A stretch of 64,000 bases of DNA. Source: Alkalicella caledoniensis (GTDB taxonomy: Bacteria > Bacillota > Proteinivoracia > Proteinivoracales > Proteinivoracaceae). The position numbers were made by a program, and so were the translations under genes. Location: the NCBI RefSeq assembly GCF_014467015.1, contig NZ_CP058559.1, positions 744,001-808,000 on the forward strand, read 5' to 3'. Positions 1 to 64,000 of the stretch are shown piece by piece. Numbering within the stretch: position 1 is the stretch's first letter; each line of letters opens with the position of its first letter. The notes beneath the pieces are model-generated. The model was not told the origin of the DNA. It saw only the letters and a program-made list of their open reading frames with translations, and did not search any database.

Positions 1-1
1 G

Positions 2-388
2 TTAGCGACAATCATTGAGAGCATACCTGGTTTTGGCATAGTAACCTCTTGTGAAATCGCAGGAGAAATTGGTACAATGCAAAGGTTTACATCTGAAGCT
101 GGTCTTGCAATCTATCTAGGGATGGCACCAGTGGACAATAGTTCTGGAGACTACCAAGGTACCAAAACACCGAGACAGGTCAATAAGAGGGCAAAAAAAG
201 CGATGATGGCTGCACTAGGTATTCACATACGGTCGGTTGACCAATCGAAGAAATACTATGAAAAAAAACGGGCTGAGGGCAAGAAATATAATCAAGCACT
301 AAGATCACTGGGACGCCATTTAACAAGGGTCATATGGAGTATGGTTAAGAATGATCGTATGTATATACAAAAAGAAATAGAAAAATAA
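2..388 (+). CDS. IS110-family transposase, C-terminal part (truncated by window edge)
   Basis: The frame is open from base 2 without a start codon, so the N-terminal catalytic half (RuvC-like DEDD domain) lies outside the window. The visible part is the Transposase_20 domain: it begins near the IPGFG motif, followed by an LGMAPV stretch and a lysine/arginine-rich TPRQVNKRAKKAM segment, all typical of IS110/IS1111 enzymes. The family moves circular intermediates and, by established work, uses a structured RNA encoded in the non-coding ends of the element. The stop is followed by about 130 bases without a gene that could hold the right end. Assignment is firm; whether the element is intact cannot be judged here. 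Confidence 0.9.
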   Translation, partial: LATIIESIPGFGIVTSCEIAGEIGTMQRFTSEAGLAIYLGMAPVDNSSGDYQGTKTPRQVNKRAKKAMMAALGIHIRSVDQSKKYYEKKRAEGKKYNQALRSLGRHLTRVIWSMVKNDRMYIQKEIEK

Positions 389-389
389 C

Positions 390-419
390 CACTGCTAAAA
401 TTTAAAAATTTAAACAGTG
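390..419. other. Hairpin just downstream of IS110 transposase
   Basis: A CACTG/CAGTG stem closes an A/T-only interior that itself contains AAATTT/AAATTT symmetry. It starts two bases after the transposase stop codon. It could be a weak terminator or part of the right end or guide RNA of the IS110 element. Bases 420-520 show no other structure I can name. Confidence 0.35.
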
Positions 420-521
420 ATTTTCAATGGTAGGATATGTTTACCTACATAATTACATATAAAGTAAGCAATTCAAAAATATGAAAATTAGTATCTATAC
501 TTGACAAAATCAACGGGATGT

Positions 522-573
522 TCAGGCTACAATTATCCATTACTGGATAATTGTAGCCTGACCCCCCTTTTTT
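522..573. repeat. Long palindrome (dispersed family, member 1), also terminator-like
   Basis: Perfect 18-bp arms (522-539 and 544-561) around a TTAC loop are followed by CCCCCC and seven T on the plus strand. It separates the IS110 end from the minus-strand DUF2512 gene, whose stop codon lies inside the T tract. The arm sequence (GGCTACAATTATCCA) recurs in other palindromes of this window. Confidence 0.8.
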
Positions 574-925
574 ATTTCGGCTCTATTTCTTTTTCGCTCA
601 TTAGGTATGAGTGGAAGAAGTACTCTATGGCTGCCACTATCAATGCAAATATCAGTACTCCTATGAGGTTTGGGTTAAACTGTGGGACCAATAGGCTTAC
701 GATATATGCCGATGCAAATGTTAATATGAAGTCTGCTGCTGTTGTCATCAAACTACTTCTTGATGGCAGGATGATTATATCTGCTACATAGTTGAGTACA
801 AATGCCAGGGCTGCTGAAAAAAAGATGGACATTCCGGGGTTTGTGTCTATATATCTTAATGCAATCCATGCCGCTCCCATTGTGTAGATGAACTTTACAA
901 ATAATGCTGAAACTGTTTTTCCCAT
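572..925 (-). CDS. DUF2512 family small membrane protein (YndM-like)
   Basis: 117-residue protein with four predicted membrane segments and almost no soluble part. It matches the DUF2512/YndM family of Firmicutes, with the typical NYVADIIILP stretch in the middle; the function of the family is unknown. The start at 925 is chosen because AAGGAGGA lies about six bases upstream; an upstream in-frame ATG at 970 has no ribosome site. A close paralogue lies immediately upstream (1021-1383) in the same direction, so the pair looks like a tandem duplication, possibly co-transcribed. It ends inside the T tract of the palindrome at 522-573. Confidence 0.8.
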   Translation of the reverse strand: MGKTVSALFVKFIYTMGAAWIALRYIDTNPGMSIFFSAALAFVLNYVADIIILPSRSSLMTTAADFILTFASAYIVSLLVPQFNPNLIGVLIFALIVAAIEYFFHSYLMSEKEIEPK

Positions 926-1020
926 TTCAATCCTCCTTGTAAATTTTAAATTATATCTTATTTCACACACATATTCCCTTATATGCTTAAAAATTAGAAC
1001 AACCCATATTCTTGTTGTGC

Positions 1021-1383
1021 CTATCTTTTTTTGTTTTCCACATTATCTGTTTCAAGGATGTAAATATGAAAGTAGTACTCAGCGAATATGATCAATGCTC
1101 CAAAAGCTAGTAATCCCGAAAAACTTGTTTCAGAGTTTGGTGTCAGTATATCTAAGATAAAAGCTAACAAAATTGCCATCAGACCATCACCCACAGCAGC
1201 AACAACAGCTCTAAATGGTGCAAGAATAATTAAGTCACCTATTAGATAGTTCACTATTGTGCCAATAACAGCTAATACTAACACCCATCCAAAGTGATTA
1301 TTGTCAACCAGTGCAAATGCCATCCATGCTGCTCCGAACGTAAGTACAAATTTTATAACTAGTGCCGTTGTTGTCTTATTCAT
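1021..1383 (-). CDS. DUF2512 family small membrane protein, paralogue
   Basis: 120-residue, four-helix membrane protein related to its downstream neighbour: both begin with M(N/G)KT and share the KFxxTxGAAWxA opening and the NYxxxDxIIL core. This is the DUF2512 (YndM) family, of unknown role, often seen in spore-forming Firmicutes. The start at 1383 is chosen over the ORF-maximal start at 1416 because GAAGGAGCG sits seven bases upstream, and because the region beyond 1400 is occupied by a long palindrome. The spacing to the downstream paralogue is about 95 bases and contains no clear promoter. Confidence 0.8.
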   Translation of the reverse strand: MNKTTTALVIKFVLTFGAAWMAFALVDNNHFGWVLVLAVIGTIVNYLIGDLIILAPFRAVVAAVGDGLMAILLAFILDILTPNSETSFSGLLAFGALIIFAEYYFHIYILETDNVENKKR

Positions 1384-1400
1384 TTTCCGCTCCTTCTTCC

Positions 1401-1450
1401 GGGGGTCTTGCTTCAATTATTCAATAATAGATAATTGAAGCAAGACCCCC
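1401..1450. repeat. Long palindrome (dispersed family, member 2)
   Basis: Perfect 20-bp arms (1401-1420 and 1431-1450), beginning with GGGGGTCTTGC, surround a 10-base loop. It lies eight bases past the stop of the alcohol dehydrogenase and runs up to the ribosome site of the DUF2512 gene. The inner CTTCAATTAT matches the other members of the family. There is no T tract on the minus strand, so it is not a textbook intrinsic terminator for the upstream gene. Confidence 0.8.
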
Positions 1451-1458
1451 TATTTTTA

Positions 1459-2589
1459 TTAAGGCTTTAAGATAACTTTGATGCAATCATCCTTTTTTGC
1501 ATCAAATATCTCGTAGGCGTGTTCTCCCTGGTCTAGGGGAAGTTTATGTGTGATTATGTCTGTGGCGTCAAATTTTTCGTTCTTAATGAGATCTAAAATT
1601 GGGTCAACGTAAGCGTGTGCAGGACATTGTCCCATTTTCAGTGTTATATTCCTTGAGAAAAAATCACCTAGTGGAAACATATTATATCTTGCGCCATATA
1701 CACCTACCATGGATACTGTACCAGCTTTTCTAACTGCTTGTGTTGCAATTTCGATGGCAGATTTTGAACCACCCTGAAGCTTCAGTGCACTTTCAGCCAT
1801 TTCCACATAGCTCATTTTTCCATCCATACCGACACAGTCAATTACCACATCGGCACCGCCACCGGTAATTTCTTTAATGTACTCACCAGTATTTTTCAAT
1901 TTATCAAAGTTAATTGTCTCTACTTGATTGTGTTTTTCTGCATGTTTTAGACGATAGTCTATATAATCCACAGCTATAATCCTACTTGCCCCTTTATATG
2001 CTGCCCACTTTTGTGTAAGTAGACCTACTGGCCCACATCCTAACACTACAACAGTGTCACCATTTTTCATTCCTGAGTTGTCTACGCCCCAAAAAGCTGT
2101 AGGAAGTATGTCTGTCAAAAATAAGACCTGCTCATCTGTTAGCTCTTCAGGAACAACCGTTGGGCCTACATTGCCATATGGAACCCTTAAGTATTCAGCC
2201 TGGCCACCATCATATCCACCAAAAGTTTTACTATATCCAAATAGCCCTCCCACTTCACCATTTGCATTTGAATTGTCGCACTGTGTGTATAAATCGTGGT
2301 CACAGAACCAACAATCCCCACATGATACGGGAAACGGGATTATAACCCTATCACCTTTTTTTACTTTTGTAACATCTGATCCCACTTCTTCTACAATGCC
2401 CATGGTTTCGTGACCTAGAATAAATCCTTTCGGGGTGTTTGGTATCATTCCATGAATAAGATGTAAGTCTGAGCCGCAAATTGCTGTTGAAGTCACTTTT
2501 ACTATAATATCATCATGATTGATTATCTCTGGGTCGCCTACATTCTTGACTTTAACATCCTTTACACCTTCGTAAACTATTGCTTTCAC
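1459..2589 (-). CDS. Zinc-dependent alcohol dehydrogenase (MDR superfamily)
   Basis: 376-residue medium-chain dehydrogenase. Numbered from the GTG at 2589: catalytic zinc ligands C38, H60 and E61 (GHE motif), structural zinc cysteines C90, C93, C96 and C104, and a GCGPVG nucleotide-binding loop near residue 184. The insert after the structural zinc and the overall length resemble the formaldehyde/threonine-dehydrogenase-like branch, so it probably oxidises a small alcohol or aldehyde with NAD(P); the substrate is not predictable. The GTG start is preferred because family members begin with KA(I/V)VYEG and AGGAAG lies about ten bases upstream. An ATG at 2622 would add eleven charged residues. 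It appears monocistronic. Confidence 0.85.
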   Translation of the reverse strand: MKAIVYEGVKDVKVKNVGDPEIINHDDIIVKVTSTAICGSDLHLIHGMIPNTPKGFILGHETMGIVEEVGSDVTKVKKGDRVIIPFPVSCGDCWFCDHDLYTQCDNSNANGEVGGLFGYSKTFGGYDGGQAEYLRVPYGNVGPTVVPEELTDEQVLFLTDILPTAFWGVDNSGMKNGDTVVVLGCGPVGLLTQKWAAYKGASRIIAVDYIDYRLKHAEKHNQVETINFDKLKNTGEYIKEITGGGADVVIDCVGMDGKMSYVEMAESALKLQGGSKSAIEIATQAVRKAGTVSMVGVYGARYNMFPLGDFFSRNITLKMGQCPAHAYVDPILDLIKNEKFDATDIITHKLPLDQGEHAYEIFDAKKDDCIKVILKP

Positions 2590-2760
2590 GTAGCCATCTT
2601 CCTTTCGGTTTTTATCTCCCATAGATTTCCCTTTAAATCATGTATCAATACCTATAATCTGGATATATATTGTTTTTTTTATGTAGTCTTTAACAAAATT
2701 TCACTATGTTTAAAACCCCGTGTTTATTGGCAAAATAACACAAACAATGTTTTACTTCAT

Positions 2761-2789
2761 TTGTCAGATATATGGCACTTTGATAAAAT
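2761..2789 (+). promoter_or_regulatory. Sigma-A promoter of the BCCT transporter
   Basis: TTGTCA (2761-2766), a 17-bp spacer and TAAAAT (2784-2789) lie about 45 bases upstream of the transporter start codon. Confidence 0.6.
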
Positions 2790-2833
2790 ATAAAAGTATT
2801 TGCGTTTTTACATAGATTGAAAGGGTGATAATA

Positions 2834-4468
2834 GTGCAAAAAGATGACATTAGTAGCAAGGAACTTGAAGAAAAACTTTATAAGAGGAACTATAACAAAA
2901 ACGGGTTAGATTTAAACCCAGTAGTTTCTTTATCAGTAGGAGTATTTATATTGGTTTTCTCACTTTATGCATTGATAAACATAAATCATGCAAATCGAAT
3001 GTTCGAACTGGTGAGAGACTATATAATCACTAATTTTGATTGGGTTTTCATATTATCTAGTAATTTTTTTATAGTAGTTTGCCTGTTTTTTGCTTTTTCT
3101 AAGCTTGGTCACATAAAAATCGGTGGTGTACATAGTGATACAGAGTTTAGTAATTTTTCATGGTATTCCATGCTTATCTCAGCAGGAATGGGTATAGGAC
3201 TTATGTTTTGGGCCGTTGGTGAACCCCTTTATCATTCTGAGTTCATCCCACCTATATTTGAACATAGTAACAATGCTTACGCTGCCATGGCAACAACTTT
3301 TTTCCATTGGGGACTGCATCCCTGGGGAATATATGCTTTAATTTCTTTGGCATTAGCTTTTTTTGCATATAATAGAAATCTCCCACTATCTTTAAGGTCA
3401 GTATTTTATCCACTTTTAGGGGATAGGGTTTTTGGATTTTGGGGTGATTTGATAGATTCCCTTGCGGTTATAGCTACTTTATTTGGCCTGGCCACTTCTT
3501 TAGGTCTTGGTGTACAGCAGGTTAATAGTGGTTTAAGTTATCTAATAGGTATTCCTAACAATGTAATAGTACAAGTTATACTAATTGTGGCAATAACACT
3601 AATTGCAACAATTTCAGTGGTCTCTGGTATCGATAAAGGAGTTAGATTCTTATCTGAAATGAACATAAAAATTGCCGCATTTTTTATGTTAGCAATACTC
3701 ATTTTAGGTCCCACAGGCTATATTATTCGCCTATTCTCTAACTCTTTGGGCTTGTATTTAAACGGTCTAATCAGCTCCTCCTTTTATGTATCCATAATGG
3801 ATAAGACATGGCAAGGTGATTGGTCTGTGTTCTATCTAGCGTGGTGGATTTCATGGTCACCATTCGTAGGTCTTTTTATAGCTAGAATATCAAAGGGTAG
3901 GACAATCAGGGAATTTGTGTTAGCTGTTTTAGTTATTCCATCACTTTTGTCATTTGTATGGCTCTCTGTCTTTGGGGGAACTGCCATATCTTTAAATGCA
4001 GCATCCGATGGAGCTTTATTTAATGTTGTACAGGACAATTTACCCGTTGCCCTTTTTGAAATGATTAACATCTTAAATATGCCTATTTTAGCAGGCTTAC
4101 TTAGGATAGTACTGTCGGTTTTAGCCACGGTGTTGATTATTTCGTATTTTGTAACCTCTTCTGATTCAGGTTCACTGGTTGTTGATAAAATCACATCAGG
4201 TGGTAAGCTTAAAACCCCAGCTTCCCAGAGGGTCTTCTGGGCATGTTTAGAAGGTATGGTTGCAGCTGTTCTTCTTCTTATTGGTGGAGAGCGGGCACTA
4301 AATGCACTGCAAACAGCTGTTATTAGTACAGGGCTTCCTTTTGCCATTGTACTAATTGTAATGACCATTTCACTTATCAAAAGTCTTCATGTTTCCCAAC
4401 GTAAACAAAAACGTATTAGGGACATAAATAAGTTTAAGAAAATCATGGAAGTTATAGAAGAAGAATAA
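2834..4468 (+). CDS. BCCT family osmolyte transporter (betaine/carnitine/choline)
   Basis: 544-residue integral membrane protein with about 12 membrane segments. Family motifs are visible: SAGMGIGLMFWAVGEPLYH early in the protein, FFHWGLHPW, and the hallmark WWISWSPFVGLFIARISKGR in the second half, which carries tryptophans of the substrate pocket. BCCT carriers take up quaternary ammonium compounds such as glycine betaine, usually driven by sodium, for osmoprotection or as nutrients. The GTG at 2834 is chosen as start because AAGGG lies eight bases upstream; a GTG at 2825 overlaps that site. The short, charged C-terminal tail is typical of osmotically regulated members. It stands alone between its own promoter and terminator. 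Confidence 0.92.
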   Translation: MQKDDISSKELEEKLYKRNYNKNGLDLNPVVSLSVGVFILVFSLYALININHANRMFELVRDYIITNFDWVFILSSNFFIVVCLFFAFSKLGHIKIGGVHSDTEFSNFSWYSMLISAGMGIGLMFWAVGEPLYHSEFIPPIFEHSNNAYAAMATTFFHWGLHPWGIYALISLALAFFAYNRNLPLSLRSVFYPLLGDRVFGFWGDLIDSLAVIATLFGLATSLGLGVQQVNSGLSYLIGIPNNVIVQVILIVAITLIATISVVSGIDKGVRFLSEMNIKIAAFFMLAILILGPTGYIIRLFSNSLGLYLNGLISSSFYVSIMDKTWQGDWSVFYLAWWISWSPFVGLFIARISKGRTIREFVLAVLVIPSLLSFVWLSVFGGTAISLNAASDGALFNVVQDNLPVALFEMINILNMPILAGLLRIVLSVLATVLIISYFVTSSDSGSLVVDKITSGGKLKTPASQRVFWACLEGMVAAVLLLIGGERALNALQTAVISTGLPFAIVLIVMTISLIKSLHVSQRKQKRIRDINKFKKIMEVIEEE

Positions 4469-4496
4469 AAAGGATGTAATATGTACGGATAGTCAC

Positions 4497-4533
4497 GGGG
4501 CAAGTTATCTTTTTAGATAACTTGCCCCCTTTT
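4497..4533 (+). terminator. Intrinsic terminator of the BCCT gene
   Basis: Perfect 14-bp arms (GGGGCAAGTTATCT and its complement) with a TTTT loop, followed by CTTTT. Confidence 0.85.
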
Positions 4534-4537
4534 AAAC

Positions 4538-4566
4538 TTGTCTAATTCAAATTTGTTCTTTATAAT
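4538..4566 (+). promoter_or_regulatory. Sigma-A promoter of the BrxD-like gene
   Basis: TTGTCT (4538-4543), a 17-bp spacer and a perfect TATAAT (4561-4566), about 32 bases before the start codon. Confidence 0.65.
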
Positions 4567-4597
4567 ATAATCTGAAGTATTATATTTGGAGGTGCCT

Positions 4598-5482
4598 ATG
4601 TCAAGCTTAAAAAACCTATCCTCGGAAGATTTTCATGATGAACTTGCAGAAATAAGTAGGTGCCTTGAAGTAGTAAATAGGGGTTACGGATCATTAAAAA
4701 TTATTTGCAGTGAGGATGACAACTCAACTTCGACTATAATAAATTCAACAAAAGAACAAGGCCTTGATAATAATTTTGTGTTGACGGAAATTAAAATCAG
4801 TAATGAGTTTAAAGTAACTTCATTACAAGAGTTATATAGTAACATCATGCAAAACCTAATTGTTCAAAGGCAAGGTGTTATAACACCCACAAGCTTTGAG
4901 GCTATTTTCCAAATATGGCTAGAGAGAATTAGAAGTTACCCCGACAAGAATGTTGCTCAAGGTGAAATTTTCTCAATAATATCTGAGCTTGAAAAGCACA
5001 GTGTAGTTTTTGCTAAAGCCTTTTTGTCCTATATTAAATCTAAAATTAATGGCGACAGTGAATCCTCATCTGCCCTAGCATCATTGTTAATGGGGAAAAA
5101 CGAAGATAATTGTACCGTAGGTGATAAAGGTTTGGATCAAAAACAGCATGAACCAATTAAATTCCTTAAAGCCTTTGCAAAATTAGTACAATACATAGGC
5201 TTTTCAGGTATCCTTATAATTGTAGATGACCTTCAGCTTGTACTAAACGAACGTTCTGATTTGCGAGCTGGCTGTTACGATGTTTTAAAATCCCTATTAG
5301 ATGCCATTAAGTCTGATACTTTACAAGGTTGCATGTTCTTATTTGGTTCCACCTACGACATTGTTGAAGATCAGTTGAGGGGTTTTTATTCCGACTATGG
5401 TCTATGTCAAAGGTTGGGAAGTATGGATCACAGAAATACTGACACTTATGACGTAAAAAATACTGTAATGTTTGTTAAGTAA
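4598..5482 (+). CDS. Orphan BrxD-like (DUF2791) P-loop protein with degenerate Walker A
   Basis: 294 residues. The second half matches DUF2791/BrxD ATPases of BREX phage-defence systems: GILIIVDDLQ (Walker B), then ERSDLRAGCYDVLKSLLDAI, then an FGSTYDIVEDQLRGF segment and CQRLG, in the right order and spacing. Where the family has its Walker A (GxxGSGKS) this protein reads CSEDDNSTS, without the glycines and lysine, so it probably does not hydrolyse ATP in the usual way. It ends soon after the QRLG motif, shorter than most relatives. No other BREX gene is near. ATG 4598 has GGAGG seven bases upstream. Role unknown: a regulatory or decaying relative are both possible. Confidence 0.7.
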   Translation: MSSLKNLSSEDFHDELAEISRCLEVVNRGYGSLKIICSEDDNSTSTIINSTKEQGLDNNFVLTEIKISNEFKVTSLQELYSNIMQNLIVQRQGVITPTSFEAIFQIWLERIRSYPDKNVAQGEIFSIISELEKHSVVFAKAFLSYIKSKINGDSESSSALASLLMGKNEDNCTVGDKGLDQKQHEPIKFLKAFAKLVQYIGFSGILIIVDDLQLVLNERSDLRAGCYDVLKSLLDAIKSDTLQGCMFLFGSTYDIVEDQLRGFYSDYGLCQRLGSMDHRNTDTYDVKNTVMFVK

Positions 5483-5490
5483 CAATGATA

Positions 5491-5540
5491 ACAGGCTACA
5501 CTAATTTCTCAATGGGGAAATTAGTGTAGCCTGTCTTTTT
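5491..5540. terminator. Bidirectional palindromic terminator
   Basis: Perfect 17-bp arms (5491-5507 and 5518-5534, starting ACAGGCTACACTAATTT) lie between converging genes, with a T tract on the plus side. The outer CAGGCTAC resembles member 1 of the palindrome family, but the core differs. Confidence 0.85.
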
Positions 5541-6394
5541 TACCAGCATTCAATATGGTCTTGGATAAACTGTTTTACTGAAATAGGCTTTCTACCGAGT
5601 ATTTTCTCCATCTGTGGAGTAACAAGTTTTGCCATTCCAAACCTAGTCGTTAAGTATAGCCCAACCATTACATTAGCGAAGGCTTTTGGGGTACCCTTTC
5701 TAATCATTGTATTTCTGAACTTCAATGGATTTGGGTTAGTATATCTAACTTTTCTACCCAATTCTTTAGTGAAAATATCAGCAACATCATAGTAAGTAAT
5801 AGCCTCTGGTCCAGTTAGTGTATATGCCTTATTTTCATGTCCTTTATTTGCCAAAGTAATAGCACCCACTTCCCCAATATCACGGGCATCTATAAAACTA
5901 ACTTTCGCGTTACCTGCAGGAATAAAAATATTTCCCTCTGTTTTAATATCATCCCTATGGGTTGTACTTAAGTTCTGCATGAAAAAGCTTGGTCTCAAAA
6001 AGGTATAGTCTATTCCTGATTTTTCTAAATATTTTTCTACTTTATAGTGGGGAGGAATCGGGTTTTTTTCGATACCTAAAAGAGATAAAAATACCACATG
6101 CTCTACCCCCATCTCCTTAGCTTTATCTATAAATGGAAACATGTATTTTTTCATATCTGATATGGCTGGTGGCCTCATGAGAAATATCTTATTTATACCT
6201 TCTAGTGCTGGTTCATAGGTCGTTGGATCTTCAAAATCAAGCCTTACCAGTTGGACATTACTATCTACTTCCCCCCTAGCTCGCTCAATATTATAAACCG
6301 CTGCTCTAACCTCACATCCATACTCAATAAGGTTATTTACTACTGCGCTTCCTACATTACCTGGCACTCCAGTTACTAAAATCTTCTTCCCCAT
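5540..6394 (-). CDS. NmrA-like NAD(P)-binding protein (atypical SDR)
   Basis: 284-residue Rossmann protein of the NmrA/atypical short-chain dehydrogenase group. The N-terminus carries the dinucleotide-binding motif TGVPGNVGS; NVQLVRLDFED follows the second strand and FLRPSFFMQN is the family's mid-protein motif. No YxxxK catalytic pair in the classical position is obvious. Members either reduce quinone-like or electrophilic compounds (QorB/YtfG) or act as redox sensors. It is the third gene of the yidC-marR-nmrA operon, 12 bases after marR, with AGGAGG before its ATG. The MarR context suggests response to a quinone, phenolic or electrophile, which is inference. Confidence 0.82.
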   Translation of the reverse strand: MGKKILVTGVPGNVGSAVVNNLIEYGCEVRAAVYNIERARGEVDSNVQLVRLDFEDPTTYEPALEGINKIFLMRPPAISDMKKYMFPFIDKAKEMGVEHVVFLSLLGIEKNPIPPHYKVEKYLEKSGIDYTFLRPSFFMQNLSTTHRDDIKTEGNIFIPAGNAKVSFIDARDIGEVGAITLANKGHENKAYTLTGPEAITYYDVADIFTKELGRKVRYTNPNPLKFRNTMIRKGTPKAFANVMVGLYLTTRFGMAKLVTPQMEKILGRKPISVKQFIQDHIECW

Positions 6395-6405
6395 CTTTAT
6401 TCCTC

Positions 6406-6846
6406 CTATTTTTCTGTCGTGAGATTGTTTATAATCCTTGAAAGGTATCTTGCCAGTTCTTCTAATTCTTTTTTTGAAAAGTCACTAACAGCAGAATTCA
6501 TTGTTTCATCACTGAGCCTTTCCATTTCCGACACTAACCCCAGTGTTTTTTCTGTTAAGCTTATCAACTGAGACCTTCTGTCATCTGGGTTTGTTTCTCT
6601 TAAAATCCAGCCGTTTTTATTTAACCTATCGATTATACCTGAAATAGTGGGTCTATCAGAATGTAGTTTATCTGCAATGGCTGCGGGTGTGGCAACAAAA
6701 TCTGTCTCTTTATACTGATATAGTAAATGCAGTACACCCCACTGTGTGGAAGTAAGGCCTATATCTGTAAGTCTATTATTCAACTCCCACTTTGTTAGCC
6801 TTGCGGCCTTACTAAGTAAGTATCCTAAATTTGCTTCTCTATTCAT
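6406..6846 (-). CDS. MarR family transcriptional regulator
   Basis: 146-residue winged-helix protein of the MarR family. The helix-turn-helix lies at about residues 52-75 (AAIADKLHSDRPTISGIIDRL), followed by the wing with the conserved DDRR motif, where the family has D-x-R. N- and C-terminal helices for dimerisation are present. It sits between a yidC-like gene (20 bases upstream) and an nmrA-like gene (12 bases downstream), so it probably regulates its own operon by binding the perfect inverted repeat over the promoter at 7554-7597. No cysteine is visible, so a thiol-based OhrR-type sensor is unlikely; ligand binding is the more probable trigger. Confidence 0.92.
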   Translation of the reverse strand: MNREANLGYLLSKAARLTKWELNNRLTDIGLTSTQWGVLHLLYQYKETDFVATPAAIADKLHSDRPTISGIIDRLNKNGWILRETNPDDRRSQLISLTEKTLGLVSEMERLSDETMNSAVSDFSKKELEELARYLSRIINNLTTEK

Positions 6847-6866
6847 TTTTTCACCTCAATTAATGT

Positions 6867-7529
6867 TTATATTATTTCTGCAGTGTTGGGTAAATTAACA
6901 AAATATCTACTTATGATATAATTTTGCCCTATGGATAATACATTACCCACAAACCAATAGAGGGCCAGACCTGCCGCCATTGTTGAGCTGAAAATTACTA
7001 TCATCAATGGCATGAGTTTATTCATAGTGGTCAATGTGCCATTTGACGCCTGGTTACTTGTACTGGTAGATGATGTTTGCACTGATTGAATATAAGTTGT
7101 TATACCAGCTAGTATGGGTAGCAAACCAGTTATACCAAAAAGCTTATCAGGAACTGCTAAGTCAATACCTAAAAACATAGTGCTAGTAAAATTGCTAGTT
7201 TGTTGTATTACACTGAACATGGCAATGAGAATAGGTAGTTGTATTAGCATAGGTAAGCACCCAGAAAAAAGACTGACATTGTATTTTTTGTATAGTTCCA
7301 TTGTAGCCTGACTTAGTTTTTCTTTATCCTCCTTATATATCTTTTCTATTTTTTTTTGCTCAGGGATAAGTGCGTTCATGGCTTGAGTATTTCTGATTTG
7401 CTTAATATTTAACGGTAATATAATTATCCTAAATGCCAAAGTTAATAGTATTATTGCAAGCCCATAGCTACTTGTCCAGTTGTAAAATAAATTCATTAAA
7501 GAAAGTAAAAAGTTATTTAAAATTTGCAC
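6867..7529 (-). CDS. YidC/Oxa1 family membrane insertase paralogue
   Basis: 220-residue membrane protein with the 60KD_IMP/YidC core: an amphipathic N-terminus, five membrane segments, the conserved arginine of the hydrophilic groove (R34 in LAFRIIILPL), the cytoplasmic coiled hairpin with KIYKEDKEKLSQATMELYKKY, and the FSGCLPMLIQLPIL motif. It lacks the N-terminal lipoprotein signal and the basic C-terminal tail of housekeeping YidC1. A GTG start at 7529 is supported by AGGGGTGA upstream. It is the first gene of an operon with marR and nmrA. A MarR-controlled YidC copy is unusual; it could be a stress-inducible second insertase, by analogy with regulated YidC2/YqjG proteins. Confidence 0.88.
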   Translation of the reverse strand: MQILNNFLLSLMNLFYNWTSSYGLAIILLTLAFRIIILPLNIKQIRNTQAMNALIPEQKKIEKIYKEDKEKLSQATMELYKKYNVSLFSGCLPMLIQLPILIAMFSVIQQTSNFTSTMFLGIDLAVPDKLFGITGLLPILAGITTYIQSVQTSSTSTSNQASNGTLTTMNKLMPLMIVIFSSTMAAGLALYWFVGNVLSIGQNYIISRYFVNLPNTAEII

Positions 7530-7553
7530 AACGTCACCCCTATTTATTTAGTT

Positions 7554-7597
7554 AGCCTACTAATAGTTAGTATACAAACTATTAGTAGGCTTGTCAA
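7554..7597 (-). promoter_or_regulatory. Promoter and perfect operator of the yidC-marR-nmrA operon
   Basis: On the minus strand TTGACA (7597-7592), a 17-bp spacer and TATACT (7574-7569) form a near-ideal sigma-A promoter. A perfect inverted repeat with 15-bp arms (7554-7568 and 7577-7591; arm AGCCTACTAATAGTT) covers the spacer, the -10 and the start region. Binding there would block the promoter, so it is the likely MarR operator. Confidence 0.85.
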
Positions 7598-7889
7598 CTC
7601 TTAATAATAAAAATAAAAGCCCCTTAAAAAGGACTTTTAACAATCTTTAAATTTTCATTAACAATTTGTGCTAATCTATTTAGGGGACTGAGCCATTTTT
7701 CCGGAATATGTTTGTGAAATTGCATAATGTCGAATTTCCTTGTCAATTTTCTTTATGTCTTATTAAACACCTTTTAAACTCTCCCTCTCCAGTATCAATA
7801 TTTAGGCGTGTGGTTGTTTTGCAAATAAAATTCATTTTTCCCTATATGATTTAATATAGTTTAGTAACATACAAAAAGGGGATGATTCC

Positions 7890-8045
7890 ATGGGCAACTG
7901 CAATTGTACCTCTCAAAGGAATAGATTTGACGTTATTTTAGAATTAACTCTGTATTATTTAGATACACTTCCTGAGGATGATGTTACATTAGATGAAATT
8001 GAAGAGACATTCATTACCATGTCTAGGTTAGTTAATAACATTTAA
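7890..8045 (+). CDS. Small 51-residue acidic protein with an N-terminal CxC motif
   Basis: A short open frame, ATG to TAA, of 51 codons, starting MGNCNCTSQ and rich in Leu, Asp and Glu (LDTLPEDDVTLDEIEETF). AAAAGGGG lies nine bases upstream, and a hairpin with T tract follows 20 bases after the stop, so it has the full frame of a real gene. The two cysteines at positions 4 and 6 could bind a metal or be modified. I do not recognise a family. The preceding 290 bases (7598-7889) show only a weak candidate promoter (TTGCAA/TATATG near 7820-7850) and no other feature. Confidence 0.6.
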   Translation: MGNCNCTSQRNRFDVILELTLYYLDTLPEDDVTLDEIEETFITMSRLVNNI

Positions 8046-8065
8046 TTAGGTAAAGATAATATTTA

Positions 8066-8106
8066 AGGTCAAGTTCGGCTTTTAATTAGCGAGGCTTGAC
8101 CTTTTA
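8066..8106 (+). terminator. Terminator after the 51-aa gene
   Basis: AAGGTCAAG (8066-8074) pairs with CTTGACCTT (8094-8102), then TTATTTTTT. It also lies at the 3' end of the convergent ABC permease gene. Confidence 0.75.
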
Positions 8107-8110
8107 TTTT

Positions 8111-9745
8111 TTACTTAAATGCTCTCTGCCAAAAGAATTTTATAGCAATCATTGAGATAGCCATATAAATGTATAAACCAAATGCAGCCCTTCTGACTAG
8201 AAAATGTGCCACTACTGACACTATGATAAAACCAATGGAGTAAAAGAAGGTCTTTGTACTTTTGTCCTTAATATACTTAAAATCTTGGGAAAATGGTAGG
8301 TCCTTAGGGGTCACTAGTGTTACGAACATAATAAGGAGTAATAGGTTAAAGAAAATTATCAGTAAGTCAGGTAGAATTCTAGCCCCAAATACCCAAACAA
8401 ACAAACCACTTGATATCATAAAAGCTGGTGAGAAGTAGTTGATTACTAAAGCCTTAGTTGCCCCGGAGTATATAGGTGTACCACTGTTTAATGGAATCAC
8501 TTGATAGACCCAGGCAGCATTATATTTTTCGCTGATACTTATCATGGGTAAAGCAGATATCAACATAATTAGAGAAACATAGAGTACGAAATAGGTGCTG
8601 CTATTTTTCATACTATCAAGGTAGGATTCAAAGGACTGGCCATATCCTACGTTGTTGAATAAGAATATTAGTGGAAATATAACAGAAAAACCCAAGGATG
8701 GAAATAGTCTTAATTTAAATTTTCTCTCACTGGCAATCATTCTCTTGGTAAATTTATAGAAAGTCTGCTCATTTTTATCCTTTAAAAAAATCTTTGATAA
8801 TAATAGTTTTCTCATTGCTCTCTTTTTTGCCTTTGCAGAAAGCTTACCACTGTTATCGCTTAGTTTTGCTAGGTTCTTATCAAAATAAGGAGCTATCAAC
8901 TTGAGGTAAATTACAAGCATACATATAGAAACCACTACCCCTAATATGGATAGCCATATAATAGATGTTGAATAATCTTTATCTAATAACACAACAAATG
9001 GTGCACTAAACCAAGTAGGTGGTAAAATATAAGTCCACCATCTAGGAGTAAAGACTATATCTAAGTCAATGAATCCAAAGGCTCTACCTACAAATTGATA
9101 TGACAAGGTTACAAGGAGGGTAAAGCCTATCTGGAAATAATTTATAATATCCTTAAGCTTTTCGCCGTCGAATAGCCGTAAGATTAGATAATATAGCAAA
9201 GAAGTTGTAAATATGGAAAATCCCAGCAAGGAAAAAAGTTGAACTAAGAATATACCCAAAAAACTAATACCATATATTATTGTCCCAGCAATTATAAGTG
9301 GTCCGCTTATAGCCAATGAAATGGTAAGTAGGTAGATAAGGACATGTATTGTTTTGGCCATGTTTAACGTTTTATAATCTACTGGTTTAGGCAGCAAGAT
9401 ATTTTTTTCATTTACGTCTAAAAGTACCGAGGAAAAGTCTGATATTAAAGATGAAATGATCATAAACAAAAGCAGCCCGTAAATAATGCTCATTTTAAAA
9501 AACAGCGGAAAAGAGGGAATCATAAAGACCAGCATAAAAACACCCATCAAAGCATAGATAAATAGGGATTTTTTGAAGTAATTCCCTTCTTTCTCTTCAT
9601 CATTTGACAAAACTGTTGGCACCCTGCGTTCATCCATTATTAGCTTTACATTTAGTATAGATCTAAGGGTTCTGTAGTTCACACCTAGTTTAGTAAATAA
9701 GTACTCCCCCTTATCCAATAACCGTAGTATAAAGAAATCCTTCAT
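8111..9745 (-). CDS. ABC-2 type exporter permease, large form
   Basis: 544-residue polytopic membrane protein with about 12 predicted membrane segments and a soluble loop in the middle (about residues 300-345, rich in Lys/Arg). It follows directly on an ABC ATPase gene (2-base gap), so the two form an export system. Sequence type resembles the large single-gene permeases of Firmicutes whose substrates are mostly unknown (antimicrobial peptides, lipids or matrix components in studied cases). The start has GGGG TG upstream at normal spacing. Convergent with the 51-aa gene. Family membership is inferred from topology and context rather than a strong motif. Confidence 0.75.
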   Translation of the reverse strand: MKDFFILRLLDKGEYLFTKLGVNYRTLRSILNVKLIMDERRVPTVLSNDEEKEGNYFKKSLFIYALMGVFMLVFMIPSFPLFFKMSIIYGLLLFMIISSLISDFSSVLLDVNEKNILLPKPVDYKTLNMAKTIHVLIYLLTISLAISGPLIIAGTIIYGISFLGIFLVQLFSLLGFSIFTTSLLYYLILRLFDGEKLKDIINYFQIGFTLLVTLSYQFVGRAFGFIDLDIVFTPRWWTYILPPTWFSAPFVVLLDKDYSTSIIWLSILGVVVSICMLVIYLKLIAPYFDKNLAKLSDNSGKLSAKAKKRAMRKLLLSKIFLKDKNEQTFYKFTKRMIASERKFKLRLFPSLGFSVIFPLIFLFNNVGYGQSFESYLDSMKNSSTYFVLYVSLIMLISALPMISISEKYNAAWVYQVIPLNSGTPIYSGATKALVINYFSPAFMISSGLFVWVFGARILPDLLIIFFNLLLLIMFVTLVTPKDLPFSQDFKYIKDKSTKTFFYSIGFIIVSVVAHFLVRRAAFGLYIYMAISMIAIKFFWQRAFK

Positions 9746-9747
9746 AA

Positions 9748-10530
9748 TTACACCCCTTGAATAGCCTTAACAAATTCAGTAGCTATTTCACTATGTCTAT
9801 TAAAGCCAGTTAACTGATTAAATATACTTTCCAAGGAACCTTCCTTACTCATTTCCTTGAGTTCATCAAAGGTACCATCAGCAATTATTTGTCCTTGATT
9901 AATTAGAATAATTCTGCTACTTATTTTTTCCACAACCTCCATAATGTGTGAAGAGTAAAAAATTGTTTTCCCATTTCTGGCTAGGTCAGCCAAAATTTCT
10001 TTAAATACCATAACACTATTAGCATCTAAACCATTGAGTGGTTCATCCAAAAACAGTATGTCTGGATTATGTATTAGACTTGCGATGATTAGGAGTTTTT
10101 GGCGCATTCCTTTGGAGTAAGAGGAAATACGAGAATAGTACACATCTAAAATTCCGAACAACTCCATTAATCGTTGTCCTTTTTTGTCTATTTCATCTGG
10201 GTCCATGCCATAAAGTTCACCTATAAATTCTAGGTACTCATATGCAGTTAGTGCATCATAAATTTCACCTGATTCTGGAACATATCCCACTTTAAGCTTA
10301 TAATCAGTGCTTCCTCCATTAATTTCTTCACCAAAAACCTTAATACTTCCTTTATATCCTTCTACTATCCCTAAAAGAATTTTAACAGTAGTACTTTTAC
10401 CTGCACCATTTGGCCCGATATAACCTATTATCTGTCCCCTATGGATGTCAAGGTTGATACTATTTAATACCTGTTTTGATCCGTATTTCTTTGTGAGATC
10501 TCGAATTTGTATAACTGTTTCCTGTCCCAT
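9748..10530 (-). CDS. ABC transporter ATP-binding protein
   Basis: 260-residue ABC ATPase. Walker A GPNGAGKST at 39-47, signature SYSKGMRQK at 137-145, Walker B ILFLDEP at 158-164 and the switch histidine in SSHIMEVVEK; the QPESG-type Q-loop region reads YVPESGEIY. It resembles ATPases of ABC-2 exporters (CcmA/NatA type). ATG 10530 is preferred to the upstream in-frame start at 10590 because AGGGGG lies seven bases before it. It powers the permease encoded immediately downstream. Upstream lie two direct copies of TGTTTATTAC (10595-10604, 10621-10630), a possible regulator site. Confidence 0.92.
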   Translation of the reverse strand: MGQETVIQIRDLTKKYGSKQVLNSINLDIHRGQIIGYIGPNGAGKSTTVKILLGIVEGYKGSIKVFGEEINGGSTDYKLKVGYVPESGEIYDALTAYEYLEFIGELYGMDPDEIDKKGQRLMELFGILDVYYSRISSYSKGMRQKLLIIASLIHNPDILFLDEPLNGLDANSVMVFKEILADLARNGKTIFYSSHIMEVVEKISSRIILINQGQIIADGTFDELKEMSKEGSLESIFNQLTGFNRHSEIATEFVKAIQGV

Positions 10531-10637
10531 TTTTATACCCCCTTGTTTATAAAGTAGTTCTCCCATATTATTCTTTAAATATTTCTTCATTCCTTGTTTA
10601 TTACAAAATTTCTATAAGAATGTTTATTACATAATCA

Positions 10638-10664
10638 AAAACCCAGGCAAGGCGGCCTAGGTTT
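10638..10664 (-). terminator. Terminator of msrB
   Basis: AAACCTAGGC pairs with GCCTGGGTTT (one G-T pair), followed by T residues on the minus strand; the msrB stop codon lies inside the stem. Confidence 0.7.
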
Positions 10665-11106
10665 CAAATACTTTTATCAAGTCCTTATATCCTTCCTTTT
10701 CCATATCCTCAAGGGGGATAAATCTAAGTGCAGCACTGTTAATGCAATACCTTAACCCACCTTCTTCTAATGGCCCATCATTGAAAACATGGCCAAGGTG
10801 GGAATCTGCGTCCTTACTACGCACTTCAATGCGGTGCATGTTGTGGGTAAAATCAGCTTTCTCCTTAATTTGCTTTCTATCAACAGGCTTAGTAAAGCTA
10901 GGCCATCCACATCCTGCATCAAATTTATCTAAGGAAGTAAAGAGTGGCTCCCCTGAAACAATATCCACATAAAGCCCTGGCTTATTATGATTCCAAAACT
11001 CATTTTTGAAAGGCGCTTCAGTCCCATTTTCCTGTGTTACTCTGTATTGGGTTGGGCTTAGCTTTTTCCTTAAATTGTTCTTATCAAACTTATTTTTATT
11101 GTCCAT
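10657..11106 (-). CDS. msrB: Peptide-methionine (R)-S-oxide reductase MsrB
   Basis: 149-residue single-domain SelR/MsrB protein that repairs methionine-R-sulfoxide in proteins. Numbered from ATG 11106: catalytic Cys121 in the [11 protein letters not shown] motif, a second cysteine at 66 in GCGWPSF that can act as the resolving residue, and active-site His103/His106 (HLGH). The two CxxC pairs that bind structural zinc in many MsrB are absent ([13 protein letters not shown] instead), as in the Bacillus subtilis type. The GGAGG site is 12 bases before ATG 11106 but directly abuts ATG 11118, so the shorter start is preferred. It may be read through from the ABC operon upstream (50-base gap). Confidence 0.92.
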
Positions 11107-11125
11107 ATTCTCAACCATCCTCCGA

Positions 11126-11152
11126 GGTCAGAGCTGATTAATCAAGCTGACC
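11126..11152. other. Imperfect hairpin between ABC permease and msrB
   Basis: GGTCAG and CTGACC enclose imperfectly paired GCTGATT/AATCAAGC. There is no T tract on the minus strand; it may attenuate or merely separate the two genes. Confidence 0.4.
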
Positions 11153-11155
11153 CTT

Positions 11156-11857
11156 TTATTTGCTAAACTTCTTAACTAACAAGTACAAATACACAAAGTG
11201 TATGGCTGTGGCGAAAGTTATAGTTGTTATTATATTTTTTCCCATTATTATCTCATTAATCCAAAATGGTGGTAAAATCCCTGCCATATACCTCCAGTTT
11301 CCTTGGGCTAAAAAGCTTACGGCAGGCGCGATATTTAAAAGTCCTAAGCCCTTTGAGTAGGCTAATCCCTCAACTTTATTCGCTGCAAAACTTCCTAAAA
11401 ACAGAGCTATCAGTGGTGCTTCCAGTGACGCTATTAGTATCATTGCCACTGTTTTAGACATTGATACTTCCGCTAGTGGTAGTATGTTTACAGTGATAGC
11501 TGACATGGCTATTGAAATTATAGTGGGGCTAATTATCCTATAAGAGATAAAACCTGCTTTCCCTAGTTCTGTAACAGATATATAGGATAATATATCATCA
11601 TCTTTTTCATCTAATATAATAAACCCCGTAAAAACTCCTATAATCATTGGTGTAAATAATATAAGATACACATATATAAGTGGATAATAAACTTTTAAGT
11701 CAAAGTTAAGTTGCTCCAGTAGAAACTCTGTTGCTATGGGTAAAACAAAGTATAGAAATGATGTCAATAATAATGGCCCCATAAACGAAATAAGTAAAAC
11801 ATAGTCACGGATCAAATTTTTATAATCCCTAGCCCCGAGACTAATTATTTTCCTCAT
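11156..11857 (-). CDS. ABC-2 type membrane permease
   Basis: 233-residue membrane protein with six predicted helices, opening with MRKIISLGARDYKNLIRDYVLL, the positively charged N-terminus typical of ABC-2 permease subunits. ATG 11857 overlaps the stop codon of the preceding (frameshifted) permease by ATGA, which implies translational coupling; GGGGGTGGGA lies seven bases upstream. It belongs with the ATPase at 12556-13410 and the TetR gene above as one efflux operon. The conserved FILDEKDDDILSYISVTELGKAGFISYRI segment resembles fluoroquinolone-type export permeases, but the substrate cannot be named. Confidence 0.8.
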   Translation of the reverse strand: MRKIISLGARDYKNLIRDYVLLISFMGPLLLTSFLYFVLPIATEFLLEQLNFDLKVYYPLIYVYLILFTPMIIGVFTGFIILDEKDDDILSYISVTELGKAGFISYRIISPTIISIAMSAITVNILPLAEVSMSKTVAMILIASLEAPLIALFLGSFAANKVEGLAYSKGLGLLNIAPAVSFLAQGNWRYMAGILPPFWINEIIMGKNIITTITFATAIHFVYLYLLVKKFSK

Positions 11858-12246
11858 TTGTTCCCACCCCCGATTTTTGATATGACATATCCCTGAAGAC
11901 TCCATACTGCACCTCTATACGCGAAGTAACAACCAACTAGTAAATACGCTATTGGAAACAACAGACTAGTATATGTTTGTGATAATGATGCTAGCAGTAA
12001 CTCAATAGTGTGAGTGGTAGGAATGAGTATATAAAGAAACGTCTCAAAAATATCCAAGTACTGAGTTAGTGGCAGAAAAAAAATAAGCAAAAACACACCA
12101 GAGTACATCATATAGTAATTAAGGTTCTTGGTTCTCACAACTAAAATAAAACCTAGGAGAGTAAAAAAAGTTGCTGTAAGTAGAATGGTTATAGTAAATA
12201 AAATCCAATTTACATCATTGCCACCAGATAAAACCAGTATAAACAC
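11854..12246 (-). pseudogene. ABC-2 permease, C-terminal half after frameshift
   Basis: 130 codons encoding about four membrane helices (LLTATFFTLLGFILVVRTKNLNYYM is the classical second-half motif of ABC-2 permeases) and a basic C-terminus. It has no ribosome site before its first GTG and lacks the N-terminal helices, which are encoded in another frame by 12215-12559; the two frames overlap by 32 bases. Joined, they give a permease of normal size (about 235 residues). So one permease gene is split by a single-base shift near 12215-12246. Whether this is a mutation, an assembly error or programmed frameshifting is open. Confidence 0.75.
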
Positions 12247-12559
12247 TACTCAAATACGTTATAAGACCAAGTGAAATCACTTTATTTAATATATAGTTTT
12301 TTATGCTATAGGGAGTCACAAATAAATTCTCTAATATGTTTTGATCCCGTTCCAAAAAGAATATTCCGGATATAAAGAAAAATCCTAGTACTGCTGGGTC
12401 AGTGAACAGTATTATAGGCAGAATAAAATTCCTTGGCTCAAGGGGTAACAATCTCAAAATAGCAACATAAACAATACTGGCGACTAGATAGGCAATGTAA
12501 AATCCATGCCGGAATTGAAATTTAATATCATGCAAAAGGGAAGACCCATTTTTTTTCAT
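12215..12559 (-). pseudogene. ABC-2 permease, N-terminal half before frameshift
   Basis: 114 codons from ATG 12559, which overlaps the ATPase stop by ATGA. Encodes the N-terminal part of an ABC-2 permease: a basic start, two or three helices and the FFLERDQNILENLFVTPYS loop that normally contacts the ATPase. The frame closes at TGA soon after a Trp-Trp-Gln, whereas the neighbouring frame continues the expected membrane segments. No clear slippery heptamer is visible in the 32-base overlap, so a plain indel is more likely than programmed slippage. The rest of the operon looks intact. Confidence 0.75.
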
Positions 12560-13410
12560 GTAAGCTCCCTCCCAGTTACCTCTATAAATATACTCTCTAG
12601 GCTAGCTTCTTGTGTATAAATTCGTTCTACATCTTTTGTTCGCATAACCCTTTGAAAATCCTGATTATCTAGAAGCTGATCCATAGAGTACTGCTTTGTT
12701 TCAACAATATCATCTCCTTTGTATTCAACGACTACATTTTTGTTGCCTCTGCTTAGTTTCAACTGCCTAGGAGAGTCTATAAGCTTTATTTCTCCATCCA
12801 CCAAAAAAGCTACCCTATCACAAATCTCATCTGCTACATTCATATTATGTGTAGTAAGAAATACGGTTTTTCCTTCAGATTTTTTTTGCAATATAATATC
12901 TTTTACTCTTTTTGCATTAACTGGGTCTAAACCTGAAGTGGGTTCGTCAAGAAATATAATATCTGGATTATTAATTAGTGCCCTACAAAGGTTTAGCCTC
13001 ATTTTCATTCCCTTAGAAAATTGCCCAACCCTCATATTTTTATATTCCAGCAAATTTACAGATTCAAGCAGTATGTCTATGTCACTGATATCCGATGAGA
13101 AAAGTGAACCAAAAAAATTAAGATTTTCCACAGCTGTAAATTTAGAGTAGAAGTTAGGACTTTCAAAGGCTACACCTATTTTATTATAATAATCTTTTTT
13201 AAGTTTCTTTAGTTCTTTGTTATCAATCTTAACTGAACCATAGTAGTTTTTAAGGGTTCCGATAAGTATTTTTTGTGTGGTACTTTTTCCAGAGCCCGAT
13301 GGACCTAAAAAACCAAAAATTTCCCCTCTTTTTATATTAAAATTAATGTCTTTCAGTGTTTTAACTTTTGCTCTAGAGTAAGAAAAATTTAAATTGTTAA
13401 CTGATATCAC
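12556..13410 (-). CDS. ABC transporter ATP-binding protein (TetR-linked exporter)
   Basis: 284-residue ABC ATPase. Walker A GPSGSGKST at 36-44, signature FSKGMKMRL, Walker B IIFLDEPTSGLD and the TTHN switch region are all present, followed by the roughly 70-residue C-terminal extension typical of drug and antimicrobial exporter ATPases. The GTG at 13410 is taken as start: GGAGGG lies seven bases before it, and it starts one base after the TetR stop codon; an in-frame start at 13437 would overlap tetR. Operon order is tetR, ATPase, permease (broken), permease. Its partner is damaged, so activity of the pump is uncertain. Confidence 0.92.
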   Translation of the reverse strand: MISVNNLNFSYSRAKVKTLKDINFNIKRGEIFGFLGPSGSGKSTTQKILIGTLKNYYGSVKIDNKELKKLKKDYYNKIGVAFESPNFYSKFTAVENLNFFGSLFSSDISDIDILLESVNLLEYKNMRVGQFSKGMKMRLNLCRALINNPDIIFLDEPTSGLDPVNAKRVKDIILQKKSEGKTVFLTTHNMNVADEICDRVAFLVDGEIKLIDSPRQLKLSRGNKNVVVEYKGDDIVETKQYSMDQLLDNQDFQRVMRTKDVERIYTQEASLESIFIEVTGRELT

Positions 13411-13411
13411 A

Positions 13412-14017
13412 CTACTCCCTCCCCTTAAATAAACCATTTGCTATTAGAGTAATAATGAGCTCCAAGGTTTCATCATAAACTCCATCCCCAATTTCTTTTT
13501 TATGAGTTGATAGCAGAAATAAAGCTCTAATCACACCAGCAATAGCATCAGGATTAAACTTTTCCATCATTCCCTTTTGCTGCCAATACTGAATTAAGGG
13601 TAAGAGGTCATCTCCATCTGTTGCAATATGTTTAGCTATTTTTTCTTCAGGGAGCTTTCTTACTATCAGCTCAAATTCATCTCTGTTGTACAATGTTTTC
13701 AGAAAAGTATTTTTTTCTACTTCCCTAAGACCAGAAAGCAAAAAATCTTTAAATGAACTTGCATCAGCTTCATATATATTGAAATTTTTGAGGATCTTTT
13801 CTTTAAGAATTTTTTCTTCTTTCTCTAGTATTTCAAAGTAAAGCTCTTCTTTAGAGTTAAAAAAGCTGTAAAAAGATCCCTGGGCAATGCCCACAGCTTT
13901 AGTAAGATCACCAATGGAGGTTTTCTTAATTCCAAATACACTAAAAAGTTCCTTTCCCCTTTCTAGCAGGTTATTGGTTATTATTATTTTCTCTCTTTCA
14001 GTAAAGCCTTTAGCCAT
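13412..14017 (-). CDS. TetR family transcriptional regulator
   Basis: 201-residue TetR protein. N-terminal helix-turn-helix at about residues 28-50: KKTSIGDLTKAVGIAQGSFYSFFNSKEELYFEIL, with the family's GxFYxxFxxKEEL signature. The C-terminal ligand domain is divergent. First gene of an efflux operon; the next gene starts one base after its stop. By family precedent it represses this operon and is released by the exported compound. ATG 14017 has AGGGGAGA at good spacing. Confidence 0.92.
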   Translation of the reverse strand: MAKGFTEREKIIITNNLLERGKELFSVFGIKKTSIGDLTKAVGIAQGSFYSFFNSKEELYFEILEKEEKILKEKILKNFNIYEADASSFKDFLLSGLREVEKNTFLKTLYNRDEFELIVRKLPEEKIAKHIATDGDDLLPLIQYWQQKGMMEKFNPDAIAGVIRALFLLSTHKKEIGDGVYDETLELIITLIANGLFKGRE

Positions 14018-14062
14018 AAATACTCTCCCCTATGAACTTTTTTTATTTTTATTCATATATTC

Positions 14063-14091
14063 ATAGTATCCTAATTGTTACTCATTGTCAA
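14063..14091 (-). promoter_or_regulatory. Sigma-A promoter of the tetR-ABC operon
   Basis: Minus strand TTGACA (14091-14086), 17-bp spacer, TACTAT (14068-14063), 45 bases before the tetR start. Confidence 0.75.
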
Positions 14092-14111
14092 TATATTCCT
14101 TGTGGTACCCC

Positions 14112-14140
14112 TTGACTTTAGTTTGCTAAATTGCTAAAAT
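14112..14140 (+). promoter_or_regulatory. Sigma-A promoter of the asnA T-box transcript
   Basis: TTGACT (14112-14117), 17-bp spacer, TAAAAT (14135-14140). It faces away from the tetR promoter 20 bases away. Confidence 0.75.
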
Positions 14141-14154
14141 AATAATTAATAAAT

Positions 14155-14420
14155 AAAAACTGTGATGAGAAGAAGTAAATGTAGAGATTAGTTTCAGCGA
14201 GTTGGTGATAGTGGGAGACCAATACGAAGGCTATATTGAATAACATCTCGGAGTTTCTAACTGAAATCCTTTAAGGAAAGTAGGCTTAGACGGAGCCTGT
14301 ACCGTTAGCATCAGGGCGGTTTGATAGAACCGTATTTAAGTGAGCGTATTTTGCTAACTAGGGTGGTATCGCGGAAGTTAAAGCTTTCGTCCCTTATTAT
14401 AGGGATGAAAGCTTTTTTTA
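14155..14420 (+). ncRNA. T-box riboswitch (asparagine) upstream of asnA
   Basis: Complete T-box leader: stem I begins near GATGAGAAGAAGTAA, the AAC triplet at 14242-14244 is the likely Asn specifier, the T-box proper AGGGTGGTATCGCGG is at 14360-14374, and a strong terminator follows (arms 14380-14394 and 14401-14415, then T residues). Uncharged tRNA-Asn should stabilise the antiterminator and allow transcription of the asparagine synthetase gene. The specifier fits the downstream product. Confidence 0.93.
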
Positions 14421-14430
14421 TTTTAGATAC

Positions 14431-14520
14431 CTTTGCGTAGTAGCAAAACAGCTAACTAGGGTGGCACCACGGAAGCTTAAGTCTTTCGTCCCTTTTCATA
14501 GGGATGAAAGGCTTTTTTTG
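14431..14520 (+). ncRNA. Second, truncated T-box (3' half only) upstream of asnA
   Basis: A TTTGC/GCAAA mini-stem, then GCTAACTAGGGTGGCACCACGG with a second T-box (14458-14472) and a second terminator (GTCTTTCGTCCCT pairing with AGGGATGAAAG, then TTTTTTT). It repeats the 3' half of the first T-box but has no stem I or specifier. It lies between the first terminator and the asnA start, so transcription must pass both. Confidence 0.85.
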
Positions 14521-14550
14521 TACCATAAAATAATGAGGAGGTTTTATTTC

Positions 14551-15561
14551 ATGACATGTTTAAAATTATCGCAGCAGTACAAACCATTATTGAGCATTAG
14601 GGAAACAGAAGTAGCAATTAAAGAGATTAAAGACTATTTTGAAAGAAAGCTGGCGGAGGAACTGAACCTTACTAGGGTCTCTGCACCTCTTTTTGTAGCT
14701 AACCATACGGGATTGAATGATAACCTAAGTGGTGTGGAGGCACCTGTATCTTTTACCGCTCCTGCAGTTAAAAACCACCAATTTGAAATAGTCCACTCCT
14801 TAGCAAAGTGGAAGCGTATGGCACTAGCTAGGTATGGGTTTGAAATGGGAGAAGGCTTGTACACTGACATGAATGCCATTCGCAAGGATGAGGAGCTAGG
14901 CAACCTTCATTCCATTTATGTTGATCAATGGGATTGGGAGAAAATCATTTCAAAGGACCAGCGCAATAAGGATACATTGAAGATGACTGTTAGAAAAATC
15001 TACAAAGTATTTAAGTCCACAGAAGCTTACGTCACCAGTCTTTATCCACAGATCAAACCAATTTTGCCAGAGGAGATTCACTTTATCACAACACAAGAAT
15101 TAGAAGACTTGTATCCTTCCCTTTCACCAAAACAAAGGGAGCATGCCATTACAAAGGATAAAGGTGCAGTTTTTCTACTTGAAGTAGGTGAAGTGCTGAG
15201 GTCTGGTATTCCCCACGATGGTAGATCCCCTGATTATGATGATTGGTCATTAAATGGCGACATCTTATTCTGGTACCCAATGTTGGACTGTGCCATAGAA
15301 CTCTCATCCATGGGCATAAGGGTTGATGGCAAGACACTTCTGTCACAGCTGGAAAAAGCAAATGCTAAAGAAAAAATGTCCCTAGACTTTCATAAACAAC
15401 TCCTTGAAGGTACTCTGCCACAAACCATAGGAGGGGGTATAGGACAATCTCGCATCTGTCTGTATTTCCTAAGAAAAGCCCATATAGGCGAAGTACAATC
15501 CAGCGTCTGGAGTGATGAGATGATTAAAGAATGCCAAAAGGCAGGAATTCAACTACTATAA
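14551..15561 (+). CDS. asnA: Aspartate-ammonia ligase (asparagine synthetase A)
   Basis: 336 residues, the normal length of AsnA, which makes asparagine from aspartate, ammonia and ATP. It is related to class II aminoacyl-tRNA synthetases: [16 protein letters not shown], the conserved DMNAIRKDE segment and the C-terminal [21 protein letters not shown] (motif-3-like) are clear. ATG 14551 has GAGGAGG nine bases upstream; longer frames run back into the T-box. Control by an Asn-specific T-box, here with a duplicated terminator module, fits an asparagine biosynthetic gene. Followed by a bidirectional terminator. Confidence 0.96.
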
Positions 15562-15565
15562 GAAA

Positions 15566-15596
15566 CGGGGTCTACCATAATCTATGGTAGACCCCG
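15566..15596. terminator. Bidirectional palindromic terminator
   Basis: Perfect 14-bp arms (CGGGGTCTACCATA) around ATC, exactly between the converging asnA and rubrerythrin genes. Few T residues follow on either strand. Confidence 0.7.
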
Positions 15597-15600
15597 CATA

Positions 15601-16026
15601 TTACTTGCTATACCTAGCTAGGATGCCTTCTAACATTCTTGCGTGGCGTGCTTCGTCTTTTGCTGCTTCATTGAAGTAGTCTCTTAGAGAGTCTAGGCCA
15701 AGTTCTTGGGCTTTGTCTGCTGCTTCTTTTTTAGACTGATTGGCGAAAACTTCCCCTTCTAGCATTTGCTGAATGTTAGCAAATAGGTCTTCTTGGATAA
15801 TGCCGTTAAATTCTGCAAAGTGTGCTGCATGTTCTGCTTCTTCCCATGCCATGGTTTTTAAAACCTCAGCTATCTCGGGGTATCCTTCCCTTTGCGCTAA
15901 CCTTGCCATTGCTAAATACATACCAACTTCCGATGTCTCACCTGTAAAGTTTTGTTTTACTATACGCTCAAGGGCAGTGCCTTTCGCTTCACCAATTACA
16001 TTTTCTAATGTTAACTCTCTTTTCAT
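15601..16026 (-). CDS. Rubrerythrin-type ferritin-like diiron protein
   Basis: 141-residue four-helix protein of the rubrerythrin family without the C-terminal rubredoxin domain. Diiron ligand motifs: TGETSE (about 28-33), EEAEHAAHF (62-70, with E62/E65 and H66), GEVF (91-94) and DEARH (124-128). In anaerobes such proteins reduce hydrogen peroxide using electrons from a separate rubredoxin or NADH-dependent partner. ATG 16026 is chosen because GAGAGG is nine bases upstream; ATG 16035 abuts that site. It follows a Cys-rich gene by 17 bases and shares its promoter with the PerR-like box. Confidence 0.92.
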
Positions 16027-16043
16027 TTTACCCATCCTCTCTA

Positions 16044-16478
16044 TTACTTAACATTTTGAAAAGCTATCATGACCCTATCTGCCATTGATGGATCTATACT
16101 CTTCATATCATTTAAGTACATCAACGTACTTCCTTTATAATCTAAGGCCTCTCCAAACAAAATTATCTCATATGTAGAACGAACTATGTTGATTATACAA
16201 TCTTCGTCATGATACAGGTTACAGTTTCTGCATTGCTTAAGTAAATAAGCTAATGAACTAACAACCGTGTCATCATCGTATACCTTCATATCATTATTGG
16301 GTATTTGATCTAGACCCCCATCTAAAAAGTCATCCTGTTGCCTTAAACAAGATGTTAGGCTCTGTCTACAATACCCAATTAAGCAGTTGCCTTTTTTACA
16401 GGAACCACAGTTACTTGGTGTCAAACAACAGTCACCTATTTTTGATATTAGACCTTCATAGTTAATGTTTGTGTTCAT
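16044..16478 (-). CDS. Cysteine-rich protein upstream of rubrerythrin, family unknown
   Basis: 144 residues with ten cysteines in two clusters: C17, C18, C24, C27, C32, C37, C44 and C83, C86, C94. The spacing (CC-x5-C-x2-C-x4-C-x4-C) suggests binding of an iron-sulfur cluster or zinc; no signal peptide or membrane segment is seen. I do not recognise the family. Co-transcription with rubrerythrin under a PerR-like operator makes a role as electron carrier or partner in peroxide reduction attractive, but this is inference from context. ATG 16478 is preceded by GGGGGAAGAAGA. Confidence 0.75.
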
Positions 16479-16491
16479 TCTTCTTCCCCCT

Positions 16492-16542
16492 ATTAGTAAT
16501 TATTACTAATACAATAATACAAGGCTTGGCTATTTTTGTCAA
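16492..16542 (-). promoter_or_regulatory. Promoter with PerR/Fur-like palindromic operator
   Basis: Minus strand TTGACA (16542-16537), 17-bp spacer, TATTAT (16519-16514), followed at the start region by the perfect 19-bp palindrome ATTAGTAATTATTACTAAT (16492-16510). The TAATTATTA core matches the middle of the PerR box (TTATAATNATTATAA; 11 of 14 fixed positions by eye). Confidence 0.75.
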
Positions 16543-16594
16543 TAGGGTTCAGGCTTCATTATCCAATATTGGATAATTGAAGCCTGAACCCTAT
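16542..16594. repeat. Long palindrome (dispersed family, member 3)
   Basis: About 26-bp arms with one single-base bulge; outer ATAGGGTTCAGGCTTC and inner ATTATCCAATATT followed by the mirror half. It begins three bases after the osmC stop and abuts the -35 box of the next operon. No T tract on the minus strand. Confidence 0.85.
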
Positions 16595-16597
16595 CCT

Positions 16598-16993
16598 CTA
16601 CTTTACTGTTACTATGTCAAAGTTTGGTGGTGTCATCATGTGTTTTTTTACTGCGCATAGGTCCATTGCTCGAATTATGGCTTTTTCGTATTTTGCTGGG
16701 AATACTTCCGGCAGTGTTAGCTTTAATTCAACATTGTCCACAAGCCCTAACTCTGGATTTCTAGTCACGTCTAATTCTAGTTTTAATCCATCTGTGTTGA
16801 TCCCTTTACTTTCGCAAAAGCCTACTGCGTATAACCCAGCACAGGTAGCTATGGATGATAAGAACAAGTCAAATGGTGTCGGTGCAGACCCTTCTCCCCC
16901 TGCTATTTCAGGCTGATCTGTTGTTATGGTAAATCCTTTAATACTTGCGTCTACCTTTTTTCCACCTGGAAAACTAACTTCGATTAACGCCAT
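16598..16993 (-). CDS. OsmC/Ohr family protein (YhfA-like)
   Basis: 131-residue OsmC-fold protein. Cysteines at 51 (SSIATCAGLYA) and 113 (DLCAVKKHM) lie where the family's peroxidatic pair sits, with an extra Cys60. The GGEGSAPTPFDLFLSS segment is characteristic of the YhfA-type branch, whose role is less clear than that of organic-peroxide reductase Ohr and which sometimes occurs with sulfur-handling genes. ATG 16993 is chosen because AGGGGA lies nine bases upstream. Its promoter overlaps a CsoR/CstR-type palindrome (17023-17055), which points to control by copper or by persulfide rather than by OhrR. Confidence 0.9.
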   Translation of the reverse strand: MALIEVSFPGGKKVDASIKGFTITTDQPEIAGGEGSAPTPFDLFLSSIATCAGLYAVGFCESKGINTDGLKLELDVTRNPELGLVDNVELKLTLPEVFPAKYEKAIIRAMDLCAVKKHMMTPPNFDIVTVK

Positions 16994-17022
16994 AAAAATC
17001 ACTCCCCTTTATTATTATACAA

Positions 17023-17055
17023 GCTTATTATACCCCCTATGGGTATAATAAGCAA
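17023..17055 (-). promoter_or_regulatory. osmC promoter overlapping a CsoR/CstR-like operator
   Basis: Minus strand TTGCTT (17055-17050), 17-bp spacer and TATAAT (17032-17027). The spacer and flanks form a 13-bp-arm inverted repeat (GCTTATTATACCC / GGGTATAATAAGC) with a CCTAT centre. The C-tract/G-tract core between ATAC and GTAT is the pattern bound by CsoR-family repressors. Confidence 0.7.
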
Positions 17056-17057
17056 TA

Positions 17058-17480
17058 CTAAAAGTCTTTCTTTAGTACAACTTTAGTTTTATTTTTATAT
17101 CCAGATAGGGTATACGTTTTAATGGCTGCTTCATTATTTATACCTGTAAGAATCTTTATTTCACCAACTCCCACTGATGATAGTCTTTTTTCTAAGAATT
17201 CTACCATAGCCGAGGCTATACCTTTTCTTCGATACTCTTTTCTTACATAAACCTCAGTTATTTCTCCCTGGGGCTTTTCATAGCAGAAAGAGTCAAATTT
17301 TTGGGCACAGGCAAACCCCGCATGTTTTTCACCTACTTTAGCTATAGCGATTATCTCATCGGATTTCCTAAGACTTTTTCTCACTTGTTCAGTCCTAATT
17401 TTTACATCATTGAACTCATAGTTCATCAAAGATAATTCTTCGGCATCATATGTATTTGCAAGTCTTATCACCGTTTCCAT
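17058..17480 (-). CDS. GNAT family N-acetyltransferase
   Basis: 140-residue acetyltransferase. The acetyl-CoA binding motif reads VRKEYRRKGIASAMVEFLE (about residues 78-96), preceded by the beta strand GEITEVYV; the C-terminal motif B region is NNEAAIKTYTLSGYKNKTKVVL. The substrate is unknown; small cytosolic GNATs of this kind modify amines or protein N-termini. ATG 17480 has AGGAGGGG at eight bases, and the ORF-maximal start is unsupported. It ends two bases from the -35 box of the osmC promoter, so osmC is separately controlled. Confidence 0.88.
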   Translation of the reverse strand: METVIRLANTYDAEELSLMNYEFNDVKIRTEQVRKSLRKSDEIIAIAKVGEKHAGFACAQKFDSFCYEKPQGEITEVYVRKEYRRKGIASAMVEFLEKRLSSVGVGEIKILTGINNEAAIKTYTLSGYKNKTKVVLKKDF

Positions 17481-17628
17481 TTTTCCCCTCCTAATTCTAA
17501 ACAATGATTTAGTGTAAATACACAATACTGCAATCTCGCTTATAATATATCATACTAATCTGCTTTTTACAAAGGATAATTTAAATTATAACTGACTATA
17601 ACAAGACAACACTAACACTATTTGCGAA

Positions 17629-17661
17629 CAAAAAAAGGGCAATGTCGTAGACATAACCCTT
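17629..17661 (-). terminator. Terminator of the FMN-binding lipoprotein gene
   Basis: AAGGG..ATGTC/GACAT..CCCTT interrupted stem followed by seven T on the minus strand. Confidence 0.75.
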
Positions 17662-17666
17662 ACCAA

Positions 17667-18020
17667 CTATTTCTTAGCTTGCTCTAAAGCAGCTTTAGCT
17701 GCATCCACAATTCCTTGGCTACTGGCAGTAGCACCTGTTAAAGCATCAATATCAGCACTTTGTGCTTCTATAATAGCTCCAGGAGTGTCTTTAAAAGCCC
17801 CATCTGATATTCCAGGTGTATCATTGTGGTTTAGTATGTTAACCTCAACGATTTCCCCACCAGTGACTTTTACTTCTACTTCGATCTCTCCAGCATAACC
17901 CTTTGCAGCTCCTGTGTATGTTCCGTCTTCCCACATAGCTGTAGCAGCATCCGAATCTGAACTACATGCTGTAAAAACTAAACTTGACATAATCAACACT
18001 AAAACTAATAGTTTTCTCAT
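17667..18020 (-). CDS. Extracellular FMN-binding domain lipoprotein
   Basis: 117 residues: a signal peptide with lipobox LVFTAC (Cys19), a short linker, then a single FMN_bind domain ending in DALTGATASS. In this family the Thr of the (S/T)GAT motif (here T98) is the site where ApbE attaches FMN covalently through a phosphoester. The protein is therefore a membrane-anchored one-domain flavin carrier facing outside. It is encoded downstream of a NarL-like regulator and a sensor kinase, with an FAD reductase lipoprotein beyond. In UrdA/FrdA-type reductases these two domains sit on one chain, so this looks like a split enzyme. ATG 18020 has GGAGGG at eight bases. Confidence 0.9.
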   Translation of the reverse strand: MRKLLVLVLIMSSLVFTACSSDSDAATAMWEDGTYTGAAKGYAGEIEVEVKVTGGEIVEVNILNHNDTPGISDGAFKDTPGAIIEAQSADIDALTGATASSQGIVDAAKAALEQAKK

Positions 18021-18091
18021 TTGTATTCCCTCCATTTAAGTTATCCTTGTGCAATATTTATCTTACTATTTCACAGATAAGCATACAATAT

Positions 18092-18101
18092 GGCAAATGT
18101 C
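18092..18101. promoter_or_regulatory. Candidate response-regulator site upstream of FMN lipoprotein
   Basis: GGCAAATGTC, followed by CC, lies 72 bases before the lipoprotein start. It matches GACAAATGTC and GACATATGTC upstream of the FAD reductase gene (21725-21734 and 21770-21779). Confidence 0.4.
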
Positions 18102-18109
18102 CCAAGTTG

Positions 18110-18745
18110 TTAATCCAGGGATTTCTTCCTTTTCCAATATAAAGCTGCTTCGGTTCTGTTACTTACATTAATCTTAGATAGGATTTTACTCACATAGTTT
18201 CTCACTGTTTTTTCAGCTAGAAAACACTCTTCGGCTATATCTTTGTTTGATTTACCAGTTGCCACAAGCTGTAAGATTTTCAATTCCTGTTGTGTTAATA
18301 TATTCTCGTGTTTGTTCACAAAGCTATTATCACTTATATGTTTTTTATCCACTGATTTATCAACTACCATTTTGCCTGACAAAACATCATTAATTGCCTT
18401 CAGTATGGTCTTACTATCTATATTTTTCAACAAATACCCATTTGCCCCTGCTTTCAAGGTCTCTTGAACAATATCCTCTTCAGCATATGCTGTAAGCATA
18501 ATAACTTTTGTGGCAGGTGAAATTTTTTTTATTCTTCTAAGACCTGCTACCCCATCACCATCGGGTAATTTTATATCTAGCAAAACTAGTTCAGGCATTA
18601 AGTCTTCCACTAGTTCGTAGGCATCATATAAATTTTGAGCTTCACCACACACTATGTGATCAGTGTTCCTCTCTATTAGGGATTTGATCCCCCATGTTAC
18701 AACAGAATGGTCATCAACTAGTAATATCTTTGCCCTTCTAGTCAT
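18110..18745 (-). CDS. NarL/FixJ family response regulator
   Basis: 211 residues. Receiver domain at about 5-120 with acidic pocket D11/D12, phospho-acceptor D57 (LLDIKLPDGDG), the LTAY switch threonine and the LLKN lysine. A LuxR-type helix-turn-helix occupies about 145-205 (LTQQELKILQLVATGKSNKDIAEE). It overlaps the sensor kinase gene by eight bases, so the two are a coupled pair. It lies between two lipoprotein flavin enzymes and probably activates them when the sensor meets an external electron acceptor; the shared GACAAATGTC motif would be a natural target. Confidence 0.93.
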   Translation of the reverse strand: MTRRAKILLVDDHSVVTWGIKSLIERNTDHIVCGEAQNLYDAYELVEDLMPELVLLDIKLPDGDGVAGLRRIKKISPATKVIMLTAYAEEDIVQETLKAGANGYLLKNIDSKTILKAINDVLSGKMVVDKSVDKKHISDNSFVNKHENILTQQELKILQLVATGKSNKDIAEECFLAEKTVRNYVSKILSKINVSNRTEAALYWKRKKSLD

Positions 18746-20141
18746 TTAGGAATTCCTCCCATGGAATTGTTAAGGTAATAGTTGTTCCCATAATATTTGC
18801 TTTGATTGCCAAAGTGCCATCAGCCAATGAAGCTCTCTCTTTAATACTTTTAATACCAAAGCTATCGGACTTAATGGACTTTAAATCAACACCTACCCCG
18901 TTATCTGAAATAATTACTATAAGTTCCCTTAGGGTTGATTTAATGGTAACTTCGGCTTCAGTTGCCTTGGAATGCTTGATCACGTTACTTAGCGCTTCTT
19001 GTACAATATAGTACACTTGAGTCAATTTTTCGTTAGATAGTTGTCCTAGGGCTATGGCAGGAACTTCATAGTTGAGTTTTATCAGTACTGTCTTCCATTC
19101 TTGAAATTTTTCTACCAGTTCCGTTATATTAGCCTTGAGATCCTCAACTTCTATTTTTTGGGGAGAAAATCTTGCTATGAAACCTCTAATGTCAGATATC
19201 ACTTCATTTAGGTCTTCCTTAATTTCAATCAGTTGCTCCTTATTTCCTGGATTATCTTCATCTTCCATTAGAAATTCAGCTCTTAAGCCTGTAGCAAATA
19301 GTTTTTGTATCAACACGTCATGAAGCTCCCTGCCAAGCTTTCTTCGTTCTTGGGTAGCAGCTTGAACCTGAATTAATCTAGATATCTTCTCGTTTACTTC
19401 CCATGTGAATATTTTAATAATGTCTATAAATAAGAAGGTAATTAATATAGCTGAAAAAGTCCTCGCAGCTTCAATGGGTATTCCAAAAATTATCTCAAAG
19501 ACATTTTTATTAATAACATTTGCTGGGAAAAAATTTTGTTGTGAAACAATTAGTCCTGCAAAAATTCCATACATCAAAAAAACCACAGCTAAGGCTTTAA
19601 ACTTTATTGATATAATTTTAAGATTTAGATTCCGCATGGCCTCTGAGTTTTGGTACAAGGCATAAGCAACCAAAATTCCACCAGGTAACCCGATAAAATA
19701 CCTAGACATGGTACTATACATTGGGTATTTTATGTTTGTAGCAACATCTGGGTATAGCCAATCCATTATAAAAAAACCTAAGGCCCAGATGGTTAATAAT
19801 ACCCAAGGTATTTTTTTTAGTTTTTCTAGCTTATAATCTTTAAATTCAAATAATGCAAACCCAAAGGCAAATAGCGATGCGAAAGAAGTTGCATTTAAGA
19901 ACATTTTAAACTGGTATTGCTGGACTATATATTCTGGGTAACTATCAGCTATAATAATCATAGACACCCATTCAGAAAGACCATGTATAACTCCAAACCC
20001 CGCTAAATAGATCAGTGCCTTCATTAAAGGGAAGTTACTTATTTTTTTATTACTTTGCTGAAGAGCGGAGATACCCATGGTAAAAAAGGCTAATCCATAA
20101 ATAAAGTATAACGGTATGGATTTTGGTCCGAAGAAGTCCAT
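18738..20141 (-). CDS. Membrane sensor histidine kinase (NarX/HisKA_3 type)
   Basis: 467 residues. Seven or eight membrane helices fill residues 1-245 in place of a periplasmic ligand domain, followed by a short coiled region, the HisKA_3 box (RRKLGRELHDVLIQ, His274) and an HATPase_c domain with the N box VQEALSNVIKHSKA and G boxes DNGVGVD and GIKSIKERA. Such multi-helix sensors detect compounds or states within the membrane. It is cotranscribed with the NarL-type regulator. Start ATG 20141 has AAAGGGAGG upstream; an extended -10 (TGGTATAAT near 20178) is a likely promoter. Confidence 0.93.
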   Translation of the reverse strand: MDFFGPKSIPLYFIYGLAFFTMGISALQQSNKKISNFPLMKALIYLAGFGVIHGLSEWVSMIIIADSYPEYIVQQYQFKMFLNATSFASLFAFGFALFEFKDYKLEKLKKIPWVLLTIWALGFFIMDWLYPDVATNIKYPMYSTMSRYFIGLPGGILVAYALYQNSEAMRNLNLKIISIKFKALAVVFLMYGIFAGLIVSQQNFFPANVINKNVFEIIFGIPIEAARTFSAILITFLFIDIIKIFTWEVNEKISRLIQVQAATQERRKLGRELHDVLIQKLFATGLRAEFLMEDEDNPGNKEQLIEIKEDLNEVISDIRGFIARFSPQKIEVEDLKANITELVEKFQEWKTVLIKLNYEVPAIALGQLSNEKLTQVYYIVQEALSNVIKHSKATEAEVTIKSTLRELIVIISDNGVGVDLKSIKSDSFGIKSIKERASLADGTLAIKANIMGTTITLTIPWEEFLND

Positions 20142-20198
20142 GTTTTTTTGCCTCCCTTTATGTTTAATCTAAATTATTATACCAAGTATAGAGGAAAA

Positions 20199-20227
20199 AA
20201 CCTATCCCAGTATCAGGATAGGTTCTG
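20199..20227 (-). terminator. Terminator of the FAD reductase gene
   Basis: AACCTATCC/GGATAGGTT stem with an 8-base loop, followed by six T on the minus strand. Confidence 0.85.
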
Positions 20228-20231
20228 AAAT

Positions 20232-21623
20232 TTACTTGCCCGCTGCGTGTTTACCAGCGATTTTTCCAAATACGATGTTTTCAGTAGTGTTGTTACCAGC
20301 TACACGACCTGAACCGTATAGACCACCACTTATCTCACCTGCAACATAAAGACCTGCGATTGGGTTTCCGTCTTTGTCAATTGCTTGAGCATTTTCATTG
20401 AACGCTACACCAGCCATTGTATAGTGTGATGAAGGAAGAACCTCTACACCATAGAAAGGACCTTCTGTTACTTTACCAGTTGTTGATCTTTCAAATTCAT
20501 CTACACCATTGTTTAACTCTTCGATTGTAGCTGCAACAATTGCTGGATCTAAACCAAGTTCTAGAGCAAGTTCTTCAATAGTATCTGCTTGAATCATTTT
20601 ACCTCTGTTTACAGCCGCAGCACCGTTACTTGTTTCAAAAACCTCGGAATCAAAAATTACATAACCTACTCTATCAGTTTGCCCAAGCACGTGTGGTACT
20701 AGATCAATTGGTTTTAATGTTTCATTTACAAATCTTTGACCTTCTTTATTTAATAATACTCCGCCACCTTCTTGGCTAATTACAGACTCACGAATCCAGT
20801 AACCTGGTCTTCCTAAAGCTCTCATCTGGTGGAATTCCATATCCCTTGTGTCTGCTCCTGCAGCGATAGCCCATCTAAACCCATCACCAGTTGGCCCAAC
20901 TGTACTCATTACGTTGTGAGAGTTTGCAAATTTAGAATTGTACTCACCTATTAAATCTTGAGCATTACCAAAACCACCTGTTGCTAAGATAACAGCATCA
21001 GCTTTTATACTAACTTCATTGCCATCTTTGTCAGTTGCTTTAGCTCCAACTATTTTACCATCCTCTATAATTAACTCTTTACCTTCTGTGTTAAGTTTAA
21101 TTTCAAGATTGTCATACTTAGCAGCTTCTTGTTGGTAAGCTTGTAATAGTAATGCTCCAAAGTGACCTTCTGTTGGAACTATCCACCATGGCTCATCAAC
21201 ATTAAGCTTGTAGCTTAATCCTAGGGAAAGTAACCATTCGTACGCATCATTACTTTTTTCAGCAAGGATTGTAACTAGTTCTTCGTTTGGCAAGTTATTT
21301 CCCATTGTCATGGTTCTGTCAATATGATCTTGTACTGTAAAAGGAACTTCTGCTTCTTCGTGAAGATTTGTATCAGATGCAGTAAGACCAGTTGCAGATG
21401 TTATGGTATTACCTCCAAGCATAGGTAATTTTTCAATTAGAATAACATTTGCCCCTTCTTGTGCAGCAGTAATAGCTGATACTAGTCCAGCTCCTCCACC
21501 ACCAATTACAAGTACATCTGTTTTAATTTCATTTGAATCACTTGAATTATCATTTGATGTACATCCTACAAAAATACTCGTAGATAATGCCATAACCATA
21601 AGTAGAATCAAAAACTTTTTCAT
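20232..21623 (-). CDS. Extracellular FAD-dependent reductase lipoprotein (flavocytochrome c / urocanate-fumarate reductase family)
   Basis: 463 residues. A signal peptide with lipobox FVGC (Cys21) leads into an FAD_binding_2 domain: GGGGAG (41-46), acidic residue E64 for the ribose, LGGNT, an ATGGFGN motif, TMAGVAFNENAQ and a C-terminal SGRVAGNNTTENIVFGKIAG. This is the catalytic half of soluble fumarate, urocanate or related enoate reductases. It lacks the FMN_bind or heme domain that feeds electrons in single-chain relatives; an FMN_bind lipoprotein at 17667-18020 can supply it. It is likely a surface respiratory reductase; the substrate is not readable from sequence. Confidence 0.9.
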   Translation of the reverse strand: MKKFLILLMVMALSTSIFVGCTSNDNSSDSNEIKTDVLVIGGGGAGLVSAITAAQEGANVILIEKLPMLGGNTITSATGLTASDTNLHEEAEVPFTVQDHIDRTMTMGNNLPNEELVTILAEKSNDAYEWLLSLGLSYKLNVDEPWWIVPTEGHFGALLLQAYQQEAAKYDNLEIKLNTEGKELIIEDGKIVGAKATDKDGNEVSIKADAVILATGGFGNAQDLIGEYNSKFANSHNVMSTVGPTGDGFRWAIAAGADTRDMEFHQMRALGRPGYWIRESVISQEGGGVLLNKEGQRFVNETLKPIDLVPHVLGQTDRVGYVIFDSEVFETSNGAAAVNRGKMIQADTIEELALELGLDPAIVAATIEELNNGVDEFERSTTGKVTEGPFYGVEVLPSSHYTMAGVAFNENAQAIDKDGNPIAGLYVAGEISGGLYGSGRVAGNNTTENIVFGKIAGKHAAGK

Positions 21624-21724
21624 CTCATTGCCCTCCCGGAAATTTTAATTAGATTATTAGAGTTTGTACTGTTTTTCACAACCTCTAATGAGATTATAAT
21701 ACACATTTGGAAAGTACACATAGT

Positions 21725-21779
21725 GACAAATGTCCTTTTTTTCACAAGTGTACCATGTTTTGAAATAGAGACATATGTC
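21725..21779. promoter_or_regulatory. Two copies of a GACA(A/T)ATGTC palindrome upstream of the FAD reductase
   Basis: GACAAATGTC (21725-21734) and GACATATGTC (21770-21779) are 45 bases apart, about four helical turns, and about 100-155 bases before the start codon. A third near-copy precedes the FMN lipoprotein. Possible sites for the adjacent NarL-type regulator. Confidence 0.45.
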
Positions 21780-21860
21780 TAATGGTGCTTAAGTTTTATA
21801 TATGATATTACTGGTACATAGTAAAGCTTTCATTACTTTCTATATCTATATCTTTCACAA

Positions 21861-21918
21861 AAAAAGGATCAGACTAGAGTTTATCAATGATTTGATAAGT
21901 TCTAGTCTGATCCTTTTT
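21861..21918. terminator. Very long bidirectional terminator hairpin
   Basis: An 18-bp perfect outer stem (AAAAAGGATCAGACTAGA) plus an inner TTATCAA/TTGATAA stem, with A and T tracts at both ends. It terminates the carboxypeptidase gene. The rest of 21624-21934 holds only the FAD reductase leader and its motifs. Confidence 0.88.
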
Positions 21919-21934
21919 AACATATTAAATAATT

Positions 21935-22927
21935 TTAATTACTTGCTCTTTCATTGTTTCTTACAAATCTTTGCGGGTGTTGTTTTAAAAACTCACTTAA
22001 TGGTTTATTTGAGTTATACCACTGTTTTGCTGAGTCTACTCCTATATATCTGTAATGCCAAGGCTCATATATATATCCTGTGACATCTTCATACCCTTCT
22101 GGGTAACTCATGGCAAAACCATATTTATAAGCATTGTCTTTTAACCATTTACCTGCTTGGGTATCTTCAAAGGATTGTACCAATCTTCCCTCACTGTCTT
22201 CAGAAAAATCTACTGCAGTGCCCAGTTGATGTTCTGATTCTCCTGGACGGGCACTTCTTTGGTTTGCAATTTTTTCACCGTATTTTACTACATTTTCACC
22301 AAATACTTGTTGTTGAGTTTCATATGACCTAAATGCAGATGCCACATAAAGTGTAATATTCTGGGCTTTGGCATCAGTCCACATTTTCTCTAACTGCTCA
22401 GCAGCTTCCTGACGTAAAAAGTAAGACCATTGAGGACGTGCTAAAACATGTTTTGGTAATTCTACCAAGTCGTCTGGGTGATAGTTCCCTATATTGGTGT
22501 CTTTGGTTACTAAAGCTAACAAGTAACTTCCATCTATAAAAACTGAATCTCCTATTTTATCATAGTCTAGTTTAAACACTGCCTGTATATAAGTGTCCTG
22601 TTCACAGTAAAATTTATACTCTTCCCTTTGGGATACTATTTCGCCATTTTCTTCCCAACCCACAAAATTATAATTACTATGTGGGTTAGCTACGATTGTA
22701 ACTTCCTCACCTATTTCGTACCTACCTCCACCATCAACAGTGCCACCTAAGTTTTGTGATGGGTTAACTTCTATATCAACAACCTTTTCTTGTGTCTCCC
22801 ATATGTTTAATCCTTGTAGTAAGTTCACAGGATTTATAGCTAGCTTGTATCTAATGAAGATACTAGATATAACCAAAACCAAAACAACAGTTAAAAGAAC
22901 CACTTTTTCTCGGGTTATTTTCCCCAT
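21935..22927 (-). CDS. D-Ala-D-Ala carboxypeptidase, VanY family (M15B), with a repeat domain
   Basis: 330 residues: N-terminal membrane anchor (about 8-25), a divergent InlB/Flg_new-type repeat (GGTVDGGGRYEIGEEVTI through FVGWEENGE, about 60-115), and a C-terminal peptidase M15B domain. Zinc-site motifs are SARPGESEHQLGTAVDF (first His and Asp) and EPWHYRYIG (second His), with the upstream ASAFRSYETQQ. It trims the terminal D-Ala from cell-wall peptides outside the membrane. ATG 22927 has GGAGGGG at seven bases. Solitary gene between two palindromic terminators; no van resistance genes are near, so this is ordinary wall maintenance. Confidence 0.9.
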   Translation of the reverse strand: MGKITREKVVLLTVVLVLVISSIFIRYKLAINPVNLLQGLNIWETQEKVVDIEVNPSQNLGGTVDGGGRYEIGEEVTIVANPHSNYNFVGWEENGEIVSQREEYKFYCEQDTYIQAVFKLDYDKIGDSVFIDGSYLLALVTKDTNIGNYHPDDLVELPKHVLARPQWSYFLRQEAAEQLEKMWTDAKAQNITLYVASAFRSYETQQQVFGENVVKYGEKIANQRSARPGESEHQLGTAVDFSEDSEGRLVQSFEDTQAGKWLKDNAYKYGFAMSYPEGYEDVTGYIYEPWHYRYIGVDSAKQWYNSNKPLSEFLKQHPQRFVRNNERASN

Positions 22928-22998
22928 ATCTTCCCCTCCTCGTATAGTATATTGTAACAAATTATCTCACATTTTTAAATAACAATATTATGTAAACT

Positions 22999-23044
22999 GG
23001 GTCAGTCTTCAATTACCCAATATTGGATAATTGAAGACTGACCC
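22999..23044. repeat. Long palindrome (dispersed family, member 4)
   Basis: GGGTCAGTCTTCAATTA arm with the core CCAATATTGG and a mirrored second arm; one mismatch pair. It lies six bases past the chemoreceptor stop codon. No T tract on the minus strand. Confidence 0.85.
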
Positions 23045-23050
23045 CTATAC

Positions 23051-24367
23051 TTACAGTTTAAAATTACTTAGCTGTTTGTTTAGTTTTTCTGCATATGTTT
23101 CTAACTGCTTTGATATGTTCTCTATTTCATTAGCTTGTGCCGATTGTTGTTGTAGAGATGCAGCTACTTCGTTTATGGACTTTACGTTGTTGTGAGAGAT
23201 ATTACTTATCTTTTTAGTTTCATCTATTAGGGGCAGGGTTTGCTTATGTAAGTTTTGGACATCCATACTAATGTTTCTGGCAAGCTTTATAACCTCCTCA
23301 GTACTCCCTAACATGCCTTTGATTTTACCTTCTGTATCAACAACTGACTGTACGCCTTTTTGTACAGATATATGACTACTTGCCATAGCTTCTAGGGTTT
23401 GAGTGTTCCTTTCTTCTAGCATCTCAACTTTGCTTTGAATCTCTGTTGTGAAGCTTTGGGTTTGCTCTGAAAGTTTGCGAATCTCATCGGCCACTACAGC
23501 AAAGCCACGCCCCTCTTCCCCAGCTCTAGCTGCCTCAATGGCTGCGTTTAGTGCTAGCAAATTAGTTTGGTTGGATATATTTGAAATCATTTCAACTATT
23601 TCATTTATCTGTTGAATTCCTTTATTTAATTCCGAAATATTTTCTTCTAGGTTGTTTACACTATCTTTTACTGAGTTTATGTCTTGTACAACTCCACCAA
23701 GCTGTCTTTCCCCATCATGTATTTCTTCCACTGTTTTCATAGCTTGTCCTTCTAATGTCCTTGTTATAGCATTTGTATCTGTTAATTTTTCCATTGCAGA
23801 TGTAATGTCAGCTGTCATTTGATCTATGGCAACAGTTTGTTGATTTGATGCATCCACCATCTCTTGAGACAAATAAGCTATATGATCTGAAGCCATATTA
23901 GATTCTTTAGTTCCAGTTGACAACGTACCTGAAGATTTTTTTAGTTGTTCTGTAAGAGCGGCTACCTCACTTAATAAAGTTCTGTTTCGATCCATCATTT
24001 TATGCACATCTGCAGCTAGGTCACCTAATATGTTTTTAGGATATTTTTCTTTGTCCTCATTTAAATCTCCTGTTGCTATTTTTTGCATTAGGTTTTGTAG
24101 CTTTTTTATAGGTTTAAAAATTAAAAAATAAGTAAATATTAGTAGCATTATTAGGTTAACGATGCTTTGTAAAAAATTAGTGAGCAAAGCTAAAGCTCCT
24201 CCTACGTAAGCAATATGCTCAACTTCTTCAATAACACTGTTTAGATATCTTGTTAAATTTACGGTCAAAGGTGCAGTCACTGCTGTGGAAATAAAGGTAA
24301 TTAGCCCAAAATGAAAAAAAAGTGACCTTTTAATTTTTCTGTGAAAAAAACTTCTTTTTTCGCCCAT
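23051..24367 (-). CDS. Methyl-accepting chemotaxis protein without a large sensory domain
   Basis: 438 residues. Two membrane helices (about 17-38 and 57-86) are separated by only about 18 residues, so there is almost no extracellular ligand domain. A HAMP-like linker (about 87-140) is followed by a long coiled-coil signalling domain with the invariant hairpin tip ([34 protein letters not shown]). Such receptors sense internal, membrane or energy-related signals. No chemotaxis or flagellar gene is nearby, which is common for dispersed receptors. ATG 24367 has AAGGGAG upstream. Bases 24368-24553 downstream of the GNAT gene show nothing. Confidence 0.92.
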
Positions 24368-24553
24368 TATTATACAACTCCCTTAGCTTAGCTTAATAGT
24401 ACTTTTTTGTATTAAAACAAATTCGACACCATATTATTTTTTTCCTGCTTTTTCCTTGTGTTTACAAATACTTTGCACTTTGTATCACAATGAATATAAG
24501 GGAGAAGGATAAAATACCTAAGTTTAATTTAGTATCTGTCAGGTATTAAATTT

Positions 24554-25039
24554 TCATATAATTTTACCCATGTAATATTCATCAACGTATTTTCCTTCAA
24601 CTTTCATTGCTTTTTTTCTAGTTCCTTCGACCAGAAAACCCATCTTTTTATATAATGCTAATGCGGCCGTATTATGGGTCATTACTGTTAATTCAAGTCT
24701 TGTAATTCCATTTTCTTTTGCCCAATTTATTACTTCCCCAAATAGCTTTGTTCCTAACCCTCTGCCTTGGTGGGTTTTAAGTATTCCCATTACAACATAT
24801 CCCATGTGGTTTATTCTTTTAGCGAATCCACGGGAAATAGAGATAAAACCACCTAGCTCCCCCTTATCAGCCACAACAAATGTTTCACTACCTTTATTAT
24901 TTACTCTAGCAATTATTTCATCCTCTGTCATACTACGCTCACCAGGTTCAAACAACATAAAACTCGTCTCTTGGTCCAATTTATTAAGCATTTCCAAATA
25001 TGCAGCGGAATCAGAAACCTCTAGTTTCCTAATGTGCAT
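24554..25039 (-). CDS. GNAT family N-acetyltransferase (RimJ/YhhY-like)
   Basis: 161 residues. Acetyl-CoA motif A is visible as MGILKTHQGRGLGTKLFGEVINWA (about 88-112) with the Q/RxxGxG/A core; motif B follows as LELTVMTHNTAALALYKKMGFLVEGTRKKAM, typical of the branch near protein or antibiotic-type acetyltransferases. The acceptor cannot be named. ATG 25039 has GGGAGG eight bases upstream. Single gene; the divergent ABC-F gene starts 155 bases away with its own promoter. Confidence 0.9.
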   Translation of the reverse strand: MHIRKLEVSDSAAYLEMLNKLDQETSFMLFEPGERSMTEDEIIARVNNKGSETFVVADKGELGGFISISRGFAKRINHMGYVVMGILKTHQGRGLGTKLFGEVINWAKENGITRLELTVMTHNTAALALYKKMGFLVEGTRKKAMKVEGKYVDEYYMGKII

Positions 25040-25101
25040 AAGAGAAACCTCCCTTCGTACTTTGTATATTTGATTTATTCTTTATACGAAAGAAAAACCC
25101 T

Positions 25102-25134
25102 GCTACAATTATCCAAATATTTAATAATTGTAGC
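25102..25134. repeat. Palindrome (dispersed family, member 5)
   Basis: GCTACAATTAT / ATAATTGTAGC 11-bp arms around CCAAATATTTA, matching the GGCTACAATTATCCA arm of member 1. Its right arm supplies the -35 region (TTGTAG) of the ABC-F promoter. Confidence 0.75.
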
Positions 25135-25156
25135 CTCACATCTTTTATGTTATAAT
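25128..25156 (+). promoter_or_regulatory. Sigma-A promoter of the ABC-F gene
   Basis: TTGTAG (25128-25133), 17-bp spacer, TATAAT (25151-25156). Confidence 0.65.
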
Positions 25157-25179
25157 GGGGAGGTTAATTTTCTATATAA

Positions 25180-26808
<1,629 letters not shown>

Positions 26809-26810
<2 letters not shown>

Positions 26811-27969
26811 ATTTTGCTTGTTTATCTAATATTTTATTAAGCTTGTTCAAGTTTATCTTTGTTTCTATCCCTTTATCATGCCAGTGGTTTTTGCATCCAC
26901 AATAGTCAAGTATTATACACTGAGCTGGTACACCCATATCCTCTAACATCCAACCTCCTGCAATAAGTTTAAGAACACAAGCCACACCAATGACTCCTGT
27001 ATTTTTTTCAAATAGAGTTTCATGGGACTCAATTGCTGAAACAGATGATTCATGAGGGATAATCAATACCTCAAATCCTAGTTTATTTCCTAATTGTTCA
27101 AGTTGAGTTATTTCACAGGTATCACTACATTTATTGCAGGTGTAGAAACGCTCACTTTTTTTTGCAGAGCATTTGTAATATTTTTTCATACAAACAGGTA
27201 GTAGCAAGATTTTTTTACTAGTTTTTAAAAACTCCTTTCGGTATTCCCTGTTTAATATTTCAGCTCCCAGCATATTAAGATGATACTCTACCCTTGCCCT
27301 TTGACGAAAGATAGCATCTTCGCGCCACTTGTTATTTACTTTACTGCCATCTAAAAAAGCTTGTACGTTCCTAGTATAAGTCCCTAGAACTTTATTACTC
27401 TTTTTTTCGTACCACTGCGCCATGGAGGCCACTTGTTTTAAAAATTCCTCACTGCTATCTTTCGATAATGTACTTAAAAAATTTTTTAACCTATTAATTC
27501 TAATTATTTCTGTTTTAAACTCACCACTGGCTTCTAACCACAGTATTAATTTATCTAGGCTTTCCAAGTTTTTCTCTACATTAGTAGTCCTTATCTTACT
27601 ATTATTTGCTAATAATACTTCTGTAAACAACCCTTTTAATGAGTTGTAAACAGGTTTCATATATTTACTTTTACGCCGCAGTAGATCGATCTTTATTAGG
27701 ATGGTTCTATTTTTTCTTTTAATGTCCATGGCATATTTGCTATATGTTATCCAAAGCACTCCTAACATTAAGGTTTCAAGCATATATTGAGGATATGATA
27801 ATGTCTTTATACCTTTATTTATTAAGAATTTGTTGTATAGACCTAAACTCGTTGCCAAAAAAGGTTTACTTTCATTTAAAATCTCATCTGTTAATTTGGC
27901 TATATCTTCATAAAACTTTTGTGAATCCTCAGCTAAATCTTCCATTAAGTTATATGTTATTACATCCAT
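26809..27969 (-). CDS. DUF116 family protein
   Basis: 386 residues. The C-terminal half (about 245-380) is a DUF116 domain: LLPVCMKKYYKCSAKK, YTCNKCSDTCEITQLEQLGNKLG, a GVIGVACVLKLIAGG motif and CIILDYCGCKNHW. Its conserved cysteines (CxxC, C, C) suggest a metal or iron-sulfur centre; the biochemical role of DUF116 is unknown, though it occurs near lipoate or formyltransferase-type genes in some genomes. The N-terminal half (about 1-240) is helical with no recognisable domain. ATG 27969 has AGAGGG upstream. It is alone here, convergent with ABC-F. Confidence 0.8.
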
Positions 27970-28128
27970 CTAAAACACCCTCTATTTTCCATTGATAATT
28001 CATAATATCACTATTTAATTATATTAGATTAAAGTATTTATTAAGTTTGTGTTAACTTTTTTCAATTTTTTAAAATGTTATTGTTATTATAAATAAGGAA
28101 TTATATAATTTAATAAAGGAGGGATTTT

Positions 28129-28533
28129 ATGGGGAAAAAACTAACAACTTCTGGTATAACTGTTTTAGTCCTCGGAGTAATCATCGCCTTGGTGGGCCTC
28201 ATCATGTTTTTTTCAGTATTCTTTAGTGTGTTTAACATGGGATTCAGTGAACCTGATCCTTTTGGTCCTGGTTTTGGTAATGATTTCGGTCCAGGTTTTG
28301 GTGGCGTAAATATTTCAAGGGCATTTATAGGAGCCCCCCTGTTTGGTTTAGGTTGTTTCTTAGCTAAAGTTGGGCTGGGAATGACAATTGCAGGTCAGGC
28401 TGGTAATGCTGTCAAATGGTACAAAAATAATGTCAACGATTCTAGTGGATCTAGCAATAAATGTAAGCAATGTGGTTCTGATAATAATTTACAGGCTAAG
28501 TACTGCAACGCTTGTGGGCAGCAGTTGAATTAA
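28129..28533 (+). CDS. Small membrane protein with C-terminal zinc ribbon
   Basis: 134 residues: a membrane helix at about 8-35, a Gly/Phe/Pro-rich outside loop (PFGPGFGNDFGPGFGG), a second helix at about 65-90, and a cytoplasmic tail ending in a zinc ribbon (KCKQCGSDNNLQAKYCNACGQQL, four cysteines). Zinc-ribbon membrane proteins of this build occur widely in Firmicutes without known function. GGAGGG lies seven bases before ATG 28129. It has its own terminator and seems monocistronic. Confidence 0.8.
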   Translation: MGKKLTTSGITVLVLGVIIALVGLIMFFSVFFSVFNMGFSEPDPFGPGFGNDFGPGFGGVNISRAFIGAPLFGLGCFLAKVGLGMTIAGQAGNAVKWYKNNVNDSSGSSNKCKQCGSDNNLQAKYCNACGQQLN

Positions 28534-28534
28534 G

Positions 28535-28568
28535 AAAGCTATAAGGCAATGTGCCTTATAGCTTTTCT
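28535..28568 (+). terminator. Terminator of the zinc-ribbon gene
   Basis: AAAGCTATAAGGCA pairs with TGCCTTATAGCTTT around an ATG loop, followed by T residues; it also faces the convergent SDR gene. Confidence 0.85.
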
Positions 28569-28581
28569 ATTATAATACTTA

Positions 28582-29427
28582 CTACTCTTTAAGACCTACA
28601 ACAGCCTCGCTTACATTCCAAAGCCTTTTAGCTAGGTCTATATCATGGGAGCTTTTTGATGACTCTATAGGTTTTTGTTTATAAAAGTATTTTCCACTAA
28701 CACCTTCTACCTCTTTAGAAGTAGCTAAATAAATGGAAGTAGCTGCACCTTCTAGTGGTGTTTGTAAGAACCCTTTAAGGATTTTATGTATAAGCTTTCC
28801 AAATCCTGTTTCCCTGTCCACACCCATATTTGTGGAAACAGCTCCAGGGTGTAAACAGTTAACCGTAACGCCAGTTCCTTCAAGCCTTCTTGCCAGTTCA
28901 TAAGTAAATAATATATTTGCAAGTTTAGACCTAGAGTATGCTTTCATTAGATTATACCTTTTTTCAAGCCCTAGATCTTCAAATTGTATTTTCCCCACTT
29001 TATGAGCTCCTGAGGATACATTTATAATACGAGCATGGGAACTATTAGTTAAAAGGTTCAATAGTAGGTTAGTAAGCAAAAAATGACCAAAATGATTTAC
29101 ACCAAGTTGCATTTCAAATCCGTCTTTTGTAAGCTGTCTCCTTGGAAGGATTACACCGGCATTGTTTATCAAAACATCTAATCTCTGATATTTCTCCTCA
29201 AACTTCTCACAAAAGCATCTAATATCTGAAAGGGATGCTAAATCACAGAGCATCAACTCCACTTTCTTACTGTTACTTCTTTCCCTAACCTCTTTTAATG
29301 CTTCTTCACCCCTCTCTTTATTCCTACAGGCCATTATTATAGTTGCTCCCATTCTAGCTAATTCTGTAGCTGTAGCTTTACCTACTCCCGAATTGGCACC
29401 TGTTATTAATACTACTTTATTCTTCAT
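28582..29427 (-). CDS. Short-chain dehydrogenase/reductase (retinol dehydrogenase-like)
   Basis: 281 residues. Classical SDR: TGANSGVGKAT (9-19) for the cofactor, CRNKERG with the NADP-favouring arginine, NNAG (about 91-94), catalytic Ser in INVSSGAHK and YSRSK (Tyr-x3-Lys). The LNCLHPGAVSTNMG motif and C-terminal EGAATSIYLATSKEVEGVSGKYF resemble the RDH11-14/WW-oxidoreductase group, which reduces retinal-like or other lipophilic carbonyls; the bacterial substrate is unknown. ATG 29427 has AGGAGG at seven bases. Single gene. Confidence 0.92.
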   Translation of the reverse strand: MKNKVVLITGANSGVGKATATELARMGATIIMACRNKERGEEALKEVRERSNSKKVELMLCDLASLSDIRCFCEKFEEKYQRLDVLINNAGVILPRRQLTKDGFEMQLGVNHFGHFLLTNLLLNLLTNSSHARIINVSSGAHKVGKIQFEDLGLEKRYNLMKAYSRSKLANILFTYELARRLEGTGVTVNCLHPGAVSTNMGVDRETGFGKLIHKILKGFLQTPLEGAATSIYLATSKEVEGVSGKYFYKQKPIESSKSSHDIDLAKRLWNVSEAVVGLKE

Positions 29428-29582
29428 GTCAAACCTCCTGATAAAACTTGTAACTACTCTTTATATTCAATGTTTCTTTTATAATTCCTCTTTTAATAAG
29501 GTAGTAATTATTTTTCTATTATTTCTAAAGGTAAATGACTACTAGAGCAAATGTCTACCTACTCTTATCATTTAATGGATAT

Positions 29583-29661
29583 GTAAAGTACTCTAAAGTA
29601 TAGTAAATAGCAAAATAAGTGCAAGTCACCAATGTTAGTTGACACATGTGGCTAATAAAGT
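29583..29661. repeat. 79-bp direct repeat, left copy (target duplication of IS1634 element)
   Basis: Identical over 79 bases to 31648-31726. It contains TTGACA at 29639-29644, a copy of the ileS -35 box, but the element begins where the -10 should be. The flanking bases of the two copies differ (T versus C before; CCC versus ATA after), fixing the ends. Confidence 0.92.
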
Positions 29662-31647
29662 CCCACGTTTGACACTTGATGATTAAAAAAAGCCTGTAAT
29701 CCCTTGAAAATAAAGGGTTTGTAGGCTTTAATTTTTGTCAAAAAAGTGAATAATGTTTTTTACTTCTTTGTATCTTTTAGAATCTTTTTCATCTTGCTTT
29801 TTGTTACAATTTGGTAGTCTGTGCGAAAGTCAAAGGCTTCATGTAAAGCATCGGTAAAATCGGTTCTAGTATATAAGGGCTCATATCCTTCTCCCTTAAT
29901 TTCTTTGAAATTCATATCTCTTAATTCACTAATAATTTCATGACAGGTAAATTCCTCTTTAAGTCGCTTTTCTAGCATTCTATAGATGACTAAAGATATA
30001 AAGCATGTGCTGAAATGTGCTTCAATACGGTCATCTTTTTTTAAGAATACAGGTCTTGCTTTGAATTCACTTTTCATAATCCTAAAGCATTCCTCGATTT
30101 CCCATCTCCTGTGATTTACCTTAATTATTTCAGGTACATCATCCTCAAGATTTGTACAAACTCCATAAAAACCATCAAAAGCTTCTTCTTTTTGGATGAT
30201 AGCTTGATCAATGCTGTATATTTCTTTCTTTGCAATTTCACCATCAGGAGTATAGCTCGTTTTATGAATAAATCTTTTGTAATCGTTAGCATTACATTTC
30301 TTGATTTTTGTCGGGTTTGTATCTATAGTCTTTTGAGCACGTTCTATTTGTGAGTTGCGGATTTTGCGCTGATAATCCCTGTATTTGATCGAATAAGTTA
30401 CAATCAATCTTTGTTCAAAGCCATTTTCTTTGATCCAACGTTCTTTGAAATAGACCTTTGCACTTATTTTTGCTTTATCTTCAGGAGTAGCCTTATCTAT
30501 CATTTCATCGAGTTCAGAAATATCATAGTTTTTTTTGCTGCCTGGAAGTTTCCAGCCATCAGGATCAAGAGCCCATTTCTTCAGGTGTGCTTTTAATTTT
30601 TTAATAGATTGTGTGGTAATAAAAGCTCGACCATCCTTGTCGTTAAACTTTCGATTAGCTTCTGAAGCCAACCCAGCATCTGTGCACACGATAAATTTAG
30701 AAAGCTCAAAATCAGAAACGATTTTCTTTTCCAATGGTTTTAGAGTCAGTTGCTCATTCATATTCCCCCTGTTAATGCTAAAAGCCAGAGGAATGCCATC
30801 CCCGTCCATGAATAGCCCCATTTGGACTATCGGGTTTGGTCTGTGTTCTTTTGACGGACCATACTGCTTTATACCATCTCCCTGCTCTATTTCAAAAAAG
30901 TAATTGGTGCAATCATAGTAAAGAACGCCGGTATTTCTTTTGGAGACCTTCAAGCTATTTTTGTACAAGGAGGACTGGATAAAGTCTGTCTCCTTAGCAA
31001 GAATTTCAAGAGCTCTGTATATTTGATGCAAATCATATTTGGGTTGTTCTATAAACTTTTTAGAAAGCTCATATGTAGCAAGTTTTGAAGAAGGGAAGAT
31101 AATTCTACCGTAAATAAGCCTGGAAAGAATCGAGTCTAAATCAAAATCAAACTTATATTTTTGTGATATTTCCATACAAATCTTGTGTAGCCCAAGATCA
31201 TGATATATTTTTTGCAGGAATAGGTAACCGCCGTTAAACAAGCGTGGTTCACCTTTATCAATAAGTTTTGAGGGGGAGTACTTTACAAGAACTTCCCTTT
31301 TTTCTTCCTTTTCTTTTTTGTTAAGTTCTTCTACGTAATTTTTTGCCCATTCTATGGGATCTTGGTCGATTAATTTTTTTTCTAAATCAGCAACGGTACC
31401 GAGCTTTTCAACAACTTTAGAAGAGCGCTTTCCATTTTCGTAAATAGACTTAACCACATATAAAGATGCGGCATTTTTTGAACTAACAATTTGTAGTCTC
31501 ATTTTTTTACACCACCCTTACAAACAACTACTTATATCATAACACATTGTTAAACATTGTGCACTAAAAATATGTAAAGTTTGACAAAAAAATAAGCCTA
31601 TATTAAGGCTTACAAGAACTTTTCATCTATTCAACTGTCAAAGACCC
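29662..31647 (-). mobile_element. IS1634-family insertion sequence (1986 bp)
   Basis: Contains one transposase gene. Near the ends are inverted repeats: TTTGACACTTGA (29668-29679) and the complement of TTTGACAGTTGA (31631-31642), 11 of 12 identical. It lies between 79-bp direct repeats. Members of this group (IS1549-like) are known for unusually long target duplications. A hairpin with T tract (29690-29730) ends the transposase transcript. Confidence 0.9.
29760..31502 (-). CDS. IS1634-family transposase
   Basis: 580 residues, the usual length. DDE-type catalytic core: first Asp in LYYDCTNYFFE, second in FIVCTDAGLASEANR, Glu in the RRWEIEECFRIMKSEFKARPVFLKKDDRI block that carries the family's Y/W-x2-R-x3-E-x6-K-like signature. 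The C-terminal EAHFSTCFISLVIYRMLEKRL is typical for IS4/IS1634 enzymes. No frameshift or internal stop is visible and both element ends are present, so the copy could be active. ATG 31502 has AAGGGTGG upstream. Confidence 0.95.
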   Translation of the reverse strand: MRLQIVSSKNAASLYVVKSIYENGKRSSKVVEKLGTVADLEKKLIDQDPIEWAKNYVEELNKKEKEEKREVLVKYSPSKLIDKGEPRLFNGGYLFLQKIYHDLGLHKICMEISQKYKFDFDLDSILSRLIYGRIIFPSSKLATYELSKKFIEQPKYDLHQIYRALEILAKETDFIQSSLYKNSLKVSKRNTGVLYYDCTNYFFEIEQGDGIKQYGPSKEHRPNPIVQMGLFMDGDGIPLAFSINRGNMNEQLTLKPLEKKIVSDFELSKFIVCTDAGLASEANRKFNDKDGRAFITTQSIKKLKAHLKKWALDPDGWKLPGSKKNYDISELDEMIDKATPEDKAKISAKVYFKERWIKENGFEQRLIVTYSIKYRDYQRKIRNSQIERAQKTIDTNPTKIKKCNANDYKRFIHKTSYTPDGEIAKKEIYSIDQAIIQKEEAFDGFYGVCTNLEDDVPEIIKVNHRRWEIEECFRIMKSEFKARPVFLKKDDRIEAHFSTCFISLVIYRMLEKRLKEEFTCHEIISELRDMNFKEIKGEGYEPLYTRTDFTDALHEAFDFRTDYQIVTKSKMKKILKDTKK

Positions 31648-31726
31648 GTAAAGTACTCTAAAGTATAGTAAATAGCAAAATAAGTGCAAGTCACCAATGT
31701 TAGTTGACACATGTGGCTAATAAAGT
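31648..31726. repeat. 79-bp direct repeat, right copy
   Basis: Identical to 29583-29661. This copy leads straight into the TATAAT of the ileS promoter and so keeps that promoter complete. Confidence 0.92.
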
Positions 31727-31733
31727 ATATAAT
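31704..31733 (+). promoter_or_regulatory. Sigma-A promoter of ileS
   Basis: TTGACA (31704-31709), 18-bp spacer, TATAAT (31728-31733). The -35 and most of the spacer lie within the duplicated target sequence. Confidence 0.85.
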
Positions 31734-31754
31734 ATAACCTAATATAATAGTAAA

Positions 31755-31996
31755 AGCTATGAAAAGGACAGTAGTAAAAGGAAGTAGTTTTCAGAGAGAT
31801 AATCACTTTGCTGCGAGATTATTAAACAAAACCTTTTATGAATATCACCTTTGAGTTGGGTTGCCGAAATTAAGTAAGCCTCCCCGTTTAAGAATACGTT
31901 ACATTCTTTTGAGTGACAGCATTTTTTTGCTGTAATCAGGGTGGTACCGCGGATATTCCGTCCCTAAGTCTGTAAACTAGACTTAGGGACTTTTTT
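31755..31996 (+). ncRNA. T-box riboswitch (isoleucine) upstream of ileS
   Basis: Leader with GGACAGTAGTA-type start, likely Ile specifier ATC at 31844-31846, T-box AGGGTGGTACCGCGG at 31938-31952, and terminator arms GTCCCTAAGTCT / AGACTTAGGGAC (31960-31990) followed by TTTTTT. It senses uncharged tRNA-Ile and controls ileS. Confidence 0.95.
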
Positions 31997-32035
31997 ATTA
32001 TTATAAGCATATTAGAAAGAAAGGAATGAATAACA

Positions 32036-35000
32036 GTGGAAAAATTTAAAGAGTTATCCAATGCCCCAGTTAAAGAAAATGAAGCTATTGTTTCGGATTT
32101 CTGGGATAGTGTGGATCTACTTCAAAAGACTGTTGATGTCAGAGAAGGATCTAAACCATTTGTATTTTTTGAGGGTCCCCCCACTGCAAATGGCAAGCCA
32201 GGTATCCACCACGTAATCTCTAGAACATTAAAGGATTCTGTGTGTAGATACAAAACCATGGAGGGATTCCAAGTTAAAAGAAAGGCAGGTTGGGATACCC
32301 ATGGCCTACCTGTGGAGCTTGAAGTGGAAAAACAACTAAAACTATCTAGCAAAACAGATATAGAAAATTACGGTTTAGCAGAGTTTAACCATAAGTGCCG
32401 TGAGTCTGTATTTACCTATGAAAAGCTTTGGAGAGATATGACTAGGAGAATGGGTTACCTTATCGATCTTGAAAATCCGTATATCACCCTAGACAACGAC
32501 TATATAGAATCAGTTTGGTGGATTTTAGATAAGTTTAATAAAGAAGGCTATATCTATGAAGGTCATAAGATATTACCCTATTGCCCCAGATGTGGAACTG
32601 GTCTTGCTTCCCACGAGGTTGCACAAGGATATAAGGAAATTAAATCTAATACTGTAATTGTTCCATTTAAAGTAAAAGACAAGGATGAATACTTCCTTGT
32701 TTGGACAACAACTCCTTGGACATTGGCTTCAAATGTTGCCTTAGCTGTACATCCAAATGAAACTTATGTAAAAGCTTTAAAGGATGGTAAAGTTTATATC
32801 GTCGAAAAAACACTGTCCAGTAAAGTTCTTAAGGAAGACTATGAAATAATCGAAGAAGTAAAAGGTACAGACTTAGAGCATACAGAGTATGAGCAACTTA
32901 TGCCATTTGTAAAGCCAGATAAAAAAGCCTTCTTCGTAACCGTTGCAGATTATGTAACAACCGGTGATGGTACAGGTATTGTTCATATAGCACCTGCATT
33001 TGGTGAAGATGACTACCATGTTGGACTTAAATACAATCTTCCTGTACTACAACCTGTTGATGATGCAGGTAAGTACACAACAACACCATGGGAAGGTAAA
33101 TTTGTAATGGACTGTGATGTTGATATTATCAAATGGTTACATGGTGAAGGAAAATTGTTTAGCAAAGAAAAAATTGATCATAACTACCCACATTGCTGGA
33201 GATGTCAAACACCTCTTTTATACTACGGAAAGCCAAGTTGGTTCATCGAAGTAACCAAGATGAAAGATCAGCTTATTGCTAACAACAACACAGTTGAGTG
33301 GTACCCAAGCTATGTTGGTGAAAAACGTTTCGGCAACTGGCTAGAAAATCTAAATGACTGGGCTATTTCAAGAAACCGTTACTGGGGTACTCCACTAAAT
33401 GTATGGAAATGTGAATGTGGCCATAAAGAGTCTGTAGGTTCAAGACAAGAACTTATGGACAGAGCCATAGAAGATATCGATGAAACAGTTGAGCTGCATA
33501 GACCTTTTGTAGATGACATTCACTTAAGATGTGAAAAGTGCCAAGGCTCCATGACCCGTGTACCAGAAGTAATTGACTGCTGGTTTGACAGTGGTGCCAT
33601 GCCTTTTGCACAACACCATTACCCATTTAAAAACAAGGAAAACTTTGATCAATTATTCCCTGCAGATTACATCTGTGAAGGTATTGACCAAACTCGTGGA
33701 TGGTTCTATTCACTACTGGCCATTTCTACATTTGTTACAGGAAAAGCGCCTTATAAAAAGGTTTTGGTTAATGACCTTATCTTAGACAAAGAAGGACGTA
33801 AAATGTCTAAGTCAAAGGGCAATACAGTTGACCCATTTGAACTATTTGATATGTATGGTGCAGATGTATTAAGATGGTACCTTCTTTATGTTTCCCCTGC
33901 TTGGTCACCAACTAAGTTTGATATAGAAGGACTAAAGGAAGTACAAAGTAAGTTCTTTGGTACCCTTAAAAATGTTTATACATTCTTTACCCTATATGCA
34001 AACACCGATGAAATTAACCCTAAGGATTTTTTCGTTGACTATAACAAGCGCCCTGAATTAGATAGGTGGTTATTATCCAAATTCAACACCCTTGTTAGTG
34101 AAGTTAAATCCGACATGGATGTATTAGACCTTACTAAAGCTGTTAGGAAGATCCAGGAGTTCGTTAATGAGGATTTATCAAACTGGTATATCCGTCGTGC
34201 TCGCCGTCGATTCTGGGCTGCAGAGTTAGATGACGACAAAAAAGCTGTTTACAACACCACATATGAAGTTTTAGAGGGTGTTGCTAGATTAGTTGCTCCT
34301 TTCGCACCATATCTATCGGAGGAAGTTTACAGAAACTTAACTGGAGAACTTTCTGTTCATCTAGCTGATTACCCAGTTGTTAATGAGACACTAATTGATA
34401 AACATGTTGAAGAAAGAATGGATCTTGTAAGGGATTTAGTGGGACTTGGACGTTCTGCTAGGGTTCAGTGTAAAATCAAAATCCGTCAACCCCTTCAGAA
34501 AATGATTATCGATGGTGCCCATTATGACCTAACTCATGATTTAGTTCCACTTATGCAAGAGGAACTAAATATAAAAGATGTTGAGTTTGCTAAAAACCTT
34601 GATAACTTCATGAACTATAGCCTGAAGCCTAACTTTAAAGTAGCAGGCCCAATACTTGGTGGTAAAATTAAGCTACTAGGCCCTGCACTGGGTAAAGTTA
34701 ATGCCAGTGAAGTAATTCCAAAGTTAGAAGCTGGCGAAACCATTAGCGTAGATCTAGGCGAGGAAACCTTAGAGCTTAACAAAGAGCTTGTTATGATTAA
34801 CATCTCTTCTAAAGAAGGATTCACCGTTGAGATGGAAAACAATCTATTTGTTATCCTAGATACCACTTTAACCCAAGAGCTAATCAATGAAGGGTATGCC
34901 CGTGAGTTTGTATCTAAGGTACAGCAAATGAGAAAAAGTAGTGGTTTTGAAGTCATGGACAATATCAGCATTGTCTATGATGCAGATGAGGAAGTTTCAG

Positions 35001-35134
35001 CTGCAGTTGAAAACTTTAAAGAGTATATTAAATCCGAGACACTGGCCCTATCCATCGAGAAAGTTCAAGATGATTCCTTAGAAAAACAAGATTTAAATGA
35101 TCATCTAACAGGAATTGGTGTAAAAAAAATATAA
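32036..35134 (+). CDS. ileS: Isoleucyl-tRNA synthetase, type 2, with altered HIGH motif
   Basis: 1032 residues, class I synthetase joining isoleucine to tRNA-Ile. It belongs to the longer, eukaryote-like type 2 group: N-terminal FVFFEGPPTANGKPGIHH rather than the YxxHDGPPYANG of type 1, and no C-terminal zinc finger of the type 1 kind. The HIGH signature reads GIHH (56-59), while KMSKS is normal at 589-593. The CP1 editing domain (about 190-400) and the anticodon-binding domain (about 690-850) are present, as are CPRCG and CQTP cysteines in CP modules. GTG start 32036 has AAGGA ten bases upstream. Regulated by the Ile T-box. GxHH forms of type 2 are linked to very high mupirocin resistance. 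Confidence 0.96.
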   Translation: MEKFKELSNAPVKENEAIVSDFWDSVDLLQKTVDVREGSKPFVFFEGPPTANGKPGIHHVISRTLKDSVCRYKTMEGFQVKRKAGWDTHGLPVELEVEKQLKLSSKTDIENYGLAEFNHKCRESVFTYEKLWRDMTRRMGYLIDLENPYITLDNDYIESVWWILDKFNKEGYIYEGHKILPYCPRCGTGLASHEVAQGYKEIKSNTVIVPFKVKDKDEYFLVWTTTPWTLASNVALAVHPNETYVKALKDGKVYIVEKTLSSKVLKEDYEIIEEVKGTDLEHTEYEQLMPFVKPDKKAFFVTVADYVTTGDGTGIVHIAPAFGEDDYHVGLKYNLPVLQPVDDAGKYTTTPWEGKFVMDCDVDIIKWLHGEGKLFSKEKIDHNYPHCWRCQTPLLYYGKPSWFIEVTKMKDQLIANNNTVEWYPSYVGEKRFGNWLENLNDWAISRNRYWGTPLNVWKCECGHKESVGSRQELMDRAIEDIDETVELHRPFVDDIHLRCEKCQGSMTRVPEVIDCWFDSGAMPFAQHHYPFKNKENFDQLFPADYICEGIDQTRGWFYSLLAISTFVTGKAPYKKVLVNDLILDKEGRKMSKSKGNTVDPFELFDMYGADVLRWYLLYVSPAWSPTKFDIEGLKEVQSKFFGTLKNVYTFFTLYANTDEINPKDFFVDYNKRPELDRWLLSKFNTLVSEVKSDMDVLDLTKAVRKIQEFVNEDLSNWYIRRARRRFWAAELDDDKKAVYNTTYEVLEGVARLVAPFAPYLSEEVYRNLTGELSVHLADYPVVNETLIDKHVEERMDLVRDLVGLGRSARVQCKIKIRQPLQKMIIDGAHYDLTHDLVPLMQEELNIKDVEFAKNLDNFMNYSLKPNFKVAGPILGGKIKLLGPALGKVNASEVIPKLEAGETISVDLGEETLELNKELVMINISSKEGFTVEMENNLFVILDTTLTQELINEGYAREFVSKVQQMRKSSGFEVMDNISIVYDADEEVSAAVENFKEYIKSETLALSIEKVQDDSLEKQDLNDHLTGIGVKKI

Positions 35135-35137
35135 AAT

Positions 35138-35177
35138 AAAGGTAACCCCAATTTTTTAAATTGGGGTTACCTTTATT
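35138..35177 (+). terminator. Terminator of ileS
   Basis: AAAGGTAACCCCAATTT and its complement, 17-bp perfect arms around TTT, followed by T-rich sequence. Confidence 0.9.
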
Positions 35178-35290
35178 TTATTAGCATTTCTCTTAAAAGA
35201 ACATAACATTGTCACTAATGCCCAGTACTCAATGGTTGCAACCTTCATAGTATGTAATGAGAGCTCAGTTCAAAAAGGAGGTGCTTTGCT

Positions 35291-35923
35291 TTGAAAAAGA
35301 AAATACCAAAAAAACAATATCACAAATGTCCCCATAAACCCCATAAACCTAAACCTTGTCCTCCCACAGAGTGCCCAGAGGGTTTTTTCCGCTATACTGT
35401 TAGGCCGGGAGACACTATTTTTTTTATAGCCAGAAGATTAGGTGTTGACCAAGGGCTAATAATTGCAAATAACCCTCTTCCTGACCCTTCCCTAATTTTT
35501 CCAGGTCAAGTTTTATGTGTCCCAATCCCTATTTCTTTCCCTTGTACCGTTGAACTCCTTCCTTTACCAGAAACACCACCCACTATACGAGGGGAAGTAT
35601 TAGTAGAACGCACTGTTACGGGCCAACATCAAGCAACTATTACCGCTAGGAATCTTGTCCCTCCATCTGTATTTGGTGATTTTGACGCCTACGTGGGAGA
35701 GGTAGCTATCGAAGGAATAGGAGTCTTCGGAGTTGTATTAACTGAGCCCCAAACTAATATTCAAGTAGGTTTTATCACTTTCCCTAGGCCAGTGTTATAT
35801 GCTGGAGCTGTGGTAACGGTTCGTCCAATAAACACTCAAACCGCAGTGGAGGGCCCTCCCATATTACAAAGGGATTTATCTCAATGTGCCAGGCCTGTAG
35901 ATTTTATACCACCTAAGGGTTAA
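35291..35923 (+). CDS. LysM-domain protein with a C-terminal surface-type domain
   Basis: 210 residues. The N-terminus is Lys/His/Pro/Cys-rich (KCPHKPHKPKPCPPTECP), then a LysM domain at about 33-78 (YTVRPGDTIFFIARRLGVDQGLIIANN, PGQVLCVP) that binds peptidoglycan, then a beta-rich C-terminal domain of about 115 residues. The C-terminal domain shares RTVTGQHQATITARNL- and DLSQC-type segments with the convergent neighbour at 35962-36414. There is no signal peptide, so a spore-coat or mother-cell location is a plausible alternative to secretion. TTG start with AAGGAGG upstream. Function inferred only in outline. Confidence 0.8.
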   Translation: MKKKIPKKQYHKCPHKPHKPKPCPPTECPEGFFRYTVRPGDTIFFIARRLGVDQGLIIANNPLPDPSLIFPGQVLCVPIPISFPCTVELLPLPETPPTIRGEVLVERTVTGQHQATITARNLVPPSVFGDFDAYVGEVAIEGIGVFGVVLTEPQTNIQVGFITFPRPVLYAGAVVTVRPINTQTAVEGPPILQRDLSQCARPVDFIPPKG

Positions 35924-35928
35924 AGATG

Positions 35929-35960
35929 AAAAAACTTCCTCATTTCGAGGAAGTTTTTTT
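35929..35960. terminator. Bidirectional terminator between the paralogous pair
   Basis: AAAAAACTTCCTC / GAGGAAGTTTTTT with an ATTTC loop; A and T tracts on both sides. Confidence 0.9.
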
Positions 35961-35961
35961 A

Positions 35962-36414
35962 CTACCCTTTAGGGCAAGGTTTGTGCGCCCCTTGTGGTCT
36001 GCATTGATTAAAGTTTCCGATTAGAGCTATCCTACCTAGATCTGGTTGTATAAATGGTGGCGCTACTTCTGCAGTGACAACTATATCACCAAATGGAGCA
36101 ACCATTTCACCTGGACCAAATACAAAAGCACCTACCCAGACTCCTGGCTCTGTTACCACTGGGCCAGTCTGTAGCAATTGGACTGGAACTGCTTGACCCA
36201 AAGGGGAATTTCTAATCCATGCAACATAGGTCTGTCCTCCTAATACCTCAGGGTCAGGTAGCCCAATTGCTGATATCAGTACATTCCCTCCTGCCCCAGT
36301 CTGGGTTACCAGTGCCACACCCTTAGCCTCTGCGTCCGGTCCTATTGGCACATTAGCAGTTCTAAATAATATCATACAACATTCTACTATTCCCACTTGT
36401 CTTTGATTTTTCAT
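35962..36414 (-). CDS. Surface or spore-associated protein, paralogue of the LysM protein's C-terminal domain
   Basis: 150 residues, beta-rich, rich in Gly, Pro and Val. It resembles the C-terminal domain of the convergent LysM protein: (V)TQTGAGGNVLISAIGLPDPEVLGGQTYVAWIR aligns with its TVTGQHQATITARNLVPPSVFGDFDAYVG, and both end in a Cys/Pro/Lys-Gly tail (QCRPQGAHKPCPKG here). The fold may be related to the anti-sigma-K C-terminal domain class; I do not claim a function. No signal peptide. ATG 36414 has GGGAGG at seven bases. The shared Cys-Pro-rich tails suggest both act in the same cross-linked layer. Confidence 0.65.
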   Translation of the reverse strand: MKNQRQVGIVECCMILFRTANVPIGPDAEAKGVALVTQTGAGGNVLISAIGLPDPEVLGGQTYVAWIRNSPLGQAVPVQLLQTGPVVTEPGVWVGAFVFGPGEMVAPFGDIVVTAEVAPPFIQPDLGRIALIGNFNQCRPQGAHKPCPKG

Positions 36415-36621
36415 TATATCACCTCCCAATTGGATTTATATAATAGGTTATGTGTCTGGTGGTTAGAATGGGTGTGTATTTGCACATTTTTCAAGAGCAA
36501 TATATGGTTCATAACAAAAACAAGTCTTTATATAAGTTTATATTGTAATATATATAAGTAAATGTTATTATTTAATTGTCGAGATAGTTATTAATTTCAC
36601 AACATTTGGGAGGGGATTTAA

Positions 36622-37086
36622 TTGAAAAAAGAAGTAAGTATCAAAAAAATTCGTCAAGAAGCAGAGGATTTATATAGCAGAGGTCAATTTTTCTGCTCAG
36701 AAGCCATAGTTTACTCAATAAAGAATAATTTTGACCTTGACATGCCTGACGAGATGGTTGCCATGGCATCTGGTTTCCCTGTGGGGATTGGAAAATCCAA
36801 ATGTGTTTGCGGTGCAGTATCTGGAGGCATTATGACCCTAGGGTATTTCCTAGGTAGAACTGAACCGGGGGACTCTAAAGTGGTAAAAACATTAGAGCTA
36901 GCCAACGAACTGCAAGAAAGTTTTAAGAACAACCACAAAGTTTTATGCTGCAAGATATTAACCCATGGCATGGACATGGGGTCTGGCGAACACAAAGAAC
37001 AATGCGTAGCTTTCACAGGTGAGATAGCAGAAAAAACTGCTGAAATAGTAGTTAGAGAACTAAATCTTGTTAATATAGATGGTTAG
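36622..37086 (+). CDS. C_GCAxxG_C_C family redox-type protein
   Basis: 154 residues. Conserved cysteines match the C_GCAxxG_C_C (COG1433-neighbour) family: FFCSEAIV, KSKCVCGAVSGGIMTLG and CCKILTHG, and a last Cys in EQCVAF. This family is common in anaerobes and is thought to carry a redox centre or be exported by itself, but its job is unknown. TTG start 36622 has GGGAGGGG upstream. Its stop codon lies 12 bases before the start of a TDT transporter gene, so the two are cotranscribed and probably linked in function. Confidence 0.8.
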   Translation: MKKEVSIKKIRQEAEDLYSRGQFFCSEAIVYSIKNNFDLDMPDEMVAMASGFPVGIGKSKCVCGAVSGGIMTLGYFLGRTEPGDSKVVKTLELANELQESFKNNHKVLCCKILTHGMDMGSGEHKEQCVAFTGEIAEKTAEIVVRELNLVNIDG

Positions 37087-37098
37087 GTGGTGGGGAAT

Positions 37099-38052
37099 GT
37101 GGTTGGCATCATAAAAAAGGTCCCATATCCTATGTGTGGTTTAATGTTGGCCTTAGCTTCTACTGGCAATTTAGTAATGTCTTATGGCGATGTTTATAGA
37201 TACGTTTTTGGAGTACTCTCTAGTATACTGTTACTTTTACTTGTATTTAAAGCATTACTATTTCCTAAAACAATAGCCGAAGGCTTTTCGAATCCTGTTA
37301 TAGCCAGTGTAATGCCTACTTTTTCCATGGGAGTCATGATAATTTCCACTTACCTTAAGGCATACTTCCCTATTTTTTCCTATATTCTTTGGTTGAGCGC
37401 AATAGTTTTACACATCATCCTAATTGGTGTTTTTTCCACAAAATATTTATTTAATTTTAATATGAAAGGTCTTTTCCCAAGCTACTTCGTTGTTTATGTG
37501 GGAATTGTAGTAGCTAGCGTAACTGCACCAGTTTACGGTAAGCTTTTTATAGGGCAAAGCTTATTCTGGTTTGGATTAGCTTCCTATCTTATATTATTAC
37601 CTTTTGTACTTTATAGGGTGTTTATTGTCAAAGGTATTCCAGAACCAGCTTTGCCAACTATAACTATTTTAGCGGCCCCTGCGGGTTTGCTATTGGCAGG
37701 GTACCTCAACTCTTTTTCTATTAAAAACGTATACATAGTAAATTCTTTACTATGTATATCCATTATAATGTTGGTGTTAGTTGCAGTTAAACTTCCAAGG
37801 TTACTTAAACTTCCTTTTTATCCCAGCTTTTCTGCTTTTACATTTCCATTTGTTATAACAAGTATTGCCCTAAAGGGTACCAATGCTTATTTTATAAATA
37901 CAGGTAAGGGCATAGCCTTATTAGGACATCTAGTGAGATTTATGGAAGTATGGTCAGTGATAATTGTAGTGTATGTACTTATTAGGTATACATTTTTCTT
38001 CATATTGCCATTTAAGAGTAACCCTCCCCTTGGTTCAAACAAGGGCGCTTAA
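37099..38052 (+). CDS. TDT family transporter (TehA/SLAC1-like)
   Basis: 317 residues with about ten membrane helices, matching the tellurite-resistance/dicarboxylate transporter (TDT) family: an early PMCGLMLALASTGNL segment, a PTFSMGVMIISTYL helix and late YPSFSAFTFPFVITSIAL. Family members pass anions such as chloride, dicarboxylates or sulfite. GTG 37099 is preferred as start because AGGTGG/TGGGGA lies upstream; GTG codons at 37087 and 37090 are alternatives and directly follow the preceding stop. Co-transcribed with the C_GCAxxG_C_C gene. The terminator at 38069-38100 ends both this gene and the convergent PTS gene. Confidence 0.82.
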   Translation: MVGIIKKVPYPMCGLMLALASTGNLVMSYGDVYRYVFGVLSSILLLLLVFKALLFPKTIAEGFSNPVIASVMPTFSMGVMIISTYLKAYFPIFSYILWLSAIVLHIILIGVFSTKYLFNFNMKGLFPSYFVVYVGIVVASVTAPVYGKLFIGQSLFWFGLASYLILLPFVLYRVFIVKGIPEPALPTITILAAPAGLLLAGYLNSFSIKNVYIVNSLLCISIIMLVLVAVKLPRLLKLPFYPSFSAFTFPFVITSIALKGTNAYFINTGKGIALLGHLVRFMEVWSVIIVVYVLIRYTFFFILPFKSNPPLGSNKGA

Positions 38053-38068
38053 ACTTTATTACTATATC

Positions 38069-38100
38069 AAAAGCCAGCTAAAGTTTAGCTGGCTTTTGGT
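38069..38100. terminator. Bidirectional terminator
   Basis: AAAAGCCAGCTAAA / TTTAGCTGGCTTTT around a single G; contains the stop codon of the convergent PTS IIC gene. Confidence 0.88.
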
Positions 38101-39413
38101 TTTTCCTTACTCCCTAGGGATGTAACAGATTCTATATTTAGTTGGATTTCCTCTTGTTCCTCTTTTATATATTGATTATCCAGCTTTTTAAAAAATGGGA
38201 AGTATATTGCCAAGGAAATAAAGATTATTACAATTTGTAAAGCTGCTATTTTCCAACTTCCCTGCAAAAACCCTGAGAGGATTGTAGGAGTTGGCAAAGG
38301 TACTTGAACGCCTATAAGCCTAGGAACGATCCCTAATGTAGTAGCAAAGTAAGCTAGTGTTCCACTAACCAGGGGCGTGATTACAAATGGCAATGCTAAA
38401 ATGGGATTCATTACTATGGGTGTACCATAAAGCAGTGGTTCATTTATATTAAACATATTGGTAGGTAGAGTCATTTTTCCTAATTTAGAGAGTTTCTTAC
38501 TTTTAGCTTTAAAAGCCATCCATAACCCCAGACCTATGGTGGTACCTGCTCCCCCTATTAGTACATAGTTAACCATAAACTTGGTGCCAATAATATTAGG
38601 TAACGGTTGACCTGCAGTATATGCCGCTAGGTTTTGGAAATCCAATGACATCCAAACAGGGTTTATAAGTGATAAAGTAACCATAGTTCCATGAATACCT
38701 AAAAGCCATAATCCTGCCATAACAAGGATACCTAGAAGTAATGCAGGGTAGCTGCCACCTAAATGTTCTAGGGGAGTTTGGATAAAAGTAAATACAACAT
38801 GGTGGATACTACCTACAGTGCTATTTAAAACTGTACTAATAGCCAGAAAAAATGTAGTTATCAGAAATCCTGGTATTAAACCTGCAAATGATAGAGATAT
38901 GGTAGGTGGTACACCTTCTGGCATTTTTATAACTAATCCTTTATCTATGAAAAACATGTACATTTTTGATGTTACTAGTCCTATAATAATTGCTACAAAT
39001 AAACCCTTTGCTCCAAGCCATTCAAAGGACATCATCCTAGTCATATCTCCCCCCCTACTAAGTCCTTCCCCTAAGGGAGTAATCATTAGGAAGCTTACCA
39101 AGGATAAAAGACCTGGAATAGCTCCATTTTCACCATGAACTTCAGCAAATCTATAACCTATAAAAAAAACAGCGATAAGGGCTATTATCTCTGTACTCAT
39201 TATGGCAGGTAGTCTCATAACGTCCTTTAGGCCAGTGGTAGTGATGAAATTCTCGTAAGCCTCCCACTGTATGTTCACCAAAAGTGAAAAAATAGATCCA
39301 ACCATCATTACGGGTATCAAAGTCCCAAATGCGTTGGATATAGCCATTAACCCCTTATTTTGAGAAAGCTTACTTATATAGGGCTCTATAAATTTCTGGT
39401 ATTTTTCTGGCAT
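38085..39413 (-). CDS. PTS beta-glucoside/cellobiose-type IIC permease
   Basis: 442-residue PTS_EIIC (lactose/cellobiose family) membrane protein with about ten helices. Motifs: HGENGAIPGLLSLVSFL, IKMPEGVPPTISLSFAGLIPGF, GIHGTMVTLSLINPVW and FNINEPLLYGTPIVMNPILALPFV, the last being the conserved substrate/His-Glu region. It brings in and hands the sugar to a separate IIB. It is more distant from the other two IIC proteins of the locus, which resemble each other closely, so it likely has another substrate. It is transcribed from a sigma-54 promoter (39469-39485), divergent from the HAD phosphatase. Confidence 0.92.
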   Translation of the reverse strand: MPEKYQKFIEPYISKLSQNKGLMAISNAFGTLIPVMMVGSIFSLLVNIQWEAYENFITTTGLKDVMRLPAIMSTEIIALIAVFFIGYRFAEVHGENGAIPGLLSLVSFLMITPLGEGLSRGGDMTRMMSFEWLGAKGLFVAIIIGLVTSKMYMFFIDKGLVIKMPEGVPPTISLSFAGLIPGFLITTFFLAISTVLNSTVGSIHHVVFTFIQTPLEHLGGSYPALLLGILVMAGLWLLGIHGTMVTLSLINPVWMSLDFQNLAAYTAGQPLPNIIGTKFMVNYVLIGGAGTTIGLGLWMAFKAKSKKLSKLGKMTLPTNMFNINEPLLYGTPIVMNPILALPFVITPLVSGTLAYFATTLGIVPRLIGVQVPLPTPTILSGFLQGSWKIAALQIVIIFISLAIYFPFFKKLDNQYIKEEQEEIQLNIESVTSLGSKEKPKAS

Positions 39414-39468
39414 TAGAATGCATCTCCTTCAAATTTCTTTATTTCAGTATTACCCTTCCGTCTATAGT

Positions 39469-39485
39469 TGCAATTTACGTGCCAA
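39469..39485 (-). promoter_or_regulatory. Sigma-54 (-24/-12) promoter of the IIC gene
   Basis: Minus strand TTGGCACGTAAATTGCA: TGGCAC, five bases, TTGCA, an exact consensus match. Confidence 0.9.
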
Positions 39486-39537
39486 AACACTAAATCAAGT
39501 TTCAAAAAATAGTATGATGATACCAGGTTTTTAGTAC

Positions 39538-39554
39538 TTGGCACAAGTTTTGCA
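39538..39554 (+). promoter_or_regulatory. Sigma-54 (-24/-12) promoter of the HAD phosphatase gene
   Basis: TTGGCACAAGTTTTGCA on the plus strand, 53 bases from the divergent sigma-54 promoter and about 70 bases before the start codon. Confidence 0.88.
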
Positions 39555-39624
39555 TAATATTTAAGATTAAAACACTTTTAAACAGTATAAATAAAAATAA
39601 AAATAAATGAGGAGAATGTATATT

Positions 39625-40488
39625 ATGAATAATTATAAGCTTATATGTATTGATCTAGATGGCACCCTATTACCAAGTAATCATTTAGTTTCTGAACGCA
39701 CCAAAAAAACCTTAAAAAAGGCTGAGGAGTTAGGTATACATATTGCCATAAGTACCGGTCGATCTTTGACTGACGCAGAACATTTTGCCCAGCTTTTGGG
39801 AGTGAAAGCTACAGTAATCTCTGCTAATGGTGCTTATGTGCGAGAAAAAGATAGTAATGAAGTTGTTTATAAAAACATCCTCGGTGAAGAAGCCATATGG
39901 ACAATCTATGACATATGCAATAAATATGAAGTTACACCCTGCTACCACACTCCAGATAAAATAATACATGGCCCTGACTATGGCAGATTTTTATTACAGA
40001 TAGAAGAAAAATCCCGTGAACTGGGCAAAAAAGTAATTATAACTAAGCCTTACCCTGTAGAAAACCTCGAGCAATGGAAGCAATTTGTTGAGCAAGAAAA
40101 GGATAATATTCTTAAGTGCGAGTTATTCCATGAAGATACTGATAGAATTAATAATATCAAATTTGATTTAAGGCAACTTGATCAATTAGAAGTAGTAGAT
40201 TCCATCAGAGAAGAACACATGGAAGCGAATAGCAAAGGAACATCTAAAGGCAGAGCAATTGAAGTTTTAGCAGGTCTACTTAATATTAAGAGAGAAGAAA
40301 TTATAGCTATAGGTGATGGTGACAATGATATAACCATGATAGAGTTTGCTGGCCTTGGAATAGCCATGGGAAATGCTAAGGAAGTCCTTAAAGCAAAAGC
40401 TAGTTATATTACTGGTTCAAACGACGAAGATGGTGTTGCAGCAGCTATCGAAAAGTTTGTATTAAAAAAAGATAAAGCCATTATTTAG
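39625..40488 (+). CDS. HAD-superfamily Cof-type sugar phosphatase
   Basis: 287 residues. HAD IIB (Cof) fold: motif I DLDGTLLP (about 8-15) with catalytic Asp pair, motif II STGRS (about 42), a C2 cap in the middle, motif III lysine in KGTSKGRAIEV and motif IV GDGDNDITMIEFAGLGIAMGNA. Such enzymes dephosphorylate sugar phosphates and relieve sugar-phosphate stress. Its sigma-54 promoter, divergent from a PTS IIC gene, ties it to the PTS regulon. ATG 39625 has GAGGAG ten bases upstream; earlier in-frame starts overlap that site. Confidence 0.92.
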   Translation: MNNYKLICIDLDGTLLPSNHLVSERTKKTLKKAEELGIHIAISTGRSLTDAEHFAQLLGVKATVISANGAYVREKDSNEVVYKNILGEEAIWTIYDICNKYEVTPCYHTPDKIIHGPDYGRFLLQIEEKSRELGKKVIITKPYPVENLEQWKQFVEQEKDNILKCELFHEDTDRINNIKFDLRQLDQLEVVDSIREEHMEANSKGTSKGRAIEVLAGLLNIKREEIIAIGDGDNDITMIEFAGLGIAMGNAKEVLKAKASYITGSNDEDGVAAAIEKFVLKKDKAII

Positions 40489-40503
40489 GCTTTATCTTTT
40501 TTT
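40464..40503 (+). terminator. Terminator of the HAD gene
   Basis: AAAAAAAGATAAAGCC / GGCTTTATCTTTTTTT around an eight-base loop holding the stop codon. Confidence 0.9.
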
Positions 40504-40524
40504 GTCGCATTATTTAGTGATAAA

Positions 40525-40555
40525 AACAAGGCAATGAACGAATCATTGCCTTGTT
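40525..40555 (-). terminator. Terminator of the IIB-IIC operon (40571-42213)
   Basis: AACAAGGCAATGA / TCATTGCCTTGTT 13-bp perfect arms, then TTTTTA on the minus strand. Confidence 0.88.
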
Positions 40556-40570
40556 AGGTTTTAAACTTAA

Positions 40571-41884
40571 TTATGCTCCAAGTGTTGTGTTATCTGCAGC
40601 AATTTCAGCAGCGTTTGCTTTTTCTTCTTTAACTAGCTGCTTTTCATATACTTTGAAGAAAGGATAGTAAATTGCTGTGGAAACTACAATACACACAATA
40701 CATAGAATCAACCCACTAATCTGCCAGTTAGCACCCCACATAGCGCCTATAGGAGCTGGTGTTGTCCATGGTGGCAGAGCAACGCCCCTACCAGCCATAC
40801 CTGTATAAAGTGCAAAATATGCGATTGAGGCAGTTACCATTGGAGCGAGGATGAATGGAATACCTAAAATTGGGTTCATAACGATAGGTGATGCAAATAT
40901 TACTGGTTCGTTAATATTGAATATGGCAGGGAATGCTGCAACTTTACCGATAGCATTTAAATTAGCTGACTTACTGGTTAAGTAAAGTACTACTAGGCCT
41001 AGGGTAGCACCGGACCCGCCTATTGTGATAAAGAAAGCCCAGAAAGGATTTGTAAAGATACTTGGAAGAGCTTCTCCTGCTGCAAGTGCAGCTTGGTTAG
41101 CTGAAATGTTGATTGCATAGAATGGCCCTAAGATACCCCCTACTATACTTGCACCGTGGATACCTGCAAACCATAGTAAATGTGCTAGGAATACTGCAAA
41201 CAGAATACCTGGTAATGTATCAACTGCACCAACAAGTGGCTTGAATATTTCCATTATAGCGGCTGGAACTGTGTAACCAGTATAGTGTTGAACAGCAATA
41301 CTAATTGGGTAAAGTATAGCTACCATTAAGAAAACTGGGATAAGTGCGTCGAATGAAGCAGAGATTGCTGGAGGAACGCCATCAGGCATTTTTATTCTTA
41401 TGTTTCTTACCATGAGGAATCTCATTAGTTCAACTGCGAAGAATGAAGCAATAACTGCTGTAAAAACACCTTTTCCATCCATATATGCAGTTGGAAGTCC
41501 ACCATCTACAGCTTGTGCTCCAATTAGCAGATAACCTGATAGTGCCATAAGAGCACCTGAAAGTGGATTCAAGTTATAGCTTTTAGCTAAACTATATCCG
41601 ATACCTGCAGATATAAAGATTGACATAATAGCCATTGTCATACTGTTAGGAACTAGTAAAATATCAAAATAATTACTTGAGAAATTCACCCAAGCCTTAC
41701 CGATGAAGTTCGTTGTGTCAGCAGGGAATGGTGGGAAAGCAAGAATAAGCATAATACTACCAATAATCATAAAAGGCATTGCACCAATGAAACCATCTTT
41801 CATAGCACTGATGTGTCTTTGGTTACCAACTTTAGCAACCACTGGCATGAATTTCTCTTCTAACCACTTTAAGAAACCTTGCAT
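40571..41884 (-). CDS. PTS lactose/cellobiose-type IIC permease
   Basis: 437 residues, about ten membrane helices, PTS_EIIC family: MPDGVPPAISASFDALIPVFLM, FAGIHGASIVGGILGPFYAI and FNINEPVIFASPIVMNPILGIPF. It is nearly identical over long stretches to the IIC at 47412-48695 (same opening LKWLEEKFMPVVAKVGNQRHIS), showing a recent duplication of the IIB-IIC pair. Translated after its IIB (27-base gap) from the sigma-54 promoter at 42242-42258. ATG 41884 has AGGAGG at eight bases. Likely substrate: a beta-glucoside or related disaccharide. Confidence 0.94.
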   Translation of the reverse strand: MQGFLKWLEEKFMPVVAKVGNQRHISAMKDGFIGAMPFMIIGSIMLILAFPPFPADTTNFIGKAWVNFSSNYFDILLVPNSMTMAIMSIFISAGIGYSLAKSYNLNPLSGALMALSGYLLIGAQAVDGGLPTAYMDGKGVFTAVIASFFAVELMRFLMVRNIRIKMPDGVPPAISASFDALIPVFLMVAILYPISIAVQHYTGYTVPAAIMEIFKPLVGAVDTLPGILFAVFLAHLLWFAGIHGASIVGGILGPFYAINISANQAALAAGEALPSIFTNPFWAFFITIGGSGATLGLVVLYLTSKSANLNAIGKVAAFPAIFNINEPVIFASPIVMNPILGIPFILAPMVTASIAYFALYTGMAGRGVALPPWTTPAPIGAMWGANWQISGLILCIVCIVVSTAIYYPFFKVYEKQLVKEEKANAAEIAADNTTLGA

Positions 41885-41910
41885 TTAAATTCCTCCTCTT
41901 TTTTTATAAT

Positions 41911-42213
41911 TTAGAGTACTTTAAGTGTTTCCTCTAAAATTTTCTCACCTTTCATCAATCCATAGTCCATTGAATTGATTACTAGAACTGTGATACCATA
42001 TTGATCTGCGATCTTTTGGAACTCATCTTTTTTGAATTTGACCTGCGGACCTAAAAGAACTATGTCGTAATCCTTCACATTATCCGCAAATGCATCAACT
42101 GGTACTGCTACAATCTTTACTTCTATTCCCTTTGCTACAGCAGCCTTTTCCATTTTTGTAACTAGGAGACTTGTTGACATACCAGCAGCGCAAGCTAAAA
42201 GTATTTTTTTCAT
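41911..42213 (-). CDS. PTS cellobiose-type IIB component
   Basis: 100 residues. KILLACAAGMSTSLLV carries the phospho-cysteine (Cys8) in the CxxGMSTS loop; the remainder, including GPQVKFKKDEFQKIADQYGI and the NSMDYGLMKGE tail, matches two other IIB copies in this locus almost residue for residue. It accepts phosphate from IIA and passes it to the sugar held by IIC. ATG 42213 has GGGGGG at a good distance; the longer frame is unsupported. No IIA lies in this operon, so it must use the one at 53422-53730. Confidence 0.94.
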   Translation of the reverse strand: MKKILLACAAGMSTSLLVTKMEKAAVAKGIEVKIVAVPVDAFADNVKDYDIVLLGPQVKFKKDEFQKIADQYGITVLVINSMDYGLMKGEKILEETLKVL

Positions 42214-42241
42214 GTAATCCCCCCTCTCTCTCTCTAAATAA

Positions 42242-42258
42242 TGCAATTTTTATGCCAA
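42242..42258 (-). promoter_or_regulatory. Sigma-54 promoter of the IIB-IIC operon
   Basis: Minus strand TTGGCATAAAAATTGCA. An ACACTAAAAAACA element lies 75-90 bases upstream (42335-42348). Confidence 0.85.
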
Positions 42259-42490
42259 AACAGAAGATTGCTTATTTATCTACTTTTAACTCATGTTTAA
42301 TTATTATACCAATTCTGCATTTGGTTCATATAATACACTAAAAAACAGAGTAAGCTATTATTTTTTCCCTTTATTGGCTAATTCCCTAAATTAGATACAC
42401 TTCGAAACACAAATTTTGATTAATATAACAATGATGTTTAATTTTTTGATGTTTCATTTTTTGAAATTTGCCAGATAATACACTATCAAT

Positions 42491-42530
42491 ACAAAACACC
42501 GCTGACTAATCTAAGTCAGCGGTGTTTTGT
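42491..42530 (-). terminator. Terminator of the first MFS gene
   Basis: ACAAAACACCGCTGACT and its complement, 17-bp perfect arms containing the stop codon. Confidence 0.88.
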
Positions 42531-43705
42531 GTATTGTTAAGTACTTTAAGATTTTTATTTTCTGAAGAATCTTTCTTGAGTATCAAAATAAAAATTAGGG
42601 ACACAAGACAAACTAGCGAGGCAATCTTATATACTGTAAATATACTTATACTCTCTAGGAGTATTCCTCCACCTATATTTCCTATTAAAGCCCCCAAACC
42701 ACACATGGCAGCAAAAAAAGTCATTGCAGAGGTTTTCACTTCATTGCTTGTTATGTTGTTTATATATTGAAGGGCAGCTATCAAGTAGAAGGCAAATGTT
42801 ATACTTTGCATAAATTGAACCAGAATTACAAGCTGGTACGAGCCTAGCAATGAGTTTAAAAACATCCTTACAGCAAATAACCCTACTCCTAAGATAAATA
42901 AGTTCAGTTCGCCGTATTTATTTAATAGTTTATGACCAAAAAACAGTGTTGGCAATTCACTAATAGCTACCGTAAACCACAGTATCCCCAGATTAGATAC
43001 ATCTCCACCTGTCTTTTCTATTAGAATATAGATATACGTTCCGTTCATTCCCATGGCTATATTTACTATAACTATGGATAGCATAAAGATGGAGAATTTT
43101 TTATCCTTCACTAGTTCTAAAAAGTCATTCAAGCTTGCCCTTCTTACTTCAGCTGTAGGCTTAAAGTCTATTGTATATACTAGGTATGCTCCTAAAATCA
43201 TTAGTATAGAGTATACGTAATAGGAGCTGTTTATCCCGTAAATTTTTATGAGGTAGCCTACAAATAAAGCTCCCATGGCATATCCGAATGAACCCATTAG
43301 TCTTATTCTTCCATACTGTATTTCCCTGTGCTGGTTAATTATTTCATAAGTGTATGCATCACTGATTGGGAATATAGAACTTTGAAACCATATTGTTATT
43401 ATAATACTGAGCATAATGTAAACAAAACTCTGGGCAAAAATAAAGTTAAAAATAACTATTGAGCATGCTAGTACTATTATAATTAAAGTAAGCCTTTTGT
43501 TGAAAAACTTATCTGTTAAAAATCCCCAAATGGGTTGTGAAAGAACCGCCACAATAGAATTCACTGCAAAGGCCACACCGATTTGTGTATAGCTCAAGCC
43601 CCTTTGCTGAAGGTATGGTGTCAAATATGGTATAAATGATGCAATTGCTGCATACAAGGCAATATAAATAAAGCTAAGCTTTATCGGTAGTTTATTATCT
43701 CTCAT
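42506..43705 (-). CDS. MFS_1-like permease (LacY/nucleoside-symporter type), copy 1
   Basis: 399 residues, 12 membrane helices, MFS_1_like group. The signature GFLTDKFFNKR between helices 2 and 3, the RIRLMGSFGYAMGAL segment in helix 5 and an N-terminal SFIYIALYAAIASFIPYLTPYLQQRGLS are visible. It closely resembles the protein at 45972-47147. Members carry oligosaccharides, nucleosides or phenyl-propionates; placement inside a beta-glucoside PTS locus suggests a sugar, perhaps the free sugar or aglycone released by the glycosidases. No sigma-54 site could be found for this gene. Confidence 0.88.
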   Translation of the reverse strand: MRDNKLPIKLSFIYIALYAAIASFIPYLTPYLQQRGLSYTQIGVAFAVNSIVAVLSQPIWGFLTDKFFNKRLTLIIIVLACSIVIFNFIFAQSFVYIMLSIIITIWFQSSIFPISDAYTYEIINQHREIQYGRIRLMGSFGYAMGALFVGYLIKIYGINSSYYVYSILMILGAYLVYTIDFKPTAEVRRASLNDFLELVKDKKFSIFMLSIVIVNIAMGMNGTYIYILIEKTGGDVSNLGILWFTVAISELPTLFFGHKLLNKYGELNLFILGVGLFAVRMFLNSLLGSYQLVILVQFMQSITFAFYLIAALQYINNITSNEVKTSAMTFFAAMCGLGALIGNIGGGILLESISIFTVYKIASLVCLVSLIFILILKKDSSENKNLKVLNNTQNTADLD

Positions 43706-43834
43706 GTTACTTATTCACGCTTCTTCCTTTATTATTCTACCATAACATTACTATTTTTTAAGATTATGCAACAGTTTATTTGATAACACACCCTCTTTTA
43801 CCTCATATTAATACCTTTGACATGCAATACTCAC

Positions 43835-43866
43835 AAAAACAAGGTGGTTTTTACCACCTTGTTTTT
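43835..43866 (-). terminator. Terminator of the HPr-EI operon
   Basis: AAAAACAAGGTGG / CCACCTTGTTTTT 13-bp arms with a TTTTTA loop and flanking A/T tracts. Confidence 0.88.
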
Positions 43867-43867
43867 C

Positions 43868-45586
43868 TTATGCTATTACTGATTTTAGATATTCTTCTAC
43901 TTCCTCAGCTGTGGCTAAAGACATAGCTTTTTCAACTATCTCTTGAGCTTTCTCTTTGGTAAGGGTTGAGATTAGCTCCCTTGCTGGAAGTATAGATGTT
44001 GCACTCATGGAAAACTCATCTAAGCCTAGTCCTAGTAATAGTGGAATAAGGGGAAGTTCTCCTGCTGCTTCTCCACACATACCTGTCCAGATGCCTTCTT
44101 TATGTCCATTTTCTATAACCATTTTTATCATCCTTAAAACTCCTGGATGATATGGTGTATATAGATGGGCTATGTTTTGGTTCATTCTATCAACTGCTGT
44201 TGAATACTGAATCAAGTCGTTTGTCCCTATGCTGAAGAAGTCTACTTCTTTAGCAAGGATGTCACTTGTAAGGGCTGCTGTGGGAATCTCTATCATTATA
44301 CCAACTTCGAAGTCTTTGCTATATGCTATGCCCTCTGCCTCAAGATTTTTTCTAACTTCGTCCATGATGGCATTTGCTTGTCTAACTTCTGTTATACCAG
44401 ATACCATTGGATACATGATTTTAAGGTTTCCATATACAGATGCTCTAAGGAGTGCTCTTAGTTGTGTTTTAAATATATCTGTTTTGTCTAGGCAAATCCT
44501 TAGTGCCCTATAACCTAAGAATGGATTCATTTCTTTTGGAAGGTTTAGATAGGGAATTTCTTTATCTCCACCGATGTCTAAGGTTCTTATAACAACTGGC
44601 TTTCCTTCCATACCCTCTAGAACTGTTTTGTATGCTTCAAACTGTTCTTCTTCTGTTGGTAAGGATGTTCTGTCCATGTATAAAAACTCTGTTCTGTAAA
44701 GTCCAATACCTTCAGCACCATTGTTTAATACACCCTTTAGATCATTTGGTGTTCCAATGTTTGCTCCAAGCTCCACATGTTTACCATCTTTGGTAGCTGT
44801 GTTTTTATCTTTTAGCTCCATTAGTTTTGCACGGTATTCAAGGTATTTTCTTTGTTCTTCTTTATATTGATTTTTCACATCTTCTGTGGGGTTTACTAGT
44901 ACTTCACCAGTTTCCCCATTTATTATCACATAGTCTGAATTTGATATTGTTTTAGTGACTGTACCAAGACCTACCACAGCAGGTATTTCTAAACTCCTTG
45001 CCATTATAGCTGTATGGGAAGTTCTACCACCGATATCTGTTACAAAGCCTAGTACTTTCTCTTTATCCATTTGAGCTGTGTCAGAAGGAGCAAGGTCATG
45101 GGCAACTATGATTACTTCCTCATCTAGTTGCGTTATGTTTACCATCTCAATACCTAATAGGTTTTTAAGAAGCCTTCCCCCAACATCTTTGATATCTGCC
45201 GCTCTTTCTTTCATGTATTCGTTATCCATGGATTCAAATATCTGTACAAAGGACTTTATGGTTCTATCTAGTATTACCTCTGCATTTTTCTTTTCTGATT
45301 TAATAGCATTTTCCACAGTGTTAACTAGTTCAGGGTCAGAAAGTACTAGTAGGTGAGCTTGAAAAATTTCAGCTTTTTCTTTACCCATCTTCTGCTGGGC
45401 TAATACTTTAATTTTCTCTAGTTGTCCTTTTGATTTTTCCACTGCTTGGTGAAATCTTTGAATCTCAGTTTCTTCGTCTTGAATTATATTATCCGGTATT
45501 ACCATTTCTTCTTCCTTAAGTAGCAATACAGGAGCCATGGAAATACCTTTGGATGCACCTATTCCTTTTAAGACCATTGAATCCAC
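43868..45586 (-). CDS. ptsI: PTS enzyme I (phosphoenolpyruvate-protein phosphotransferase)
   Basis: 572 residues, normal length. N-terminal HPr-binding helical domain, phospho-histidine in GGRTSHTAIMAR (His191), linker, then the PEP-binding barrel with GIGLYRTEFLYMDR, RTLDIGGDKE, FFSIGTNDLIQYS and the C-terminal TGMCGEAAGE cysteine motif. It transfers phosphate from PEP to HPr. It follows HPr by two bases; the pair is transcribed from a sigma-54 promoter (45903-45919), which is unusual for general PTS proteins. If this is the only copy in the genome, all PTS uptake would depend on sigma-54. Confidence 0.96.
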   Translation of the reverse strand: MDSMVLKGIGASKGISMAPVLLLKEEEMVIPDNIIQDEETEIQRFHQAVEKSKGQLEKIKVLAQQKMGKEKAEIFQAHLLVLSDPELVNTVENAIKSEKKNAEVILDRTIKSFVQIFESMDNEYMKERAADIKDVGGRLLKNLLGIEMVNITQLDEEVIIVAHDLAPSDTAQMDKEKVLGFVTDIGGRTSHTAIMARSLEIPAVVGLGTVTKTISNSDYVIINGETGEVLVNPTEDVKNQYKEEQRKYLEYRAKLMELKDKNTATKDGKHVELGANIGTPNDLKGVLNNGAEGIGLYRTEFLYMDRTSLPTEEEQFEAYKTVLEGMEGKPVVIRTLDIGGDKEIPYLNLPKEMNPFLGYRALRICLDKTDIFKTQLRALLRASVYGNLKIMYPMVSGITEVRQANAIMDEVRKNLEAEGIAYSKDFEVGIMIEIPTAALTSDILAKEVDFFSIGTNDLIQYSTAVDRMNQNIAHLYTPYHPGVLRMIKMVIENGHKEGIWTGMCGEAAGELPLIPLLLGLGLDEFSMSATSILPARELISTLTKEKAQEIVEKAMSLATAEEVEEYLKSVIA

Positions 45587-45588
45587 TC

Positions 45589-45852
45589 CTATTCGCCAAA
45601 GTTGTTATCAAATAGTTCTTTAATGGATGCTAATGCTTCTTGCTCATCAGCTCCACTTGCTATAATAGTTACTTCTGTACCTTCGTTTGCTCCAAGGGCC
45701 ATGATCCCCATAATGCTTTTAGCGTTTACATCACCTTCGCCCTTTGAAATAGTAATCTCTGAAGTAAATTTAGACGCTGTTTGCACAAGTAGTGCAGCTG
45801 GTCTTGCATGTAATCCTGTTTTATTTGTTACTGTTAATTTCATTTCTATCAT
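45589..45852 (-). CDS. ptsH: HPr phosphocarrier protein
   Basis: 87 residues. Catalytic His15 in NKTGLHARPA and regulatory Ser46 in NAKSIMGIM, both at canonical numbering from ATG 45852 (GGAGG eight bases upstream). The intact Ser46 region (KSIMGIM) means HPr kinase control and CcpA co-regulation are possible. It carries phosphate from enzyme I to the IIA protein. It lies within, and is controlled with, the sugar-specific PTS locus. Confidence 0.97.
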   Translation of the reverse strand: MIEMKLTVTNKTGLHARPAALLVQTASKFTSEITISKGEGDVNAKSIMGIMALGANEGTEVTIIASGADEQEALASIKELFDNNFGE

Positions 45853-45902
45853 TTTAAATTCCTCCTCAAATATAAATACACTTATACACTATATAATATA
45901 GA

Positions 45903-45919
45903 TGCAATAATCATGCCAT
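45903..45919 (-). promoter_or_regulatory. Sigma-54 promoter of the HPr-EI operon
   Basis: Minus strand ATGGCATGATTATTGCA: TGGCAT, five bases, TTGCA; about 50 bases before the HPr start codon. Confidence 0.85.
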
Positions 45920-45971
45920 ACAGTTACTTATGGATTGACCCAGTAAAAACATCCATAACAATAGGAATATT

Positions 45972-47147
45972 TTATATTACTTGACTATTTTGCACCTCTT
46001 TTTTCCTACTATGGGCTTTTAGTATTACCACAAATATAAGTGATGAAATAGCCACATATGAAGAAATTCTATACAAACTAAATATACTGATATGCTCAAG
46101 CAAAACGCCTCCACCCATGTTTCCTATAAGAGCTCCAACTCCACTCATGGCAGCAAAAAAAGTCATTGCCGATGTTTTGATTTCATTACTTGTAATGTTG
46201 TTTATATACTGTAGTGCAGCAATTAGATAAAATGCAAATGTCACACTTTGCATAAATTGAACCAATATAACCAGCTGATATGTATCTAGTAGAGAGTTTA
46301 AGAACATTCTTAGTGCAAATAGTGAAACCCCTACAACGTATATTTTTAGCTCTCCAAATTTCTTGAGTATTTTATTTCCATAGTAAAAAGTTGGCAACTC
46401 ACTCATGGCCACAGCAAAAAGCAAAACTCCTAGTTTAGAAACATCTCCTCCTGTTTCCTCTACTAAAACGTATATATAAGTGTTACTTACTCCCAATGCT
46501 ACATTCATTATAACAATTGAAACCATAAATATGGAAAATTTTTTGTCCCTTACCAGATTTACGAAATCAGTTAAGTTTGCTTTTCTCTCAGATGCTATAG
46601 GTTGGAAATCTATGGTATAAACTAAATAGGCTCCTAACAGCATTAGTCCTGAGTAAATAAAGTACGAGATATTCATACCAAAAACTTCTATTATATAACC
46701 AACCACCAATGCTCCAACTGCAAATCCAAATGATCCCATCAGCCTTATTCTTCCATATTGAATTTGCCTATGTTGGTTAATTATATCGTATGTGTATGCA
46801 TCTGATATGGGCATAGTAGCACTTTGGAACCCGATTATCAAAGTTATGGATAAGATTATAAAGAAAAAACTCCCTGCAAAGATAAAGCTATAAATGAGGA
46901 CTGATGAAGCTAGAATAAGAATTATCAATGTGAGTCTTTTATTAAAGTACTTATCCGTTAAAAATCCCCAAAGTGGCTGAGAAATTACTGCCACAATTGA
47001 ATTTACCGCAAATGCTACACCTATTTGTGTATAGCTCAATCCCCTTTGTTGGAGGTAAGGTGTTAAAAAAGGTAAAAAAGAAGCTATTGCAGCATAAAGA
47101 AGAATATATATAAAACTTAATTTCACTGCAAGTTTATTTGAACTCAT
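45972..47147 (-). CDS. MFS_1-like permease, copy 2
   Basis: 391 residues, 12 helices. Highly similar to 42506-43705 throughout (for example SYTQIGVAFAVNSIVAV, QFMQSVTFAFYLIAALQYINNITSNE), so the two arose by duplication; the C-terminal tails differ. This copy has a sigma-54 promoter (47210-47226), placing it in the PTS regulon, whereas none was found for copy 1. ATG 47147 has AAAGGGAG seven bases upstream; two earlier in-frame starts overlap this site. Probable sugar or glucoside carrier. Confidence 0.88.
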   Translation of the reverse strand: MSSNKLAVKLSFIYILLYAAIASFLPFLTPYLQQRGLSYTQIGVAFAVNSIVAVISQPLWGFLTDKYFNKRLTLIILILASSVLIYSFIFAGSFFFIILSITLIIGFQSATMPISDAYTYDIINQHRQIQYGRIRLMGSFGFAVGALVVGYIIEVFGMNISYFIYSGLMLLGAYLVYTIDFQPIASERKANLTDFVNLVRDKKFSIFMVSIVIMNVALGVSNTYIYVLVEETGGDVSKLGVLLFAVAMSELPTFYYGNKILKKFGELKIYVVGVSLFALRMFLNSLLDTYQLVILVQFMQSVTFAFYLIAALQYINNITSNEIKTSAMTFFAAMSGVGALIGNMGGGVLLEHISIFSLYRISSYVAISSLIFVVILKAHSRKKEVQNSQVI

Positions 47148-47209
47148 TTTCATACTCCCTTTCAAGTTAAGTATTCTAGATAATACACTAATACACTATT
47201 TTGCTAGGA

Positions 47210-47226
47210 AGCAATAAGTATGCCAT
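47210..47226 (-). promoter_or_regulatory. Sigma-54 promoter of MFS copy 2
   Basis: Minus strand ATGGCATACTTATTGCT: TGGCAT, five bases, TTGCT; about 63 bases before the start codon. Confidence 0.82.
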
Positions 47227-47306
47227 ACACATACATCAATCCCCCTCAATCTACTAAATACTTAAAGGGTGATTGTATAAAGACTGACACTTTTCAACAT
47301 TAGCAT

Positions 47307-47336
47307 AAAAAACGAGGGATGTGATCCCTCGTTTTT
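47307..47336 (-). terminator. Terminator of the second IIB-IIC operon
   Basis: AAAAACGAGGGAT / ATCCCTCGTTTTT around GTG, with T tract on the minus strand. Confidence 0.88.
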
Positions 47337-47411
47337 CATTAGTTCTCCAAAGGCTTTTACAGCTTGAAATATACTGTGAAAGTCCCTTCTGAGTGTTAAT
47401 CTGTTATTTAT

Positions 47412-48695
47412 TTACGCAGCAGCGTTTTCTTGTTCTTCTTTAACTAATTGTTTCTCATAAACTTTGAAGAATGGGTAGTAAATTGCTGTAGAAACAACAA
47501 GACATACAATAACTAATACAAATGCGCCTATCTGCCAGTTAGTCGCCCACATAGCTCCTATTGGAGCAGGGGTTGTCCATGGTGGCTGTGTAACACCTCT
47601 ACCAGCCAGGCCTATACCTGTAGCAAAGTAAGCGATTGACGCATTTACCATTGGTGCAATGATAAATGGGATACCTAAGATAGGATTCATAACGATAGGT
47701 GAAGCAAATATAACTGGTTCATTGATGTTGAATATAGCTGGTATAGCAGCAACTCTACCAATTGCTTTAAGATTTGCTGATTTACTTGTTAGATATAGTC
47801 CAACTAGTCCTAATGTAGCACCAGAACCCCCTAGTACGATATAGAATGCCCAGAAAGGTTGAGTAAAGATATTTGGTAAAGCTTCACCTGCTGCAAGGGC
47901 AGCTTGGTTAGCTGAAAGATAAATTGCATAAAAGGGTCCTAGGATACCACCTACGATACTTGCACCGTGAATACCAGCAAACCACAGTAAGTGAGCTAGG
48001 AATACTGCAAATAAGATACCTGGCAATGTATCTACAGCACCAACAAGAGGCTTGAACATTTCCATGATTGCAGCTGGAACTGTTACACCAGTAAAGTGTT
48101 GAACAGCAATACTTGCAGGATAAAGGATAGCTACCATTAAAAATACCGGAATAAGTGCATCAAAGGAAGCAGCGATAGCTGGTGGTACACCATCTGGCAT
48201 TTTTATTCTGATGTTTCTTTCCATAAGGAATCTCATTAACTCAACTGAGAAGAATGCAGCTATAACTGCTGTGAAAACACCTTTTCCATCCATGTATGCA
48301 GTAGGAAGTCCGCCATTAACAGGTTGTGCAGCTAGTAAAAGGTAAGCAGCAAGGGAAAGCATAGCACCTGAAAGTGGGTTTAGTTTATAGCTTTTAGATA
48401 AGCTATATCCGATAGCAGCAGAAATAAATATTGACATAATTGCCATTGTCATTTGGTTAGGAACGATTAAAATATCAAAATAGTTAGTTGCAAGATTTAC
48501 CCATGCTTTACCGATAAAGTTTGTGGTGTCTGCAGGAAATGGTGGGAAAGCAAGTATAAGCATAATACTACCGATAATCATAAATGGCATTGCGCCGATA
48601 AAGCCGTCTTTCATAGCACTGATGTGTCTTTGGTTACCTACTTTTGCAACAACTGGCATGAATTTTTCTTCTAGCCATTTTAGAAAGTTATTCAT
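47412..48695 (-). CDS. PTS lactose/cellobiose-type IIC permease, second copy
   Basis: 427 residues, about ten helices. Same family and motifs as 40571-41884 (KMPDGVPPAIAASFDALIPVF, FAGIHGASIVGGILGPFYAIY, FNINEPVIFASPIVMNP) with very high similarity, so the two permeases may differ only in fine substrate choice. Gene order IIB then IIC with a 29-base gap repeats that of the first pair. ATG 48695 has GGGGGATTAACC upstream. Under the sigma-54 promoter at 49063-49079. Confidence 0.94.
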   Translation of the reverse strand: MNNFLKWLEEKFMPVVAKVGNQRHISAMKDGFIGAMPFMIIGSIMLILAFPPFPADTTNFIGKAWVNLATNYFDILIVPNQMTMAIMSIFISAAIGYSLSKSYKLNPLSGAMLSLAAYLLLAAQPVNGGLPTAYMDGKGVFTAVIAAFFSVELMRFLMERNIRIKMPDGVPPAIAASFDALIPVFLMVAILYPASIAVQHFTGVTVPAAIMEMFKPLVGAVDTLPGILFAVFLAHLLWFAGIHGASIVGGILGPFYAIYLSANQAALAAGEALPNIFTQPFWAFYIVLGGSGATLGLVGLYLTSKSANLKAIGRVAAIPAIFNINEPVIFASPIVMNPILGIPFIIAPMVNASIAYFATGIGLAGRGVTQPPWTTPAPIGAMWATNWQIGAFVLVIVCLVVSTAIYYPFFKVYEKQLVKEEQENAAA

Positions 48696-48724
48696 TGGTT
48701 AATCCCCCTTTTTTATTGTGTGTA

Positions 48725-49030
48725 CTATTGCATTTCTTTCAAGGTTTCTTCAAGGATTTTTTCACCTTTCATTAAACCATAGTCCATAGAGTTAATAACT
48801 AATACTTTGATTCCATATTGATCAGCGATTTTTTGGAATTCATCTTTCTTAAACTTAACCTGAGGACCAAGTAAGGCTATCTCGTACTGAGATACTTTGT
48901 CTGCAAAAGCGTCCACTGGAACAGCATCGATTTTAACTTCGATACCCTTTGCTTGAGCAGCTTTTTCCATCTTTGTTACTAATAGACTTGTTGACATTCC
49001 TGCTGCACATGCTAGCAATATTTTTTTCAT
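48725..49030 (-). CDS. PTS cellobiose-type IIB component, second copy
   Basis: 101 residues, MKKILLACAAGMSTSLLV with phospho-Cys8, otherwise nearly the same as the IIB proteins at 41911 and 53767. First gene of its operon, directly before a IIC. ATG 49030 has GGAGG upstream. No IIA nearby; probably served by the shared IIA at 53422-53730. Confidence 0.94.
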   Translation of the reverse strand: MKKILLACAAGMSTSLLVTKMEKAAQAKGIEVKIDAVPVDAFADKVSQYEIALLGPQVKFKKDEFQKIADQYGIKVLVINSMDYGLMKGEKILEETLKEMQ

Positions 49031-49062
49031 TATACTCTACCTCCTTCCGTCACTAATATATA

Positions 49063-49079
49063 AGCAATAAACGTGCCAA
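49063..49079 (-). promoter_or_regulatory. Sigma-54 promoter of the second IIB-IIC operon
   Basis: Minus strand TTGGCACGTTTATTGCT: TGGCAC, five bases, TTGCT; about 33 bases before the IIB start codon. Confidence 0.9.
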
Positions 49080-49127
49080 AACAGTAGAACCTTGAAAAAT
49101 AAGGGGGATTAAACTTGTTTTTTGTCG

Positions 49128-49180
49128 AAAAAACACTAATATCCTAGTTTTAAAATAACAAAAAAACACTAAAAAACACT
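49128..49180. promoter_or_regulatory. Candidate activator binding region (AAAACACT repeats)
   Basis: AAAAAACACT occurs three times, twice in direct 10-base tandem (49161-49180) and once at 49128-49137, 50-100 bases upstream of the sigma-54 promoter, where enhancer-binding activators usually sit. Confidence 0.45.
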
Positions 49181-51868
49181 TTACTGATTATCTAGTATGA
49201 TAGATGTAATCAGTGCGATTTCGTTATCTGCTATGGATATATTATACTTACGCTCAATAGGCAATAAGTATTCCTTTACGATGGCTTTAGCTTCAGGGTC
49301 GACGTTTGAAGGTGTTGGGCGTGTGGATTCTACAGTAAAGTTATTAATATAATTTTCAATGAGACATCCAACATGTAGTACAACACCTATAAGTACATCA
49401 TTATTTAGCTGTTTCTTAAGGGAGTTACTTATACCTATTAAAGCAGACTTAATATCATACACTAACTCTTTATTGTTGTGGAAATTTAGGTTTGCAGTAA
49501 GTGTTTCAGATATTTGACTAAACATTTTTTCATTATTCACCACAGCTTGTAGTTTTTTCTGCCCTTGTTCTGTGAAAATCTCCTCTAAAGTGAAAAAAGG
49601 TATTGAAGGTATTTCCGGGTTTACAAAACTCACTACTGCCACTATATTTTTAAATTCTGCTAACATATTAATTTGTTTTTGAAAGTCTTTTAACCCTGTG
49701 AAACTAAGGGGAATTATATCAATATTGGTGTGTTCAATATTTTTTGAAACAAAGGATTTTATTTTTACTGAGCTACCTTCACCTGTGTAACAACCTGTTA
49801 TTATCACATTTCTTGATGTACTGTATTCTTCAATTGGGCTCTCAGCTAATTTTTTCCCTAGGTATGGATTTATATCTATTGCTGAGTTATACACTTGCAC
49901 CAAGTCAGATCCTAACATAGCTTTTCTTGTAGCCTCGAGCACCATAGGTGTACTAACCATTTCAACAGTTTTGGTAGGTATACCTATTTCTTTTGTAATC
50001 ATATCACCAAAGTTAATCAAAGAGCCCATATCCGCTAAAATTAAGACCCCTTGACCAGCGTTTAGCTTTTCTATCTTCACTTTAGCTTCTTTATATATCT
50101 CTTCAGGGTTAACTGTAAGTGGCATATCTATGGCATGGGCAGTCTCCGTTGCCAGTAAAGAATTTGCAACTTTTGCTATACTGCTTGCAGCGCTATCACC
50201 GTGCATTAATACCAAGATACCTACATTCTCAGGTTTTGGATCCTCTTCACCTTGTATTTGCTTATTTGCAAAGAACATTGTTAAGAAGCCTATTTCATCT
50301 AGGGGAAGTTCTATTTTTAGTCTATCTTCAATCATCATTGCTACTTCTACAGCCACTGAGAACTCTTTAGGATATTTTTTTCTAATATCATTTAGCTTAG
50401 GATTAATAATGGGTTTATTTTGTTTTATACGTTCTTGAGTAGAATGAATATGAAGGGCTAGTCCGTAAAGTAGTGTTTCAATATGAGGATTTTTTAATTT
50501 TTCCTTAGTAATTGAAATTATCTCTTTAGCTAGGTCTAAAATTCCCTTACCTATAATAGTTTCTATTTCGTTTTCATTAACCTTCTGCTTTACTCTTCCC
50601 ATAAAGTTAATGAAGTAGTTCTCTATATCCATTCCAATTATTTCATTTATATCTGCATCATTGACACCTTCAGCCCTTAGCTTTTCTATCCTCTTTTCTA
50701 GCATTTCGTAAAAATTATTGGGTATAGAGTAGTGATCTTCGGACACTAGGTTTGTTTCCTCTTGATTAGCAGAAAAAATATGCTCACTGGTTACATTACC
50801 CAAGAGGTGATTGATTTCATCACGATGATTTTTAAGCTTAAGAATTCCTTTTTTTGCATCTTCAGGTAATATCTTACTACTTACTATTACCTTACCCTTT
50901 GTCTGAGAAACAAAGTCTAAAAAAGCTCTTGCACAGCTTAACTGTATATCACTTTTAAGTTGGCCTATATTGTTTGGACAATCATAAAGCATCAAGCTCC
51001 TTATTGCATTTACACTAACAATAATCTCTTTACCAATCCTTGCAGATTCCTGCCTAAAAAAGTCTTCAATAAGTCTATATCTCTCAGAAAGCATCCTTTC
51101 CCTTAATGATGGGATGTTTATCATCATGGGTATGCGGCGAATAAAGGTATCTAGCAAGTTTGATTTTGGATCTTCTGTTGTCGCAGCTATTATTAAAACT
51201 TTAGCCTTTCGACTGTACTCAGTTTCTCCTAGTCGTTTAAAACTACCTTTGTCCATATAAGTAAAGAGCATCTCTTGTCCTTCACCAGGCAAGCGATGAA
51301 CCTCATCCAAAAATAAAATTCCTCCATTTGCTTTCTCTAAAAGTCCTTCTTGATCTGTATCAGCACCTGTATAGGCACCTTTTTTTATACCAAAAATCTG
51401 CCCCATAAGAAGTTGGGGATTTTTTGAGTAGTCTGCACAGTTAAATGCTATAAAAGGAGCATCTTTTTCGAATTTTTCTGTCTCTTTTCCGTAGTTATAC
51501 ATAAGCTCAGCAAAAAGAGTTTTACCTACCCCTGTCTCACCAAAAATAAGTGTATGCAGGCCATTGGGCGGATACATTATAGCAGCTTTTCCCTGTTGTA
51601 CAGCAGTTGTTAATGATCCCTTTGAACCTGTGATTGCATCAAAGGCATCTACTTCGCCATCAAGCTTTATAGATACTATTGGTTCAAATAGCACTGGGCG
51701 GCCATTATCCTTAGTCACTTTTCCTTCTTTAACCAAAAGGTTTAAATCATTACTTACATTTGCCCTTTGTAAGTCAAGTTCTTTGGCCACTTGTTCTGCA
51801 CTGACACCTTTGCCAGTTTCTTTAAATAATTTATGAAGTGCTTCTTTGACCAAATCTATTCTACGCAT
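49181..51868 (-). CDS. LevR/CelR-type sigma-54 activator with PRD and PTS domains
   Basis: 895 residues. Order: N-terminal helix-turn-helix (about 1-60), AAA+ sigma-54 interaction domain with Walker A GETGVGKT (about 110-117), GAYTGA loop (about 164-169, Tyr for Phe) and ILFLDE (about 184-189), first PRD (about 440-550), EIIA-mannose-like domain (VGILVLMHGDSAASSIAKVAN), an EIIB-like segment with a Cys (IITGCYTGEGSS), and a C-terminal PRD (about 790-890). Phosphorylation by HPr and PTS proteins tunes such activators. It lies in the middle of the sigma-54 locus and is the obvious activator of its eight -24/-12 promoters. ATG 51868 has AGGAG 13 bases upstream; GTG 51880 is the alternative. Confidence 0.94.
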   Translation of the reverse strand: MRRIDLVKEALHKLFKETGKGVSAEQVAKELDLQRANVSNDLNLLVKEGKVTKDNGRPVLFEPIVSIKLDGEVDAFDAITGSKGSLTTAVQQGKAAIMYPPNGLHTLIFGETGVGKTLFAELMYNYGKETEKFEKDAPFIAFNCADYSKNPQLLMGQIFGIKKGAYTGADTDQEGLLEKANGGILFLDEVHRLPGEGQEMLFTYMDKGSFKRLGETEYSRKAKVLIIAATTEDPKSNLLDTFIRRIPMMINIPSLRERMLSERYRLIEDFFRQESARIGKEIIVSVNAIRSLMLYDCPNNIGQLKSDIQLSCARAFLDFVSQTKGKVIVSSKILPEDAKKGILKLKNHRDEINHLLGNVTSEHIFSANQEETNLVSEDHYSIPNNFYEMLEKRIEKLRAEGVNDADINEIIGMDIENYFINFMGRVKQKVNENEIETIIGKGILDLAKEIISITKEKLKNPHIETLLYGLALHIHSTQERIKQNKPIINPKLNDIRKKYPKEFSVAVEVAMMIEDRLKIELPLDEIGFLTMFFANKQIQGEEDPKPENVGILVLMHGDSAASSIAKVANSLLATETAHAIDMPLTVNPEEIYKEAKVKIEKLNAGQGVLILADMGSLINFGDMITKEIGIPTKTVEMVSTPMVLEATRKAMLGSDLVQVYNSAIDINPYLGKKLAESPIEEYSTSRNVIITGCYTGEGSSVKIKSFVSKNIEHTNIDIIPLSFTGLKDFQKQINMLAEFKNIVAVVSFVNPEIPSIPFFTLEEIFTEQGQKKLQAVVNNEKMFSQISETLTANLNFHNNKELVYDIKSALIGISNSLKKQLNNDVLIGVVLHVGCLIENYINNFTVESTRPTPSNVDPEAKAIVKEYLLPIERKYNISIADNEIALITSIILDNQ

Positions 51869-52011
51869 CTCAAGTTTCACACTCCTTTCGTGTCACTAAT
51901 TATATTTTATCATCTAAGGGCTGTTTGTACAATGACTTAACCTAATGCAGTAGTAAAGACTTCTTTTTTAGTTATTCCCATATATAAAACATCATTACTC
52001 ACGTAATTTTA

Positions 52012-52038
52012 AAGGGTCACTGAAATTCAGTGACCCTT
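52012..52038 (-). terminator. Hairpin after the GH4 operon
   Basis: AAGGGTCACTGAA / TTCAGTGACCCTT 13-bp perfect arms, followed by TTTAAAATT on the minus strand; weak T tract. Confidence 0.7.
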
Positions 52039-52063
52039 GCCAAAACTAGATAGTTACTCCTGT

Positions 52064-53407
52064 TTAGTTGCCTTTTTCTATTTTGTCGATAGCTTCTTTG
52101 AATTGAGGTAAGTGATCTTTATGGGCAACTAACATTTCATCAAGGATAGTTTTAGCTATTTTTCCAGACGGAACTAATGGGTTGATTGTAAATGCTTGTA
52201 GTGCTTTACCATAGTTACCTGTAACTGCAGCTTCTATTGTCACTTCTTCCATAGCTTTCATTAATTGTACTAGCCCACGCTGTGCAGCTGGGAATTTCCC
52301 AAAGTTGATTGGTTTTGGACCAGTTGCAGTAATAATACTACTTACTTCTACTGCACAATCATAAGGAAGGTCTGACAGTGCACCATTGTTCCTTGTGCTT
52401 ACAACCATGTCAGTTCTCTTATCATTGTGAATAGATGCAATAAGCTCACATGCAGCATCAGAATAATATGCTCCTCCACGTTTACTTAGTTGTTCAGGCT
52501 TCTCTCCTAACTCTGGGTTTTTATAGATTTCAAAAAGCTCGGCTTCTAATTTTTTTACTGTTTCAGCGCGAGTTGAGTTAGTTGCAAACTCTTCTAGCTC
52601 TTTTTTAACCATATCATCTGTTAGGTAGTAGTATTGATGGTATCCACATGGAAGCATTCCTAAATCACGCAATTGTTCTTCAAAAAATGGAATGAATTTA
52701 ATATTTTCCATGATATTATCTTGGTTTTCATAGATAGCATCCATAACTTTTTCAGTCAGGTCGTTACCATCTTTGTCGTGGATTTTGTGCCAGTGGTGAT
52801 GATTTAAGCCAGCATATTGGAATTGAAGTTCTTCTACTGTTTTACCAAGTAGTTGAGATTCACGCATGTTATGGCCGATGGGTACGTTACATAGGCCTAC
52901 TACTCTTTCAAAGTTCCCGTATTTAAGAACAGCTTCTGTAACCATACCTGCTGGGTTTGTGAAGTTTACTAGCCAAGCATTTGGACAAAGTTCTTTCATA
53001 TCTTTTACTATATCCAAAATTACAGGTATTGTTCTAAATGCTTTAAACATACCACCTGCACCATTTGTTTCTTGTCCTAGTACACCATGACTTAAAGGTA
53101 TACGCTCATCTTTAATCCTTGCATCTAACAGTCCTACTCGGAATTGGGTAGAAACAAAGTCAGCATCTTTTAGTGCTTCTCTTCTGTCTAAAGTCAAATG
53201 AATTTCCCAGTCTAGACCTGCTTTTTGAACCATGCGTCTAGCTAAGTTACCAACTATCTCTAATTTTTCTTTTCCTTCTTCGATGTCAACTAACCATATT
53301 TCACCAATTGGTAGTTCATCTTTCCTTTTGATATAACCTTCGATTAGCTCAGGAGTGTAGCTTGAACCTCCACCTATTGTGGCAATTTTAATACGGTCTT
53401 TTTTCAC
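52064..53407 (-). CDS. GH4 family 6-phospho-beta-glucosidase, copy 1
   Basis: 447 residues. GH4 enzymes need NAD and a divalent metal and cleave 6-phospho-glucosides by oxidation-elimination. Seen here: NAD motif TIGGGSSYTPELIEGY (about 10-25), QFRVGLLDAR, metal ligands Cys173 (GLCNVPIGHN) and the LNHHHW histidine near 204, and the RGGAYYSDAACELI segment. GTG 53407 is chosen because AGAGGTG lies about eight bases upstream and the homologue at 54248 starts at the same place. Third gene of the IIB-IIA-GH4 operon, so it splits the phosphorylated disaccharide delivered by the PTS. Confidence 0.95.
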   Translation of the reverse strand: MKKDRIKIATIGGGSSYTPELIEGYIKRKDELPIGEIWLVDIEEGKEKLEIVGNLARRMVQKAGLDWEIHLTLDRREALKDADFVSTQFRVGLLDARIKDERIPLSHGVLGQETNGAGGMFKAFRTIPVILDIVKDMKELCPNAWLVNFTNPAGMVTEAVLKYGNFERVVGLCNVPIGHNMRESQLLGKTVEELQFQYAGLNHHHWHKIHDKDGNDLTEKVMDAIYENQDNIMENIKFIPFFEEQLRDLGMLPCGYHQYYYLTDDMVKKELEEFATNSTRAETVKKLEAELFEIYKNPELGEKPEQLSKRGGAYYSDAACELIASIHNDKRTDMVVSTRNNGALSDLPYDCAVEVSSIITATGPKPINFGKFPAAQRGLVQLMKAMEEVTIEAAVTGNYGKALQAFTINPLVPSGKIAKTILDEMLVAHKDHLPQFKEAIDKIEKGN

Positions 53408-53421
53408 TCTTAACACCTCTT

Positions 53422-53730
53422 TTAATTATTTTTATTTTTATATAAATCGATCATTTCTTCAATTAAGTCTTTAGCCAACATTGATGTCATTAAATGATCT
53501 TGTGCATGAACTAACAATAAACCTATCTCAGCTTTGTTACCCCTTGCCTCTTCTTGAATAAGGTTTGTTTGAACTTTATGAGCTTTTAAAGCCTCTTCTT
53601 TAGCAAGCTTCAAACTTTCTTGGGCCTCCTCAAACTTACCTTCCTTAGCAAACTTTAAAGCTTGAAAAGCCTCACTTCTTGAATTACCAGAGTATAAAAT
53701 TATTTCCATTGCCACCATTTCTATATTCAT
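53422..53730 (-). CDS. PTS lactose/cellobiose-type IIA component
   Basis: 102 residues, all-helical PTS_IIA (Lac/Cel) protein. The phospho-histidine is in LLLVHAQDHLM (family His78 region); the N-terminal MVAMEIILYSGNSRSEAFQAL and the middle EAQESLKLAKEEALKAH helix are typical of the trimeric IIA. It is the only IIA in the window, against three IIB and three IIC, so it presumably feeds all of them. It sits between IIB and GH4 in one operon. Confidence 0.94.
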   Translation of the reverse strand: MNIEMVAMEIILYSGNSRSEAFQALKFAKEGKFEEAQESLKLAKEEALKAHKVQTNLIQEEARGNKAEIGLLLVHAQDHLMTSMLAKDLIEEMIDLYKNKNN

Positions 53731-53766
53731 TATTATCCTTCCTCTCCCTGATTTATTATTAGATAA

Positions 53767-54072
53767 TTACTGAAGCTCTTTTAGTGCATCTTCTAACACT
53801 TTCTCGCCTTTCATTAAACCGTAATCCATAGAATTAATTACTAGAACCTTGATCCCATATTGATCTGCGATTTTTTGGAACTCATCTTTTTTGAATTTAA
53901 CTTGAGGTCCTAGTAGAGCAATTTCATATTTACTTACGTTGTCTGCAAAGGCATCAACTGGCAAAGCATCAATCTTAACTTCTATACCTTTTGCCTCAGC
54001 TGCTTTCTCCATTTTAGTTACTAGCAAACTTGTTGACATACCTGCTGCACAAGCTAAAAGAATTTTTCTCAT
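53767..54072 (-). CDS. PTS cellobiose-type IIB component, third copy
   Basis: 101 residues, start MRKILLACAAGMSTS with phospho-Cys8 and the same NSMDYGLMKGEKVLE tail as the other two IIB copies. Unlike them it is not followed by a IIC but by the IIA and a GH4 gene, so its IIC partner must be encoded elsewhere (perhaps the divergent 38085 permease). ATG 54072 has AGGAGG-like GGGAGG upstream. Under the sigma-54 promoter at 54132-54148. Confidence 0.94.
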   Translation of the reverse strand: MRKILLACAAGMSTSLLVTKMEKAAEAKGIEVKIDALPVDAFADNVSKYEIALLGPQVKFKKDEFQKIADQYGIKVLVINSMDYGLMKGEKVLEDALKELQ

Positions 54073-54131
54073 TGGTTATTCCTCCCTTATATAGTTAGGT
54101 TATTATTTTTAGTTTTGATGACTATAATATA

Positions 54132-54148
54132 TGCAATTTACATGCCAA
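54132..54148 (-). promoter_or_regulatory. Sigma-54 promoter of the IIB-IIA-GH4 operon
   Basis: Minus strand TTGGCATGTAAATTGCA: TGGCAT, five bases, TTGCA. Confidence 0.88.
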
Positions 54149-54151
54149 AAC

Positions 54152-54187
54152 AAAAAAAGACCCCATTTCATTAGTTGAAAAGGGGTC
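54152..54187 (-). terminator. Terminator of the second GH4 gene
   Basis: GACCCCTTTTCA pairs with TGAAATGGGGTC, followed by seven T on the minus strand; it ends right before the next sigma-54 promoter. Confidence 0.85.
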
Positions 54188-54230
54188 CTAATAACACAAA
54201 TAACACACTTACATATTATTATAGGATTTT

Positions 54231-54250
54231 TGAAACACTAGAAAACACTA
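54231..54250. promoter_or_regulatory. Candidate activator site (tandem AAACACTA)
   Basis: TGAAACACTA followed directly by GAAAACACTA, a 10-base tandem, 83-102 bases upstream of the sigma-54 promoter; the same motif and phasing as at 49161-49180. It overlaps the end of the second GH4 gene. Confidence 0.45.
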
Positions 54251-55591
54251 CAGGGTATTTTCGATTTTCTCGATAGCGTTCTTAAACTGTGGTAAATGTT
54301 TTTTGTGCGCAACTAGCATTTCGTCTAAAATAACTTTTGCTACCTTACCAGAAGGAACTAGTGGGTTTAGAGTAAAGGCTTGTAACGCTTTACCATAATC
54401 ACCGGTTACAGCAGCTTCTATTGTCACTTCTTCCATGGCTTTCATAACTTGTAAAAGTCCACGCTCAGCTGGTGGGAATTTTCCAAAATTCATAGGTTTT
54501 GGTCCAGCTGCAGTTATTATACTGCTAACTTCAACTGCACAATCATATGGAAGGTCCGCTAAAGCGCCATTGTTTCTAGTACTTACAACCATGTCGGTTT
54601 TTTTATCGTTATAGATTGAAGATATTAGCTCGCATGCTGCATCTGAGTAGTATGCTCCACCACGTTTGGTTAGTTGCTCTGGTTTTTCTTTAAGGTTAGG
54701 ATCTTTATATAGCTCAAATAGCTCCGCTTCAACTTTTTTAACCACTTCTGCACGGGTCTCACCCTTAGCGAATTCTTCTAATTCTTTTTTAAGCATATCA
54801 TCTGTTAGATAGTAGTATCTATGGTAAGCACAAGGAAGCATACCTAAATCACGGATTTGCTCTTCAAAGAACGGAATACTAGTAATATTTTGTACAGTGT
54901 TTTCGTCTTGGTTAAAAATTTTGTCCATGATTTGCTCAGTAACTTCATTACCTTCACGGTCAAAAACTCTATGCCAGTGATGATGATTTAAACCACCATA
55001 TTGAAAGTATAGATCTTCTGGCTTTTTACCAATTACTTTTGACTCCATCATGTTATGCATGATAGGCACATTACATAACCCTACAACTTTTTCAAATTTA
55101 CCGTACTTAAGTACAGCCTCTGCTACCATACCAGATGGGTTTGTAAAGTTTACTAGCCAAGCATCTGGACATAACTCTTTCATATCTTCAACTATTTCTA
55201 AAATTACAGGGATAGTTCTAAATGCCTTGAACATACCACCTGCGCCATTGGTCTCTTGACCCATAACTCCATGACTTAGGGGAATACGCTCATCTTTAAT
55301 CCTTGCATCAAGTAAACCTACTCTAAATTGGGTTGATACAAAGTCAGCGCCTTTTAGAGCTTCTCTTCTATCTAATGTTAAATGAACTTCCCAGTCAAGG
55401 CCAGCTTCTTTAACCATACGCTTGGCAAGGTTTCCTACTATTTCTAATTTATCCTTACCTTCCTCAATATCCACTAACCATATTTCACCTATAGGTAACT
55501 CATCTTTTCTTTTGATGTAACCTTCAATTAATTCTGGTGTATAACTAGATCCTCCACCTATAGTTACTATTTTAATACGATCCTTTTTCAT
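54248..55591 (-). CDS. GH4 family 6-phospho-beta-glucosidase, copy 2
   Basis: 447 residues, closely similar to copy 1 along its whole length: IVTIGGGSSYTPELIEGY for NAD, GLCNVPIMHN (metal Cys) and GLNHHHWHR (metal His), RGGAYYSDAACELISSIYNDKKTDMVVSTRNNGAL. The two copies may prefer different phospho-beta-glucosides. It is a single-gene unit with its own sigma-54 promoter and terminator. ATG 55591 is preceded by GGAGGGAATCAC. Confidence 0.95.
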   Translation of the reverse strand: MKKDRIKIVTIGGGSSYTPELIEGYIKRKDELPIGEIWLVDIEEGKDKLEIVGNLAKRMVKEAGLDWEVHLTLDRREALKGADFVSTQFRVGLLDARIKDERIPLSHGVMGQETNGAGGMFKAFRTIPVILEIVEDMKELCPDAWLVNFTNPSGMVAEAVLKYGKFEKVVGLCNVPIMHNMMESKVIGKKPEDLYFQYGGLNHHHWHRVFDREGNEVTEQIMDKIFNQDENTVQNITSIPFFEEQIRDLGMLPCAYHRYYYLTDDMLKKELEEFAKGETRAEVVKKVEAELFELYKDPNLKEKPEQLTKRGGAYYSDAACELISSIYNDKKTDMVVSTRNNGALADLPYDCAVEVSSIITAAGPKPMNFGKFPPAERGLLQVMKAMEEVTIEAAVTGDYGKALQAFTLNPLVPSGKVAKVILDEMLVAHKKHLPQFKNAIEKIENTL

Positions 55592-55656
55592 GTGATTCCC
55601 TCCATTTATTACTTAGTTTTTTTATTTGATAATAGTGTATCATAATGTTCATATGT

Positions 55657-55673
55657 TGCAATTTTCGTGCCAA
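55657..55673 (-). promoter_or_regulatory. Sigma-54 promoter of GH4 copy 2
   Basis: Minus strand TTGGCACGAAAATTGCA, an exact consensus match, about 66 bases before the start codon. Confidence 0.9.
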
Positions 55674-55722
55674 AACACTCCATTATTTGAACAATGCTGT
55701 GAAGATCTCAAAGATATTCAAA

Positions 55723-55749
55723 AATGGCTCTGGAATAACCAGAACCATT
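55723..55749 (-). terminator. Hairpin, probable terminator of the AEC gene
   Basis: AATGGTTCTGG / CCAGAGCCATT (one G-T pair) with a five-base loop, followed by TTTTTG-like minus-strand sequence. It lies 50 bases upstream of the sigma-54 promoter of GH4 copy 2, so a role in activator binding is an alternative. Confidence 0.55.
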
Positions 55750-55826
55750 CACCTAATGTGCTTTGGAATATATATACTACCAATAATTTATTTAACAACA
55801 AATAGGAATTTATAAACATATATCTA

Positions 55827-55859
55827 ATTTCCTAATGGCATATTGGGGTATTAGGAAAT
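55827..55859 (-). other. Hairpin directly after the AEC gene
   Basis: ATTTCCTAAT / ATTAGGAAAT 10-bp arms around a 13-base loop, 14 bases past the stop codon; A/T-rich, no clear T tract. Confidence 0.5.
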
Positions 55860-55872
55860 CCTCTAAATCTGG

Positions 55873-56817
55873 TTAAAGTATGGGGAATAAAATTTCTGCC
55901 ATATAAATTACAAATACCAAGCTTACGGAACCAAGTAATGTGGAAATCATTACTGTCTGTGAAGAAAAATCAGGGTAGTTATTGCATTCCACTGCTATTA
56001 GTGCTGCATTTACAGCTGTGGGGACAGCAGTTGAGATAAGTACTACCTGAGCAATAACTCCCTCTATACGCAACACGTAGATGAATAGTAAAGCGATAAT
56101 TGGTCCACCTACTAGTCTCATTAGGACAGATATATATACTTCCTTATTTTTAAATTCAAACTGAGTTTTAGAAAGCTGTACCCCCAAGGTAATTAAAGAT
56201 AGTGGAATAACAGCTGCCCTTGCGTACTCAAGGGCTGGCCACAATGCAAACTGGGTGAAATCATAGGAAAAGGATTTTAGTATAAAGGCCAATGGGATCA
56301 TATAAATAGTAGGCATTTTTAGAACTTTCACCACTGACTCCTTCCAATGGGTATTTGCCCCTCGCCCAGCATTGATAAAGCCCAGTGTGCTTGTTGTTAA
56401 TGTTTGTACTAGCATAACCATTATTTGCGCAGTAAGGGCAATTTCTAGGTATGGTGTCCCAGTAAAGGCTAAAGTTATTAGTGGTATCCCTATATTTCCT
56501 GCATTATAAAAAATGACGGAGTTCGTAAAAGCATTTTTTAACCCCTCATCGTATCCTCGAAATTTAGCCATTATTCCCACAAGTACCATGTTAGTTATTA
56601 AAATAAGACATGCGGCAATTAAAACCTTTATCATTTCCATGGGTATCTGAGCTGTATATAGATTTACAAATGTAAATGCAGGTACAAAAACATAAAAATT
56701 CAATTTAGTAAGTGTCATGATATCAAGATCAAATTTCTTACTGAGAGCAAAACCTAAAATTATAAGTGCAAAAATAGGTACAATATTGTTTGTTAGAATA
56801 AAAAAGAACACATTCAT
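55873..56817 (-). CDS. AEC family transporter (auxin efflux carrier fold)
   Basis: 314 residues with about ten membrane helices. It matches the AEC/Mem_trans family: an N-terminal FALIILGFALSKKFDLD, the FYNAGNIGIPLITLAF motif with the conserved Asn-Gly/Pro break, and the C-terminal STAVPTAVNAALIAVECN. Bacterial members move malate or other small organic acids. No sigma-54 site is seen: TGGCA near 56865 lacks a partner TTGC. It stands between the PTS locus and an unknown gene. Confidence 0.88.
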   Translation of the reverse strand: MNVFFFILTNNIVPIFALIILGFALSKKFDLDIMTLTKLNFYVFVPAFTFVNLYTAQIPMEMIKVLIAACLILITNMVLVGIMAKFRGYDEGLKNAFTNSVIFYNAGNIGIPLITLAFTGTPYLEIALTAQIMVMLVQTLTTSTLGFINAGRGANTHWKESVVKVLKMPTIYMIPLAFILKSFSYDFTQFALWPALEYARAAVIPLSLITLGVQLSKTQFEFKNKEVYISVLMRLVGGPIIALLFIYVLRIEGVIAQVVLISTAVPTAVNAALIAVECNNYPDFSSQTVMISTLLGSVSLVFVIYMAEILFPIL

Positions 56818-56907
56818 TTTCTAAATCAAATCCTTTCACTATAGAAATTACATAATAAGCATTATACTCCTGATTTTTAATTATGGCAAAAAACAATTGT
56901 GGAAATC

Positions 56908-56940
56908 AAAAAATAGCCAACTTGAATTTTCAAGTTGGCT
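56908..56940 (-). terminator. Terminator of the 57-kb unknown gene
   Basis: AGCCAACTTGAA / TTCAAGTTGGCT 12-bp perfect arms followed by ATTTTTTG on the minus strand. Confidence 0.9.
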
Positions 56941-56957
56941 CTATCTATCTTTCTACT

Positions 56958-57437
56958 TTATTTAGAGTATTTTTCTAAGATGTCTAAATGTGCTTGTGAT
57001 ACTTCTGGACATACTTCCAAAATTCCATCTACCACATAATCGATATTACTGTCGTCTATTTTTTTTGCTTTAATGCCATCTTCTCCAACAAATATGTCTT
57101 CTGATTCCAAGGAGTTATATATTTCTTTTACCTTTGAAACCTCCATCACATCATTGTTTACCAAACAGCTTTCAGAAAAAAACAATGTCCCCTGATCCAT
57201 TACAAGCTGGCCATAAACGTGCTCTTTCTTTTTAGCAGGATCACTAGTATCGTTGTAGGTTGTATGCTCTATGTGTTTTAGGTCCAATCTAAAGGTATCT
57301 TCACCCCTGGTGAAAACACACCTTTCCCCAAGCCTTAGTATTTTATCTTTCATATGCTTAGAAAAACTTCCTCCAAACTCAGATATAAACTGACGTGCAG
57401 AAATTGTTTTCTTGATATTATAATTCCTTCTTTTCAT
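56958..57437 (-). CDS. Hypothetical soluble protein
   Basis: 159 residues, no signal peptide or membrane segment, mixed charged composition with a basic N-terminus (MKRRNYNIKK) and an acidic C-terminal half (SLESEDIFVGEDGIKAKKIDDSNIDYVVDGILEV). I do not recognise a domain. Start choice is uncertain: AAGGAG lies 12 bases before ATG 57437 and nine before a TTG at 57440, while an upstream ATG at 57461 has only an A-rich leader. It has a strong terminator of its own, supporting that it is expressed. Confidence 0.6.
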   Translation of the reverse strand: MKRRNYNIKKTISARQFISEFGGSFSKHMKDKILRLGERCVFTRGEDTFRLDLKHIEHTTYNDTSDPAKKKEHVYGQLVMDQGTLFFSESCLVNNDVMEVSKVKEIYNSLESEDIFVGEDGIKAKKIDDSNIDYVVDGILEVCPEVSQAHLDILEKYSK

Positions 57438-57647
57438 CAATATTACTGACTCCTTTACCATTTTTTCATAAATAAACTGTTCATATCAGGCAAATTAACA
57501 CTGACTTCAACAATAAGATAAATACCACCTTTTTGAGGTGGTAACACTTATATTTTCATTATTATTTATCTACATACTTATTATACCACAAAAACCAAAC
57601 TTTATTTGAATATCTTACCAAGTATTTCTATTTTTTACCTAGAACTA

Positions 57648-57683
57648 AAAGAGGGCTTCATTAGCTAAAAATTAATAAGCCCT
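57648..57683 (-). terminator. Terminator of the activase-fusion gene
   Basis: AGGGCTTATTA / TAATGAAGCCCT with a nine-base loop, followed by CTTTT on the minus strand, about 100 bases past the stop. The rest of 57462-57785 holds only a second small hairpin (TACCACCT / AGGTGGTA, 57523-57543) and A/T-rich sequence. Confidence 0.7.
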
Positions 57684-57785
57684 TCTATTAGTCGTGTATA
57701 ACTCTATTAAATTTTTAATTATAAGATAAAGAGCTAGTTCCATTAGATTCCGTATAAGTTCCACCTTGTTATAAACTAGGGGATC

Positions 57786-60700
57786 TTAATTCAAGCTTGC
57801 TTGCTCTAATAATTTTCTGTTTTGGACTTCACTGCTGTCTTTTGACACAGTACTAGCTTGCAAGTTTTCAAATGCAGTTGAAAGCATGAGTTTTATTCTA
57901 TTGAGCTGGTTGACCTCGCTGGCACCGGGATCATAGTCAATGGCAACAATATTTGATCCTGGGTATACCCTTTTTAACTCTTTCATCATTCCTTTACCTG
58001 TTACGTGATTAGGCAAACATGCAAAGGGTTGCATACAAACTATATTTTTCACTCCTTCTTCAATGAGCTCCACCATTTCACCTGTTAAAAACCATCCTTC
58101 ACCAGTTTGATGTCCTAGGGATACAACCTTTGCTGCCCCTTGGGCTATTTCATGAATGGATTTAGGAGGAGTAAATCTTTTACTAGCCTTTACTGCATTT
58201 ATATATACTCTTCTATAAAACTCTATTACACCGAGTGCTGCTTTACTATATAATTGTGATTTCATGGTTCCGTTTAGATACTTATATTTGTGTACGTTAT
58301 TAAAAGCACAATAAAGTAAAAAATCAGTTAAATCGGGAACAACAGCCTCTGCTCCTTCTGCTTCTATAATATCAACAATATTGTTATTTGCCAGGGGATG
58401 AAACTTTACCAAAATCTCCCCAACAAGCCCAACCTTTGGCTTTGAAATATTGTTCAATCTAAGATTATCAAAGTCATCCACTATATTATGAATATTTTCT
58501 TTATAGGATTTGCGGTCCCCTGTTTTTAACGAATTTTTACATACGTCCATCCACTTTTCAAAAAGCTTATTGGCTGAACCCTTTTCCCTTTCATAAGGGC
58601 GCACTTTATATAGGACCCTCATGAGTAAGTCTCCGTATACCAGTGCCATCAATGCCCTATTTCCTAAGCTTGGAGTAATTACAAATCCAGGGTTTTTTTC
58701 CATACCTTGGGCGTTCAAGGATATAACAGGTACATTTGGAAATCCTGCATCTAGTAAGGCTTTTCTTAAAAAGCCGATGTAGTTTGTTGCCCTACAACCC
58801 CCGCCAGTTTGACTTATGATAACTGAAGTATTTTCAGCATCATATTTTCCAGACTTTAATGCCTCTACTAGCTGACCTAAAACAATGATTGCTGGGTAGC
58901 AAGCATCATTATTTACGTATTTCAATCCTTCATCAATAGCCCTTTTATTATTACTAGGTAGTACATCTAAATTATATCCTGACAGTCTGAAAGCCTCTTC
59001 TAGTAGTTCGAAATGAATAGGTGACATGTCCGGAGCTAATATTGTATGCTTTTTCTTCATTTCTTTAGTAAATGAGACACGATTATATTTACTTTCAACC
59101 TTTTTCGCCTTAAACCCATTGATTTCCCTCTCAAGCATAGCTGCCTTTAACGACCTAAGTCTTATCCTTGCAGCTCCTAGATTATTACCTTCATCTATTT
59201 TAAGGCATGTATATATTTTTGAGTGACCATTTAAAATCTCCTCAACTTGATCAGTTGTAACAGCATCTAAACCACATCCAAATGAATTAAGTTGTACAAG
59301 TTCAAGATCATTACGCTTATTAACTAAGGATGCTGCTGCATAAAGCCTTGAGTGATATGCCCATTGATCCACCACCCTAAGGGGTCTCTCAATTTTACCA
59401 AGGTGAGCCACTGAATCTTCAGTCAGTACAACCATTCCTAAACTATTAACTAGATTAGGTATACCATGGTTTATTTCTGGATCAACATGGTATGGCCTAC
59501 CCCCTAGAACAATTCCCTTAATATTATTCTCTTCCATATAAGAAAGTGTCTCCTCACCTTTTGAACGTATATCTAGTTTAAATCTTTCTAGTTCTGTGCC
59601 TGCTTTTTCTATGGCATATTCAACTTCCTTTGCTGATAAATTAAATGAAGCAAGCTCAATGATAAGCCGCTTAACCAGCTTGTTTTTTACATCAAATGGC
59701 AAGAAAGGCTTTAAAAAATTAATGCCCATATCCCTCAACTCATCAACATTGTTCTTGATGACTTCTGGGTATGATATGACTATGGGGCAATTAAAATGGT
59801 TATCAGCTTCAATTTGCTCCCTTTTGTCATGGGTTATGGATGGATAAAAGATTGTCCTTACCCCTTTGTCTATTAGATCCATTATATGACCATGCACAAG
59901 TTTACCTGGATAACACACTGATTCTGAGGGTATTGTTTCAATACCCTTTTCATATATGTCCTTTGATGACCTACTAGATAACTCTACCCTAAAACCTAAT
60001 TCAGTAAAAAAGGTGAACCAAAACGGGTAATTTTCATACATGTTTAATACCCTAGGTATACCTATGGTCCCTCTAGTAGCCTCACTTGCAGTTAGGGGCA
60101 CATAATCAAATACCCTATTAAACTTATATTCATATAGATTAGGTAAGCTAGTGGTCATTGTTTCTTTACCCATAGGTTTTTCACACCTGTTGCCTGTTAT
60201 GTATCTCCCTTTGTTAGCAAATTTATTTACAGTAAGCAAACAATTATTTGAACACAGTACACATCTGGCCATGTTTGATTGCATTTTAAATTTTTCTAAA
60301 TCCTCTGGTTTTAAAAGTTTGGACTCGTATCCTTCTTCAAACCTCTCCTTGGCAATAAGGGCTGCGCCAAATGCCCCCATGATTCCTGAGATATCAGGTC
60401 TTATGGCATCCCTTTGTGCCACTAGCTCAAAGGAGCGCAAAACAGCATCGTTATAAAAGGTTCCCCCTTGAACAACTATTTTATCTCCTAAGTCTTTTGG
60501 ATTTTTGATTTTAATTACTTTATATAAAGCATTTTTTATGACAGAGTAGGAAAGGCCTGCAGAAATATCTCCTACCTTAGCCCCTTCCTTTTGGGACTGT
60601 TTAACCCTCGAGTTCATAAATACAGTACATCTAGACCCCAAGTCCACTGGACTTTTTGACTTAATTGCCTCACTGGCAAATGCTTCTATACTTAGCCCTA

Positions 60701-62078
60701 AGGATTGGGCAAAGGTCTCTAAGAACGATCCGCACCCTGACGAACATGCTTCGTTTAGTAAAATGCTATCTATAATGCCGTTTTTTATCCTTAGACATTT
60801 CATGTCTTGACCGCCAATGTCCAGTATAAAATCTACTCCTGGACAAAAGAAATCAGCAGCTTTATAATGGGCCACAGTCTCTATCTCCCCTATATCGATA
60901 TTTAAACCAGCTTTAAGTAACCCCTCACCGTAACCAGTTACAGCTGAGTTTACTATCTTTGCGTTTAGAGGAAGTTTAGAATATAAGTCTTTTAAAACAT
61001 TAATAGTAGAATTTAATGGACTCCCTTCATTACTACCATAATAGGAATAAATAACTGATCCTTCAGAGTCAATAAGTGCCACCTTTGTTGTAGTTGACCC
61101 TGCATCAATACCTAAAAAGCAATTTCCTTCGAAGTTTTCAAGGTTCTTCTTATTAACTTTATGTTCCCTATGCCTAGCCTTAAATTTTTCTAACTCCATG
61201 TGGTTGGAGAAAAGAGGAGCTAGTCTATCAGACTCAACAGTGTCAACTTTTTCTAGGTGAAATAGTTTAGAAACTAGTTCTTTAAAACTAATAGCTTCCT
61301 TGTCCACAGCTAATAGGGCAGCCCCAATAGCAATATAAAGCTGTGAGCTATCTGGATTTATGATTTGATTTTCCTCAAGCTTCAGTGTTTCTATAAACCT
61401 TTTTCTAAGCTCCGACAGGAAGAACAGTGGGCCACCTAAAAAGGCTATATTGCCCCTAATGGGCCTTCCACAAGCAAGACCACTTATTGTTTGGATGACC
61501 ACAGACTGAAATACCGATGCGGCAATATCTTCCTTTGCAGCTCCTTCATTTAGCAATGGTTGTATATCCGTCTTAGCGAACACACCGCACCTTGCAGCAA
61601 TAGGGTAAATGGTTTTATAGTTTTTAGCCAACTCATTTAGTCCTTGGGCATCGGTTTTTAACAGTGTTGCCATTTGATCTATAAAAGATCCTGTGCCACC
61701 AGCACATGTACCATTCATTCTTTGATCAACGCCATCGGAAAGGTAAGTGATCTTTGCATCTTCCCCTCCTAGTTCTATGGCTACATCTGCCTGTGGGTAA
61801 AACTCTTTTACAGCCTTAGTACCAGCTATTACTTCTTGCACAAAACTTACAGCTAAATTTTGGGCTATGGAAATTCCACCTGAACCAGTTATGGCAATAG
61901 TTATATCATAGTTACTAAACTGGCCATATGCTTCCCTTAACAATTCAGTAACTGTTTTTTTGATATCAGATAAGTGCCTTTGGTATTTTCCGGATATTAC
62001 TTTAAAATATTGGTTTAGTACTACCACTTTAACCGTTGTCGACCCTACGTCTATCCCGACATGTACTTTTTTACCCAT
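57786..62078 (-). CDS. 2-hydroxyacyl-CoA dehydratase activase-type fusion protein (BadF/BcrA + DUF2229)
   Basis: 1430 residues. Two ASKHA ATPase domains of the BcrAD/BadFG type come first: about 4-260 ([30 protein letters not shown]) and about 322-580 ([30 protein letters not shown]). The glycine/cysteine motifs hold the inter-subunit [4Fe-4S] cluster in true activases. [14 protein letters not shown] cysteine motif follows (about 636), then DUF2229 (about 670-900), then a region with [18 protein letters not shown] and [18 protein letters not shown] like the dehydratase subunit family (about 1010-1340). Such giant proteins occur in anaerobic Firmicutes; the reaction is unknown. It is a monocistronic unit. 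Confidence 0.9.
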
Positions 62079-62497
62079 TTAAAATCCCCTCCTAGCAAGT
62101 CAATAATACAACAAATTTATCAATTTAATTTTTAGAATAACATATTATAGTTTCATTATAATACTATATTGATTATTTTTATATATTTAAAGTATATAAA
62201 AAGTAAAATTTTACCTCTATGTGTAAAAAGGATTTAAAGGCTAGTAAAACATCGTATAAAAATAGTTAAGCCAGCAGCCCCCTTAGGATGTTGCTTTTCA
62301 AATTATTAAATTTATTTAATAATTTGAAGTGGTATCACCTTAAGAACTACGAATATATAACTAGTGAGAGAAAAACCAGCTGGTATTTTTTACAAATGTT
62401 ACGAACTTTTTTTAATAAAATGTATTGTTATTATTTTCACGTTATGGTATTATGTGCTTGTGAAAGATAATACATAAACTTTTAGGAGGGGAATTTA
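62079..62497. other. Intergenic region with an isolated 14-bp hairpin
   Basis: About 420 bases between divergent genes. It contains a perfect 14-bp A/T-rich hairpin (62297-62328, TTCAAATTATTAAA arms, TTTA loop) and the lipoprotein promoter. A short open frame across 62288-62470 has no ribosome site. The stretch 62270-62395 (AGCCAGCAGCCCCC to ACCAGCTGG) may fold, but I cannot match it to a known RNA class. Confidence 0.5.
62425..62453 (+). promoter_or_regulatory. Sigma-A promoter of the tandem-repeat lipoprotein
   Basis: TTGTTA (62425-62430), 17-bp spacer, TATTAT (62448-62453), 45 bases before the start codon; TTTCAC and GTGAAA flank the -10 region. Confidence 0.65.
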
Positions 62498-63571
62498 ATG
62501 AAAAAAGCTTTAATACTTTTATTGACTCTAAGTATGATGTTATTCATGTTTGCTGGATGTACTAGCGAAGATGCTACTCCAGATCCAGACAACGGGGACG
62601 ACCCAATCGTAGAGGAAGGCGCTGTATCTTTTGGTTTAGGCGTAAAAACTTCAATTGGTAAATCTAGAAGCATGGCTGACGATGTAACTGCTCAAGCTCA
62701 AGTTGACACAACTTTCGCTGGAGTATCCTTTGACAAAGATGGTAAGGTTGTTGCTGTTCACATCGATGTAGCTCAAGTAAGAGTTGCTTACGATGAAGAA
62801 ATGCAACTTACTACTGACAAAGCTGGTCCTTTCTTAACTAAGAAAGATCTTAAAGACAATTACAACATGAAACCTCGTTCTGACATTGGTAAAGAATGGT
62901 ATGAGCAAATTGCTGCTTTCGAAGAGTGGATGATCGGTAAAACAGTTGCTGAAATCAAAGCTCTTAACGTTAAGGTTGTAGACGATGCTCACCAAAACGT
63001 TCCAGATGTTCCTGAACTTACTTCTTCAGTTACAATAACTGTTGAAAGCTACATTGAAGCAGTTGAGATTGCTTGGAACAACAGAACTGAAGCTGCTAAT
63101 ATCGATAAGTTAGGTCTTGGTTACACTATCTCTATTGGTAAGTCTAGAGGCGCTGGTGACGATGTTACTGCTCAAGCTCAAGTAGATGTAACAATGTCTG
63201 CTACAGCATTTGATGCTGATGGTAAAGTTGTTGGAACTCAAATCGACGTTGCTCAAACAAGAGTAGCTTACGACGAAGAAGGCCAACTTACTTCTGACAA
63301 ATCTGCTAAATTAAAGACTAAAAAAGAACTTAAAGAAGATTACAACATGAAAGCTCGCTCTGACATTGGCAAAGAATGGTATGAGCAAATGGCTGCTTTC
63401 GAAGACTGGATGGTAGGTCAAACAGTTGCTGAAATCAAAGGCCTTAAGGTTAAGGTTGTAGACGATGCTCACCAAAACGTTCCAGATGTTCCAGAGTTAA
63501 CTTCTTCAGTTACAATCACTGTAGAAAGTTACATCAAAGCAGTTGAAAACGCTTTCGGTACTAAAAAATAG
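62498..63571 (+). CDS. Lipoprotein made of two 160-residue repeats, FMN_bind-like fold without the attachment motif
   Basis: 357 residues: signal peptide with lipobox MFAGC (Cys21), an acidic linker, then two tandem repeats of exactly 160 codons (offset 480 bases). Each repeat has IGKSR, DDVTAQAQVD, a DGKVV strand followed by HIDVAQ or QIDVAQ, RSDIGKEWYEQ and LTSSVTITVESYI. The DGKVV strand and the closing TSSVTIT...AV helix recall FMN_bind domains, but the (S/T)GAT motif is missing, so covalent FMN is unlikely. Codon use is strongly biased and the leader (AGGAGGGG) is strong, suggesting an abundant surface protein. Function unknown. Confidence 0.8.
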   Translation: MKKALILLLTLSMMLFMFAGCTSEDATPDPDNGDDPIVEEGAVSFGLGVKTSIGKSRSMADDVTAQAQVDTTFAGVSFDKDGKVVAVHIDVAQVRVAYDEEMQLTTDKAGPFLTKKDLKDNYNMKPRSDIGKEWYEQIAAFEEWMIGKTVAEIKALNVKVVDDAHQNVPDVPELTSSVTITVESYIEAVEIAWNNRTEAANIDKLGLGYTISIGKSRGAGDDVTAQAQVDVTMSATAFDADGKVVGTQIDVAQTRVAYDEEGQLTSDKSAKLKTKKELKEDYNMKARSDIGKEWYEQMAAFEDWMVGQTVAEIKGLKVKVVDDAHQNVPDVPELTSSVTITVESYIKAVENAFGTKK

Positions 63572-63585
63572 TTAAATAGTATATC

Positions 63586-63619
63586 AAGGCTCCCACCTTT
63601 GTGGGAGCTTTTTTTTTAC
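63586..63619 (+). terminator. Terminator of the lipoprotein gene
   Basis: AGGCTCCCAC / GTGGGAGCTT stem with CTTT loop, followed by ten T. Confidence 0.92.
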
Positions 63620-63724
63620 TCTACTTATATACCAAGTATTTCATCTATGATATCCTATATATAACTATTTCTTGTTTTTTTCATTCTCAAAGGATTAACT
63701 TACTATCTACGAGGAGGTTATTTT

Positions 63725-64000
63725 ATGAAAACAGTGTTTTTGAATTCTAGTAAAGTAAACTTTGATGGAAACCTAGATTATTCACCTTTGTCGAAGGCTT
63801 CCACTTTAGCAAATTTTCATAGCAGTTCTCCGGAGGAAATTTTAGAAAGAGTTAAGGACCATGATATCGTCATAACTAAAGAAATTCCCTTAGGTGGAGA
63901 CTTAATAAGGAACTTCCCCCCTTGTGTAAAATTAATCTGTGAAGCGGGTACTGGATATAACAACATTGACCTTGTGGCTTGCAAGGAAAAAGGTATAACT
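63725..64000 (+). CDS. D-2-hydroxyacid dehydrogenase (N-terminal part, cut by window edge)
   Basis: The first 92 residues are visible. They match the substrate-binding domain start of D-isomer-specific 2-hydroxyacid dehydrogenases: EEILERVKDHDIVITKEIPL, then LICEAGTGYNNIDLVACKEKGI, the conserved block with GTGYNNID just before the NAD domain. Close to glycerate/hydroxypyruvate reductase types, which fits the short N-terminus. ATG 63725 has GAGGAGG seven bases upstream. The NAD-binding domain and catalytic Arg/Glu/His lie outside the window, so the exact substrate cannot be judged. Confidence 0.88.
   Translation, partial: MKTVFLNSSKVNFDGNLDYSPLSKASTLANFHSSSPEEILERVKDHDIVITKEIPLGGDLIRNFPPCVKLICEAGTGYNNIDLVACKEKGIT

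Follow-up and report, generated by a model that had tools for sequence, protein, structure and literature searches.

The leader of asnA in Alkalicella caledoniensis raises the question of how a T-box 3′ half with neither Stem I nor specifier could respond to tRNA. The window, that is, the whole stretch of 64,000 nt that was analyzed, had been described in an earlier note as containing a full Asn T-box with its terminator, followed by a second block with a terminator of its own. The note offered two options for this block: it reads only the acceptor end of a tRNA, or it relies on the tRNA that Stem I of the first module already holds.

Anatomy of the asnA leader

Downstream of a putative promoter read from the sequence (TTGACT-17-TAAAAT, 14112–14140; this and all leader features below lie on the plus strand), cmscan detected a complete T-box of the RF00230 family at 14153–14397, covering model positions 1–219 with a score of 124.5 bits against a gathering threshold of 93. 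This module 1 includes Stem I, specifier, T-box and terminator. Alignment to the specifier loop of the model places the specifier codon AAC (Asn) at 14242–14244 in the context GAA-U-AAC-A. The codon suits the downstream asnA gene for aspartate--ammonia ligase (14551–15561; TIGR00669, 360.7 bits against a cut-off of 292.8), which is preceded by AGGAGG at 14536, and the genome carries three tRNA-Asn genes with the anticodon GTT. The acceptor stem reads CTGAGGA-G-CCA in two of these copies, which gives the 3′ end GCCA.

The 5′ side of Stem III, comprising the purine string AAGUG and the 5′ strand AGC, lies at 14338–14345, and its 3′ strand in module 1 was assigned to GCU at 14353–14355 by the RF00230 alignment and by folding. 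The T-box 1 core GGGUGGUAUCGCG (14361–14373) starts with GGGTGGTATCGCG and includes the bulge UGGUAUC (14364–14370), in which UGGU pairs with GCCA through a wobble of U with G73 of tRNA-Asn. Antiterminator 1 (14360–14394) had −10.9 kcal/mol in a constrained fold that leaves the 7-nt bulge free, and terminator 1 (14380–14422) had −22.6 kcal/mol plus a T-run.

The second core, GGGUGGCACCACG (14459–14471), starts with GGGTGGCACCACG 98 nt downstream of the first; the letters given for the two copies in the earlier note, TATCGCGG and CACCACGG, are correct. Its bulge, UGGCACC (14462–14468), matches the 3′ end of the same tRNA, as UGGC is fully Watson-Crick paired with GCCA. Antiterminator 2 (14458–14493; −8.5 kcal/mol with a free 7-nt bulge) and terminator 2 (14480–14521; −21.4 kcal/mol plus a T-run) have CUUUCGUCCCU in common and are mutually exclusive. 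The covariance search that had been proposed returned a single complete match, on module 1, and no second RF00230 match in the leader. As the cores are only 98 nt apart, neither a second Stem I nor a second specifier can be accommodated. The leader is thus not fully tandem; it has one Stem I and two T-box/antiterminator/terminator modules, as in the class known as partially tandem T-boxes.

The two modules are identical at 67 of 80 aligned positions. The stem of terminator 2 has diverged from that of terminator 1 by compensated changes that leave it paired throughout, and T-box 2 is intact, retaining the consensus ACC; decay of module 2 is therefore unlikely. These features agree with the earlier view that transcription has to pass two serial antitermination decisions and that the duplication is not brand new. 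Elsewhere in the 3.7 Mb genome no further pair of this kind was found, nor did the reversed-pattern control yield any.

Other T-boxes were encountered in the same genome. Three complete, very similar tandem T-boxes (118–129 bits) lie at 1308332–1309352 on the minus strand (L011), where the specifier looks like CGC (Arg) and the following gene encodes a peptide-type ABC transporter substrate-binding protein. The window also contains an ordinary single T-box at 31750–31968 (130.2 bits) with a specifier that looks like AUC (Ile), upstream of an ORF of 1032 aa (32036–35134) resembling isoleucyl-tRNA synthetase.

Distribution of paired T-box cores and their fit to tRNA

We scanned 84,980 genomes for pairs of T-box cores no more than about 115 nt apart with an intervening CGTCC; this gave at least 119 stretches. 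Among the 120 matches listed, the window included, about 100 have terminators after both cores, and these group into 58 clusters at 80% identity. An automatic filter dropped 21 of the 120 for lacking a clear second terminator or a T-run; many of the dropped matches are chance matches in coding sequence, and a few look genuine (for example L048, L053, L128 and L136). Of 398 genomes drawn evenly from the phylum, 13 carried the arrangement versus 1 for the reversed pattern. The convincing loci among those listed belong mostly to biosynthesis or transport genes of Bacillota, mainly serC, serA, sodium/solute symporters, DAHP synthase, trpE/D/B and ilvB/D/N. An aminoacyl-tRNA synthetase gene, nondiscriminating aspS, is downstream in only two of the listed clusters, and asnA is downstream only in the window among the annotated loci listed. 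The RF00230 match ended at module 1 in 14 of 17 loci scanned and at module 2 in none. As Rfam finds the first module only, surveys based on it miss this class.

Four other genomes of the order were compared. Three of them have asnA, each with one ordinary T-box (L145–L147) in which the bulge contains UACC and Stem III has 3 bp (AGC/GCU); among the genomes compared, the duplication is therefore confined to this lineage. UAUC in module 1 of the window is probably the derived form. The arrangement sought in relatives is thus absent from the three asnA genomes of the family and present at about 60 clusters elsewhere. The decay of the second half in relatives, which the earlier note had considered as an outcome, was not what we observed: the three asnA relatives have a single T-box, and the second half persists at the clusters elsewhere.

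The fourth base of the T-box bulge faces the discriminator base of the tRNA, and G73 is expected in the Ser, Trp, Asp and Asn tRNAs of other species. With gene classes assigned by hand, 27 of 28 clusters whose genes point to Ser, Trp, Asp or Asn had C at this position in one or both modules, and 21 of 22 clusters of the other assigned group had U in both. The base covaries between the two modules (Fisher p = 6e-6) and tracks the discriminator expected from the gene.

Predicted pairing of the Stem III strand with both modules

A conserved purine string flanks Stem III, and antiterminators lacking Stem III have hardly any affinity for tRNA (PMC7583486). We therefore looked at the sequence that precedes T-box 2 as a partner for the Stem III 5′ strand of module 1. 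The Stem III 3′ side of module 2, UAGCAAAACAGCU (14441–14453), has as its partner AGCGUAUUUUGCUA (14343–14356) in both the minimum free energy (MFE) structure and the pair probabilities. The unconstrained MFE of 14331–14493 was −58.9, while its parts, folded one by one, add up to about −42; these bare-RNA energies ignore the tRNA, co-transcriptional timing and the distance that the tRNA end must travel. In this structure, AGC (14343–14345) exchanges its strand to pair with GCU (14451–14453), and UUUUGCUA (14349–14356) pairs with UAGCAAAA (14441–14448). GGUAUC of T-box 1 (14365–14370) is paired with GAUACC of the linker (14426–14431; pair probability 1.00), terminator 1 is looped out at the tip, and antiterminator 2 is present, its bulge open. 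The pair probabilities in this fold are mostly 0.8 to 1.0.

Dinucleotide shuffling gave a duplex at least as stable as the exchange duplex of the window (−24.7) in 23 and 17 of 5,000 cases (about 0.4%). With either module, Stem III has identical flanks, AAGUG before and AAC after, and the same basal pairs, so that module 2 is able to replace module 1 relative to Stem I. Taken by itself, the exchange in the window is modest: the basal Stem III has only 3 bp (AGC/GCU), the anchored score described below ranks 14th among 51 tails, and a local hairpin (UUUGC/GCAAA or UAGC/GCUA) competes with it. Elements whose exchange helices are stronger include L162, L034 and the triple element L164.

We then compared the loci found in the scan. 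When wide stretches were compared, the duplex signal was weak (z −3.9) owing to pairing between unrelated G+C-rich segments, and anchored strands were used instead. For loci that had been found by a T-box-core pattern blind to Stem III and clustered at 80% identity, the 12 nt that follow the module 1 purine string, whose position was set without reference to module 2, were paired with the 16 nt before T-box 2; the test covered 51 clusters, as 7 of the 58 have no recognizable purine-string anchor in module 1. The 5′ strand of module 1 and the 3′ strand of module 2 paired with a mean of −8.99 kcal/mol, versus −4.92 (sd 0.32) when permuted, and none of 20,000 permutations reached this value. Module 1's own Stem III pairing averaged −6.40 in the same clusters, and the lengths of contiguous pairs did not differ significantly between the module 2 and module 1 pairings (Wilcoxon p = 0.13). 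At fixed registers, excess pairing was found 5 nt before the core at positions 2 to 7, with a slight excess 6 nt before the core at positions 2 and 3 and essentially none in the remaining registers. Most anchored positions show five or six of the standard pair types. The exchange was part of the MFE structure up to antiterminator 2 in 37 of 51 loci, versus 8.2 with tails swapped between loci, and was absent from it in the other 14. In a second collection, hold-out loci gave −11.65 versus −4.51 for foreign tails; these are eleven rows absent from the first set, two of which are the same element and some of which are close kin of the first set.

Module 2 showed no sign of a Stem III 5′ strand of its own across the 51 clusters. 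A local partner in its linker gave −4.25 versus −4.97 for shuffled sequences, without excess, and a purine string before T-box 2 was present in 17 of 51 clusters versus 12 expected by shuffling, not above chance. These results bear on the option that module 2 is an independent sensor of acceptor ends, which would bind, without Stem I, whichever uncharged tRNA has a matching discriminator. The bulge of T-box 2 is intact and fits GCCA, but this end is common to Ser, Trp and Asp tRNAs, as given in textbooks, and specificity would be lost. Moreover, tRNA binding by an antiterminator is not appreciable in the absence of Stem III (PMC7583486), and module 2, with neither a Stem III 5′ strand nor a purine string above chance, complements the 5′ strand of module 1. 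We consider such a sensor very unlikely; the comparative data favor the other option of the earlier note, in which the tRNA is held by Stem I of module 1.

The exchange pairing runs on into the loop of module 1, by 1.18 nt versus 0.29 in permuted pairs (0 of 20,000). Descent from a duplication is insufficient to account for this, because a remnant would retain the 3′ strand and would not complement the module 1 loop. It is accordingly doubtful that the second half is a mere remnant, or a plain back-up terminator without tRNA sensing, with complementarity by descent. The family relatives that have asnA and lack the second half, which make the duplication private to the lineage, fit such an origin. 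Against it stand the intact T-box 2 core, whose bulge fits tRNA-Asn better than that of copy 1, the compensated changes in terminator 2, and a design retained in about 60 sequence clusters with pairing that reaches the loop of module 1; we judge a remnant or back-up terminator unlikely. Together, the evidence supports a Stem III strand shared by the two modules, and hence a second discriminator served by the sole Stem I.

A triple partially tandem element, in which a single Stem I is followed by three T-box 3′ halves, was also found (L164/L165). In L164, one of the hold-out loci, the sole 5′ strand GAUUUAUCCUGC is complementary to CAGGAUAAAUC, which precedes T-box 2, and likewise to GCAGGUAAAUC, which precedes T-box 3.

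In the fold of the window element the linker clearly covers T-box 1, but over all loci such covering is only suggestive: this pairing was found 27 versus 12.6 times in MFE folds while a simple duplex test gave no general excess (−5.72 versus −5.62). In about 10 of the 51 clusters (e.g. L026, L051, L061, L080, L082 and L101), the stem of terminator 1 involves the T-box core itself, GGGUGGUAC with GUACCACCC, instead of the CGUCCC segment; T-box 1 is therefore hidden by the terminator in these clusters. L036 and L056 have UAUC in the T-box of module 1, as in the window, together with a complementary AUACC in the linker, possibly a parallel change.

A model for the asnA leader and its relation to known T-boxes

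The arrangement is probably best explained as a partially tandem T-box in which a swap of the Stem III strand shows a fresh discriminator to the tRNA bound by Stem I. Uncharged tRNA-Asn would be caught by the sole Stem I through AAC and would stabilize antiterminator 1, so that RNA polymerase passes terminator 1. Module 1 would then be free to collapse into its own, now harmless, terminator hairpin, and the linker could pair with T-box 1 and the Stem III of module 1. With module 1 folded away first, the sole Stem III 5′ strand would re-pair with the 3′ strand preceding T-box 2, and antiterminator 2 with its fresh UGGC bulge would take the former position of module 1 relative to Stem I. If the tRNA-Asn retained on Stem I is still uncharged, its GCCA end would stabilize antiterminator 2 and asnA would be transcribed; otherwise terminator 2 would halt transcription. 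Such a double check would lower leakage and sharpen the response, giving tighter repression.

Even if the exchange occurs, the first tRNA might depart and a second one bind Stem I for the second decision. Stem I would remain accessible, and the residence time of the tRNA is presumably not fixed by sequence; the general T-box model, however, keeps the anticodon and elbow contacts of Stem I during the refolding of module 1, and we hold this variant to be possible but rather unlikely. Under the hand-over of a single tRNA, we are inclined to extend the model to partially tandem T-boxes in general, with somewhat less confidence than for the window: Stem III strand exchange would let a single tRNA be checked repeatedly, in a manner resembling kinetic proofreading, while used modules fold into their own terminators. 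The shared strand makes a concrete prediction that can be addressed by mutation, namely that two or three terminators are served by one tRNA-binding domain. Most of these leaders precede genes for biosynthesis and transport (serC, serA, trp, DAHP synthase, ilv and sodium symporters), where low leakage could pay.

The interpretation in the earlier note is supported in part, and the arrangement belongs to a known class, which the note did not say. T-boxes with duplicated terminator-antiterminator elements were reportedly described by Vitreschak and colleagues in 2008. The name 'partially tandem T-boxes' appears in a 2020 review, which lists their mode of action as unknown (PMC7583486). The asnA leader adds a new member to this known architecture. 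The sharing of a Stem III strand may be new, as no description of it was found in the T-box literature searched, which did not extend to the surveys of 2008 and 2009.

Like the known partially tandem T-boxes, the window element has one Stem I with a specifier and two terminator/antiterminator modules, and it differs from the other annotated loci listed in having asnA downstream. Fully tandem T-boxes (PMC12452182), of which L011 is a threefold case in this genome, likewise make serial decisions in one leader, with an AND-like response expected, but have a complete Stem I in each unit, whereas the window element has only one. Module 1 is entirely like a canonical transcriptional T-box of the B. 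subtilis glyQS and tyrS type, to which the window element adds a second discriminator and a second terminator.
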